Shown here in pieces: positions 1-39,222 of a stretch of 39,222 bases of DNA (position 1 is its first letter; every line of letters begins with the position of its first letter). A program made the translations under genes and the position numbers. The DNA comes from a virus. The stretch spans positions 1 to 39,222 of the IMG/VR virus record IMGVR_UViG_3300025778_000037. One strand, 5' to 3'. Below the pieces are notes generated by a model. It was given only the letters and a program-made list of their open reading frames with translations. It did not search any database and had not been told where the DNA came from.

Positions 1-593
1 GTGAGGGTTTGCTCCTCCTCGTCGCGGAATTCTTCGATCTGCTCGGTCAACTGCCAGTTCATGAAATCGCGCTTGCGCTCAGCTTTGTTAGTCTTGTCCT
101 CTGTCACTTCGCCGTTGATCTTGGTCTTGACAGGGCCATCCGCAGGGAACAGCTCCTTGATCGCACGCGCAGAAAAGTCGATGCACGCCTCAGCCATAAC
201 AGGATGCACGACTCGCGAAGCACCCATGAACTGCGCACCACCGGGGGCGTCATGCCCCAGCCCAGTCCTACGCAACCCCTCTTCGTACTGTTTGTCTCGC
301 GCTTCACGGGCTTCCTTGTCTTTCTCAATGAGGTCGATATACTTCATCGCGACTTCAGACAAGCGCCACGAGTCGATGTCCTCTGCCATGTTCGCATAGA
401 ACGATGGTGACTCGTCAGGTGTCTTCAGGTCGTCGAGGCGGACAATCGCCGATCCGTCTTCGAGCTCCTCGACTTCCTGCTGCGCGTCCTCGCTGAATAT
501 GTCAGCCAGTGGATCGTCTGCAAAGTCCTCTTCGTCGCTGATACCATCGATGTGACGGTTGAAGTCTTGAGGGATAGGATATTCAGTCGCCAT
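1..593 (-). CDS. phage portal protein, N-terminal part (cut by window edge)
   Basis: The reading frame opens with ATG at 593 and stays open to the window edge, so 197 residues are visible and the C-terminal bulk is missing. An acidic N-terminus is followed by a segment rich in charged residues (IEKDKEAREARDKQYEEGL), then ASRVVHPVMAEACIDFSARA and KELFPADGPVKTKINGE. This resembles the start of portal proteins in freshwater and marine tailed phages. The portal is the dodecameric ring at the packaging vertex. The start overlaps the stop of the upstream gene as TAATG, and the order TerS, TerL, multi-domain protein, portal supports the call. A different head protein cannot be excluded from the N-terminus alone. 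Confidence 0.75.
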   Translation of the reverse strand, partial: MATEYPIPQDFNRHIDGISDEEDFADDPLADIFSEDAQQEVEELEDGSAIVRLDDLKTPDESPSFYANMAEDIDSWRLSEVAMKYIDLIEKDKEAREARDKQYEEGLRRTGLGHDAPGGAQFMGASRVVHPVMAEACIDFSARAIKELFPADGPVKTKINGEVTEDKTNKAERKRDFMNWQLTEQIEEFRDEEEQTL

Positions 594-3220
594 TATTTAG
601 CCTTTGATAGTTCGTGACGCATTGCGTCTAATGAGTCAGCGAAGGATACTTTGCCGCCGTGGGCTTTTAAAAGATCAGTTGATTCTTTTTCCATAGGATC
701 AAATGCAGCAAATTTTGATCGAACTTGTTTGGGGTGGAATGGGATAACAACCTGATGTCCTTCGCCGCCACCTTTTCCGCCAACGTCAATAATTCCATCA
801 TGTCCAAGTTGTTTTAATGCGTTAGTAACTTTGTCAGGTATTGATGTCCAAACATAAGAATTTTTACCTTCGTTTATATCTTTTTGTAATTCATCAACCC
901 ATTGTTTTGGAGTGTAATGTGATTCTTTTGCCCACTGATCTGCGCCAATTTTTAATTTTGTTCTGTCGTTTTTAAATTGTTCTTTTAAAAAAGGTATGAC
1001 ATTGTTAGTGAGATGCTCTACATCCGATGTAATCAATGGCTGATCCATCCTAACCTTTCCTGTAAGTACTCCTTGCGCTGCTGTCCAAGGCGCATTAGTT
1101 TGACTTATTTCGTATGGATAACCTGCAACTTTAAATATTTTTGATAAATCTTCAGGATTGTCATACAGTTCACCAGACTCTCCCCAAAGATTTCTTAACG
1201 CTGCCAATGGATTTCCACGCTCTTCTTGCAATACATGATCAAGATGCCGCTTATCGGCAATGCTTGCATTAGATCCTTCAGGATGCAAAGTAAATGCACC
1301 AGATGCTTCTTTGGGATTTTCATATCCTGTTCTGTAATAACCACTTAATATTTTTTTCTTTTGATCTGGTAACAAATAATGCCAGCTTTGCTCAACAGTA
1401 ATTAGATTTTTTCCTTTTATTCCCAAATCTTTAGGATTGACTTGAAAATAATTTGCCATATTTCCTTCGTCATACATTGAAGTATCGGCTTTACTTGTTG
1501 CGTATTTTGATGCCAATTCAGGTTTATCTGTTCCATATGGCATTGGACCAGATGTGGCACGTTTTGGATCAAGCCCTTTCCCCTCTAACAATCTATCTAA
1601 TCTTTTCGTTCCATGTAAATAATCATAATAATTTTGTGCTGCAAGGCGATCTTGAGCTGTATTCTCTGGGTGCAATCCCAACCCGCCTTGTTCAATAGGT
1701 AATGCCGCATTACGCTGTGCTGTTTGATGAGCAATTTTAACTGGAGTTAATAACTTACCACCTGATGTAGGTGGCGCAGCATACGATGCCGGAGCAACCA
1801 TGCCGGGCATCCTACCTTGCAAATACATCTCAGCCGCCATCGCCGCGGTATCTTTGATCTCTGGCAATGCACGACTAGCCATGTACCTAGCGGCACCCGG
1901 TATTGCGTGCAGCTCACCCGTCTTTCCAATCAGCCCCATCGTTGGATCAAGGCCCATCGAAGAGCCTGTCAAGTGCTCAACACCTGAGAACAGGTCACCG
2001 ATCGCCTTAATGACGTGGCCTTGACCGCGGCCACGAGATACCTGATCCTGCGCAAAGTCTATGTCGGACATCCGGTCGGGCTTGATGCCTGAGTCCAATT
2101 GCCTGTTCAAGTCAGCCATGCGTAAGTCATAACTTGTCTGCGGATTAGGCTTAACCTGACCTGACTCATCAAGCAACGGAACACCCAGCGCAGTATAGGC
2201 TTGTGATGCAGGCTTTCTGTTCACGCTGAACGCATTGGTGTCGGGCGCTCTCTCAAGCGAAATACCATCATATGGCATGTCAACTACGCCACCACGATCC
2301 ATGTGCGCTATGCCGCCAGATGCCATACGTTGCGGCTGGTTCATAACCGCCAGCTTAGCCAGATCGAGGTTGAGCATCTCGTTGGCTTGCGGATCGCGCA
2401 CGGTGTCCTTGATCGCCTCGACCGCAGGGGTTTGCGTGTCGGTGATCATCCCACCGTCGGCAAACCCCATCACGCGCTTAACTTTGTCAATATACGACTC
2501 ATTGTTAGGTACGAATGTCCCAGTGTCTGGCGTGATGCTGTTCACACCCGGCATCGCCTTTGTGTAATAGTCGCGCTGCGCGGCCTGATCAGGAAACAGT
2601 GCGCGGCCTTCAGGTGAGTTGATAAAATCACCACCCTCTGCAGCCACGTTGTGCGCTCGGGAGTTGATGTTCGCCCATGCCTCGAGCGGATTGTCAAACC
2701 TGTTTGCGGACGGGAATACACTATTTCGCATTTCAGGCGACAGATACCGAGCGCGTTCGAGAATGTCGTTGTCTTTGCTAAGGTCCACGCCTGCACGGTT
2801 GTTCATCTGCAGCGTGTGGGTTAGCTCATGCGGCACGGTGTTGAACGCCTCTTGCATGTTCTGGACGACGGCCTTGTTAGGCGCCGACTTGTCAACGTAG
2901 CCAGCCATGTTGCTGTTGTTGATGTTGAATTCTAAGTTGGCCCGATCATACGGGCTAAGTGACTCGAGCCAGCGATCAGGGTTGCTCGACTGGTTCGCGG
3001 CCTGCAGCAAACGGATTGCCTCTTGTTGCGTCTGGCTCATGCGCCCGGGGTAATACCTGCCGCCAGCGACGATACGGTCCAGCTCCTTACGATTGCCACC
3101 GATCTCAGCCATGATATCAGCCAGCGTAGGCTTAGACTGCGGCTTCAAGTCGTTGATGTCGTCTTCCATGGCACGCTCGGTTGCACTTTTTTGTTTGGCT
3201 GGAGTCGGCATAAGCGTCAC
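593..3220 (-). CDS. large multi-domain (polyvalent-type) protein: zincin-like protease plus ADP-ribosyltransferase-like domain
   Basis: This 875-residue protein lies between TerL and portal. Near residues 131-135 it has HELTH, an HExxH zinc-binding motif, followed by a possible third ligand in PLEAWAN (E180), which fits a gluzincin-like metallopeptidase. The middle (about 250-320) carries FADGG and MASGG motifs also common in phage virion proteins. From about residue 525 there is an ADP-ribosyltransferase-like fold: YLHGTKRL, then GPMPYGTDKPELASKYA, and near the end DGIIDVGG and QVRSKFAAFDP. Such combinations are known from polyvalent proteins, thought to enter the cell with phage or plasmid DNA and act on host targets. 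The listed start is a GTG overlapping the TerL stop; an ATG at 3211 is an alternative. DNA encoding residues beyond about 490 is clearly AT-richer than the rest. Domain calls rest on motifs; activity is inferred. Confidence 0.7.
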   Translation of the reverse strand: MTLMPTPAKQKSATERAMEDDINDLKPQSKPTLADIMAEIGGNRKELDRIVAGGRYYPGRMSQTQQEAIRLLQAANQSSNPDRWLESLSPYDRANLEFNINNSNMAGYVDKSAPNKAVVQNMQEAFNTVPHELTHTLQMNNRAGVDLSKDNDILERARYLSPEMRNSVFPSANRFDNPLEAWANINSRAHNVAAEGGDFINSPEGRALFPDQAAQRDYYTKAMPGVNSITPDTGTFVPNNESYIDKVKRVMGFADGGMITDTQTPAVEAIKDTVRDPQANEMLNLDLAKLAVMNQPQRMASGGIAHMDRGGVVDMPYDGISLERAPDTNAFSVNRKPASQAYTALGVPLLDESGQVKPNPQTSYDLRMADLNRQLDSGIKPDRMSDIDFAQDQVSRGRGQGHVIKAIGDLFSGVEHLTGSSMGLDPTMGLIGKTGELHAIPGAARYMASRALPEIKDTAAMAAEMYLQGRMPGMVAPASYAAPPTSGGKLLTPVKIAHQTAQRNAALPIEQGGLGLHPENTAQDRLAAQNYYDYLHGTKRLDRLLEGKGLDPKRATSGPMPYGTDKPELASKYATSKADTSMYDEGNMANYFQVNPKDLGIKGKNLITVEQSWHYLLPDQKKKILSGYYRTGYENPKEASGAFTLHPEGSNASIADKRHLDHVLQEERGNPLAALRNLWGESGELYDNPEDLSKIFKVAGYPYEISQTNAPWTAAQGVLTGKVRMDQPLITSDVEHLTNNVIPFLKEQFKNDRTKLKIGADQWAKESHYTPKQWVDELQKDINEGKNSYVWTSIPDKVTNALKQLGHDGIIDVGGKGGGEGHQVVIPFHPKQVRSKFAAFDPMEKESTDLLKAHGGKVSFADSLDAMRHELSKAK

Positions 3221-4653
3221 ATGGCGTAAGGGTTGCCCCGCTTGATGCGGGTTTCGTCGACGTAATCGCTATCATCATAATGCGGTTCGGGATCAATGTC
3301 CAGATATCCTGAATCCCTCAGATACCTTAGTGCCTGACTCATCGTATCAACGTAGTCGTCGTGATTCGTCTCAGGAAACGAGCAGACCTGCTGCACGAAT
3401 GGCTCCGCCCAATCCCTGATGTATCCCTTGCGCTTAGTCGACTCAGGTAGGTACACGCGACCAGCCGCGATGATGTTCGAGATCAGGTGGACACGCTGCA
3501 CCTTGTCGAGCTTGCCCGGATTGTATCCTCGCACCTGCACATGCGCCCTACCTAAGTCTTGGATCAGTGACTGACCTGACGCCTTTTCCTCGATCAGCAC
3601 GAGGTCGACGCGCTTGCCCGGTTCCCCATACACCGCCGTGTAATCCTCCAGCAGCTTGGGCTTTAGGTCAGGGTAGGCGAGGTGCTCGCTCCAGCAGTCG
3701 ATCAGCATCGCGCACAGTGGGCGGTCTAGCGGCTTGAATATCCCCCACACCGAGCACGCAGTCGGATCACCAGTCGTGCGCTCGGTGTACGCAGTATCAT
3801 AGCTCTGTAGGACGTACTCAAACTGAGGGAACTCGCGCTCCGATGGCCAAAGTCTAAACCAGTCACGGTTGATGATCCCGCCTTCCTCTGGATCGATGAT
3901 CTCAGCATAAATTTCTTGCCTACCAATTTTCGTGCCTTCATAGCTAAGAATCTGCTCCCTGAATGATGGTGCGAGGTTGTCGATGTTCGAGTAGGTCGAG
4001 GCGGTGGTCACCACCACGTTGTCGCCGTCGCGCTCAATGAGCTCCATGATGAGCTCCTTCGGCTTAGGCGTCGTCGTCGCCAGTATGCGCGTATGCTCCC
4101 CCAGTCGCACCGAGAACATGATCATGTCCCACGCCTCTCTGAGGTACTCCCACGCTGCGAGCTCATCGAGCCATGCGCCGTGATACTGACCGCCACGGAA
4201 GCGCTCGGGCTCGGAGCTCGGCACACCCTTGATGAGCGAGCCATTGATCAGCCTGAGCTCGTGGTACGACTTGTTGTAGTCCTTGATCAGCTCTGGCGGG
4301 ATCACGTTGAGCAGACCTGAGTCACCCTCATAGCAGGTGGCACGCACGTCTGCCGAGGTGGGGGCGGAGACCAGCCAGCGGGTGTTGGGCATCTCCCACG
4401 CCCACCAGCCGATCTGCTCCGCTGCGACGCGAGTCTTGCCTGCTCCTCGTCCTGCCAGTAGCAGCCAGATCGACCACCAGTCGCCTGACGGTAGTATTTG
4501 GTGTGGGTGTGCGGACGATAGCCACTTCAGCCGCCAGTGGAACGATATCCGCTGGATGTCGGTCGCCTTGAGGTACATCTCGCGGAATTCAGGGCTCTTG
4601 AATAGCTTGATCGATTCCGCAAGCGTGGAGTCCGACTCCACTTCACTCTTCAT
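3217..4653 (-). CDS. terL: terminase large subunit (packaging ATPase/nuclease)
   Basis: The 478-residue protein has a Walker A motif GRGAGKT (residues 68-74), a Walker B-like AWLDELAAW (D163, E164), a coupling-type motif ATTTPKP (about 192-198), and a C-terminal RNase H-like nuclease with SYDTAY (D286) and LIEEKASG (about 353-360). It pumps DNA into the prohead through the portal and cuts the concatemer. The frame is open up to a TTG at 4677, but the ATG at 4653 has an AGG Shine-Dalgarno core about 6 nt upstream, so I chose that start. It overlaps the small subunit by 11 bp. The nuclease and ATPase residues appear intact. Confidence 0.95.
   Translation of the reverse strand: MKSEVESDSTLAESIKLFKSPEFREMYLKATDIQRISFHWRLKWLSSAHPHQILPSGDWWSIWLLLAGRGAGKTRVAAEQIGWWAWEMPNTRWLVSAPTSADVRATCYEGDSGLLNVIPPELIKDYNKSYHELRLINGSLIKGVPSSEPERFRGGQYHGAWLDELAAWEYLREAWDMIMFSVRLGEHTRILATTTPKPKELIMELIERDGDNVVVTTASTYSNIDNLAPSFREQILSYEGTKIGRQEIYAEIIDPEEGGIINRDWFRLWPSEREFPQFEYVLQSYDTAYTERTTGDPTACSVWGIFKPLDRPLCAMLIDCWSEHLAYPDLKPKLLEDYTAVYGEPGKRVDLVLIEEKASGQSLIQDLGRAHVQVRGYNPGKLDKVQRVHLISNIIAAGRVYLPESTKRKGYIRDWAEPFVQQVCSFPETNHDDYVDTMSQALRYLRDSGYLDIDPEPHYDDSDYVDETRIKRGNPYAM
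4625..4641. repeat. 17-bp palindrome, copy 1 of 2 (GTGGAGTCCGACTCCAC)
   Basis: A near-perfect inverted repeat (7-bp arms, 3-bp centre) at the start of terL coding sequence. The identical 17-mer, in the other orientation, is in the untranslated leader at 8188-8204. Here it encodes part of VESDST, so it may be a coincidence of coding sequence. Confidence 0.6.
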
Positions 4654-5116
4654 TCTGTACCTGCAGCTTGCGCTCAAGGTTGGTCAGCGCGATGTCGAGC
4701 ACGTTGACCGTGGTCTCGGTCTGGACGGGATTCTCTTTGTCGCCAGCCACGAACGTCTTGTCGCCATACTTACGGGGATTCCACTTCGCCAGCAGCTTCA
4801 GGCGGAGCTCCACGCGATTTTTTTGCCACTGGACGAACGCGCTATCCATCTTGCCACCGTCGACACGCTCAGGCTCTTGATCAAGGATAGCCAGCGCATC
4901 CTCAGCGATTGCGTCAGTGCCGAGCTCTCTAGCTTGCGCGAAGCGTGCGGAAAGCGTTTCGTCTCTTCGCAGCCAATCATAGAACGTCGTCCAGCTCGGC
5001 TTATCCTCCTCCCTGCATATCTCCCGCAGCGGTGTACCGTTCGCTACCCTCTCGCATATCTCTGCGACGAGCTCTTCCGTGTACTTGGTGGGTCTTCCTA
5101 TTTTCTTGCCAGCCAT
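4643..5116 (-). CDS. terS: terminase small subunit
   Basis: The 157-residue protein begins with a basic GRPTKYTEE segment and a helix-turn-helix (about residues 14-52, ending in TTFYDWLRRD), followed by acidic helices and the WNPRKYGDKT region. This matches terminase small subunits that recognise phage DNA and load the large subunit. It lies directly upstream of and overlaps terL. A GAGAG sequence precedes the ATG. Its DNA target (pac or cos) is not identifiable, though the gene-free region at 5554-6383 is a natural candidate. Confidence 0.88.
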   Translation of the reverse strand: MAGKKIGRPTKYTEELVAEICERVANGTPLREICREEDKPSWTTFYDWLRRDETLSARFAQARELGTDAIAEDALAILDQEPERVDGGKMDSAFVQWQKNRVELRLKLLAKWNPRKYGDKTFVAGDKENPVQTETTVNVLDIALTNLERKLQVQNEE

Positions 5117-5125
5117 AGCTTTCTC

Positions 5126-5356
5126 TCAAAGCGGATGTGATACCCGCGATTGTAGCGACCTTCGTGGTTTGGGACTACCCCCCTTGTTCCATTGTATCCA
5201 CCTTACCTCGCAGGAGTGGCATAGCTCCCTTGATGCTTTGTTGTTTTGGATTTCTCGAGAACCCGCCTCGTTGTCGTTGAGGAAGCCACAGAACGTGTTC
5301 TCACCATCCCAGATGTGAGCGATCCTGCCTGTACGCCTGTCGTAGAAGTATTTCAT
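5126..5356 (-). CDS. small hypothetical protein
   Basis: The 76-residue product is not recognised. It starts MKYFYDRRTGRIAHIWDGE and has a CxxC (LCHSCEVRW) with one further cysteine, so a small metal-binding fold is possible. Its ATG overlaps the stop of the preceding Lar-like gene (ATGA), with an AAAGGG ribosome site upstream. It ends 10 bp before terS. Position suggests expression with the packaging genes. The Arg-rich C-terminus could be read-on sequence. Confidence 0.6.
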   Translation of the reverse strand: MKYFYDRRTGRIAHIWDGENTFCGFLNDNEAGSREIQNNKASRELCHSCEVRWIQWNKGGSPKPRRSLQSRVSHPL

Positions 5357-5553
5357 TCCTTAACCCTTTTATTCCATATTCCAGCAGCGCCATCAGGATC
5401 AGGTTGAATCCAGTGCGTTGCCCCACATTCATAATTCTTGCACCTCACGCGCCAGCCTGTCCCCTTGTTCATCGGTTCTAGCGTTGCTGCGCTTTCGCAG
5501 AGTGGACACGGCTTGAGCTCGTGGGTCAGTTGTGTAAGTACGTTCGCTTTCAT
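5353..5553 (-). CDS. Lar-like zinc-ribbon protein (restriction-alleviation family)
   Basis: The 66-residue protein has two cysteine pairs, LKPCPLCESAA and RVRCKNYECGATHW, followed by GAAGIWNKR. This is the layout of Lar-like zinc-ribbon proteins (KPCPFCG ... WN.R), common in phages and named after the Rac-prophage Lar protein that alleviates type I restriction. Most family members are untested. The frame is open to 5628, but the ATG at 5553 has AAGGA 5 nt upstream and gives a family-sized protein. It is the first gene after the structured non-coding region, so it may head the packaging operon. Confidence 0.72.
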   Translation of the reverse strand: MKANVLTQLTHELKPCPLCESAATLEPMNKGTGWRVRCKNYECGATHWIQPDPDGAAGIWNKRVKE

Positions 5554-5953
5554 CGCCATCCTTATTATGCAGACTAGGAAACAGTACGGAGTGATGGACA
5601 AAACTCCCCCAAGGGTGACCGTAGCCATCCCTCGAGGTGTTCCGTATGCTGACTGAGGTATCCAGTGACTATCGCAACGGGCTGTGCTTATCGCTCATTA
5701 TTCCAGCACAACTGATCAGACTATCGCCCCCTAATGTGCGGAGACCCGATACCGCTCTGACCGAGCTTGTCATCACAGGGTGCTTTGTATTCAGCTCTCC
5801 CACCAGATTGATCTGATGGAGCTGCTCATCGCATGGTGCTACCTGTGACCGCTCTCAACTCCCACGGTTGCCACTTTCGTTTAGTTTGGCACTGTCACGC
5901 TTTGCTTGATCCAACACGGTTGACCCTGAACATCTCAAGCACTTCGGGAGAAT

Positions 5954-6072
5954 AAAAAAAGCCGCTTTAGTCTGCACCCCGTGGAACCCAGTCTTTGTGG
6001 GACTGACCCCCTTAACGGGGCGGGACGCATACTAAAGCGGCTTCATTCGTCGAGGTTCCAGCTCGACTACAT
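5954..6072 (-). ncRNA. putative small RNA / terminated leader, Y-shaped with U7 tail
   Basis: Transcription from the promoter at 6079-6106 would start near 6072. The RNA opens with a perfect hairpin GTCGAG-N7-CTCGAC (6067-6049). Then 6043-6021 pairs with 5981-5959 in a 23-position stem with a single mismatch, enclosing two hairpins: CCCC-GTTAA-GGGG (6020-6008) and CAGTC-N7-GACTG (6005-5989). It ends in U7 (5960-5954). Two pairs of the stem are G-U only on the minus strand and would be mismatches on the plus strand, so the minus RNA is the folded species. It may be a stand-alone sRNA or a leader cut short by a regulated terminator, like the lambda 6S RNA ahead of the late genes. Confidence 0.6.
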
Positions 6073-6078
6073 GCCTAC

Positions 6079-6106
6079 ATTTTACTACTCTGACAGCCTA
6101 TGTCAA
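6079..6106 (-). promoter_or_regulatory. sigma70-type promoter ahead of the structured RNA
   Basis: On the minus strand there is TTGACA (6106-6101), a 16-bp spacer and TAAAAT (6084-6079). The -35 box is perfect and the -10 box matches five of six. It lies between two leftward terminators, about 520 bp ahead of the Lar-like gene, and is the best promoter I find for the packaging genes. Confidence 0.65.
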
Positions 6107-6146
6107 ATGATTTGTGAGCTCCCATAAAGCAGGGTTTTAGTCAAAG

Positions 6147-6180
6147 AAAAAAAACCACGCCAAGTCGCTAACACTCTGGC
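6147..6180 (-). terminator. intrinsic terminator at the end of the leftward early transcript
   Basis: On the minus strand a 7-bp stem with one bulged base (GCCA-AGT arms, 6180-6159, loop GTTAGCG) is followed 4 nt later by eight U (6154-6147). It lies downstream of the last early gene and upstream of the promoter at 6079-6106, so it would separate early from late transcription. Confidence 0.55.
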
Positions 6181-6191
6181 ACTCACACGGC

Positions 6192-6292
6192 TGGGGACTG
6201 ACTGTCTAACCAGTCTCATTCAGCGTTGCCTAGGACGCTGACTTTCTGTTGGCGGGTCTACCAAGTCTTGCGGACTCAGGCTTCAATCCCCA
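6192..6292 (-). other. cloverleaf-like RNA structure of unknown function
   Basis: On the minus strand TGGGGATTG (6292-6284) pairs with CAGTCCCCA (6200-6192). Inside are three hairpins: CTGAGTC-N5-GACTTGG (6279-6261), TCAGCGT-N8-ACGCTGA (6241-6220) and GACTG-N6-CAGTC (6215-6200; it shares one base with the closing stem). The closing stem and the first hairpin include G-U pairs that exist only in the minus-strand RNA. It does not fit a tRNA: there is no standard T arm, anticodon loop or CCA end. It sits just upstream of a terminator. Confidence 0.45.
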
Positions 6293-6383
6293 TGCGTGTT
6301 TGCTGGTTGGTGGTGTCAGCATTTTAACATTAAATGGCGGTTACGTTTATCCGCCGTCTGCTGTGACAGACCGAGATTCAATT

Positions 6384-6467
6384 TTACACAAAAGCCAGCA
6401 TTAACATCAATGCGGCGAACAATACCGCACCAACCGACCACCACACAATATCTGCCAGCCTGCTCAT
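6384..6467 (-). CDS. 27-residue single-pass membrane peptide
   Basis: The product starts MSRLADIVWWSVG and continues as an unbroken hydrophobic stretch to the end (LFAALMLMLAFV), so it is almost entirely one membrane helix. Its ATG overlaps the TGA of the preceding gene (ATGA), as is usual in this operon, which argues that it is translated. It is the last gene before the non-coding region. Function is unknown; toxin-like, accessory holin-like or complex-bound roles are all possible. Confidence 0.5.
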   Translation of the reverse strand: MSRLADIVWWSVGAVLFAALMLMLAFV

Positions 6468-6766
6468 GCATCCACCTCGTTTGTGATCGCGAGGATTTGG
6501 TTGATCTTTTCCTGCAGGCTTGTGATCTTGGCGGTCGACGATGCCTTGACCTCTTCGATCTCTGTTTTGATCGCCTCGACTGCCAACTTGGTAATCGTAG
6601 ATGCGTCATAAAAGCTGATTGTCATCTCAGCCTCACCGATAGCTGTGTAACCCATATTCTCGTATCCCTCGCCAAAATTAAACCACTCCTGTGCCTCTGG
6701 CGTGTGAAGCTCGTTCATTTTGACATAATGACGACCCGTCTCGGTCAACCATACTTTTGTCTTCAT
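6464..6766 (-). CDS. small hypothetical protein with C-terminal coiled coil
   Basis: The 100-residue product has a mixed N-terminal half (MKTKVWLTETGRHYVKMNEL) and a long C-terminal helix (about 58-97) with heptad-like spacing. The frame is open to 6832, but the ATG at 6766 has GGAG 8 nt upstream and follows the preceding stop by one base. I do not recognise the family. It belongs to a run of four small genes driven by the promoter at 7260-7288. Confidence 0.65.
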   Translation of the reverse strand: MKTKVWLTETGRHYVKMNELHTPEAQEWFNFGEGYENMGYTAIGEAEMTISFYDASTITKLAVEAIKTEIEEVKASSTAKITSLQEKINQILAITNEVDA

Positions 6767-6767
6767 T

Positions 6768-6992
6768 TTAAATCTCCAGTGCGTTGTTTGAATTGCGTTT
6801 TGAAAGTTTGAGCTGGCGCTCGCGTAAGGCATCGATCTCCGCCCAGAGCTTGATGTAATACGGGTCGTCGGTCGATTTGTCGCGGAAGCATTCGAGCGTC
6901 TCGTATGCGTCCTTCATAGCTGCAGCGCAGGCTTCTACGCTGTAGTTCTTGAACTTGTTGGTGAACAGCAGGTGAAGCTCGCCGTAGGTCAT
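6768..6992 (-). CDS. small hypothetical protein
   Basis: A 74-residue mostly helical protein (MTYGELHLLFTNKFKNY...). It follows the preceding gene by 2 bp with an AGAGGG ribosome site. It has two cysteines, not arranged as a zinc motif. No function can be assigned; the tight spacing shows it is part of the operon. Confidence 0.6.
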   Translation of the reverse strand: MTYGELHLLFTNKFKNYSVEACAAAMKDAYETLECFRDKSTDDPYYIKLWAEIDALRERQLKLSKRNSNNALEI

Positions 6993-6994
6993 GA

Positions 6995-7225
6995 TTAAGC
7001 CCTCTCTGCAATTTCGGATTCAATAGCGGCGATCATTGCTGGAGTCAGCTTGCGCTCGAGCCAGAGAGCACGACGACCGCGACGGTCGCACACCTCGAAT
7101 GACGAGACGACATAGCCACGCGCATCGATGTCCGACGGTGCGCTGTAGCCTTGACCAGCCACTACGTTCAGGGCTGTTACATCGATGATGCAGGGGATGC
7201 CTGCTACGCGAGATTGAAATTGCAT
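6995..7225 (-). CDS. small conserved phage protein
   Basis: The 76-residue product has an N-terminal MQFQSRVAGIPCIIDVTAL and C-terminal RRGRRALWLERKLTPAM. I recognise this pattern from small uncharacterised phage proteins. Its leader matches those of two other genes over 26 nt (CAGCGAA-N5-AAGGAAA-N4-ATG). It is the first gene after the promoter at 7260-7288. Function unknown. Confidence 0.7.
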   Translation of the reverse strand: MQFQSRVAGIPCIIDVTALNVVAGQGYSAPSDIDARGYVVSSFEVCDRRGRRALWLERKLTPAMIAAIESEIAERA

Positions 7226-7248
7226 GGTGTTTCCTTGTAAATTCGCTG
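7223..7248 (-). promoter_or_regulatory. conserved 26-nt translation leader, copy 1
   Basis: CAGCGAA, 5 nt, AAGGAAA, 4 nt, ATG. The same layout and length occur at 8158-8183 and 14286-14311. The AAGGAAA is the ribosome site; CAGCGAA upstream of it is conserved for no obvious reason and could be a translation or processing signal. Confidence 0.6.
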
Positions 7249-7255
7249 TTGAAGC

Positions 7256-7288
7256 GTTAATTATATATTAACTAAAACGATAATGCAA
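7256..7288 (-). promoter_or_regulatory. promoter with GTTAA-N7-TTAAC operator over the -10 box
   Basis: Minus strand: TTGCAT (7288-7283), 17 bp, TATAAT (7265-7260, a perfect -10). A 17-bp inverted repeat GTTAA-N7-TTAAC (7256-7272) covers the -10 box, so a bound protein would block the polymerase. The same operator and arrangement occur at 14341-14357. Confidence 0.65.
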
Positions 7289-7289
7289 A

Positions 7290-7303
7290 GGGGGTTTCCC
7301 CCC
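7290..7303 (-). terminator. GC hairpin after the 283-aa gene (weak terminator)
   Basis: Minus strand GGGGG-GAAA-CCCCC, a stem with a GNRA-type loop, 6 nt after the stop of the 283-residue gene and followed by only three T. It may slow or partly end transcription, or protect the 3' end of the mRNA. Confidence 0.35.
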
Positions 7304-7308
7304 TCCCG

Positions 7309-8160
7309 TTACCAGCCGAACCTGTCGGCGCAGATTGGGCCAATCCCACGGTCAATCGACTCCTGATTCGTAAGCTCGCGGGAGCAGATCGCGCACTGAC
7401 CGAAGCGGCGACCGTAGGCGACCGCTGCAGCCTCTGGATCAGCAGCCGCTGCCAAGATATTACCTTCGGTCTGATCGTCGCACTCGCGGCTCTTGAAGAG
7501 CTTGCCGCCTGCAATCTTACCGAGGTACGTCTCGCCTGCCTTGACGTAGATCGCGCCAGCGTTGTTGCCTGTCACTGGAGCTGGTGAGAAGCGGAAGTCA
7601 GCCAGACGCAGCTTGGGGCGCTTGATGCCTGCCTCGATAGCCTTGGCGAAGGACACCTCGATCTTGCTGATGTCGATCACTGGAGCAGCCTCGATGCGTG
7701 CTGCCTTCTCTACAGCACGCTCTGCTGTGCGGATATTGTCGCGCTCGATGCAGCGACGCACGGCTGCGAGCTGGTTCTCTGTGAGCGAACCGAACTTGTT
7801 CAGTGCCTGTGCCAAAGATTGTGCGAACTCGAACTTGGAGCTATTCAGACCAATCCAAACGATTTCCTCAGCGTGCGCGACACCGAACGCATCGATCTGC
7901 GACTGGAGCTCTTCCTGCTTGCGTGCTGCGCTGTTTTGGCGCTGTACAGCAGCCTTCTCGCGGTACTGTGGGAAGGTTTTGAATTCGTGAAAGCCCTTGC
8001 CACCGCAAGAGAAGCAGTTGCCGACAACGCGACCTGTGTAACCAACGAACTTTCCGCGACCTGCGCACTTCTTGCAAGGCTCGGTGAAGAGGGTTGTGGT
8101 TTTGATAGAAGCGCCTTCCAGAGCTTCGAGGTCGTCTTTCATGTTCAAGAGTGTGTTCAT
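7309..8160 (-). CDS. zinc-binding phage protein: DnaJ-like CxxCxGxG pair plus DUF6011-like C-terminus
   Basis: The 283-residue protein has CKKCAGRG (C29, C32) and CFSCGGKG (C49, C52) near the N-terminus, the paired CxxCxGxG motif of the DnaJ zinc domain, but no J domain. A helical, Ala- and Gln-rich middle follows. The C-terminus has CAICSRELTNQES and GIGPICADRFGW (C256, C259, C277), as in the DUF6011 family. Nucleic-acid or protein binding is likely; the role is unknown. It has its own promoter (8213-8242) and the shared 26-nt leader, which suggests strong, separately controlled expression. Confidence 0.75.
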   Translation of the reverse strand: MNTLLNMKDDLEALEGASIKTTTLFTEPCKKCAGRGKFVGYTGRVVGNCFSCGGKGFHEFKTFPQYREKAAVQRQNSAARKQEELQSQIDAFGVAHAEEIVWIGLNSSKFEFAQSLAQALNKFGSLTENQLAAVRRCIERDNIRTAERAVEKAARIEAAPVIDISKIEVSFAKAIEAGIKRPKLRLADFRFSPAPVTGNNAGAIYVKAGETYLGKIAGGKLFKSRECDDQTEGNILAAAADPEAAAVAYGRRFGQCAICSRELTNQESIDRGIGPICADRFGW

Positions 8161-8183
8161 TTTATTTCCTTTTAGATTCGCTG
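8158..8183 (-). promoter_or_regulatory. conserved 26-nt translation leader, copy 2
   Basis: Same CAGCGAA-N5-AAGGAAA-N4-ATG module as at 7223-7248, here directly after the palindrome at 8188-8204, which could form a hairpin in the same leader. Confidence 0.6.
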
Positions 8184-8187
8184 TTGG

Positions 8188-8204
8188 GTGGAGTCGGACT
8201 CCAC
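8188..8204. repeat. 17-bp palindrome, copy 2 of 2
   Basis: GTGGAGTCGGACTCCAC, the reverse complement of the 17-mer at 4625-4641. Here it is non-coding, in the leader of the 283-aa gene, and would form a 7-bp hairpin with a 3-nt loop in the mRNA. Confidence 0.6.
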
Positions 8205-8212
8205 TGATACGA

Positions 8213-8256
8213 ATATTAGCACGATAAGTTAACGAATTGCAATTATTTTATCGTGC
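8213..8256 (-). promoter_or_regulatory. extended -10 promoter with flanking inverted repeat
   Basis: Minus strand: TTGCAA (8242-8237), 18 bp, TAATAT (8218-8213) preceded by TGC (extended -10). A 9-bp inverted repeat, GCACGATAA (8219-8227) and TTATCGTGC (8248-8256), brackets the -35 box and a GTTAAC half-site lies at 8228-8233. This looks like a repressed early promoter for the 283-aa gene. Confidence 0.55.
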
Positions 8257-8268
8257 TAGGGAAAACAC

Positions 8269-8475
8269 CTACTCTTCTTCCTCTTGCAACAGGACTTCCT
8301 GAATGTGGTCAAGTGTTGGTTGCGCAACAATAAAGTAGCAGATGGGCGTAACAGGCATGCCAGTGGCGTTTACGACGCTTACGAGCACGGACTCACCTTT
8401 CAGTAGGTTCTTATGCGCAATCGCCTCCTGACGGTTTGTGAAGCCTTGTAGCACGGTTACTTCTTTCAGTCTCAT
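8269..8475 (-). CDS. small hypothetical protein
   Basis: A 68-residue protein starting MRLKEVTVLQGFTNRQEAIA, with an acidic end (LLQEEEE). The frame is open to 8493, but the ATG at 8475 has AAGGGG 5 nt upstream and overlaps the previous stop (ATGA). Not recognised. It is the last gene of the ATGA-linked chain from 12.7 kb. Confidence 0.6.
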   Translation of the reverse strand: MRLKEVTVLQGFTNRQEAIAHKNLLKGESVLVSVVNATGMPVTPICYFIVAQPTLDHIQEVLLQEEEE

Positions 8476-8666
8476 TTCATCCCCTTGAGGCATTTATCGT
8501 GGAATTCGCAGGCAGTAGGACTTTGACAGTCACAGGCTGGTTCTGCATCGGTTACTGCTACCTGCGCCTGAGCCCACGCTGCACACCATACGTCATAAGC
8601 AAAGCCTTCCGACTTTGTTCCGGTTCGCTCGTCATACCATTTTCTGAATTCATCATCACGGTTCAT
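8472..8666 (-). CDS. small cysteine-containing hypothetical protein
   Basis: A 64-residue protein (MNRDDEFRKWYDERTGTKSE...) with a cysteine cluster, CDCQSPTACEFHDKC, near the C-terminus, which could bind a metal. It has an AGGAG ribosome site and overlaps the upstream gene by 4 bp. Small proteins of this appearance are frequent in phage early operons. Confidence 0.6.
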   Translation of the reverse strand: MNRDDEFRKWYDERTGTKSEGFAYDVWCAAWAQAQVAVTDAEPACDCQSPTACEFHDKCLKGMK

Positions 8667-9499
8667 GTGTTCTTCTCCTTTAGTTTGGCTTCAAGTTCTC
8701 TTACTGCATAAATCAATTCTTCATTAGTCATATAGTCAAAAAATCCTTCTGCTGAAATGATCTCCTCATCGGTCAGTCCAACCCACTCCTTGCGTGGTGG
8801 TGATGTGTAGAGCTTTGTGCCAACCTTAACTTTGATGTGAGAATCAAAATAACCCTCGTAATACGTTTCGTTATGCATAATTTTTGTTACTGTCGCAACA
8901 GGCTCTTGCTCCGCAGTATCCACATACTCACCCGCCATGTGTGATGCTGTGCGGTCAAAGCCGTGGTCTTGCTCAGGCTGTGCGTCAAACTTATTGCGTG
9001 GATCAAGTCCACCATCAGAAACAATGTCGCTGTACTCTGCTTGGTCAGGATTGGATACTAGTGCTTGACCCATAAGACCGCACTTCAAAGAGTCACCTTT
9101 GCATGGTTCTTTAAATTGTTCAATCTTGGCTAACTTTATATCTGCGAGTTCAAATTTCAATTTGTAGTTACGCTCAGATAATTCATCAAGTTGTTTGCGA
9201 AAGTTATCTTCTAATTGTTTGATGTAATCTTGCTCAGTCTTAGCAGACGTAGCGATCACTTTCAAAATTCGATATTGTCGAGTGACTGCGACAATCTGAC
9301 CTTGAGGGTTTTTTGTAACTACCACTTCGCCTTGCTCAGGCTTGGCTAACTCTGCTTCAAGGGCTTTAATAGCATCCACCGTATTCCATGCTGCGTACTG
9401 CATATCAGTCATCGCTTCGCTAGTGCCGCTGTACTGATGTTTAATCAACGCATCCCACTCCTTTAAAACGGTTAATGCTTGCTGTAATAATTCTTTCAT
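8663..9499 (-). CDS. hypothetical phage protein with central coiled coil
   Basis: A 278-residue protein. Residues about 80-145 form a charged heptad-like helix (YIKQLEDNFRKQLDELSERN). The C-terminus has KEWVGLTDEEI and a final Glu/Lys-rich helix. The RKEWVGLTDEEI type of segment recurs in patchwork phage proteins of unknown function. Both ends overlap neighbours by ATGA. No catalytic motif is visible. Confidence 0.6.
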   Translation of the reverse strand: MKELLQQALTVLKEWDALIKHQYSGTSEAMTDMQYAAWNTVDAIKALEAELAKPEQGEVVVTKNPQGQIVAVTRQYRILKVIATSAKTEQDYIKQLEDNFRKQLDELSERNYKLKFELADIKLAKIEQFKEPCKGDSLKCGLMGQALVSNPDQAEYSDIVSDGGLDPRNKFDAQPEQDHGFDRTASHMAGEYVDTAEQEPVATVTKIMHNETYYEGYFDSHIKVKVGTKLYTSPPRKEWVGLTDEEIISAEGFFDYMTNEELIYAVRELEAKLKEKNT

Positions 9500-9621
9500 G
9501 GCTTAATCCTTGTTCTGTATTGATAATATGTAGCGTCAGTCCAAACTTCTTTGCCATCAATAATGCGACCAGACTTTACCCACCAGACGTATGTACTCTT
9601 GCGCCATTTACGTTGTTTCAT
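9496..9621 (-). CDS. 41-residue basic hypothetical protein
   Basis: The product starts MKQRKWRKSTYVWWVKSGR and ends TYYQYRTRIKP; it is very basic and aromatic. The ATG at 9621 has GGAG 7 nt upstream and lies inside the end of the preceding gene (14-bp overlap); its TGA overlaps the next ATG. Coupling at both ends argues that it is real. Nucleic-acid binding is possible but unproven. Confidence 0.55.
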   Translation of the reverse strand: MKQRKWRKSTYVWWVKSGRIIDGKEVWTDATYYQYRTRIKP

Positions 9622-9964
9622 TTGATTCTCCTGCTTTGGCGACCTCTGCCGCTGCTCTCACGATTGCTCTGCGTGTTGCTGCGTAGGGGTCATTGCCATG
9701 AGGAAAAAACTCGCACTCGCCAACATCGCCGAAATAGGCAAATGCTGAAATGCTGTTTGTTTCGTCAAAAATATCAGTACCATGTTTGACACTTAACTTT
9801 AGCTTCACAGCCAAGCGCAAAGCTTGTGCATCATCGTTCAATGGACTCCATTCCTCCCATTGAGATACACCAGAACTGATATACATCCGTCCGCTTATTG
9901 GGGATTTATTGACCGTATACCCCGCAGCTTTAGCCGCAAGATCTAAAAGTTCTTTGTCAGTCAT
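9608..9964 (-). CDS. conserved phage hypothetical protein
   Basis: A 118-residue protein (MTDKELLDLAAKAAGY ... WSPLNDDAQALRLAVKL ... AATRRAIVRAAAEVAKA). I recognise this pattern, with the WxPLxDDxxALRLAV core, from many uncharacterised phage proteins. The ATG at 9964 is preceded by AAGGAA; the frame is open 15 nt further. Function unknown. Confidence 0.68.
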   Translation of the reverse strand: MTDKELLDLAAKAAGYTVNKSPISGRMYISSGVSQWEEWSPLNDDAQALRLAVKLKLSVKHGTDIFDETNSISAFAYFGDVGECEFFPHGNDPYAATRRAIVRAAAEVAKAGESNETT

Positions 9965-10095
9965 TTCGATTCCTTCCAAACCGCAATTACTGCAAAAATT
10001 AAAAAAGAGGCTGACAAAAATAATCCCATAGTTTCGGATAGGCGTGGCGCAACGTAGATCGCAGCCATTGCAAAAAGTCCGTCTGATTTAGTCAT
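9961..10095 (-). CDS. 44-residue single-pass membrane protein
   Basis: MTKSDGLFAMAAIYVAPRLS is followed by a hydrophobic helix (LFLSASFLIFAVIAVW) and a charged end (KESK). The ATG lies one base after the preceding stop and the TGA overlaps the next ATG. It lies next to another tiny membrane protein (10097-10222), so the two may work together. Confidence 0.5.
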   Translation of the reverse strand: MTKSDGLFAMAAIYVAPRLSETMGLFLSASFLIFAVIAVWKESK

Positions 10096-10096
10096 T

Positions 10097-10222
10097 TCAT
10101 TTTCCTTTAATTCTGTTAATCAATTCGTTTGCCCAATAAACAATTACAAACGCTGCAACTGCCCACACAAAACCAATGCCACAAACTGCTAATGACCATA
10201 AAAGAAAAGATTCAATACTCAT
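10097..10222 (-). CDS. 41-residue single-pass membrane protein
   Basis: MSIESFLLWSLAVCGIGF continues into a hydrophobic segment (VWAVAAFVIVYW) and a polar tail (ANELINRIKGK). The ATG at 10222 has GGAG 8 nt upstream and overlaps the previous stop. The frame is open to 10279, but that start lacks a ribosome site. It is the first of two adjacent tiny membrane proteins. Confidence 0.52.
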   Translation of the reverse strand: MSIESFLLWSLAVCGIGFVWAVAAFVIVYWANELINRIKGK

Positions 10223-10362
10223 TTCGATTGCTCCAGTGCGTAGAGTGGAATCGTGTAACGCTCCCTCAAAATCCCGCAATCATCAACAATATCCCTAACC
10301 GAGTAATGCAATATTTCTTTCGGTGGGTAATTTACCAATTGCGCCATTGTGTCATCATTCAT
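10219..10362 (-). CDS. 47-residue hypothetical protein
   Basis: The product (MNDDTMAQLVNYPPKEILHY ... RERYTIPLYALEQSK) is soluble and mixed in charge. It overlaps both neighbours by ATGA and is otherwise unrecognised. Support comes from the unbroken translational coupling. Confidence 0.5.
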   Translation of the reverse strand: MNDDTMAQLVNYPPKEILHYSVRDIVDDCGILRERYTIPLYALEQSK

Positions 10363-10694
10363 TTCACACCCCTTGCTCTGATTGCTGCATCTGCAATACG
10401 CTCCATTGAATCACCGTGATTCATAGCTAACGCTTTTTTAATTAAAACAAGTGACTCATCAATCATGTCATCAAATTCAAGTGGGGCTGATTTTTTAAGT
10501 ATTTCCAGAGTTGCTTTTGCATCCTCCAAGGCTTCAATGTCTGCGCTGTTTACCTGCCAGAGAAAATCAATATCTGCTTTAAGATTTGTTTCAATTTTGC
10601 TTTGGCGTGGCGTAGTGGACGGAATACTATCGAATAATCTTTTACCAAGTTCGTAAAATTCTTTGTCTTTGCCTGTGCTGTTATCTTTAGCCAT
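10359..10694 (-). CDS. helical hypothetical protein
   Basis: A 111-residue, mostly helical, acidic protein (MAKDNSTGKDKEFYELGKRL ...). The ATG at 10694 has GGAG 8 nt upstream; an open frame to 10778 lacks a good start. It overlaps the upstream gene by 8 bp. No motif seen. Confidence 0.6.
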   Translation of the reverse strand: MAKDNSTGKDKEFYELGKRLFDSIPSTTPRQSKIETNLKADIDFLWQVNSADIEALEDAKATLEILKKSAPLEFDDMIDESLVLIKKALAMNHGDSMERIADAAIRARGVK

Positions 10695-11082
10695 TGTTAT
10701 TCTCCGTTGGTGTAGTGTATGTATAAAAATGGTACGCAAGTTCTCTTGCTCTATGTTTGTTAACCCCGTTACGTACAAGATTACTTACAACCATGTCCAT
10801 CCAATAAATTGCATTAGTAGTTGGTGGCAATGCGTCTGCTTCACAAACTTTGCTTACGGTAATTGACATCACTCCCGATTGTTTTGGCACGGGCTGTTCC
10901 ATTTCTTTAATGTATCGCTCATTTCTTTTAGCTTCTTCAACAGCATCAGCGCAGTCTTGAGTAAATTTGTCACGCTCATCCTGCCTGATTAATTCTGCAA
11001 AGCGTTCAAACGCTACAGGATGACTCGCATGACAAGCTGGAAGCCTCGCCTGTTCAGCTAATTCTTTTATACGTTCGTTCAT
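10687..11082 (-). CDS. conserved phage hypothetical protein
   Basis: A 131-residue protein starting MNERIKELAEQARLPACHAS, a start seen in many small phage proteins of unknown function. The first half is helical and charged. It has a GAGGA ribosome site and overlaps the upstream gene by ATGA. No function can be assigned. Confidence 0.65.
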   Translation of the reverse strand: MNERIKELAEQARLPACHASHPVAFERFAELIRQDERDKFTQDCADAVEEAKRNERYIKEMEQPVPKQSGVMSITVSKVCEADALPPTTNAIYWMDMVVSNLVRNGVNKHRARELAYHFYTYTTPTENNNG

Positions 11083-11480
11083 ATGTCCTCTCCGTCCATT
11101 TGTTTTAGCTGTTGCACGATGTGTAAAGCCAGAGTCATGTAGCCTTTGACCTGCTCGTCAGTCGGCTTATTATCGCTGTAATCACGCAAGTTCTCGAGCG
11201 TGTCGCATCCTGAGCACGAACCATAGCTGATCCGCACGTACCAGTACACATTAGGTTCGTATCCTGTTTCTGCAATCACGTACACAAGCGTGCCGGAATA
11301 CGATCCGTGATCAATTGTTGTGATGCGCTCTGGGTCAGGAGTATGTCGTCCTTTTCCTTTTGACATCATGTCAATCACCCCACGCAAAATATCGCTGTAA
11401 GTATCAGGATGCTTTTTTCTAAAAAGCGCTTCAAGTTCGTCTTTGTGAGCGAACCATGCGTCTACGAATTCTTTAATCAT
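11079..11480 (-). CDS. conserved phage hypothetical protein
   Basis: A 133-residue protein with a conserved-looking centre, YVRISYGSCSGCDTLE (CxxC), and helical ends. I recognise the YGSCSGCDTL pattern from uncharacterised phage and prophage proteins. A GGAGG ribosome site sits 5 nt before the ATG. Function unknown. Confidence 0.65.
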   Translation of the reverse strand: MIKEFVDAWFAHKDELEALFRKKHPDTYSDILRGVIDMMSKGKGRHTPDPERITTIDHGSYSGTLVYVIAETGYEPNVYWYVRISYGSCSGCDTLENLRDYSDNKPTDEQVKGYMTLALHIVQQLKQMDGEDI

Positions 11481-11764
11481 ATAACCTCCGCTGATTTCAG
11501 TTTGCCTGTCTCGCCGTCAATGATGGCTTTAATATTTGAATCACACTCTCCAAGACCTCGGGATACATTACCGTACATTGTGTTGAGCTTTATAAAAACA
11601 TACACATCAGGCTTAGGCTCAGGCTTGATGCGATATTCTTTATCACCATAAAAACGAGGTAAATTCGGGCTGATCCAATCCTCCCAATCGCCGTTTTCAT
11701 TTTTACGTTGTATCTTTTTACCTTCGGCAAAGGCAATAATTACTTCATAGTGTTTGTGTTTCAT
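11477..11764 (-). CDS. conserved phage hypothetical protein
   Basis: A 95-residue protein with MKHKHYEVIIAFAEGKKIQ at the start and KEYRIKPEPKPDVYV in the middle. The EYRIKPExKPD segment recurs in small phage early proteins. It overlaps both neighbours by 4 bp. Function unknown. Confidence 0.65.
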   Translation of the reverse strand: MKHKHYEVIIAFAEGKKIQRKNENGDWEDWISPNLPRFYGDKEYRIKPEPKPDVYVFIKLNTMYGNVSRGLGECDSNIKAIIDGETGKLKSAEVI

Positions 11765-12045
11765 TTCAGTATCCTTATTGCCTCGACTACATCAAGTGAT
11801 GATCCACGTTGTAAATGCACAAGTGCATCACTTATTTTTTCATTAAACGCTTTAACTAGCCTCATAGCACCAGCAATATATTCTTTATCAAAGTCAATTT
11901 GTTTTGAATATGCATCGGTTGTTTTCAATAAAAAATCAATGTGTGCTTGCATTTTTCTGATCAGCTCTGCCGCCTCCGCCTGCTCCTGATGCGTCATGAA
12001 ATAACCGTGATCAAGGTTGCGGAGTATTTTTTGCGTCTTGTCCAT
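11761..12045 (-). CDS. helical hypothetical protein
   Basis: A 94-residue, largely alpha-helical protein (MDKTQKILRNLDHGYFMTHQ ...). The ATG at 12045 has AAGGA 5 nt upstream and lies just after the upstream stop; starts at 12051 and 12066 are possible but lack spacing. Related small phage proteins are known but without assigned function. Confidence 0.6.
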   Translation of the reverse strand: MDKTQKILRNLDHGYFMTHQEQAEAAELIRKMQAHIDFLLKTTDAYSKQIDFDKEYIAGAMRLVKAFNEKISDALVHLQRGSSLDVVEAIRILK

Positions 12046-12047
12046 GT

Positions 12048-12701
12048 TCATCCTTCTATCACCCATCCAGCAAACTCACCCATGCGGAAAAACAGCTTAC
12101 CGTCTGGGATCATTGCTGCGTCAAATGGAATTTGTACTCCAGCCAAGCTCATCTCTTTATCTGTCACAGCGCCGAGCTGAGCACCCTGACGAATTTTCCA
12201 GTGCATGCCAAGGCGCTTCAGGACTGTAGAGAAGTACCCTGTGTGATCGCAAACCTTGTCGACCAATATGATTACCCCACCCTTTTTTAAATTCTCTCTG
12301 ATCGCCTTTAAAACAGCCTCACGCTTATGCACGGGTATAAACATCATTGTCAGGAAGACGATATAAACCTGAGCTGGCGGCAGATTGTAATTACATATGT
12401 CAAATTCATTGACTGTCACGTTGTGGTTGTTCTTAAAGCGCTCCAGCATCACGTCGACCATGCTGCTGCTTTTCTCAATTGCAAGCACTTCCGCTTTGCG
12501 CTCCTCAAGCAATGGCATAAGGTTGTGGATCGTGTTGCCAGTCGATGCGCCGACGTCAACCACCATCTCGCCATCGGTCAGATAGTTGCGCACGATATAG
12601 CACACCGCATCCGTCGCCATGTCGTACCACGGCAATTGCTCGCGCACATGATCATCAAAAATTGATGCAATCTCTGTTGTCTCAAATGTCCATGACTTCA
12701 T
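12048..12701 (-). CDS. class I SAM-dependent methyltransferase, CmoA-like
   Basis: The 217-residue protein has FDDHVREQLPWYDMATDAV near the start and a SAM-binding motif VVDVGASTGNT (about residues 48-58). Then come VLAIEKSSSMVDVM, VFLTMMFIPV, a helix and KKGGVIILVDK, and it ends LFFRMGEFAGWV. Segment by segment this follows CmoA, which makes carboxy-SAM for tRNA wobble uridine modification. The stretch that in CmoA holds the QKR and LENV motifs is shortened and replaced, so true CmoA activity is doubtful. It is coupled to the DNA methyltransferase stop by ATGA, with an AGAGG ribosome site. The target may be tRNA, DNA base or a small molecule. Confidence 0.72.
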   Translation of the reverse strand: MKSWTFETTEIASIFDDHVREQLPWYDMATDAVCYIVRNYLTDGEMVVDVGASTGNTIHNLMPLLEERKAEVLAIEKSSSMVDVMLERFKNNHNVTVNEFDICNYNLPPAQVYIVFLTMMFIPVHKREAVLKAIRENLKKGGVIILVDKVCDHTGYFSTVLKRLGMHWKIRQGAQLGAVTDKEMSLAGVQIPFDAAMIPDGKLFFRMGEFAGWVIEG

Positions 12702-13723
12702 ATTGGTAACCTCTTTGAAATTTCGTAAATAACTGGGATCGTTACTGTCCTGCCGCACCGCTCGTATCGTTCAGCGTCCTTAACTTCAGTGCCATCTGCG
12801 TACCACTTCGTAAAATTGTCAGGAAGCCCTTGGAGGCGCTCACACTCGAGCGGGGTTAATCGCCTAAGCCTCTCATTAACAATCACGCCATGACGATCCT
12901 GCGCGGTCAGAGTGAATGCTGGCTCGTTGTGATCCTTTACCCTGCGACCGTTCTGGCGTTTCTCTTTGCGCATAGGCGTGAGCACCGCACGCACTTGCAT
13001 GACAGCACCACGACCCTGATTGTTTTGTATTCCCTTCCAGTAGTGGCCGTCGAGCGTTGGGAACACGTCCTTGACCTGCATGACTTTGCCAGTGACAAAC
13101 GGCATCAGAATAGAGTTGCCTGTGTCGTATCTGGTTCGACCTCTTTCGTCGGCTTCTGTTTGATCTTGCGCTTGAACATCCTCTGGAATGCATCGTCCGA
13201 GAGGAAATACTTTGGGTCGGGGTTTTCCTCTAAGATGTCCGACAATAAATACCCTCTCCCTATTTTGCGGGACTCCAAAATTTTGGCTGTTAACAACTTC
13301 CCATTGAACGTCGTACCCCAGTTCATCAAGACTTGAGATGATGACAGCAAAGGTTCGTCCGCCGTCGTGGTTGAGGAGTCCTTTGACGTTTTCAAGGAAA
13401 ACATACGGTATTCGCTTGTCTCTGAGAATCCTACAGATTTCAAAAAAGAGAGTACCTCGAGTGTCTTCCGCTGAGAATCCAGATCGCTTTCCAGCAACTG
13501 AAAAAGTCGCGCACGGGAATCCTCCACAAAGGAGGTCAGCGTCTGGGATGTCGTCTGGGGAAACAGTTCTAATGTCTCGTCCATCAGGTTGGTGTCCGAA
13601 GTTTCTTTCATATATCCTCCGTGGCTTGTCTAATATTTCGTTTGCCCACACGCACTGGTGACCCGCCTTTTCTAACCCAAGGCGAAAGCCACCGATGCCA
13701 GCAAAAAGTTCAATGAATTTCAT
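12698..13723 (-). CDS. DNA (cytosine-5-)-methyltransferase
   Basis: The 341-residue protein has the C5-methyltransferase motifs in order: FAGIGGFRLGLE (I, residues 7-18), GGFPCATFS with catalytic C71 (IV), FLENVKG (VI, about 109-115), NFGVPQNRERVF (VIII), then a target-recognition region and RRLTPLECERLQGLPDNF (IX). In motif X the usual GN[AS]V is GRTV (G324-R325), an unusual change. It would protect phage DNA from host restriction or act in regulation. No partner nuclease is visible. It is coupled on both sides by ATGA overlaps. A long frame nested within it is listed separately. Confidence 0.93.
   Translation of the reverse strand: MKFIELFAGIGGFRLGLEKAGHQCVWANEILDKPRRIYERNFGHQPDGRDIRTVSPDDIPDADLLCGGFPCATFSVAGKRSGFSAEDTRGTLFFEICRILRDKRIPYVFLENVKGLLNHDGGRTFAVIISSLDELGYDVQWEVVNSQNFGVPQNRERVFIVGHLRGKPRPKVFPLGRCIPEDVQAQDQTEADERGRTRYDTGNSILMPFVTGKVMQVKDVFPTLDGHYWKGIQNNQGRGAVMQVRAVLTPMRKEKRQNGRRVKDHNEPAFTLTAQDRHGVIVNERLRRLTPLECERLQGLPDNFTKWYADGTEVKDAERYERCGRTVTIPVIYEISKRLPI
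13105..13611 (-). other. possible overlapping gene nested +1 inside the DNA methyltransferase
   Basis: A 168-codon open frame on the same strand, wholly within the methyltransferase gene. Its ATG is preceded by GGAGG at 4-nt spacing, a very good ribosome site. The product (MKETSDTNLMDETLELF ... ending EVEPDTTQATLF) is soluble and acidic at the start. The stretch SDILEENPDPKYFLS is read from the codons for the conserved motif VIII region, and I recall similar database strings, possibly also mis-frames of methyltransferases. Several other same-strand shadow frames in this window exceed 100 codons, so length alone is weak evidence. Confidence 0.25.
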
Positions 13724-13932
13724 TCAACAGACTCAAATGGTTTTTGCACAAAGAACATAGCCTGCAAGCCACAGTACAGCGGCGAGCTGTTGACCGAGCG
13801 CTGATCACCGCAGGTGCGCGTGTTCATTTCGCCAGACACCAAATTGATGCCATGCTGAGGCGCGGAGCAGATGCCGTCATCCTTGCTGTATTTCATTGGG
13901 GAATAATTGGCGCAGTCTTTGCAGAATTTCAT
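13720..13932 (-). CDS. small cysteine-rich (zinc-ribbon-like) phage protein
   Basis: A 70-residue protein with MKFCKDCANYSP at the start (CxxC) and further cysteines at GICSAP, RTCGDQR and LYCGLQ, so a zinc site is likely. Small proteins with this MKFCKDC start are common in phages. An AAGGA site precedes the ATG. It is coupled to the methyltransferase by ATGA. Function unknown. Confidence 0.7.
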   Translation of the reverse strand: MKFCKDCANYSPMKYSKDDGICSAPQHGINLVSGEMNTRTCGDQRSVNSSPLYCGLQAMFFVQKPFESVE

Positions 13933-13945
13933 GTCGATTCCTTGA

Positions 13946-13959
13946 GCCCCCGAAGGGGC
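13946..13959 (-). terminator. UUCG-loop hairpin between two genes
   Basis: Minus strand GCCCC-TTCG-GGGGC, an extra-stable UUCG tetraloop hairpin 9 nt after the stop of the 106-aa gene. No U run follows, so it may act as an mRNA 3' end stabiliser or processing barrier rather than a terminator. Confidence 0.4.
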
Positions 13960-13967
13960 AGTTGTGA

Positions 13968-14288
13968 TTAGAGTGACTTGACCAACAGCTTGAATGATGC
14001 GGACTGCTTAGTCCACTTCGCGTACTCGGCATCGCCGTTTGCTTTGATGAACTTGGCTTTGTCGAACAGGGTTGACTCTTGCTCGATGTAGGTAGCGCGG
14101 AACAGAAGACCTGCTGCAAATGCCACGCCGTTGTCGTCGATCTCGAGATGACCGTCAGCGCCGCGCTCTTTGATCTCGTCTTTGATTGCATCAGCTTCTT
14201 TGGTGAGTTTGGAAATTTGTGCCAGCAACTCGCCGAGGCGGTCGACTTGGGCGGCTTGTACTGCTTGGATGTCGGTGACTGTATTCAT
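13968..14288 (-). CDS. helical phage protein under a strong regulated promoter
   Basis: A 106-residue protein with a long N-terminal coiled coil (about residues 8-48) and a C-terminal segment ending KQSASFKLLVKSL. The ATG at 14288 has AAGGAA and the shared 26-nt leader. The frame is open to 14372 but that region is promoter. It follows the best promoter/operator pair in the window, so it is probably made in quantity early. Not recognised with certainty. Confidence 0.68.
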   Translation of the reverse strand: MNTVTDIQAVQAAQVDRLGELLAQISKLTKEADAIKDEIKERGADGHLEIDDNGVAFAAGLLFRATYIEQESTLFDKAKFIKANGDAEYAKWTKQSASFKLLVKSL

Positions 14289-14311
14289 GTTATTTCCTTG
14301 TGATTTCGCTG
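14286..14311 (-). promoter_or_regulatory. conserved 26-nt translation leader, copy 3
   Basis: CAGCGAA-N5-AAGGAAA-N4-ATG, same length and layout as the copies at 7223-7248 and 8158-8183. Confidence 0.6.
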
Positions 14312-14317
14312 TAAGTT

Positions 14318-14339
14318 GTTCTGATTGGCTAACCAGAAC
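14318..14339 (-). other. leader hairpin
   Basis: Inverted repeat GTTCTG (14318-14323) and CAGAAC (14334-14339) in the untranslated leader between the operator at 14340 and the conserved 26-nt module. Confidence 0.35.
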
Positions 14340-14372
14340 CGTTAATATAATCTTAACGAATTCATATGTCAA
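14340..14372 (-). promoter_or_regulatory. strong promoter with CGTTAA-N7-TTAACG operator
   Basis: Minus strand: TTGACA (14372-14367), 17 bp, TATATT (14349-14344). The -10 box lies inside a perfect inverted repeat CGTTAA-N7-TTAACG (14340-14358). The same half-site spacing is seen at 7256-7272. Confidence 0.7.
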
Positions 14373-14402
14373 ACCATTTTGTGCAAATAAACCACTAGGT
14401 GT

Positions 14403-14684
14403 TTACCCTAATCCCTCCAAAAGCCTCTCAATAGTCACATTCAGGGCGTCGAGCTCGTCCATTTTCTTGATTGCCCACATGCGTTTCTGCCCATGCCAGC
14501 CCATCAGAGCCCCTTGGTGGCAGTCTTTACACAGCGCGACTACTGTGTACTGCCTATGCTGTTTGATGTGGTGTGCGTCGCTTGGTGCAGGCTCATCGCA
14601 CACGCTGCAGGGTAGTTCCTTGACTCGAGCAACGTGTACCCGCTGCTTCGCTGTTAGCTTATTGTTCAATTTTTTTAATCTCAC
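14403..14684 (-). CDS. HNH-like zinc protein (Ref/DUF968-like)
   Basis: The 93-residue protein has LPCSVCDEPAPSDAHHIKQH followed by VALCKDCHQGALMGWHGQ: two CxxC pairs with a central HH, as in small phage HNH/Ref-like proteins thought to nick or cut DNA during recombination. The start is a GTG at 14684 inside the end of the preceding gene (26-bp overlap), matching the MRLKKL start I recall for this family. It lies near the resolvase and helicase genes, which fits a recombination role. Confidence 0.7.
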   Translation of the reverse strand: MRLKKLNNKLTAKQRVHVARVKELPCSVCDEPAPSDAHHIKQHRQYTVVALCKDCHQGALMGWHGQKRMWAIKKMDELDALNVTIERLLEGLG

Positions 14685-14832
14685 CGTTAGGGTAAAACAA
14701 TGTGTTGTGAACGCGCGACGGATACGTCAGGATCTCGAGGCACCGTGGTCGCGTGGCAATCTTCTCAAGCTTCATGCCTTGGTATAGGCGAGCCCATCGG
14801 TCAATCTGTTCAACTTTCTTTTTGCGTGCCAT
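14659..14832 (-). CDS. small basic conserved phage protein
   Basis: A 57-residue protein, MARKKKVEQIDRWARLYQGM followed by LEKIATRPRCLEILTYPSRVHNT (interrupted here only for length) and NGEIKKIEQ. I recognise the DRWARLYxGM and LTYPSRVHNTLF pattern from phage operons next to HNH/Ref-like genes. It overlaps that gene by 26 bp. Function unknown. Confidence 0.65.
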   Translation of the reverse strand: MARKKKVEQIDRWARLYQGMKLEKIATRPRCLEILTYPSRVHNTLFYPNGEIKKIEQ

Positions 14833-14839
14833 GTCTGCC

Positions 14840-15337
14840 TCACAGTGTCAGTTTTGTATCAATTTTTGCAAATTCTTGAAAATATTTTTTTGCACCAGTT
14901 GCATATGCTTCTGCAGCTTTTTCTTTTGTTGCATGTGAACCTAAAGAAATGTGCTTTCCATTCAACATGACTGCAGCTTGCCATTTACCAGTATCTTTCC
15001 TGAAAGTTACGCCTTTGTAGCCACTTGTATTGTTTGATTTAATGCGGCTGTTACCCATGTTTTGACTTTGAGTCGCTGCACGCAAATTTTCAATTCTGTT
15101 GTTTGTTGAATTACCATCAATATGGTCAATTCTTTCTGGTAAATATTTGTGATGAAACAAAAATATTGCATGATGCATATACTTTGTTTTACCCATAACA
15201 CTAAGTTTCCAATATGGTTTTCCATTGCATATGGTCAACCATCCAGCGGCTTTGCCTATAGCTTCGCCACCACGTTTTGTTGTTCTGTAAAGAACGCCAT
15301 CACGATATTCAAAATTGGCTTTAATGTATTCAAGCAT
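14840..15337 (-). CDS. HNH homing endonuclease with AP2 DNA-binding domain
   Basis: The 165-residue protein has HHAIFLFHHKYLPERIDHID and GNSTNNRIENLRAATQSQN, an HNH_3 nuclease core. A C-terminal AP2-type domain follows (SGYKGVTFRKDTGKWQAAV ... ISLGSHATKEKAAEAY). This is a free-standing homing endonuclease layout. The coding DNA is AT-richer than its neighbours, a sign of insertion. The frame continues to 15433, and ATGs at 15349 and 15337 compete; I chose 15337. The frame portion 15338-15433 may be leftover host-gene sequence. It sits between small replication-operon genes without breaking them. Confidence 0.82.
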   Translation of the reverse strand: MLEYIKANFEYRDGVLYRTTKRGGEAIGKAAGWLTICNGKPYWKLSVMGKTKYMHHAIFLFHHKYLPERIDHIDGNSTNNRIENLRAATQSQNMGNSRIKSNNTSGYKGVTFRKDTGKWQAAVMLNGKHISLGSHATKEKAAEAYATGAKKYFQEFAKIDTKLTL

Positions 15338-15432
15338 GTCGTACCCCATCAAGGTAGAAATCATCACGAAATGACAATGGCAGGACGGTGATGAATCGTC
15401 TTTTCCCCCGCTAAAGGTAGCCATCGCATACA

Positions 15433-15786
15433 TTACTTTAACAGTTTATCTGTTTTACTGTCAGTATAAGTTTGCGCCTTCCACGTCTCTATCCTTGCCT
15501 GAGCTGCGATCAAGTCCCACCGCAGCTTCTCTTCGGTCTCCACCGCATCCCTGAGCCCCTCCAGCAATGCAGCGTAGTCATCGTGAGCATATGCGTCTCG
15601 CTCCTGAGCTGCAATCACTTTCTCGCCAGAGCGCTTCATCAGCAGCGCCTTGAGTGACTTGCGGTACTCCTCGATGTACACGCGATCAGCGCGAGCTCGT
15701 GCGAACTTGCCAGCGTTCTGGATGATGTAGTCAATCGCTTTATGAGGCGAATATTCCTGCTCGTTCATATTTTTAACCATGCCCAT
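15433..15786 (-). CDS. conserved phage hypothetical protein
   Basis: A 117-residue helical protein with NEQEYSPHKAIDYIIQNAGK near the start, then RVYIEEYRKSLKALLMKRSG and AHDDYAALLEGL. I recognise this as a widespread uncharacterised phage early protein. ATGs at 15786, 15780 and 15768 are possible; only the first has a GGA 5 nt upstream, while related proteins start at MNEQ (15768). Function unknown. Confidence 0.65.
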   Translation of the reverse strand: MGMVKNMNEQEYSPHKAIDYIIQNAGKFARARADRVYIEEYRKSLKALLMKRSGEKVIAAQERDAYAHDDYAALLEGLRDAVETEEKLRWDLIAAQARIETWKAQTYTDSKTDKLLK

Positions 15787-15799
15787 TTATATCCATTTT

Positions 15800-15973
15800 T
15801 TATGTTTCTGATATATGTTTGACTAACTCATTGCGTTTGTCCTTTTCATGGATCAGCGCTGCAGCCATTTCCTGTGCGAGCTCGGGTATGCAATTCAGCG
15901 AGTAGTTGCCGCTCGCAATCAACCCCTGCATGGCGAGCCCTGCGTACAGGTCGTGTAAGTCGTCGTTATTCAT
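15800..15973 (-). CDS. small hypothetical protein
   Basis: A 57-residue protein (MNNDDLHDLYAGLAMQGLIA ... MAAALIHEKDKRNELVKHIS). The DLYAxLAMQGLIA start is typical of small phage proteins next to recombination genes. It overlaps the end of the resolvase gene by 8 bp. Function unknown. Confidence 0.62.
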   Translation of the reverse strand: MNNDDLHDLYAGLAMQGLIASGNYSLNCIPELAQEMAAALIHEKDKRNELVKHISET

Positions 15974-16427
15974 ATGCTTCCTTTAGCCATGTCGCCATCA
16001 GCAAGGCATCAGCCCTGCCGTGGTCTTTCTGTCGTTTGAGTGATGCTGTTGGATACCAAGACCGAGCCAGATCAAGACTAGCGGTCTTGGGCAATCCAAT
16101 CAGCCCGTGATACTTCTTCCACTTCTGTGGCGTCACCAACAGGAATGGGAAGCGCGTGAGCTCCGCTGTAGCCTCGATAGCGCCTGCCGCACGCATGAAC
16201 TTGCCTGTGCTCGCTACGCCCTGCTTCGGCATGCTGTGGACGCTCTCAACCACGATACGAGCCGTGTCACCAGACTGCACGCATGTCTTGATGATTCGAT
16301 ACAACTCAATCGCTGAGATGCGCCCATTGACTGCAGGGATATCGCCGCAGCCCACGAGCTCGTTGTTGTGGTCGATAGCGCCCCATGCGCCCGAGATCGC
16401 ACCGGGGTCTAGCCCGATGTAAATCAT
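15966..16427 (-). CDS. RuvC-like Holliday junction resolvase
   Basis: The 153-residue protein has an RNase H/RuvC fold with the acidic residues in place: GLDPGAISGAW (D7), VVESVHSMP (E61) and KDHGRADALLMA (D135 and D140). It would cut four-way junctions in replicating phage DNA before packaging. It overlaps both neighbours and lies within the replication operon. The length is near that of RuvC-type phage resolvases. Confidence 0.85.
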   Translation of the reverse strand: MIYIGLDPGAISGAWGAIDHNNELVGCGDIPAVNGRISAIELYRIIKTCVQSGDTARIVVESVHSMPKQGVASTGKFMRAAGAIEATAELTRFPFLLVTPQKWKKYHGLIGLPKTASLDLARSWYPTASLKRQKDHGRADALLMATWLKEAYE

Positions 16428-16705
16428 TTCTTCAGCCTGTTGCGAATGTTTTTAGCCGCTTGAGTAAGGGCTATAGTAAGGCTCGGATGAATATCTATAC
16501 CTTCCATTCGGTTAAGTATCTCGTCGACAATCTTGGCGCACTCTTCGCGCTCGATGGCGATAGCGGTCTTGGTTGTATCAATCGCAACCTGCATGATCTC
16601 TGCTTGCGTAAGCGCGATCTGCGCATCAAATTCTTTCTGCGTGTACATGGTCATAACACCACGCGCAAGGAACGACTTCTGAAAATCACTCATCTTTGTA
16701 CTCAT
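16424..16705 (-). CDS. small hypothetical protein
   Basis: A 93-residue protein, MSTKMSDFQKSFLARGVMTM then a helical body and a basic end (NIRNRLKK). The ATG at 16705 has GGAG 6 nt upstream and overlaps the previous stop (ATGA). Not recognised. Confidence 0.6.
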   Translation of the reverse strand: MSTKMSDFQKSFLARGVMTMYTQKEFDAQIALTQAEIMQVAIDTTKTAIAIEREECAKIVDEILNRMEGIDIHPSLTIALTQAAKNIRNRLKK

Positions 16706-16902
16706 ATCAATCTCCAATCATTATGTTGACCACGGTTACCTCGAAACCACTGCTTGCGGACATCCTCCTCAAGCCTTTTATCTTTATGCTTGGTGTTCCA
16801 GTTTTCTAAAAACACCACCGCATCCTTCCTGTTCTTGCGCCGCAATTGAATCACATAACGGACAAGACACTGATGCCTGAACTCTTCTGACCATGTGTCC
16901 AT
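16702..16902 (-). CDS. small basic conserved phage protein
   Basis: A 66-residue basic protein with WSEEFRHQCLVRYVIQLRRK and an end QWFRGNRGQHNDWR. The WxxEFRHxCxVR start and QWxxGNRG end recur in phage proteins beside primase or resolvase genes (resembling what I recall as DUF7696; not certain). The ATG shares bases with the primase stop (TGATG). DNA binding is a guess. Confidence 0.62.
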   Translation of the reverse strand: MDTWSEEFRHQCLVRYVIQLRRKNRKDAVVFLENWNTKHKDKRLEEDVRKQWFRGNRGQHNDWRLI

Positions 16903-17699
16903 CAGAACCCCTTGAGTGCTTGAATTGATTTGAATAGCCCGACGCGCAACTGAAAGTCGTTGAAATCCTCACCGACCCTGTCGCTCATCCAATACTTGAG
17001 ACCCGTTGCTTTTGCGACACGCTCGCCAGTCAGTGACTCATCGTTGTCTGCGACCACCATGCCTCGCGAGTCTTTTGCCAAGCGCTGCAAGTTGCCAGCC
17101 GAAAAGCATACGACCACGCTCTTCTTGATCTTGCCAGCAGACAGTGCCTTCATGACTGACAAGCCTGTGGCGTATCCCTCACAATAGATCGGTGCGCCAT
17201 TACCCATCGCGAAACATGCGTCGTTGGTCTTTTGACCTGTCAGGAACTTCTTAGCGCCAGCCTCGTCGATCATCTGCAACCCAACGATATCGCAACCGAC
17301 ACGCATCGGCACGATCAGGAATTGATTCCACACGTTACCCAGCACGTCAGTAAACCCCTTGCGCTCGAGATACGGGTGCTTCTGGAGCTCAGAACTGTCA
17401 AGGATACGCTGAGCCTTGTCCGCCGCCTTTTTGCGCCCCAGAGCGCGTTTCTTGTCCTCCTCGCTGACTCTCTGCAGTACCACCTTTGGATCAACCCTGA
17501 TCTCGCTCGGGCGATCTGGTCGCCACACGCTGACATCGATCTGCGTGGCGTGGTTCTGGACGAAGCCAACGTCACCCATGTACTTGTATGCGCCGTTGCG
17601 TGAGCGCGGGTGATCGACAGTAGGCGTCCTGATCCATCTGCCAACATCAACATCATTTAATAACAAGCCATGAGCTCGTGCAAAGTCTATAAATTCCAT
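16902..17699 (-). CDS. Toprim-domain DNA primase-like protein
   Basis: The 265-residue protein has a Toprim domain in its second half: IYCEGYATGLSVMKAL (E174), VVVCFSAGNL and GMVVADNDES (D218, D220). The N-terminal half resembles the region before Toprim in phage/plasmid primases. No helicase domain is attached and no zinc-finger cysteine set is clear, so it would need the separate helicase. It follows the helicase gene with only a TAA-ATG junction. Primer synthesis for phage replication is the likely job. Confidence 0.78.
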   Translation of the reverse strand: MEFIDFARAHGLLLNDVDVGRWIRTPTVDHPRSRNGAYKYMGDVGFVQNHATQIDVSVWRPDRPSEIRVDPKVVLQRVSEEDKKRALGRKKAADKAQRILDSSELQKHPYLERKGFTDVLGNVWNQFLIVPMRVGCDIVGLQMIDEAGAKKFLTGQKTNDACFAMGNGAPIYCEGYATGLSVMKALSAGKIKKSVVVCFSAGNLQRLAKDSRGMVVADNDESLTGERVAKATGLKYWMSDRVGEDFNDFQLRVGLFKSIQALKGF

Positions 17700-19175
17700 T
17701 TATTTTCTCTTTGAGTATGCAATTGCTCTCGATTTCAACCAGCCGATTGTTGCCATAGATGGCGTGGTCGGCACTTTCTGTAAGTTGCGCGGGAATACCC
17801 CGAACTTCTCTTTATATTTCCATGCTGCCCATCCTTCCTTGTAACCCTTTGTCCGTACCATAAAAATCAATTCGCTGTAAAACTTCTGTTTGTCTGCCGT
17901 GGTTACTGCCTTGCCTTCCAACTCTACCATCTCACCCGGTTTATCAATCACCTTACTCCTCTTCTCCCGCACGAACCCACAGTGCGAACAGACGTCAGAA
18001 TTACCCCAGAGGCTTCCGCAGCGCGGACACTTAGCGCCCTCCTTCTCTGCCTTGGTCGGCTCCTTTTTTGCCTTCTCGCGACCGTCGTCCAACTCGCCTG
18101 CGCCCTGCTCGTAGATCTCATCCCACTCCTCGCGGAACCGCAGGAAGTTGCCAGAATGATCTAGCCAGAGACCAAACTCCTTGGATGGATGCTGACGCAT
18201 AATGCGACCCATCTGTTGAACGTGTGAGGATAGTGACTTGGAGAATGGTCGCGCGCTCACGCCAATCATGACGTCAGGAACGTCAAAACCCTTGGTCAGA
18301 ATGTCCACCGCAATCAAACCGTGGATACTTGTATCGGCTTTAGCAAAATCCTCGAAAACTTCCTTTTTATATTCATCGGTGTCCAGATACGAGATTGGCA
18401 CAAAGTTGTAACCAGCCTCGCTGAACTTAGATGCCAGATCCGCACCATGCGCCACAGACGCACAAAATACGATGGTCTTGCGCGGACGACCAAATACCTC
18501 ATGAGTCTTCTTAATCCACTCGTTGACTACATCGCCAGTGATCTTAATGCCGCGCTCTGTTGCCTCAGCATCTGACCACTCACCAGCAACTTTCTTAGCG
18601 CCAGTCATGTCAATTTCCTTGGCGAGGAATACACGCAAAGGCACCAGCATTTTGGTATCCACCAGATCCTTAGTGGTTACCGTGTTCACGACGTTGGTGA
18701 AAACATGACCTAACCCCTTTGTAAAAGGAGTAGCAGACAATCCAATCACCTTGATCGATGGATGCATGTCGATGAATTTCTTGGTCGACTTTCTGATCTG
18801 ATGGGCTTCGTCGACGATCAGGAGATCGAGCCCGGGGAAGCTCTTTCGCTTCTCCAGCGTCTGCGCCGAGCACACCTGAATATGCTCGTACGGACGATAC
18901 CGCCAGTGGCTAGCCTGCAACACCCCGTGCTCGATTCCGTACGAATCAAGGCGTGTCGAGGTTTGGTTGCACAACACAATACGATCCATGACCATTGCTG
19001 AGCGCCTGCCCATGCGACGGGAGAACTCCATCAAGGCAATCGCAATCTCAGTCTTTCCCGCGCCTGTAGGTGCGTAAAGCAACTGCGATCGGTGTCCCTG
19101 TTTGATTCCCTCTCTCAGCTTGTCCAAACCTTCGACCTGATAATCTCTCAGGCGCTCATCAATGTTGAATGTCAT
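17700..19175 (-). CDS. superfamily 2 DNA helicase with C-terminal zinc ribbon
   Basis: The 491-residue protein has LRDYQVEGL (Q motif-like), APTGAGKTEIA (Walker A, K41), IVDEAHQI (DEAH, 122-125), GLSATPFT (III) and VQQMGRIMRQHP (VI), so both RecA-like domains are complete. After a charged linker (about 370-390) comes CPRCGSLWGNSDVCSHCGF, a four-cysteine zinc ribbon. It would unwind DNA in replication or recombination, probably with the primase next to it. A type of restriction-like helicase cannot be excluded, but no nuclease is present. Confidence 0.88.
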   Translation of the reverse strand: MTFNIDERLRDYQVEGLDKLREGIKQGHRSQLLYAPTGAGKTEIAIALMEFSRRMGRRSAMVMDRIVLCNQTSTRLDSYGIEHGVLQASHWRYRPYEHIQVCSAQTLEKRKSFPGLDLLIVDEAHQIRKSTKKFIDMHPSIKVIGLSATPFTKGLGHVFTNVVNTVTTKDLVDTKMLVPLRVFLAKEIDMTGAKKVAGEWSDAEATERGIKITGDVVNEWIKKTHEVFGRPRKTIVFCASVAHGADLASKFSEAGYNFVPISYLDTDEYKKEVFEDFAKADTSIHGLIAVDILTKGFDVPDVMIGVSARPFSKSLSSHVQQMGRIMRQHPSKEFGLWLDHSGNFLRFREEWDEIYEQGAGELDDGREKAKKEPTKAEKEGAKCPRCGSLWGNSDVCSHCGFVREKRSKVIDKPGEMVELEGKAVTTADKQKFYSELIFMVRTKGYKEGWAAWKYKEKFGVFPRNLQKVPTTPSMATIGWLKSRAIAYSKRK

Positions 19176-19177
19176 TT

Positions 19178-19948
19178 TTATTTTCCTTCGTTTTCTTTTT
19201 CACTTACTGCCAGTTTCTTTTGGTAGTATGCGCACTGTTTTTTAAGCTCTCTGATCTCGACCATCATGGTGTCACGGGTCGCTTTTAATCCATCGTTCTC
19301 TGCCTGCAGGGTTTTGATCTCCTGAGCTTGACGCTCCATAATCTCCCTTGCATTCTCCATATCATCAGCCAGCACACCAGCCGCTGCTGCACGATTCGCT
19401 TTCTCGAGCTCCTCATTGAGGGTCGCAATGGTTTCGCGCATGTTGTCCGTTTCGTCGTACTCTGGCTCTTCAAATTTTGGCAATACTTTCTTTGGCTCTC
19501 GTGGTATTGGCTTGAGGGTGGAGTCCGCTGCCAGCGACTTCTTTACATCCTGCACAAGTGTGTGCGTGACGTTACAGTGACGCGCAATTTCACGCTCTGA
19601 CCAACCCTTCCACTCTGGCTCGCTCAGCACCATCAGCACGGCATTACGCTTGTCTGCGTTGGTGCGTGGCTGACCGTGTGATGCATTTGCGCCACATGCA
19701 AACAACTTGGCGTCGAGCTTCGTTCCTTTTTTGATATCAATGTCAATAATGTCGCGCTTGATCGCAATGTGTGCATAGTAGCGATTGAAACCATCAGCGA
19801 GCCAATAGTCCTTGCCATCATAAAAAACCGTGACAGGAGGGAATTTGACGCCCTCCTTGAGTAGGTCTGTGTATTGCTGCACCGTTTCTTCGCTCATTTT
19901 CGCTCTGGCTTGCGTTCCGCCGTCGATTCTAATCTGATCTAGTTTCAT
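19178..19948 (-). CDS. ParB-like protein with HTH and long coiled coil
   Basis: The 256-residue protein has a ParB/sulfiredoxin-like N-terminal domain (PPVTVFYDGKDYWLADGFNR, about 37-56), a helix-turn-helix (WSEREIARHCNVTHTLVQDV, about 115-134) and a coiled coil from about 168 to the end. No ParA is present, so a role as transcription regulator or replication factor is more likely than partition. It is the first gene after the GTTAAT tandem repeats at 19978-20007, which could be its own binding sites. Confidence 0.8.
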   Translation of the reverse strand: MKLDQIRIDGGTQARAKMSEETVQQYTDLLKEGVKFPPVTVFYDGKDYWLADGFNRYYAHIAIKRDIIDIDIKKGTKLDAKLFACGANASHGQPRTNADKRNAVLMVLSEPEWKGWSEREIARHCNVTHTLVQDVKKSLAADSTLKPIPREPKKVLPKFEEPEYDETDNMRETIATLNEELEKANRAAAAGVLADDMENAREIMERQAQEIKTLQAENDGLKATRDTMMVEIRELKKQCAYYQKKLAVSEKENEGK

Positions 19949-19970
19949 ATATATCCTTGTTGAAGCGTTA

Positions 19971-20007
19971 ATTGTAATACGTTAATGACCGTCAATGACC
20001 GTTAATG
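19971..20007 (-). promoter_or_regulatory. promoter region with three tandem 10-bp repeats
   Basis: Plus-strand TACGTTAATG (19978-19987), ACCGTCAATG (19988-19997), ACCGTTAATG (19998-20007): three direct repeats with exactly one helical turn between centres. Next to them on the minus strand is TACAAT (19976-19971), aligned with the TATAAT of the promoter at 7260, with which it shares 16 nt downstream. No good -35 box is present, so the repeats may bind an activator; they could equally be an operator or origin iterons. Confidence 0.5.
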
Positions 20008-20017
20008 TCCTGAATCG

Positions 20018-20215
20018 TCAAAATAACTCTGGACGTAGAACTTTACGCTGCACCTTTTTTTTCGTCAAGCGCTCGATCAAAATACACAGCGTTGGGCTGG
20101 GGAGCTTGCGCCCATTGACTATCAGGGATAACCATGTCCTGCTTATATTGAGCTTGTTAGCCATTTGTGTGATAGCTCCGTGAGGTTGTTTGTCAAAATA
20201 TTCTTTGAGTGTCAT
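20018..20215 (-). CDS. YdaS/Cro-like transcription regulator
   Basis: The 65-residue protein MTLKEYFDKQPHGAITQMAN continues with a helix-turn-helix (NKLNISRTWLSLIVNGRKLP) and ends LTKKKVQRKVLRPELF. This matches YdaS/Cro-like single-domain regulators found at phage and prophage control regions. It diverges from the rightward operon at 20307, the classic position of a Cro/CI-type gene. It is the leading candidate to bind the GTTAA-type operators. GGAAG precedes the ATG. Confidence 0.8.
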   Translation of the reverse strand: MTLKEYFDKQPHGAITQMANKLNISRTWLSLIVNGRKLPSPTLCILIERLTKKKVQRKVLRPELF

Positions 20216-20227
20216 AATGCTTCCATT

Positions 20228-20275
20228 GTGTTAACAAGAAACCAGATTGTACTTTTTTATTAACACATGTACAAT
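20228..20275. promoter_or_regulatory. face-to-face bidirectional promoter with operator repeats
   Basis: Plus strand: TTGTAC (20247-20252), 17 bp, TACAAT (20270-20275). Minus strand: TTGTAC (20274-20269), 17 bp, TACAAT (20251-20246). The two promoters occupy the same 30 bp because the sequence is an inverted repeat, ATTGTAC-N16-GTACAAT. GTGTTAA (20228-20234) and TTAACAC (20260-20266) form a second, overlapping inverted repeat. It would drive the regulator at 20215 leftward and the operon at 20307 rightward, and the two polymerases should exclude each other. Confidence 0.62.
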
Positions 20276-20306
20276 TCATTTTCCTACAAACCTACAGAGA
20301 ATCAAA

Positions 20307-20507
20307 ATGATTGAAGAAATGACATTGAAACAATCCGATCCCGCCTATGCACCCGCATCGGCTACCAACGTGCAACGCACATGGAAGCGTGTCTGTAACT
20401 GGATACCGCCATCGCAAGACCCAGAAATTATTAAAAAATGGCTGTACCACCAGAGCATGTCTCTGTTGTCTGCCAAACAATTACAACTCAACAAGGAAGC
20501 AAAATGA
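20307..20507 (+). CDS. small conserved phage protein, first gene of rightward operon
   Basis: A 66-residue protein with TNVQRTWKRVCNWIPPSQDP in the centre, a pattern (TxVxxTWKRxGWxPPS) I recall from small phage proteins at the start of early operons. The ATG at 20307 is preceded by AGAGA; the open frame back to 20247 overlaps the promoter. The gene position would suit a CII-like or early regulatory role, but there is no direct evidence. Confidence 0.6.
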   Translation: MIEEMTLKQSDPAYAPASATNVQRTWKRVCNWIPPSQDPEIIKKWLYHQSMSLLSAKQLQLNKEAK

Positions 20508-20689
20508 AACGCAAGAAAAAATTAAATAATTTTCAAACTCTTGTTTCAAATATTTTGGATAATCTTGATTCGCTTGTGCCAAAAGGAACAACAGCAATAG
20601 AAGTAATTGGTGCTTTAGAGGTTGCAAAAATTTATGCCGCAGGTCGATTGACCACGCAAACACTTCTTCAGGACACATTAGATGATTGA
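20504..20689 (+). CDS. small hypothetical protein
   Basis: A 61-residue protein, MKRKKKLNNFQTLVSNILDN then a helical body ending TLLQDTLDD. AAGGA lies 7 nt before the ATG, and the start overlaps the previous stop (ATGA). Its DNA is AT-richer than the flanks. Not recognised. Confidence 0.58.
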   Translation: MKRKKKLNNFQTLVSNILDNLDSLVPKGTTAIEVIGALEVAKIYAAGRLTTQTLLQDTLDD

Positions 20690-20852
20690 GGCAGAGCACC
20701 ACCAGCTTGAGTTAGAAAGAATGGAGCAACTCGAGGATGCGATTGAACGCGCCACCCACGGGTTAGCAACAGAGGATGATTGGAACATCATTCGCTTTGA
20801 ATGCGGGATCGTTGGTCGACCCGTTTTACACACAACATCAATAGGTAGATAA
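20682..20852 (+). CDS. small hypothetical protein
   Basis: A 56-residue protein, MIEAEHHQLELERMEQLEDA with a helical acidic N-terminus, then DDWNIIRFECG. It overlaps the previous gene by 8 bp and ends 2 bp before the SSB-like gene. The DDWNxIRxECG pattern appears in other phage early proteins. Function unknown. Confidence 0.58.
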   Translation: MIEAEHHQLELERMEQLEDAIERATHGLATEDDWNIIRFECGIVGRPVLHTTSIGR

Positions 20853-20854
20853 AA

Positions 20855-21487
20855 ATGGCACTTATAGCGAAAGGCGATACAGGCGGCAGCTTCACTCCCG
20901 TCCCAGCAGGTATGCATCTGGCACGTTGCTACAAGATCGTTGATCTTGGCAGTCAGAAGACAGAGTACATGGGTCAGACAAAAATCCAACACAAGATTAT
21001 GCTTCAGTTTGAGGTGTGGTCGGAAGACGAGAATGGTAATGCCACTCTGACATCAAAGGGTGAGCCACTATCTATCAGCAAGAACTACACGCTGATCTTG
21101 TCAGAAAAGGCATCTCTGCGCAATGACTTGAAGACATGGCGTGGTCGTGACTTTACGACTGAAGAGCTGCGTGGGTTCGAGCTCAAGAATGTGCTTGGCG
21201 TATGGGCGATGTTGTCAGTCAGCCGCGACGCTGGTCGCGATGGCAAGGAGTACACCAACATTCAGGCGATTATGCCTGTCCCAGTAAACGTCAAAAAGGC
21301 TGGTCTTCCTGACCCGCACAACACGCCAGCGATGTACTCCATCGATGAGCATGACGACGCAATCTTTGAGACCTTGTCCGACTACGTCAAGAAGAAGATC
21401 ATGGCAAGCCCTGAGTTTCAATCCCGCAATCCACACGTCCAGCCTGCAGCCGCAGAGAATGACGACGACGATATACCTTTTAATTAG
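20855..21487 (+). CDS. single-stranded DNA-binding-like protein
   Basis: The 210-residue protein starts MALIAKGDTGGSFTPVPAGM, has TEYMGQTKIQHKIMLQFEVW, then RNDLKTWRGRDFTTEELRGF, and ends in an acidic tail DDDDIPFN. The xDDxIPF tail is the hallmark of SSB proteins, which use it to recruit partners; the body matches a phage replication protein family often annotated as SSB-like. It likely coats ssDNA during phage replication, alongside the exonuclease downstream. Confidence 0.8.
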   Translation: MALIAKGDTGGSFTPVPAGMHLARCYKIVDLGSQKTEYMGQTKIQHKIMLQFEVWSEDENGNATLTSKGEPLSISKNYTLILSEKASLRNDLKTWRGRDFTTEELRGFELKNVLGVWAMLSVSRDAGRDGKEYTNIQAIMPVPVNVKKAGLPDPHNTPAMYSIDEHDDAIFETLSDYVKKKIMASPEFQSRNPHVQPAAAENDDDDIPFN

Positions 21488-21530
21488 AACGGGTCTATAA
21501 TGGTTGTACGCCAAGCACACGGAGTACAGC

Positions 21531-21956
21531 ATGATTCGTTCTAAAAATTGTTTTAAGTGCAATGCCGTCAAGCCATTATCAGAATTTTATAAACACTCTG
21601 GCATGGCTGACGGTCATGTAAACAAATGCAAGTCCTGCAACAAAAAGGATGTCAATGAAAACAGATTAAAGAACATTGATTATTACCGTGAGTACGACAG
21701 GGAAAGGGCAAAAAACTACATTCGTCAACAGGCATCTTCTGAAATATCTAAAGCATGGAGACAGGTTGACAAACGCAGAGATTTTTGTCATAACGCAGTT
21801 TCAAGAGCAATCAAGTCTGGTCAATTGGTTCGACAACCTTGTCTGCGATGCGGTAACGAAAAAAGCCTAGCACATCACGAAGATTACGATAAACCGTTGG
21901 ATGTTATGTGGCTGTGTCAGCCATGTCACAAACAAAGACACAAGGAAATTAAATGA
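21531..21956 (+). CDS. HNH endonuclease (homing/endonuclease VII-like)
   Basis: The 141-residue protein has an N-terminal zinc-binding part, NCFKCNAVKPLSEFYKHSG with a second pair CKSCNKK, and a C-terminal HNH-like part, CLRCGNEKSLAHHEDYDKP and LCQPCHKQRH. AT-rich coding DNA and a place between SSB and exonuclease suggest an inserted free-standing homing endonuclease. The ATG at 21531 has GGAG 9 nt upstream; its stop overlaps the exonuclease start, so downstream translation is kept. Confidence 0.78.
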   Translation: MIRSKNCFKCNAVKPLSEFYKHSGMADGHVNKCKSCNKKDVNENRLKNIDYYREYDRERAKNYIRQQASSEISKAWRQVDKRRDFCHNAVSRAIKSGQLVRQPCLRCGNEKSLAHHEDYDKPLDVMWLCQPCHKQRHKEIK

Positions 21957-22669
21957 TTATTTATTTGGACATTGAAACAATTCCCGCGCAAGACTCCAAA
22001 GCAATTGCCTCACTGAAGTCTGATGCCGACAAAGAAAAGCTGACGATCAAAGCGCCAGCCAACTATAAGGATCAGGCAAAGATCGACGAGTATATTGCAG
22101 CCAAGCGCGTGGAGATCGATGCGTCGTTCGACGAGCGCTATCGCAAGACATCGTTCGATGGCGCGTTGGGTCAGATCGTTGTGGCATCCTACGCCATTGA
22201 CGACAACGAGCCTGTGGTGATTTATTTTAATAATTGGAAAAGCACTGAGGACGAGATTATTGCAGCGCTTTATAGGGATTTAGCATCAGCCTACAAACCA
22301 AATAGCCAGACTAGACCTATATTTGTTGGTCATAATATATTGAATTTTGACCTGCGCTTTATTCTGCAACGCTCAATCATTCTTGGTATCAAACCTCCAA
22401 TGTTTATTCCATTCAAAGCTAAACCTTGGGATGATGTGGTGTTTGACACCATGACTGCTTGGGCTGGCACAGGCAATCGCGTCAGCATGGCTAAGCTGTG
22501 CGAGGTCTTTGGAATCGATGCCAAGGGCTCAGAGGTCGACGGTGACATCGATGGCAGCAAAGTCTGGGATTATGTGCAGGCTGGGCGCATTGATGATGTG
22601 GCGACCTATTGTGCAGGTGATGTCGAGAGAACCCGTAAAATCTACAAACGCATCAACTTTTTAGAATAG
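21953..22669 (+). CDS. 3'-5' exonuclease of the DEDDy type (DNA_pol_B_exo2-like)
   Basis: The 238-residue protein has IIYLDIETIPA (D6, E8; motif ExoI), PIFVGHNILNFDLRFILQRS (ExoII), VVFDTMTAW and VATYCAGDVERTRKIY (ExoIII, Y-x3-D), so the four acidic residues and the tyrosine are present. No polymerase domain is attached. It would trim or proofread DNA ends in phage replication or recombination. The insertion of residues about 20-75 (Lys/Ala-rich) between motifs is typical of this phage subfamily. Confidence 0.83.
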   Translation: MIIYLDIETIPAQDSKAIASLKSDADKEKLTIKAPANYKDQAKIDEYIAAKRVEIDASFDERYRKTSFDGALGQIVVASYAIDDNEPVVIYFNNWKSTEDEIIAALYRDLASAYKPNSQTRPIFVGHNILNFDLRFILQRSIILGIKPPMFIPFKAKPWDDVVFDTMTAWAGTGNRVSMAKLCEVFGIDAKGSEVDGDIDGSKVWDYVQAGRIDDVATYCAGDVERTRKIYKRINFLE

Positions 22670-22677
22670 GAATCAGC

Positions 22678-22914
22678 ATGCTTACAAACGATCACATCAA
22701 GGCGATCTTTCTTGAGTGCAACAACAAAGACCCAGATGGCATGTACGCCGACGACGTTGACGTCATGGAATTTGGACGTAAACTTGAAAAATATGCTCGT
22801 CAGGAAGCGACCTATGACGAGCGTGATGCGTGCGTCAAGTTCGTGCGCTCTTTGAATACTGAGGTCGCCAAAGCCCTTGAGGAGTGGCGCATATGGACGG
22901 ACAGGAGTCAATAG
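22678..22914 (+). CDS. small conserved phage protein
   Basis: A 78-residue protein, MLTNDHIKAIFLECNNKDPD then VMEFGRKLEKYARQEATYDE and RDACVKFVRSLN. The IExxxRxxxxYARxEAtxdERxaC layout is common in phage early proteins. AGGA precedes the ATG. Function unknown. Confidence 0.62.
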   Translation: MLTNDHIKAIFLECNNKDPDGMYADDVDVMEFGRKLEKYARQEATYDERDACVKFVRSLNTEVAKALEEWRIWTDRSQ

Positions 22915-23108
22915 AGATGGAGCTGGACTGGGAAACCATCGACATGCAAGCTAAGCGCTTTGACGAGGGCGACCACAGCGTCCTATGTCTTCGCGCAAAG
23001 ATGCTCGAGCTGGCTTATCAGGACGGCTACAACCAGTGCTTGCAGGACAATGAGACAGCAACACAGAACTTCATGCTCATGATGTCCCAGCCTGCAGGTC
23101 ACGCATAA
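22893..23108 (+). CDS. small acidic hypothetical protein
   Basis: A 71-residue acidic helical protein, last gene of the rightward operon. ATG at 22893 (GGAG 8 nt upstream, 22-bp overlap with the previous gene) and ATG at 22917 (AGGAG about 9 nt upstream) are both possible; the shorter form starts MELDWETIDMQAKRF. Its TAA lies within the A run that serves as the opposing terminator's U tract. Confidence 0.58.
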   Translation: MDGQESIEMELDWETIDMQAKRFDEGDHSVLCLRAKMLELAYQDGYNQCLQDNETATQNFMLMMSQPAGHA

Positions 23109-23133
23109 AAAAAGCCCCCCGATTATGGGGGGC
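23107..23133 (-). terminator. strong intrinsic terminator of the leftward virion-gene transcript
   Basis: Minus strand GCCCCCC-N6-GGGGGGC followed at once by T7 (23113-23107). It lies 30 bp after the stop of the 521-aa virion protein. The plus side has no T run, so for the rightward operon it would be at most a weak stop. It separates converging late and early transcripts. Confidence 0.82.
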
Positions 23134-23162
23134 GAAAAGACCCTGAACTAGGTCTCAAGGAT

Positions 23163-24728
23163 TTAATTCATCCAAGGCGTGCTTGTCTTGGATCGCATCA
23201 GTTGCATAAATAAGCTCAGTGGCGATTGTGATTCACCCTTGGCTTTGTTTGCTGCCAATTCTTTTGTCAGCTCATCAGCTTGTCTCTTCGCTTCAGGAAC
23301 TGCCATCATCAGAGCACCAGCCGTTGGCGCACCAGCCATAGGAAGCATGCCAACCAAGCCACCAGTGCCAGTTATTCCATGTGAAGCAGCATCGCCGTAG
23401 TTTTTCTTCATGTAGGCGTCATAGGCATCCATCCCTTCCAAGCCTGCTAGACCGCCACCAAGGACTGTGCCAGCCGCCCGTAATGGACGCATGACCGCTG
23501 AGTTCAACGCTTTATTTTTGGCATCGATCATTGCCTGCTGTACTGATTCGACTGTGTGACCAAATTTCTCACCCAGCGTGCCGCGAGTTGACAGATCGGT
23601 TGACAATGCCTTGTTTGCTCCGCGCTCTGCCGTAGCCGCACCACTTCTGGCAGATTGATTCTCACGCAGGACTCGCTCTGCCTCATTAAATTGCAGGCGT
23701 CGAGCCATATCCTCTGCCGCACGCCTTTGCATCTCGAGCTCGAGCGCATGACGCTCTGCAGGTGACATTGCTGCTGCCATCTGCTGCTGAGGTGTCTGAG
23801 CTGCGTTGACAGCGTTCAAGTCCTTCTTTTCGAGCAAAACGCGACCTGTGGCTGTCGGCTGGTGTTCGCCTGCCTCAAGCATCATCTGAACATATCCACG
23901 ACCCAGCCCGTACTCTTGAGCCAGACGATCAACCATTTTCATTTTGTCGCCCTGCGACAGGCTGCGGTAATGCGCAGACTCGTGCTGAGAGATTTCACGC
24001 GCAGCGGAGTTGCCAGTCGGATTGTTGTTCATCTCGTGATAATCAACTGTGACCGCAGGCGGTGTCGTGGGAGTTGGTGCAACGGTTGTTGCAGGGAGCT
24101 CTGGAGCTTTCTTGCCACCACCCAAGGTGACAAACTGTGTCAGTGCAGTCTGCTCAGCCAAACGAGCCTGCTCGAGCGCTCTCTGCGCTGCCTGCTGCTG
24201 AGTTCTGAGAGCATCAGTACCGATCTGTGCCTGACCAGCTTCAGACTTCCAGTTGTTCAATAGATCACGCATCTCTAAGCGACGCATCTCTGCCGTCTGC
24301 CCAGCAGGTGAGCTCAGCTCCCAGCTTGAGAGTGGTCGACCAATGCTCCCAGTGTTGGGGGCGGACTCTTTGATGCGCTGACTATTTGAAAATAAATTTG
24401 TAGCGGCATTCTTGGCAGCACCAGCTCCGACCAGAGCAGCACCTGTGCCAGCGCCTGCAGCCGCACCGATCATCTCGTCAGTAGTATCGTGCTCGGTTTG
24501 CTGATAAGGCACAGGAGCGGGTTTGAATTGCTTCTCCCACAGCATCTTGGCTGCGAGGGGGGCTTCCTCACCGGGGTGTCCCGTCAACCCTTCCGAAAAT
24601 TGATTCTTATCAAATATCGTTTGCAGCGCGACGCTCGGATCGATGTTGTACTTACGCGCATCAGCCGCCACGCTTTTTGCAACAGCGATTTGCTCTGGGG
24701 TTAATTTGGAAAAATCAATGTCAGCCAT
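23163..24728 (-). CDS. probable internal virion / DNA ejection protein
   Basis: A 521-residue protein. The N-terminus (AVAKSVAADARKYNIDPSVA) resembles a degenerate lytic-transglycosylase start without a clear catalytic Glu context. Gly/Ala-rich segments that could enter a membrane occur near 88-112, 435-455 and 470-505; long Gln/Ala-rich helices lie between. Such composition fits proteins ejected from the capsid with the DNA. HESAH (about 250) resembles HExxH loosely but has A in place of nothing diagnostic. It is the last gene of the leftward virion operon, linked TAATG to the gene before. Function inferred from composition and place. Confidence 0.6.
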   Translation of the reverse strand: MADIDFSKLTPEQIAVAKSVAADARKYNIDPSVALQTIFDKNQFSEGLTGHPGEEAPLAAKMLWEKQFKPAPVPYQQTEHDTTDEMIGAAAGAGTGAALVGAGAAKNAATNLFSNSQRIKESAPNTGSIGRPLSSWELSSPAGQTAEMRRLEMRDLLNNWKSEAGQAQIGTDALRTQQQAAQRALEQARLAEQTALTQFVTLGGGKKAPELPATTVAPTPTTPPAVTVDYHEMNNNPTGNSAAREISQHESAHYRSLSQGDKMKMVDRLAQEYGLGRGYVQMMLEAGEHQPTATGRVLLEKKDLNAVNAAQTPQQQMAAAMSPAERHALELEMQRRAAEDMARRLQFNEAERVLRENQSARSGAATAERGANKALSTDLSTRGTLGEKFGHTVESVQQAMIDAKNKALNSAVMRPLRAAGTVLGGGLAGLEGMDAYDAYMKKNYGDAASHGITGTGGLVGMLPMAGAPTAGALMMAVPEAKRQADELTKELAANKAKGESQSPLSLFMQLMRSKTSTPWMN

Positions 24729-26509
24729 TACTCTCCCCCAATCTGGTTAAGCCTGTCTTCCAAAGAATCTTTCTTCGGAGCTGCGGTGGCTGGTTTATTT
24801 GATGATGTCGCTTTCAACAATTTTGATGTTGCATCACGCATTTCATCAAACCTATCGGTGTATGTCTTTTTGACCCTGATATAGTCATCAGACCTCAAGA
24901 ACTTGTCGTATGAACCATTGGGGTGGACTGCACGATAGTCAGACCATGCTTGATGCAGATCGATGTCACGCTGGGCGCGAGTCTTGAGCGCATCAGCCTT
25001 GAGCATAATTGCGTCAACAGAATCCGAAGGCAGACCGCCCATGATCGCAACCAGACGACGTTCCGAGTCAGAGACAGCGCCCTGACCTTTGAAGTCGATG
25101 CGCGAGAACAGCAGGTTGATCTGCCCAGCGTTGTTTGCATACAACGTAATGGCATCCAAGTCTTTTGGATCGCGCACACCTTTGACGTATTGAGCAATAC
25201 GATCAGGCGTCAGCTCAACACCCTTAGCGCGAGCTTCTGTCGCTGCAGCCAGCAATGCCGAAGACAGCGATGGGTCGTTCAAATAACCAAACGCAGTGGG
25301 TCGTGATTGAACCAGAGATATTTGATTATCCGCCAAGCGCACGATGTCCTGCGCAGCTTCATTTGCTTCGCGCATTCCACCGACAGTCTTGACATCTGCT
25401 TCGCCCAGCCCTTTATTGAACGATGCTTCTTGAGCAATATCCGCTTCAGCCCTGAGCTGTTCTTTTTTCAGAGCAGCTTCTTGCTGCGCCTTTGGAGACA
25501 ATGGGAAGCCAGTAGCTGTCGCGGCAGGAGCTGATGTAGCCTGCCCAGTCGCCGCTGCTGGTCTCGGAATCCAATGCACTGGATCGCCTTTTGGATCAGG
25601 ACGATAGTAGCCACGAGATTCCATGTAGCTTGGTGGAACACTTTGTGGCACGTCAATAGCGCCTTCGTGGTAAACCTCTTTACCCTCAACAAGCGGAGCA
25701 GGTTTGAAAATATTCTTTTCGCCAGCAGCTTCGCGCTTGATTAAGTCTTCCTGTTGAGCGCGTGTACGCTCAAGCGACAATTGCTCTGGCTTAAAGCCGA
25801 AGTCAGTCATCAATTGTTTTGCCACTTCAGGGATTGACAGAGCACCTGTTTGAGCTGGTGCGCCAGCAGGTCTTTGAGGCGCAGCACCGCCAGTAGGAGC
25901 ACCGCCAGCATATGGATAAGCTCTCATCCCAGTTTCAAAGAATGTTCTCACTTGAGCGTCGGTCAGCTTGCCTTGCTCGAGACCAATCGTAATCATGTTC
26001 TTTTGCGTCTCAAGCATTGTCTTGATTTGCTCGTATGCTTTAGTACCCGGTTGCGCCTGCATCTGCGCCTGCGCGAGACGCTGCATCAGTGCTGGGTTGC
26101 CGATAGCACCCATTGGCGATGACATGGCTTGGGTAATGTCATTTTGATTCATTCCACTAACAGCCTGTGCAAGCGCCTGTTGTGATTTTGACTCTAGCGC
26201 CATCTGATATTTTTGACCTGCCAACTGCGCACGCATTTGCGCGATAGGAAGAGCTTCTTGCTGTTCGCGTTCTTTCTCTTTCCCCATTACCTCGTTGACA
26301 TTGCCCAGCGATTCTCCAAAACTTCCTGTGCGGGTTGGCTTTAAAAATCCAGCAGCAATGTTCCACAGGTTTGTTTGTGGATTAGAACGGTTTTCAAGCG
26401 CCTTCAATGACTGGTTGAGAGCTTCTTGATATTGAGCATACTCAGGAGTGCCGACATCCGTTCCCGCACCGGGTGAAAGCGGAGCAACTTTTGGAATTAT
26501 ATCTGCCAT
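24728..26509 (-). CDS. large virion-associated protein (probable ejection protein)
   Basis: A 593-residue protein rich in Gln, Ala and Pro. A helical N-terminal half (about 70-130 strongly Gln/Ala) is followed by Pro-rich linkers (about 205-230 and 320-340) and a charged helical C-terminal domain (about 360-560) with TRAQRDIDLHQAWSDYRAVH. No enzymatic motif seen. Located between two other Gln-rich virion proteins, so an internal core or ejection component is likely; a tail-tip component is possible. Confidence 0.58.
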   Translation of the reverse strand: MADIIPKVAPLSPGAGTDVGTPEYAQYQEALNQSLKALENRSNPQTNLWNIAAGFLKPTRTGSFGESLGNVNEVMGKEKEREQQEALPIAQMRAQLAGQKYQMALESKSQQALAQAVSGMNQNDITQAMSSPMGAIGNPALMQRLAQAQMQAQPGTKAYEQIKTMLETQKNMITIGLEQGKLTDAQVRTFFETGMRAYPYAGGAPTGGAAPQRPAGAPAQTGALSIPEVAKQLMTDFGFKPEQLSLERTRAQQEDLIKREAAGEKNIFKPAPLVEGKEVYHEGAIDVPQSVPPSYMESRGYYRPDPKGDPVHWIPRPAAATGQATSAPAATATGFPLSPKAQQEAALKKEQLRAEADIAQEASFNKGLGEADVKTVGGMREANEAAQDIVRLADNQISLVQSRPTAFGYLNDPSLSSALLAAATEARAKGVELTPDRIAQYVKGVRDPKDLDAITLYANNAGQINLLFSRIDFKGQGAVSDSERRLVAIMGGLPSDSVDAIMLKADALKTRAQRDIDLHQAWSDYRAVHPNGSYDKFLRSDDYIRVKKTYTDRFDEMRDATSKLLKATSSNKPATAAPKKDSLEDRLNQIGGE

Positions 26510-26519
26510 GATTTATGCC

Positions 26520-27629
26520 TTAACCGTAATTGTTAGCTGCTGTGAAATTCACGCCTGCATTTGCATCATATGGAGAAAGCGCATTCGTGCCGTTCGTGGT
26601 GATCGTATTGGCGTAATTTGGATTGTAGCCAGCCGCTGAGTAATCTGTCTTACCCAAGCTGCTCAGCCAGTCGCTAATACCCTTCACTGCAGAAGTTCCG
26701 CCGACGCCTGATGAAAATAATCCACCAATGCTTGATAGCGTACCCAGACCTGTTGCCAAAGGTGAATTGGCGTAAGCACCGGGGATTGGGCCGCTATAAG
26801 TGCTCGTCACACCTGTCGGTACATTCACTCCCTGCATCAATCCTGCTTGCGCCTGAGCCATCTGCAATGGGAATAGCTGCTCAGCCTGCTTAATCTGCTG
26901 CTGCTGCGTTCCTAGCGTGTTCAGGGCATTCACATCGCCTAATCCCAACGCTTGCGTTGTAGAGGCTAATTGACCACCAATCTGGGCAGACTGGTTCAGG
27001 TTTTGCTGACCCATCGATGCGAGGTTACCCGCCGTCTGACCGAGCTGACCTTGTAAAACAGCCTGATCCTGCGCCTGCTGCATGGCGTTCTGATAACCAG
27101 TGTTGAGCGCGTTGGTCTGCGCTGCTGTGGTTTGCTGACCATACTGACCTAAAGTGTTTGCCAGTGCGGAAGCACCACGGGACGATCCGAACTGACCAGA
27201 ACCAACAAGCCCAGCGGTTGTTTGAGGCGCGACGTTTTGCATGATGTTCTGTTGAGCCAGATCGCCGATCTGACCAACCACATCATGGATATATGGCGAC
27301 ATATACTTATCAACAGTGTTGTAAGTAGGATTCGCAGCGGACGTGAGGTACGGATTCGCAGCCGCCAATGGATTGGTGGAGTTGATCGACTGACCAAGCG
27401 CACCCGTTGCTGTATCGAGCGTTGGCTGGTAGTTGCCGACGTTCTGCTGGGCAAGGTCATACGATTGTTGTTGCATAGGCTGAATGCCAACAAATTGCGC
27501 GTTCTGCGCGGCATTCTGCCCTTGTGTGGCAACATTCTGCAAGTAGTCTGTATACCAACTAGGCGCAGTCGTGTTCTGCGTCTGGGTGGTAGTGATATCG
27601 GGTAAAGCGCCGCCTTGTGTCAGTGACAT
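26520..27629 (-). CDS. Gln-rich virion protein (probable ejection protein)
   Basis: A 369-residue protein, extremely rich in Gln, Asn, Ala and Gly. It starts MSLTQGGALPDITTTQTQNT then PSWYTDYLQNVATQGQ. The central region (about 110-260) is a series of Gln-rich helices and the C-terminus is Gly/Ser/Asn-rich. Similar proteins sit beside tail and ejection genes in short-tailed phages. AAGGAAA precedes the ATG, just after the HNH endonuclease stop. Confidence 0.58.
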   Translation of the reverse strand: MSLTQGGALPDITTTQTQNTTAPSWYTDYLQNVATQGQNAAQNAQFVGIQPMQQQSYDLAQQNVGNYQPTLDTATGALGQSINSTNPLAAANPYLTSAANPTYNTVDKYMSPYIHDVVGQIGDLAQQNIMQNVAPQTTAGLVGSGQFGSSRGASALANTLGQYGQQTTAAQTNALNTGYQNAMQQAQDQAVLQGQLGQTAGNLASMGQQNLNQSAQIGGQLASTTQALGLGDVNALNTLGTQQQQIKQAEQLFPLQMAQAQAGLMQGVNVPTGVTSTYSGPIPGAYANSPLATGLGTLSSIGGLFSSGVGGTSAVKGISDWLSSLGKTDYSAAGYNPNYANTITTNGTNALSPYDANAGVNFTAANNYG

Positions 27630-27631
27630 GA

Positions 27632-28258
27632 TTATTTCCTTAAATTATTTGCTTTGCGCAAATTGTCTTTCGCATGAATAACCTGCAAGTTAAACGGCAC
27701 ATGCAATCCAGATACTGTCCTTCCTTGCAATGGAACAATATGATCAACGTGGTAATCCATGCCAATCGACCTCAACGCAGCGCAATACTCGTAAGTAAAA
27801 TCAATTTCTGCTTTTTGTGTAGCATCCAACCATACTGGCGTGCGCATCAATTTTGATGCACGACGTTTGGCAACATCAGCATGTCGTTTTTCTGGATTTT
27901 CTTTTTTCCAACGCTTGGAATGAAAATTATTGGTTTTTAAATTGTATTCTTTGCGATATTCTGCCAATTTATCTTGATTGTTTTGATAATATTTTTGTCC
28001 AGTTTTTTGACGACTAATACAACCTACTTCAGTTTTTAACCATTTTTTTTGGATATGCCGATACTTTAAACCATGTGCATATTTTTCATCAGCGGTCATT
28101 GAATCACGTTTATTTTGTGCTTTAGTGCGGTTGCATTTAACACAGGAACGATCTGAAACTAGTCTTTCACAGATATGACCTTTACTACAAGGTCTACCTG
28201 TAATGTAATGAACAAAACCGTTTAGTTTTGCTGCAGCAAGTTTTTCACATTTTTTCAT
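27632..28258 (-). CDS. HNH endonuclease, probable homing insert
   Basis: The 208-residue protein has an N-terminal zinc-finger-like region (GRPCSKGHICERL, SCVKCNRTKA), a long basic middle, and a C-terminal HNH core: DYHVDHIVPLQGRTVSGLHV and PFNLQVIHAKDNLRKANN. A sampled 60-base stretch is under 30% GC, far below its neighbours. It is inserted between two virion genes with an ATGA overlap upstream and a good ribosome site left for the next gene, so neither neighbour is damaged. Confidence 0.85.
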   Translation of the reverse strand: MKKCEKLAAAKLNGFVHYITGRPCSKGHICERLVSDRSCVKCNRTKAQNKRDSMTADEKYAHGLKYRHIQKKWLKTEVGCISRQKTGQKYYQNNQDKLAEYRKEYNLKTNNFHSKRWKKENPEKRHADVAKRRASKLMRTPVWLDATQKAEIDFTYEYCAALRSIGMDYHVDHIVPLQGRTVSGLHVPFNLQVIHAKDNLRKANNLRK

Positions 28259-29739
28259 TTGTCCCTCTGAATATATTTTTCAGCATCTTTCATATATTGT
28301 AATGGGGACTTTGCCTTGGGTGGTATATCACTTAAAGGTGCAGATCTTTTATGTGCTCTAATTGCCTGACGCATACCATCCAAAACTTTAGCGCCTGAAT
28401 CAGAATCTCCGTTTCCAAGCGCAGAAACAATATCAGAATCCCACACATATTCTCCCGAAGCGAGCATCGCTGGGATTAAATCAGCCTGCCCATCACCACG
28501 TCCCTTGACATAATGACCAGTTGCGCCAGTAATAAATTCAGGAACATGTTCTTGACCCCCATCCATAAATGAGCCCAACACGCTGCCGCCATTTGCAAAT
28601 GCTCGCATCGGTGCTTCGATGGATGTCGGTTGCGTAGTTTGTGCAGGCGATCCATAAGTGAAGTAGCTTTGCGTTGGCGCTTGAGGCTGGACGGGTTGTT
28701 GTTGACCACCACCAAGGTTTGATGGGATCAGACCAGACTGCGCCAATTGATTGGCGAGATATGGGTCGAGACTTTGATAAAGCTTGGCTAATTCTGGGTT
28801 TTGCATAATTGGCTTTTGCGAAACGACATCTTGTTTGATTTCAGTGGGGTGGAGAAACGTGTTCCACGGCCCGTTCTGGCTCACCGCTGTCGTGTTATTT
28901 GTTGTATTTCCCTGACCACTTCCACCTTGACCACCGCCTTGACCGCCTGCACTATTTACAAGTTGATTGGCAAGACCGAGTCCAGACAATCCCAATTTTG
29001 CGTACTGAAGCGCTTGTGCTGCGGTTAATGCGCCAGCTCCGCCTGCACCAGAGGCTAAGCCACCGATTTGTGCCATATTAGCTGGCAATGCGGCTTCCTG
29101 CGCCGCAATCATGGCAGGTGTTAATCCTTCTGTAAGAGAGCCTGTGCCAAGACCAGCAACGCTACCTGTTAAAGGTGACATCGTGATGCTATCGCCAAGC
29201 GCAACAGGAAAGGCTTCTGCACCTGCGCCAGCTCCTGCAAGCTCTGGTGCTAATGCAGCGCCACCTGCCATAGCAAGTGCTGACAAGCCAAAATTACGGA
29301 ATAAAGGGTCTTGAAAAATGCCCGGTGACGGAGCATTCATTTTAATAAGACCAGCTAATTGTTGTGCTACCGCTCCGCGTCCTTGATCTTGTGTTGAATA
29401 AACAGGAGATTCACCTGCTTGGGTGTCCGCAGTAGGGTTAAATAATAAATTACCATTCTCATCTGTGGCTTGATATAGGGAGTGCTTGTTAATTGCACCT
29501 GAGCTTGGCGTCCCATCTGGGTTTACAAAATTCAATCCAGCCGTAGACATTACATTATTGTCGTTTGCTAAGTACCCAATAAGTTGCCCATTTTTGTCAT
29601 AATACTCGGTAGGCATACCTTCATAATTAGGTGCAGAACTAAAAGCCACTTGACTCATATCAAGTTTGCTCTGTGTTGGGCCTTTTGTCGTTGTCTGTTG
29701 CGCGTAAGGCTGTTGATCTGAACCTGAATATTCGCTCAT
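28255..29739 (-). CDS. virion protein with Gly/Ala-rich core and GDG motif region
   Basis: A 494-residue protein. The middle (about 150-290) is Gly/Ala-rich with possible membrane-entering stretches. The C-terminal part has FANGGSVLGSFMDGG and GHYVKGRGDGQADLIPAMLA, then SGEYVWDSDIVSALGNGDS. The GDGxxDxIPAxLxxGEYV pattern is common in phage proteins near tail and ejection genes. The FA[DN]GG motif is shared with the zincin/ART protein at 593-3220. The start has only a weak AGG site. Role inferred. Confidence 0.6.
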   Translation of the reverse strand: MSEYSGSDQQPYAQQTTTKGPTQSKLDMSQVAFSSAPNYEGMPTEYYDKNGQLIGYLANDNNVMSTAGLNFVNPDGTPSSGAINKHSLYQATDENGNLLFNPTADTQAGESPVYSTQDQGRGAVAQQLAGLIKMNAPSPGIFQDPLFRNFGLSALAMAGGAALAPELAGAGAGAEAFPVALGDSITMSPLTGSVAGLGTGSLTEGLTPAMIAAQEAALPANMAQIGGLASGAGGAGALTAAQALQYAKLGLSGLGLANQLVNSAGGQGGGQGGSGQGNTTNNTTAVSQNGPWNTFLHPTEIKQDVVSQKPIMQNPELAKLYQSLDPYLANQLAQSGLIPSNLGGGQQQPVQPQAPTQSYFTYGSPAQTTQPTSIEAPMRAFANGGSVLGSFMDGGQEHVPEFITGATGHYVKGRGDGQADLIPAMLASGEYVWDSDIVSALGNGDSDSGAKVLDGMRQAIRAHKRSAPLSDIPPKAKSPLQYMKDAEKYIQRDK

Positions 29740-29743
29740 ATTA

Positions 29744-29974
29744 TTAACCTATGCTCATAATGCCGACGAGCTGTTGAGCCCAGTCCTGCCAATTATCAAA
29801 ACTGCTTGCATCAGGGACGCCAGAGTTTCCAAAGTAACCTATGCCTGCTACACCGTTGACCCAGTCGCGCCAGTTCTCTTCATCCACTGTGCCGAGTTGC
29901 TGACCAGCAAACAGCTCAGCCATGAGAGCACAATATTGATCCCACTCCATTTCGCGAGGATCATAGGTGACCAT
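29744..29974 (-). CDS. small hypothetical virion-operon protein
   Basis: A 76-residue acidic protein with two related Trp-rich pieces (ENWRDWVNGVAGIGYF and FDNWQDWAQQLVGIMSI), perhaps an internal duplication. The ATG shares bases with the preceding stop (TAATG). Not recognised. Confidence 0.6.
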   Translation of the reverse strand: MVTYDPREMEWDQYCALMAELFAGQQLGTVDEENWRDWVNGVAGIGYFGNSGVPDASSFDNWQDWAQQLVGIMSIG

Positions 29975-31749
29975 TATGGGTTTCCTGTTCCGCGCATATC
30001 GCCAACCTCAGCAGAGATCAGAATGTTTCCAGTCTCATAATTGCCGTTGACAACATTTGACTCAAACCTGATGCGCATCTCTCGACGTTGCTCTCGCATG
30101 TCAATTTTAAGTGTATTGGGGCTAAAAACATACGGGTCTGACGTGACATCCTGATCGTTTGCGTAACCCTTACCAGTGATGTAGCAATTCATATCGCCAC
30201 TCTGAACGAAGTCAGGCTCGATGCGCTCAATGCGAATCCAGTTGTTGTTGCCTTGAATGGTTTGCGTGAACTGGTTCGGGCCACCCGTAACCCAGCCCAA
30301 GTTATTCGTTTCAAAATAACTCTGGATCGCAGTCTGCTGCGCCAAGTTGACACGGTTTGTTCCCGTCTCATGTTGCCACAGAATTGTCTTGCTCGACGAA
30401 TCAAGTTCATTGCCAGCCCAGATAGGGAAGCGAAACACTTCAGAGAATGTGCCAGCCGAGCGTCGAGCTCCAAGCCCCTCACCGACGTCATACCAAACTT
30501 TGTCGCGCACGTTGTAGATAATGGCGTCATTACATTCGGTCGCATCACCTCTTGGGTAGAACCACCATATCTCGCCCCAGCGTGGCACTTTTGATACCCA
30601 TACTTTTTGACGCTGAGCATAGTTCAGGTTGTCAAAAAAGTGGTTCATGCACATCTCATTCTTGAGCTCTTGCACAACGCCGTTGTACATCAAGAAGCGA
30701 TCTACGCCGCACCAATAATAGATGCCGTCATATTCGATAATCGAGTTTGCAGAGAGCAGCGATGACTGGCAGCTAATAAGGTCGTACTTCCAATATGTCG
30801 TGCTTGTACCTACTGTTGTTGGTGCGTAGGAAACCCGAACGAGACTGTCCAGTGACCAGAACAAGCCTGAAGGAGAAGTAGTGCCGCCGCGAATAGGCAT
30901 GCCCTTAACAATCTTGCTAGTGGCGACGTTGTTGGCGTTTGCATCTGCTGCCACCCAATTTTGAAAGTTCCCTGCAGATGAGTTCTGGATCAGTCCATTA
31001 TTGCCATACACGAAAAGGTATGGATAGATGATGCAGCATCCACCAGAGACGTTGATCTGGTTGTCAAATGTAAGCGTCTGTGTGCCTGTAGTGCCTGTAT
31101 AAGCAAGCGTCAATGTGATGTTTGTGTTGCCGCCAGTCACAACAGCAGTGGCGACTTTAGTATTCGCAGGGATGCCTGTTCCAGTGACGAGCTGACCGGG
31201 GTATACCAGCGAGTTGACTCCAGTAATTACACCCGCCGTAGAGCCGTTTGTGAGCGCGACAGCAGCCGTAAATTTACCAACCTCAGACATCGCACCACCG
31301 GGAAATGTCCCGTACAGCACAGGCGTGTTCACTGTGTTGTCGATGTTGGATAAATTGAGACCGGGGTGCGCAACAATCGTATCCGCTCCACCGTTGGAGT
31401 TGTAACCGATGTCGAATTGCCACAGGTTGTTTGCGTCTGTGGTGAAGCCTGATGTCATCGTGATTGGGTATGGGCCGCTCCCCACGCCGTCATCATTATC
31501 CGTAATCCAATACTGCATCCCAGCGTTGTAGCCAGAATACACATACGACAAGCCATTCAGCGAGCTGAGCGTCATGCCACGCGAGATGTTTGTGGCGTTC
31601 TGGAATATGCCTTTGTAGCCACCAATTTTACGAGGGCGACCACGCTGAAAGCGCATCCACGATCCATCAACAAAGCATGGCGCGTCGAAAAGCGTACCGT
31701 CGCGCTGGATACCAGCAGCGATCTTGAGCGAGATTACTTTTGCGCTCAA
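29974..31749 (-). CDS. tail hub / DNA stabilisation protein (P22 gp10-like)
   Basis: The 591-residue protein has an N-terminal FVDGSWMRFQRGRPRKIGGY and beta-rich segments throughout, as in P22 gp10-type packaged-DNA stabilisation/tail hub proteins. Residues about 160-235 (GQLVTGTGIPANTKVATAVV) look like an inserted small beta domain of the kind found in many phage structural proteins. The start is TTG at 31749, overlapping the previous stop (TTGA), with GGAGG 6 nt before it; the next in-frame ATG is too far inside. The adaptor gene is close by. Confidence 0.68.
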   Translation of the reverse strand: MSAKVISLKIAAGIQRDGTLFDAPCFVDGSWMRFQRGRPRKIGGYKGIFQNATNISRGMTLSSLNGLSYVYSGYNAGMQYWITDNDDGVGSGPYPITMTSGFTTDANNLWQFDIGYNSNGGADTIVAHPGLNLSNIDNTVNTPVLYGTFPGGAMSEVGKFTAAVALTNGSTAGVITGVNSLVYPGQLVTGTGIPANTKVATAVVTGGNTNITLTLAYTGTTGTQTLTFDNQINVSGGCCIIYPYLFVYGNNGLIQNSSAGNFQNWVAADANANNVATSKIVKGMPIRGGTTSPSGLFWSLDSLVRVSYAPTTVGTSTTYWKYDLISCQSSLLSANSIIEYDGIYYWCGVDRFLMYNGVVQELKNEMCMNHFFDNLNYAQRQKVWVSKVPRWGEIWWFYPRGDATECNDAIIYNVRDKVWYDVGEGLGARRSAGTFSEVFRFPIWAGNELDSSSKTILWQHETGTNRVNLAQQTAIQSYFETNNLGWVTGGPNQFTQTIQGNNNWIRIERIEPDFVQSGDMNCYITGKGYANDQDVTSDPYVFSPNTLKIDMREQRREMRIRFESNVVNGNYETGNILISAEVGDMRGTGNP

Positions 31750-32969
31750 AATGTACCTCCACTGATTCCTGCGGGTACGGCAAGACCAGTTGACGATAAT
31801 GTCATGGCGTTGCTACCAGAAAGTGAAAATGCAACTTGACCTGTGGCTGGGTGATACATACCTGTGTTTGTATCGCCAGTGAAGTTCAGTGGTGGCGCTG
31901 CAGCCGATCCAGATGCGAGCGTCAAATTACTTACCAGCGATCCGCCAGCGGCTGAGCTTGAGTTGTAGACGTTTGTTCCATCGCACACAACAGTCAGCGT
32001 CTGACCTTGCGGGACAATTACAGTCGACGCACCGACAGATGATGTTTTAAATGTCAGCGAGTATGAACCAGTCGTCTGGTTGTTCAGGTAATAAATTTGA
32101 ACTGTTGACGGCAGTACGATAATCACGTTACCTGTCAGCGCACCAAAATATTCCTGCACGACGTTGGCATACTCGACCGCTGAGAGCGTGTATGTGCCTG
32201 TCGCGATTGTCTTGGCTAGTTGGGTATAGGCAAACGTGTTTGAACGCCCATACGCGAACGTGGAGTACCCGTTGACGCCATTGGATACGATCACCAGCGA
32301 TTCGGTCAACTGAAGCTGCTGCGTAGCGTTTCCATCAATCGTATCTGTTCCGCTCGGAGTCAGCGTGACAATGCCCGATCCGCCATTGCGAACCATGACA
32401 AACCAACCATTGCCAACAACAGCAGATGATGGCAGCGTAACGACACCAACACCAGACGACCAAACCAAAAATTGCGCACGATATGTGGCGTTGAGAGTAA
32501 TGTTTGAGTACAACGCGCTCTCAGCATATGTCTGGTTGAGCGTCGTGTTGATCGCCGTTAGACCATATCCTGCCAAGGTTGCGGAGTTTGCCGACGAAGT
32601 ACCTGCACCAAACGTGACAGTAGACCAAATACCTGCATTTGTAGAGTTGTCCGTTAAATAAATGTATTGAGCAATACCAGAGGCAATCGATACGATTGTT
32701 CCGCCAGTGGCATTGGTGACTGTGAATGTGTTCGAGCCGATATTGCGAATCAGCACACTTTGACCAGTCGATACCTGAAGCGCAGATGGCATGATCAGGT
32801 TCAGGCTGGTGGTGGTCGCAGTGACTTCGATGATGGAGGCGACGACGCTTGAGGTGTTGCCGTTGACGGGCCACTGCAGCGTCGTGCTCGCCGATAACGT
32901 CAGCGACTCATACCCAACCTGCGATGGCGAGAGCGTCTGACCTGTAAATGGATTGACGTAAGTTGTCAT
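31746..32969 (-). CDS. tail fibre / appendage protein
   Basis: A 407-residue beta-rich protein, high in Thr, Ser, Val and Gly, with repeated short strands (for example VMVRNGGSGIVTLTPSGTDT). The C-terminal FTGDTNTGMYHPATGQVAFS followed by AMTLSSTGL is a common phage fibre end domain. Likely part of the host-contact apparatus. GAGGAAA precedes the ATG. No cleavage or chaperone domain seen. Confidence 0.68.
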   Translation of the reverse strand: MTTYVNPFTGQTLSPSQVGYESLTLSASTTLQWPVNGNTSSVVASIIEVTATTTSLNLIMPSALQVSTGQSVLIRNIGSNTFTVTNATGGTIVSIASGIAQYIYLTDNSTNAGIWSTVTFGAGTSSANSATLAGYGLTAINTTLNQTYAESALYSNITLNATYRAQFLVWSSGVGVVTLPSSAVVGNGWFVMVRNGGSGIVTLTPSGTDTIDGNATQQLQLTESLVIVSNGVNGYSTFAYGRSNTFAYTQLAKTIATGTYTLSAVEYANVVQEYFGALTGNVIIVLPSTVQIYYLNNQTTGSYSLTFKTSSVGASTVIVPQGQTLTVVCDGTNVYNSSSAAGGSLVSNLTLASGSAAAPPLNFTGDTNTGMYHPATGQVAFSLSGSNAMTLSSTGLAVPAGISGGTF

Positions 32970-32978
32970 AATTTCCTC

Positions 32979-33608
32979 TTAACTATCCACAGCCACGGCT
33001 GAGCGGTCGCCCACGCGAGTCACGTCCTCAGCCTTGAGCGCCTGCATCGCCATGTCGTATTTCTGCTGGAAAATCTGCCGCGCATCATCTTTCAGGTAGA
33101 TCACCGCTTGAAGAAGTGTTCCAAAAAGCATCGCGTTTGGAGCATTATTTGTGATCCAATTTGTTTGATTTTCTGAAGACAAGGGTTGAAGACGTTCATA
33201 ATAAAGTACCTCAAAGGTGTACGCTTGATCGGGCGTGGGAGAGACTATCCAGTGATCGTAGTCATAATCGCCGTAATACAATGGCAACCCTGTCGCGCCT
33301 GAGCTGTTGTAAAACTCAAGATATTCGTACTTGCGCAAAAAAAGCGGGGTCTTCACGCCGCTTGCAGTTACATTCATCGACACCGTCTTGCGCCAGCGAG
33401 CAGGCTTTTGCAGGATCGGATTGCTTGGGCTCATTGTCGCTGTAACGACTTGAATCTGTCCGAGCGTTTTGATCTGCTGGGCGATCTCAAACTCAGCGAG
33501 GGTAATAAATGTGGGGATTTGGTCGACAACAGACGCATCACTACGTTCGAGATACTGCTCGACCGACGTGATCAAATTGTCATAGGTGAGGGTGAATGAT
33601 GTCGTCAT
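32979..33608 (-). CDS. head-tail adaptor / P22 gp4-like protein
   Basis: A 209-residue protein, LTYDNLITSVEQYLERSDAS then FITLAEFEIAQQIKTLGQIQ, PARWRKTVSM and a C-terminal MLFGTLLQAVIYLKDD. This layout matches phage adaptor proteins (P22 gp4-like) that bind under the portal. P22 gp4 also has muralytic activity; no such motif is visible here. GGAA precedes the ATG. Confidence 0.75.
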   Translation of the reverse strand: MTTSFTLTYDNLITSVEQYLERSDASVVDQIPTFITLAEFEIAQQIKTLGQIQVVTATMSPSNPILQKPARWRKTVSMNVTASGVKTPLFLRKYEYLEFYNSSGATGLPLYYGDYDYDHWIVSPTPDQAYTFEVLYYERLQPLSSENQTNWITNNAPNAMLFGTLLQAVIYLKDDARQIFQQKYDMAMQALKAEDVTRVGDRSAVAVDS

Positions 33609-33671
33609 GTTTGCGATTCCAAAAAAGGCGGATTCCGTTTGTTACAAACAGACACCATCCAATTTTACCCC

Positions 33672-34292
33672 TTATCCTTGTTTATTGAAATAGTCAATTA
33701 GCTTTTGATATTTCAGCTTTCGGTCGTCAATCCCGTTTAATCCGCCATTAATCCTGCGGGTCATGCCTTCTACATCACTGGCATCTGCCAGCGCATTTAA
33801 CCGATGAGTAGACCAAAACCAACCAGCAGATAGAGCAGCAACATCGGGGGACTCAACAATCTCAGGATGAGATACAGTGTCAAGCCCACAAGCATTACCA
33901 AATGCAGTGTAATTATCCTTGCCCGTGAGTTGAATAAGACCTCTCCCACGGTATTTAAAACCTTCTCCCGAAGCTTCATCGCCATTTCCATTTTTATCAC
34001 AGTATGCTCTGTTCGCAATTTTTTCTGGCTTCATTGCGTAAGCTTGCGCTAGTTCAATCGTAAAGCGTTTGGGCCAAAAACGTAACAACATATCTGCGCG
34101 GTAATTCAGGCTCTCAACTACAAGCTTAAGACCGCCTGACTCATGCCCAATTTGAGACAAGAATCCAGCAATACGCTCAGGCGTGTTGATTTCAAATTTC
34201 TCGCATGTGACGTTCAATGCATCAACCCACTTGTCTGCCGTAGCTGCATCGCATACATGCCCATCGATCAATAACTCTTTACTTATTAGCAT
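33672..34292 (-). CDS. endolysin, glycoside hydrolase family 19 (chitinase/lysozyme-like)
   Basis: The 206-residue protein has IAGFLSQIGHESGGLKLVVE, holding the GH19 catalytic Glu in the HES context, then NYRADMLLRFWPKRF and GFKYRGRGLIQLTGKDNYTA. It would cut the glycan of peptidoglycan at lysis. No signal peptide is visible, so it needs the holin. A TTG at 34304 is open in frame, but the ATG at 34292 has GGAAAAG upstream. It overlaps the small membrane protein gene by 14 bp. Confidence 0.88.
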   Translation of the reverse strand: MLISKELLIDGHVCDAATADKWVDALNVTCEKFEINTPERIAGFLSQIGHESGGLKLVVESLNYRADMLLRFWPKRFTIELAQAYAMKPEKIANRAYCDKNGNGDEASGEGFKYRGRGLIQLTGKDNYTAFGNACGLDTVSHPEIVESPDVAALSAGWFWSTHRLNALADASDVEGMTRRINGGLNGIDDRKLKYQKLIDYFNKQG

Positions 34293-34494
34293 TGTCTTTT
34301 CCAATCTTGATTCCAGCTATTGTTCCAACGAAAGCACCAATAATCGTATTAAATGCTGGTGTAATCATTTTAAATATTTCAGCATTGTCTACAATCGGAT
34401 CAAACAAACCAGCCAAAACAACACCAACTGTAGCAACAACAACAACAGAAAGCGTAATGCAACACACCATTGTTATACGATCACCTACATTCAT
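34279..34494 (-). CDS. small two-TM protein, putative holin partner
   Basis: A 71-residue protein with two hydrophobic segments (about 8-30 and 46-62) and a short basic tail (KIGKDNANK). It sits between the three-TM holin and the endolysin, overlapping both, so a holin, antiholin or pinholin role is likely. No spanin lipobox is visible. Confidence 0.62.
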   Translation of the reverse strand: MNVGDRITMVCCITLSVVVVATVGVVLAGLFDPIVDNAEIFKMITPAFNTIIGAFVGTIAGIKIGKDNANK

Positions 34495-34898
34495 TTTGTT
34501 GCAACTCCTTTGATTTTATCCAGAGAGCGCAATCCACCCATGCCTAACATCCCCAGCAAGACTTGCATGGTCAAAGTAGTATCAATGGCAGGGAATGCGC
34601 CTGTATAGCCTACAAGGGTCGCTATGAGGCGTGCAATGGGCTCTATGATGCTGACATATGCCAGACCTAAACCGCACACCCAGCCAGCAAATGGACGCCA
34701 GCCTGCCACAAATATGGAGTCGGATGCCGCTTCGACCTTATTGATGTCCATCTGCCCAGTAATTGCGGCGAGGTCACCATCCTGTTGCATTTTGAGTAAT
34801 GCGAGCTGTGCTGCATCTCGTTGTGCGGGGTCAGGAAAAATACGAGTGATTATCGTATTGCCGATGTCTAACAGTGCGCTTACTGGGTCGAGTGCCAT
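34491..34898 (-). CDS. three-TM holin (GTA holin family)
   Basis: The 135-residue protein starts MALDPVSALLDIGNTIITRI, has a soluble helix with QRDAAQLALLKMQQDGD, then WRPFAGWVCGLGLAYVSIIE and two more hydrophobic segments. This matches the GTA_holin_3TM family. It would open the inner membrane for the endolysin. ATGA overlap to the next lysis gene. Confidence 0.82.
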   Translation of the reverse strand: MALDPVSALLDIGNTIITRIFPDPAQRDAAQLALLKMQQDGDLAAITGQMDINKVEAASDSIFVAGWRPFAGWVCGLGLAYVSIIEPIARLIATLVGYTGAFPAIDTTLTMQVLLGMLGMGGLRSLDKIKGVATK

Positions 34899-35152
34899 TA
34901 TCTGTCTGCCTTGTTGTCGAGCTTGTCATAGACCTTGTCTATAAGCTGCTCGATTCTGTCAAACCTCGTATTGATCTCTGACTTCAGTGTTGCAAGATCA
35001 GATTTTTTTACATAGTTATCAGAAATAGATAGCTCAAGCCTGCACTGATCAGCTTGCAATGTTTTGACAGCATCCCACATCTGTCGGGCAAACCATCCGA
35101 GTACACTTAAAAGTGCTCCCAGCCCTAAATTTATGACATGCTGCCAGTCCAT
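34898..35152 (-). CDS. N-terminal TM protein with coiled coil, lysis cassette
   Basis: An 84-residue protein: one N-terminal membrane helix (WQHVINLGLGALLSVLGWFA) then a coiled coil to the end (RFDRIEQLIDKVYDKLDNK). This shape recurs in phage lysis cassettes (XhlA- or i-spanin-like), but the family is unsure. A GTG at 35158 is in frame; the ATG at 35152 has GAGGTG upstream and is preferred. TAATG overlap with the holin. Confidence 0.65.
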   Translation of the reverse strand: MDWQHVINLGLGALLSVLGWFARQMWDAVKTLQADQCRLELSISDNYVKKSDLATLKSEINTRFDRIEQLIDKVYDKLDNKADR

Positions 35153-35159
35153 ATTCACC

Positions 35160-35336
35160 TCAGAAGTTTTTCAATGTTTTTGCAAGGCGAGCGCGTTTCC
35201 CTTCGACATCGGGCTTCTTTGCTGCTGCGTTTAATTTCTTTGCAGGAATCTTTTTGCCCTCTGGGACGCCAAGTTCACGATGTAAAGCCCCTTTGTGTTT
35301 TATTGCACCAGCAATCCAATTTTTATTTGTTGCCAT
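35160..35336 (-). CDS. small basic conserved phage protein
   Basis: A 58-residue very basic protein, MATNKNWIAGAIKHKGALHR then ELGVPEGKKIPAKKLNAAA and RARLAKTLKNF. The WIxGAIKHxGALxxxLxVPEGxKIPxxKL pattern is common in phage late operons, role unknown; nucleic-acid binding or virion packing is possible. GAGG precedes the ATG, which lies inside the end of the upstream gene. Confidence 0.65.
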   Translation of the reverse strand: MATNKNWIAGAIKHKGALHRELGVPEGKKIPAKKLNAAAKKPDVEGKRARLAKTLKNF

Positions 35337-35685
35337 TTTGAACCTCTACCACGGGATTTGCGGATTCAACCACAGCAGGAGCAGGATCAGCAGGAACAGC
35401 TTCAGCTTGTTGTTCCACAGAAGCTTCAACAACGGGTGAAATAGCATCAGCAGCAACACTAGCGGTAACATCAGGAATATTAACGGCAACAACAGGAGAA
35501 TTGTTATCGGTTGCAGGAGTGAATGTAGATGCTTGTTGGGCATTGACAGCTCCGGGAAGAGTGACGATAGGTGCGCCGGGTTCTACATATTTTGTATGTA
35601 GCCAATCAATAAACTTATGAATTTCAGTCGCAACTTCTGTTTCATAATTAGCCAAATGCTCACGAATCTCTTTTAAGAATTGCAT
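35323..35685 (-). CDS. hypothetical protein with Ala/Val/Pro-rich tail
   Basis: A 120-residue protein: helical N-terminus (MQFLKEIREHLANYETEVAT, then IHKFIDWLHTKYV) and a low-complexity Ala/Val/Pro/Glu tail from about residue 50. AAGGAG precedes the ATG. Not recognised; a flexible linker or virion decoration role is possible. Confidence 0.55.
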   Translation of the reverse strand: MQFLKEIREHLANYETEVATEIHKFIDWLHTKYVEPGAPIVTLPGAVNAQQASTFTPATDNNSPVVAVNIPDVTASVAADAISPVVEASVEQQAEAVPADPAPAVVESANPVVEVQNGNK

Positions 35686-35688
35686 GAC

Positions 35689-35826
35689 TTACTCCTTTGG
35701 TTGTTCAGGTTCAGAGAGCTTTGCCGCCTCAGATTGAATAGCATTAATCAGTTGAGCCACTTCAGCGAAAGGCTTTGTGCCGAGGTAACCGAGGATTGCG
35801 TTGATAAGGTCGATTGATAAATGCAT
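35689..35826 (-). CDS. 45-residue hypothetical protein
   Basis: A helical protein MHLSIDLINAILGYLGTKPF, then AEVAQLINAIQSEAAKLSE and a polar end (PEQPKE). AAGGA lies 7 nt before the ATG and the gene fits exactly between neighbours. Its role is unknown. Confidence 0.52.
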   Translation of the reverse strand: MHLSIDLINAILGYLGTKPFAEVAQLINAIQSEAAKLSEPEQPKE

Positions 35827-35838
35827 GTTATGTCCTTG

Positions 35839-35991
35839 TTAAAAAGTTATCCAACTTGATCCGTTGTAATACTCCATAGCAACTATGGTTGTATTAAAAC
35901 GCATCATACCCGCAGTAGGAGACGCAGGACGTTGTGCCGTTGTTCCCGATGGATACTGAAGATAGTCTACGTTTTGAATTTCAAGAGCCAT
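35839..35991 (-). CDS. small tail-fibre module protein (GTTAQRP module)
   Basis: A 50-residue protein made almost only of the shared module: YPSGTTAQRPASPTAGMMRF and NTT, then EYYNGSSWITF. It looks like the N-terminal piece of the fibre genes next to it without a body. Either a functional short decoration protein or a remnant of a fibre gene. The ribosome site is weak. Confidence 0.55.
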   Translation of the reverse strand: MALEIQNVDYLQYPSGTTAQRPASPTAGMMRFNTTIVAMEYYNGSSWITF

Positions 35992-35994
35992 GAT

Positions 35995-36927
35995 TTACGC
36001 CGTGTAAGAACCTGAAGCGTTAAATTGCAAAATGGTATTTGCACCTGATGTTGTAATAACTGGTGATCCTGTGTAAGTGCCTGTATAGCGCAAAGTAGGG
36101 ATAGAAAGAATTACAACACCTGAACCACCTGCGCCACCGGGGTTAGAGGCTACGTCCGCACCACCACCACCGCCTCCTCCTGTGTTAGCTGTGCCAGCGG
36201 TTCCAGTGCCTGTTCCAGAACCAGCACCACCACCGCCTGCGCCGCCAGCACCGCCTGTTGTAAATGCGCCGCCACCGCCACCGCCTGCATACGTTACAGA
36301 TGATCCAGTAATGGATGAGGCAGTTCCTGCACCCCCTGCCCCACCGATGTAAGTTCCAGCAGCAGGATTACCTACCGCACCTGCGCCGCCGCCACCACCA
36401 CCCGCTGCGTTTGCTCCACCTTGACCGCCAGTATTACCTTGAATATTAGTTGCACCATAACCTGCGGCTGTTCCACTTGACCCACTACCACCACCAGACG
36501 CACCGTAAGAACCTGCCGCACTATTATTCCCACCAGCACCACCACCAATGACAACAAAATTTGACGTAAATGATGAGTTTGACCCATTTGCTGAAGAAGC
36601 CGCACCGCCTGCGCCAACAGTAACTGCATAAGTTGTTCCAACCAACAAAGCCAAAGAAGATATTGCAAAAAAGCCGCCTGCGCCACCACCTCCTGAACCA
36701 CCATTGCCAGCCGCCGCACCACCCGCACCACCGCCGCCACCACCACCGACAATTAAAGCGGAAATAGCATAACTACCCGGAGCTAACCAGCTTGTGCCGT
36801 TGTAATACTCAAGCAATCCAGTTGTTGAGTTGTAGCGAGCCATCCCAGCCGCAGGCGTAGTCGGGCGTTGCGCCGTAGTACCGTTAGGCATTTGAACGTA
36901 ATCTGTACCGCCAACAACTAACGCCAT
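35995..36927 (-). CDS. glycine-rich tail fibre / adhesin-like protein, copy A
   Basis: A 310-residue protein: GTTAQRPTTPAAGMARYN module (about 16-35) and EYYNGTSW, then from about 55 to 275 a glycine-rich domain with many runs of 4-8 Gly, and a C-terminal beta piece (LQFNASGSYTA). Glycine-rich phage fibre domains of this kind fold as polyglycine II bundles in the T-even/S16 gp38 adhesins, where loops contact the receptor. Paralogue of the gene at 37311. AAGGAAA precedes the ATG. Confidence 0.72.
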   Translation of the reverse strand: MALVVGGTDYVQMPNGTTAQRPTTPAAGMARYNSTTGLLEYYNGTSWLAPGSYAISALIVGGGGGGGAGGAAAGNGGSGGGGAGGFFAISSLALLVGTTYAVTVGAGGAASSANGSNSSFTSNFVVIGGGAGGNNSAAGSYGASGGGSGSSGTAAGYGATNIQGNTGGQGGANAAGGGGGGAGAVGNPAAGTYIGGAGGAGTASSITGSSVTYAGGGGGGAFTTGGAGGAGGGGAGSGTGTGTAGTANTGGGGGGGADVASNPGGAGGSGVVILSIPTLRYTGTYTGSPVITTSGANTILQFNASGSYTA

Positions 36928-36940
36928 GATCTTTCCTTAA

Positions 36941-37294
36941 TTAAGCTGCAACAACTTCTTTCCAAGCCAACGTGGGCTCATCCCACTGATAGGCTTTACC
37001 ATCAGCAGGCATAGCAACAGGTGCTTCCCACAGAATCGTCAATGGGCTTAATACCCATGATGGGAAAGGTTGAGGCGCAACAAATACGTCATTGACTGCA
37101 TCATATGTGTAACCGATACCAGCAAAGTTACCACGCAGAGGAGTGCCACCTTGAGTGTGCTTGTTGCCATATGTGTTGTAACTGGTCTGAATCCACTGAC
37201 CGGGGCTATTGTCCACGAACGTGTCGAAGAATTCCTGTTCAGCAACAATCACTTGAGTGACTTTACCATCTACTACTTTTGCAAAATGTGACAT
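36941..37294 (-). CDS. small fibre-associated protein (chaperone-like, uncharacterised)
   Basis: A 117-residue protein, MSHFAKVVDGKVTQVIVAEQ then QWIQTSYNTYGNKHTQGG, YTYDAVNDVFVAPQPFPSW and a C-terminal W/P-rich part. I recognise the pattern from proteins beside tail fibres in cyanophages and freshwater phages, sometimes labelled fibre assembly or structural. It lies between the two glycine-rich genes. AGGAG precedes the ATG. Confidence 0.65.
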   Translation of the reverse strand: MSHFAKVVDGKVTQVIVAEQEFFDTFVDNSPGQWIQTSYNTYGNKHTQGGTPLRGNFAGIGYTYDAVNDVFVAPQPFPSWVLSPLTILWEAPVAMPADGKAYQWDEPTLAWKEVVAA

Positions 37295-37310
37295 TTAAAT
37301 ATCTCCTGAA

Positions 37311-38291
37311 TTAAGCGGTATATGTACCGGAAGAAGTGAATGTGTGAATAGAGTTGCCGCCGATAAACGTATATGTTCCGCCAGAACCACGTTGTGCGCC
37401 AGCATAAGAAATAATCACAATACCAGAGCCACCTGCGCCACCAGTACCTGAGCCACCACCGCCGCCGCCACCACCGCCTGTATTAGATGTCCCTGCGACA
37501 CCATTTCCAGAAGTAGAACCAGCTCCACCTCCACCATTACCGCCAGCTCCTGATCCGCCACCAGTATAACCAGCACCACCACCGCCGCCAGCATAAAAAA
37601 GGGCTGAACCTGAAATTGATGAAGATATACCTACACCGCCAGCTCCACCAGTACCCGGATTGCCAGCACCAGTACCAGCACCCGCTGTTCCTACAGCTCC
37701 AGCTCCGCCGCCACCCGAACCAGCGTACAAAGAGGTTGTGTTACCTCCTGCATAACCTTGTCCTGCTGTGCCTGATCCAGCTCCGCCACCATAACCAGAA
37801 GAGCCTCCACCAGAACCACCGCCCAAACCAGAACCGTTAGCGTTATCCGAACCACCGCCGCCGCCACCTACAGCAACAGCAATTGCTCCAAAAGAAGAGT
37901 TGTTACCATTTGCGCCGCGTGCGGTATTTGTCGCACCACCAGTTCCGCCAGTTCCAACAGTGATTGTGTAGGCTGTCAAGGGTGTAAGAGTAGCGGTTGA
38001 CGAAATCAATCCACCTGCTCCACCACCTCCAGCTATAAGGTTTGCGCCACCACCGCCACCTCCAGCAACAACAAGATAATTTACTGAATATGTACTTGAA
38101 GCAACTGCTGCCCATGCGCTACCTTGCCATGTTTCAAGCACATTAAGCGTTGTATTCCATCGTGTATAACCCAGTGATGGCGATGCAGGTCGTTGAGCAG
38201 TTGTTCCAGTAGGAAATCCTGATGCCCCCGTTCCATTGGATGTTACGTTGTCAGTAACAATACCTGAAGTGCCTGAAATGGTTGTTGTCAT
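37311..38291 (-). CDS. glycine-rich tail fibre / adhesin-like protein, copy B
   Basis: A 326-residue protein: module FPTGTTAQRPASPSLGYTRW with ETWQGSAW (about 26-65), then YLVVAGGGGGGANLIAGGGG and a glycine-rich domain to about 295, ending IHTFTSSGTYTA. It shows the same layout as copy A. The repeated Gly codons and GCC/ACC runs on the plus strand make recombination between the two copies likely. AAGGAAA precedes the ATG. Confidence 0.74.
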   Translation of the reverse strand: MTTTISGTSGIVTDNVTSNGTGASGFPTGTTAQRPASPSLGYTRWNTTLNVLETWQGSAWAAVASSTYSVNYLVVAGGGGGGANLIAGGGGAGGLISSTATLTPLTAYTITVGTGGTGGATNTARGANGNNSSFGAIAVAVGGGGGGSDNANGSGLGGGSGGGSSGYGGGAGSGTAGQGYAGGNTTSLYAGSGGGGAGAVGTAGAGTGAGNPGTGGAGGVGISSSISGSALFYAGGGGGAGYTGGGSGAGGNGGGGAGSTSGNGVAGTSNTGGGGGGGGGSGTGGAGGSGIVIISYAGAQRGSGGTYTFIGGNSIHTFTSSGTYTA

Positions 38292-38300
38292 GTTCTTTCC

Positions 38301-38573
38301 TTAATAAGAGCCGTCAGTGGCTTTCCACGCTGAACCGTTGTAATACTCAGCCTTTACAGTCGTTGTATTCATCCGCAATTGCCCTACAACAGGACTAGCA
38401 GGACGTTGTGCGGTCGTACCAACAGGTAACTGAGTAGCTCCAGTAGTAGAATCTGCATTGATCAAAACACCTGCAGCAGCAGGAACTGACATGACAAAGT
38501 TGGACGCAGTGTCAGCAGCGTTCAAAGTAACTGATCCGCCCGATGGTGCTGCAAGTTTAATATTCCCAGCCAT
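38301..38573 (-). CDS. small tail-fibre module protein
   Basis: A 90-residue protein: an N-terminal piece NIKLAAPSGGSVTLNAADTA and SNFVMSVPAAAGVL, then the shared module LPVGTTAQRPASPVVGQLRM and EYYNGSAWKATDGSY. The N-terminal piece is related to that of the next gene (NPVDTASNVSVIVQAANGVL), so the pair are paralogues. Probably a short fibre or base component. Confidence 0.62.
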   Translation of the reverse strand: MAGNIKLAAPSGGSVTLNAADTASNFVMSVPAAAGVLINADSTTGATQLPVGTTAQRPASPVVGQLRMNTTTVKAEYYNGSAWKATDGSY

Positions 38574-38576
38574 GTT

Positions 38577-38825
38577 TTAACCCCAAGAAGAGCCGTTGTA
38601 AGTTTCTACTGAATTCGTCGTGGTATTGAATCTAATTTGACCCGTCACAGGCGATGCAGGACGTTGCGCAGTCGTACCTGTTGGCAAAAACAATCCACCA
38701 GTCGTTGAATCCGCATATGACAGCACGCCATTAGCAGCCTGTACGATCACCGACACGTTCGATGCCGTATCAACAGGGTTGACATCGATAGCGCCAAGCG
38801 AGCGAGCTCTGAGTCGAAGTCCCAT
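38577..38825 (-). CDS. small tail-fibre module protein
   Basis: An 82-residue paralogue of the neighbour: MGLRLRARSLGAIDVNPVDT, ASNVSVIVQAANGVLSYADS and the module FLPTGTTAQRPASPVTGQIR with ETYNGSSWG. The ATG at 38825 shares its first base with the preceding TAA; an upstream frame to 38840 lacks a reason to be used. Confidence 0.62.
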   Translation of the reverse strand: MGLRLRARSLGAIDVNPVDTASNVSVIVQAANGVLSYADSTTGGLFLPTGTTAQRPASPVTGQIRFNTTTNSVETYNGSSWG

Positions 38826-39154
38826 TAGATGATCGCCCAAACAGAACCAGAGGGGATGGTGACAGTGATCCCAGAGTTGATGGTGATGGGCCCTGTCGAC
38901 ATCGCGTTGTAGTTCGTCGGCAACGTGTAGTTCGTCGTCACCGTCTGACCGTTCTGCACAAAAATCTGGTCGCCACCACCACCTGTCGCGCCGTTACCAA
39001 GGGCAACCACGACGCCTGAGCCGTTCTTTGTGTACAGCACGCGATCCGCGACGTTGATAGCAATCTCTGCCGTCTGCATGTTTGCAGCCAGAGGTGTATT
39101 GCCTGACGTGGTGCTGCTATACGGTACGAGGGGAGTGAAGCCAGTTTGTGCCAT
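38825..39154 (-). CDS. tail fibre component
   Basis: A 109-residue protein, MAQTGFTPLVPYSSTTSGNT followed by PLAANMQTAEIAINVADRVL, YTKNGSGVVVALG, and TLPTNYNAMSTGPITINSGI. The SSTxGxxPxAANxxxxEIAINxxDxxLYxKxGxG pattern is the usual N-terminus of phage fibres and receptor-binding proteins. It is short here, so it may be an attachment base for the following modules. GAGG precedes the ATG. Confidence 0.65.
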   Translation of the reverse strand: MAQTGFTPLVPYSSTTSGNTPLAANMQTAEIAINVADRVLYTKNGSGVVVALGNGATGGGGDQIFVQNGQTVTTNYTLPTNYNAMSTGPITINSGITVTIPSGSVWAII

Positions 39155-39157
39155 GAT

Positions 39158-39222
39158 TTATGCCTCTGTTGGTGCTACCCAAGGCAATGGAGCAGGTTGG
39201 GGTGTAGGGATTTTCTGTGCAT
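39158..39222 (-). CDS. C-terminal end of an unidentified gene (cut by window edge)
   Basis: A frame open to the window edge ends AQKIPTPQPAPLPWVAPTEA with TAA at 39160-39158. The Pro/Ala-rich tail does not identify the family; small proteins with such Pro-rich ends occur beside phage tail fibres. Confidence 0.5.
   Translation of the reverse strand, partial: AQKIPTPQPAPLPWVAPTEA

Follow-up and report, generated by a model that had tools for sequence, protein, structure and literature searches.

The question raised by this locus is what a compact promoter, structured RNA and terminator, packed into 153 bp, do in a phage genome. The locus lies in a virus record of 39,222 bases (the window), which comes from a virus of bacteria and carries most of its genes on the minus strand. 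No tRNA, tmRNA or known ribozyme or riboswitch family was found in the window, and there are no convincing genes in the approximately 700 nt that separate the early genes from a Lar-like gene (5628-5353). The neighbouring genes are:

4677-3217, minus strand: TerL
5116-4643, minus strand: TerS
5353-5628, minus strand: Lar-like restriction alleviation protein, the first gene past the RNA1-RNA2 cassette described below
7309-8160, minus strand: DUF6011 protein (phrog_4046), with a copy at 3192-4019 in the viral contig L089

On the minus strand from 6106 to 5954, a promoter, a hairpin, a Y-shaped fold and a U7 tail occur together. We call the predicted transcript RNA1. The elements of the unit, and one hairpin upstream of it, are:

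6146..6180, minus strand: terminator-like hairpin GCCA.AG...CTTGGC followed by T8, recognized by eye and absent from the terminator scan output
6079..6106, minus strand: sigma70-type promoter TTGACA-N16-TAAAAT (-35 at 6106-6101, 16-nt spacer, -10 at 6084-6079)
6049..6067, minus strand: P1, a hairpin near the expected 5' end (pairs 6067-6062/6054-6049), with two pairs changed on both sides in relatives
6021..6043, minus strand: 5' strand of P2, the long closing or terminator stem
6008..6020, minus strand: P3, hairpin CCCC-GUUAA-GGGG, nearly invariant in close relatives and variable elsewhere
5989..6005, minus strand: P4, hairpin with a conserved CCACAAA loop, four of its five pairs covarying
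5959..5981, minus strand: 3' strand of P2
5954..5960, minus strand: U7 tract of the predicted intrinsic terminator, with at least four consecutive U in every member

The promoter matches the consensus at 11 of 12 positions, and the predicted transcript start near 6072 fits the position of the -10 box. Across the 39 kb, a single further site on the minus strand reaches that score, a strong promoter-like TTGACA-N17-TATATT at 14372 (11/12). The upstream hairpin with its T8 appears to insulate the unit from the preceding gene, with upstream transcription apparently terminating there. P2 (6043-6021/5981-5959) consists of 22 standard pairs, two of them G.U, and one A.G mismatch. The predicted fold of RNA1 has an energy of -63.1 kcal/mol, compared with -44.7 kcal/mol for shuffled sequences (z = -4.05; 0 of 200 shuffles was as good). 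From these signals in the sequence we infer that the unit is transcribed and terminated. Conservation and covariation, described next, strongly support an autonomous structured RNA that brings its own promoter and terminator.

Covariance searches found the unit in many environmental phages, related and unrelated. Relatives collected with TerL/TerS and by scanning viral contigs for exact patterns are 74-92% identical across the unit, and the promoter, P1, P2, P3, P4 and the U tract all align among them; nhmmer and the covariance model added L174, L187 and L241/L244/L245 as members. TerL/TerS or RNA1 patterns (CM, BLAST, nhmmer) thus yielded 16 RNA1 contigs, and about 25 further loci were reached via the second RNA described below. 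The family, represented by model R2 with an RNA1 length of 95-140 nt, has P1, the P2 terminator stem and a pseudoknot of the P1 loop, together with the sigma70-type promoter and the U tract. Nearly all relatives in the window clade keep the promoter (10-12 of 12 matches, same 16-nt spacing); across the family the mean best score was 10.1/12 versus 6.4 in shuffled sequences, several members being weaker. Whole-record searches found RNA1 as a single copy in each positive record and in none of 26 other records, 11 of which exceed 50 kb; it is absent from most TerL/TerS relatives searched, long records included.

RNAalifold, applied to the relatives, recovered the Y shape and P1, and in 13 of the pairs both partners had changed. 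In 14 close relatives, 99.6% of the pair cells of 39 pairs (pseudoknot included) are paired, and 15 pairs carry double changes versus 5.4 in column shuffles; the covariation score was 0.276 versus 0.150 in shuffles and at most 0.086 in slid controls. On the minus strand about 49 of these cells hold G.U, for which the plus strand would have A.C, and only 2 are unpaired, so the minus-strand RNA is the selected molecule. An earlier, sequence-only reading of the window had described the promoter, the start-proximal hairpin, the Y-shaped fold with its 22-pair stem and two inner hairpins, and the U7 tail; it had proposed selection on the minus RNA and had named a lack of compensatory stem changes in related phages beforehand as a refuting outcome. 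The comparison bears out each of these claims, the compensatory changes being present. The structural description had left out two parts, a pseudoknot (6060-6054/5988-5982) and a second structured RNA, RNA2, at about 5950-5604. The pseudoknot strands are:

6054..6060, minus strand: 5' strand UGGAACC, in the P1 loop
5982..5988, minus strand: 3' strand GGUUCCA, directly before the 3' strand of P2

In every member examined, the P1 loop is complementary, over 6-11 bp, to the stretch that separates P4 from the 3' half of P2. The pairing is kept with very different sequences (UGGAACC/GGUUCCA, UUGGCGG/CCGCCAA, GUGAGAA/UUCUCAC and CUGGCAGAC/GUCUGCCAG), and such independent solutions in several clades make it hard to doubt. 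Among 16 distinct loop/strand pairs the self-match beats the cross-match (0 of 20,000 permutations, kinship ignored), and for 32 distinct pairs we observed 628 versus 398 (sd 17.5; 0 of 20,000 permutations, kinship again ignored). Slid pseudoknot partners satisfied 28-52% of pairs. The topology would be that of an H-type pseudoknot whose long loop holds the 5' strand of P2 and P3/P4. In the wider family the pseudoknot is kept although P3/P4 are altered or P4 is missing, so the core of RNA1 is P1, P2 and the pseudoknot; there, almost no unpaired seed is conserved and structure alone is kept.

Directly behind the U tract lies the second RNA:

5604..5950, minus strand: RNA2 of class A, a conserved structured non-coding RNA starting about 4 nt past the U tract

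RNA2, of about 270-350 nt, follows the U tract directly in all 16 RNA1 contigs whose discovery did not rely on it, at a spacing of 4-20 nt. It comes in three interchangeable classes: A in the window and seven relatives, B in L010, L018, L021, L174 and L187, and C in L016, L084 and L005. Classes A and B show compensatory changes. Class C is the Rfam family RF02932 (Betaproteobacteria-1), whose members include the RNA that follows RNA1 directly in L016, L084, L005 and the phage genome MW202545: class C scored 90-96 bits and the MW202545 RNA2 100 bits, the cut-off of the covariance model being 49.4 bits. Neither RNA1 nor the class A RNA2 of the window matched RF02932 at that cut-off. Among phages whose TerL is about 85-100% identical the classes swap behind an RNA1 unit that stays constant.

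A scan for class B alone returned 61 viral contigs, and with model R2 a divergent RNA1 was found just upstream of RNA2 in 24 newly fetched class B contigs and in the class A contig L325. In further contigs other elements precede class B RNA2: unrelated terminator-like stems with U tracts directly ahead of it in L306, L311 and L323, a promoter-like stretch with a long U-less hairpin in place of RNA1 in L278, L279, L292, L313 and L320, and the end of a protein gene in L269. RNA1 is therefore not essential for RNA2, and the replacement of RNA1 by a long U-less hairpin before the same RNA2 suggests that RNA2 is plausibly transcribed through its 5' element.

On balance, we favour the view that RNA1 represents a new phage family in which a pseudoknotted intrinsic terminator leaves a stable small RNA and acts as a gate for read-through into RNA2. 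Host RNA polymerase would start at the sigma70 promoter, a few nucleotides upstream of P1; P1, P3 and P4 would fold in that order, after which the P1 loop would pair with the strand before the 3' half of P2. P2 would then zip onto the U tract, and most polymerases would terminate, releasing a compact, stable RNA1, while those reading through, owing either to constitutive leakiness or to regulation, would make the large structured RNA2. On this view RNA1 and RNA2 would share a single insulated transcription unit, whose place in the genome differs from phage to phage. We infer these two outcomes because only 4-20 nt separate the U tract from RNA2 and because the window has no promoter of at least 9/12 from the RNA1 unit to the start of TerS; the occurrence of another promoter-plus-stem element before RNA2 in lineages lacking RNA1 also points to read-through. 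No mutually exclusive antiterminator pairing was found, so any regulation is conjecture. A further point against the mechanism is the unusual terminator stem, which holds P3/P4 among the approximately 40 nt that it encloses. A bolder version is possible, if doubtful: RNA1 may be a sensing or timing terminator in which a pseudoknot tuned by a phage or host factor chooses between the RNA of about 118 nt and read-through into RNA2, the pair being a portable, RNA-only phage device for host takeover or counter-defence of which RF02932 would be one visible fragment.

The adjacency of the two RNAs allows another interpretation, namely that they are two domains of a single non-coding RNA of about 470 nt, with the U tract as a linker or P2 as an RNase III-type processing site and no terminator at all. 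We consider this unlikely. It would account for the constant short spacing, for the lack of a promoter separating RNA1 from RNA2 and for the long U-less hairpins at the same place in other lineages; however, every RNA1 has a GC-rich stem followed by at least four U, as expected under selection for termination, and the RNA2 classes swap behind one RNA1 type.

Less probable still is the alternative offered by the sequence-only reading, a free small RNA, here taken to act in trans, by target pairing or as a protein decoy, RNA2 being merely co-inherited. The 16 of 16 coupling to RNA2 and the near absence of a conserved unpaired seed from the wider family argue against it, whereas the unit's own promoter and terminator, its single copy per record at varying locations, the compact stable fold and the CCACAAA loop conserved in the window clade would all be in keeping with such an RNA.

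The sequence-only reading had compared the unit with lambda pR'/6S RNA/tR', and the layout is alike: a strong promoter, a short structured transcript and an intrinsic terminator lead into codirectional genes. Members of the window clade carry the unit 330-830 nt ahead of TerS and on its strand, upstream transcription appears to be terminated before reaching the unit, and, as noted, no other promoter of at least 9/12 precedes TerS, all of which would suit a device that gates the late genes and is opened by a phage antitermination protein. Elsewhere the layout is lost: in L174, MW202674 and MW202545 the promoter, short transcript and terminator do not stand upstream of late genes. The unit lies between a RusA-like gene and a primase/helicase gene in L174, near Erf with TerS 4 kb away in L187, and beside Erf in MW202674; in MW202545, a complete genome with a 61% identical TerL, it comes just after six tRNA genes, near a 2OG-oxygenase gene and at a distance of about 12 kb from TerL. 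Its occurrence near replication and recombination genes and a tRNA array means that the lambda reading is not general. Even in the window the immediate downstream neighbour is RNA2 and not a late gene. As that reading had also noted, no Q-like gene is evident: PHROGs and Pfam searches found none constantly associated with the unit, the single weak match being phrog_6060 (E = 0.0036) to a 275-aa protein of L089. Promoter spacers differ between clades without a shared element, most TerL/TerS relatives searched, long records too, lack RNA1, and the elaborate, conserved pseudoknotted fold is left unexplained. We therefore regard a lambda-like late-gene device as improbable.

Q and AlpA load at promoters of this kind, according to PMC6606751 and PMC9371919. 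AlpA-type antitermination, as described in PMC9371919, likewise places a bypassable intrinsic terminator behind a promoter; beside RNA1 no AlpA homologue or shared binding element was found, and it is the RNA structure itself that is selected.

A DNA-level element (a cos or pac site) or a chance palindrome is hardly credible, since, for all its nearness to TerS in the window, the unit is not near TerS in other phages, and the compensatory changes and the G.U asymmetry (about 49 versus 2) require pairing of a minus-strand RNA. The packaging RNA of phi29 is a branched RNA of about 120 nt, and the window too has a branched RNA near packaging genes; members of the RNA1 family elsewhere are not near such genes, and RNA1 has no Rfam match. 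GOLLD, ROOL and OLE (PMC12286853) are likewise large structured non-coding RNAs whose function is unknown, and phages carry some of them. One RNA1-RNA2 cassette adjoins a tRNA array, but no match to these Rfam families was obtained, and RNA1-RNA2 is much smaller and in two parts with a predicted terminator between.

Querying phage records at the DNA level with this region of the window gave no match, and searches with other RNA1 members found only MW202674 and MW202545 among phage records. No RNA1 was found in plasmids. A GTDB pattern scan gave 23 matches, which we ascribe to chance as none had a convincing profile score; L159, L165 and L211 were rejected because they look like coding-sequence matches. 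Model R2 had no match in 399 Burkholderiales genomes, 6 of which gave an RF02932 match (4 above the cut-off), and upstream of five of these matches there was no obvious RNA1. RNA1 matched no family of Rfam 15 at gathering or relaxed thresholds, and literature searches returned no description of RNA1 or RNA2. Structured phage RNAs that carry their own signals are an already known kind; within the material searched, what appears to be new is the RNA1 family and the way it is coupled to RNAs of the RF02932 type.

These results yield a phage RNA family that Rfam 15 lacks, together with a clear, testable structural hypothesis of pseudoknot plus terminator. The orphan RF02932 gains a setting in phage genomes, directly behind RNA1. 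The results also reveal structurally different large RNAs swapping behind one leader. If the terminator is regulated, the unit would be a simple phage RNA switch, usable for studying co-transcriptional pseudoknot folding and termination.

Several smaller observations were made along the way. The DUF6011 protein gene is directly upstream of the RNA1 unit in L089, L012 and L014 and is not near the unit in all members; the weak phrog_6060 match belongs to the L089 copy. In MW202545.1 (L252), at 2209-2784 and 2819-3250, the RNA1-RNA2 cassette, with RF02932 as RNA2, comes after the six-gene tRNA array. The window encodes a DNA (cytosine) methyltransferase (12698-13723, minus strand) and a tRNA-methyltransferase-like protein (12048-12758, minus strand). 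Finally, L272, L290 and their relatives have inverted repeats within the -35/-10 spacer, whose sequences differ by phage (CATCG...CGATG, CCTCG...CGAGG).
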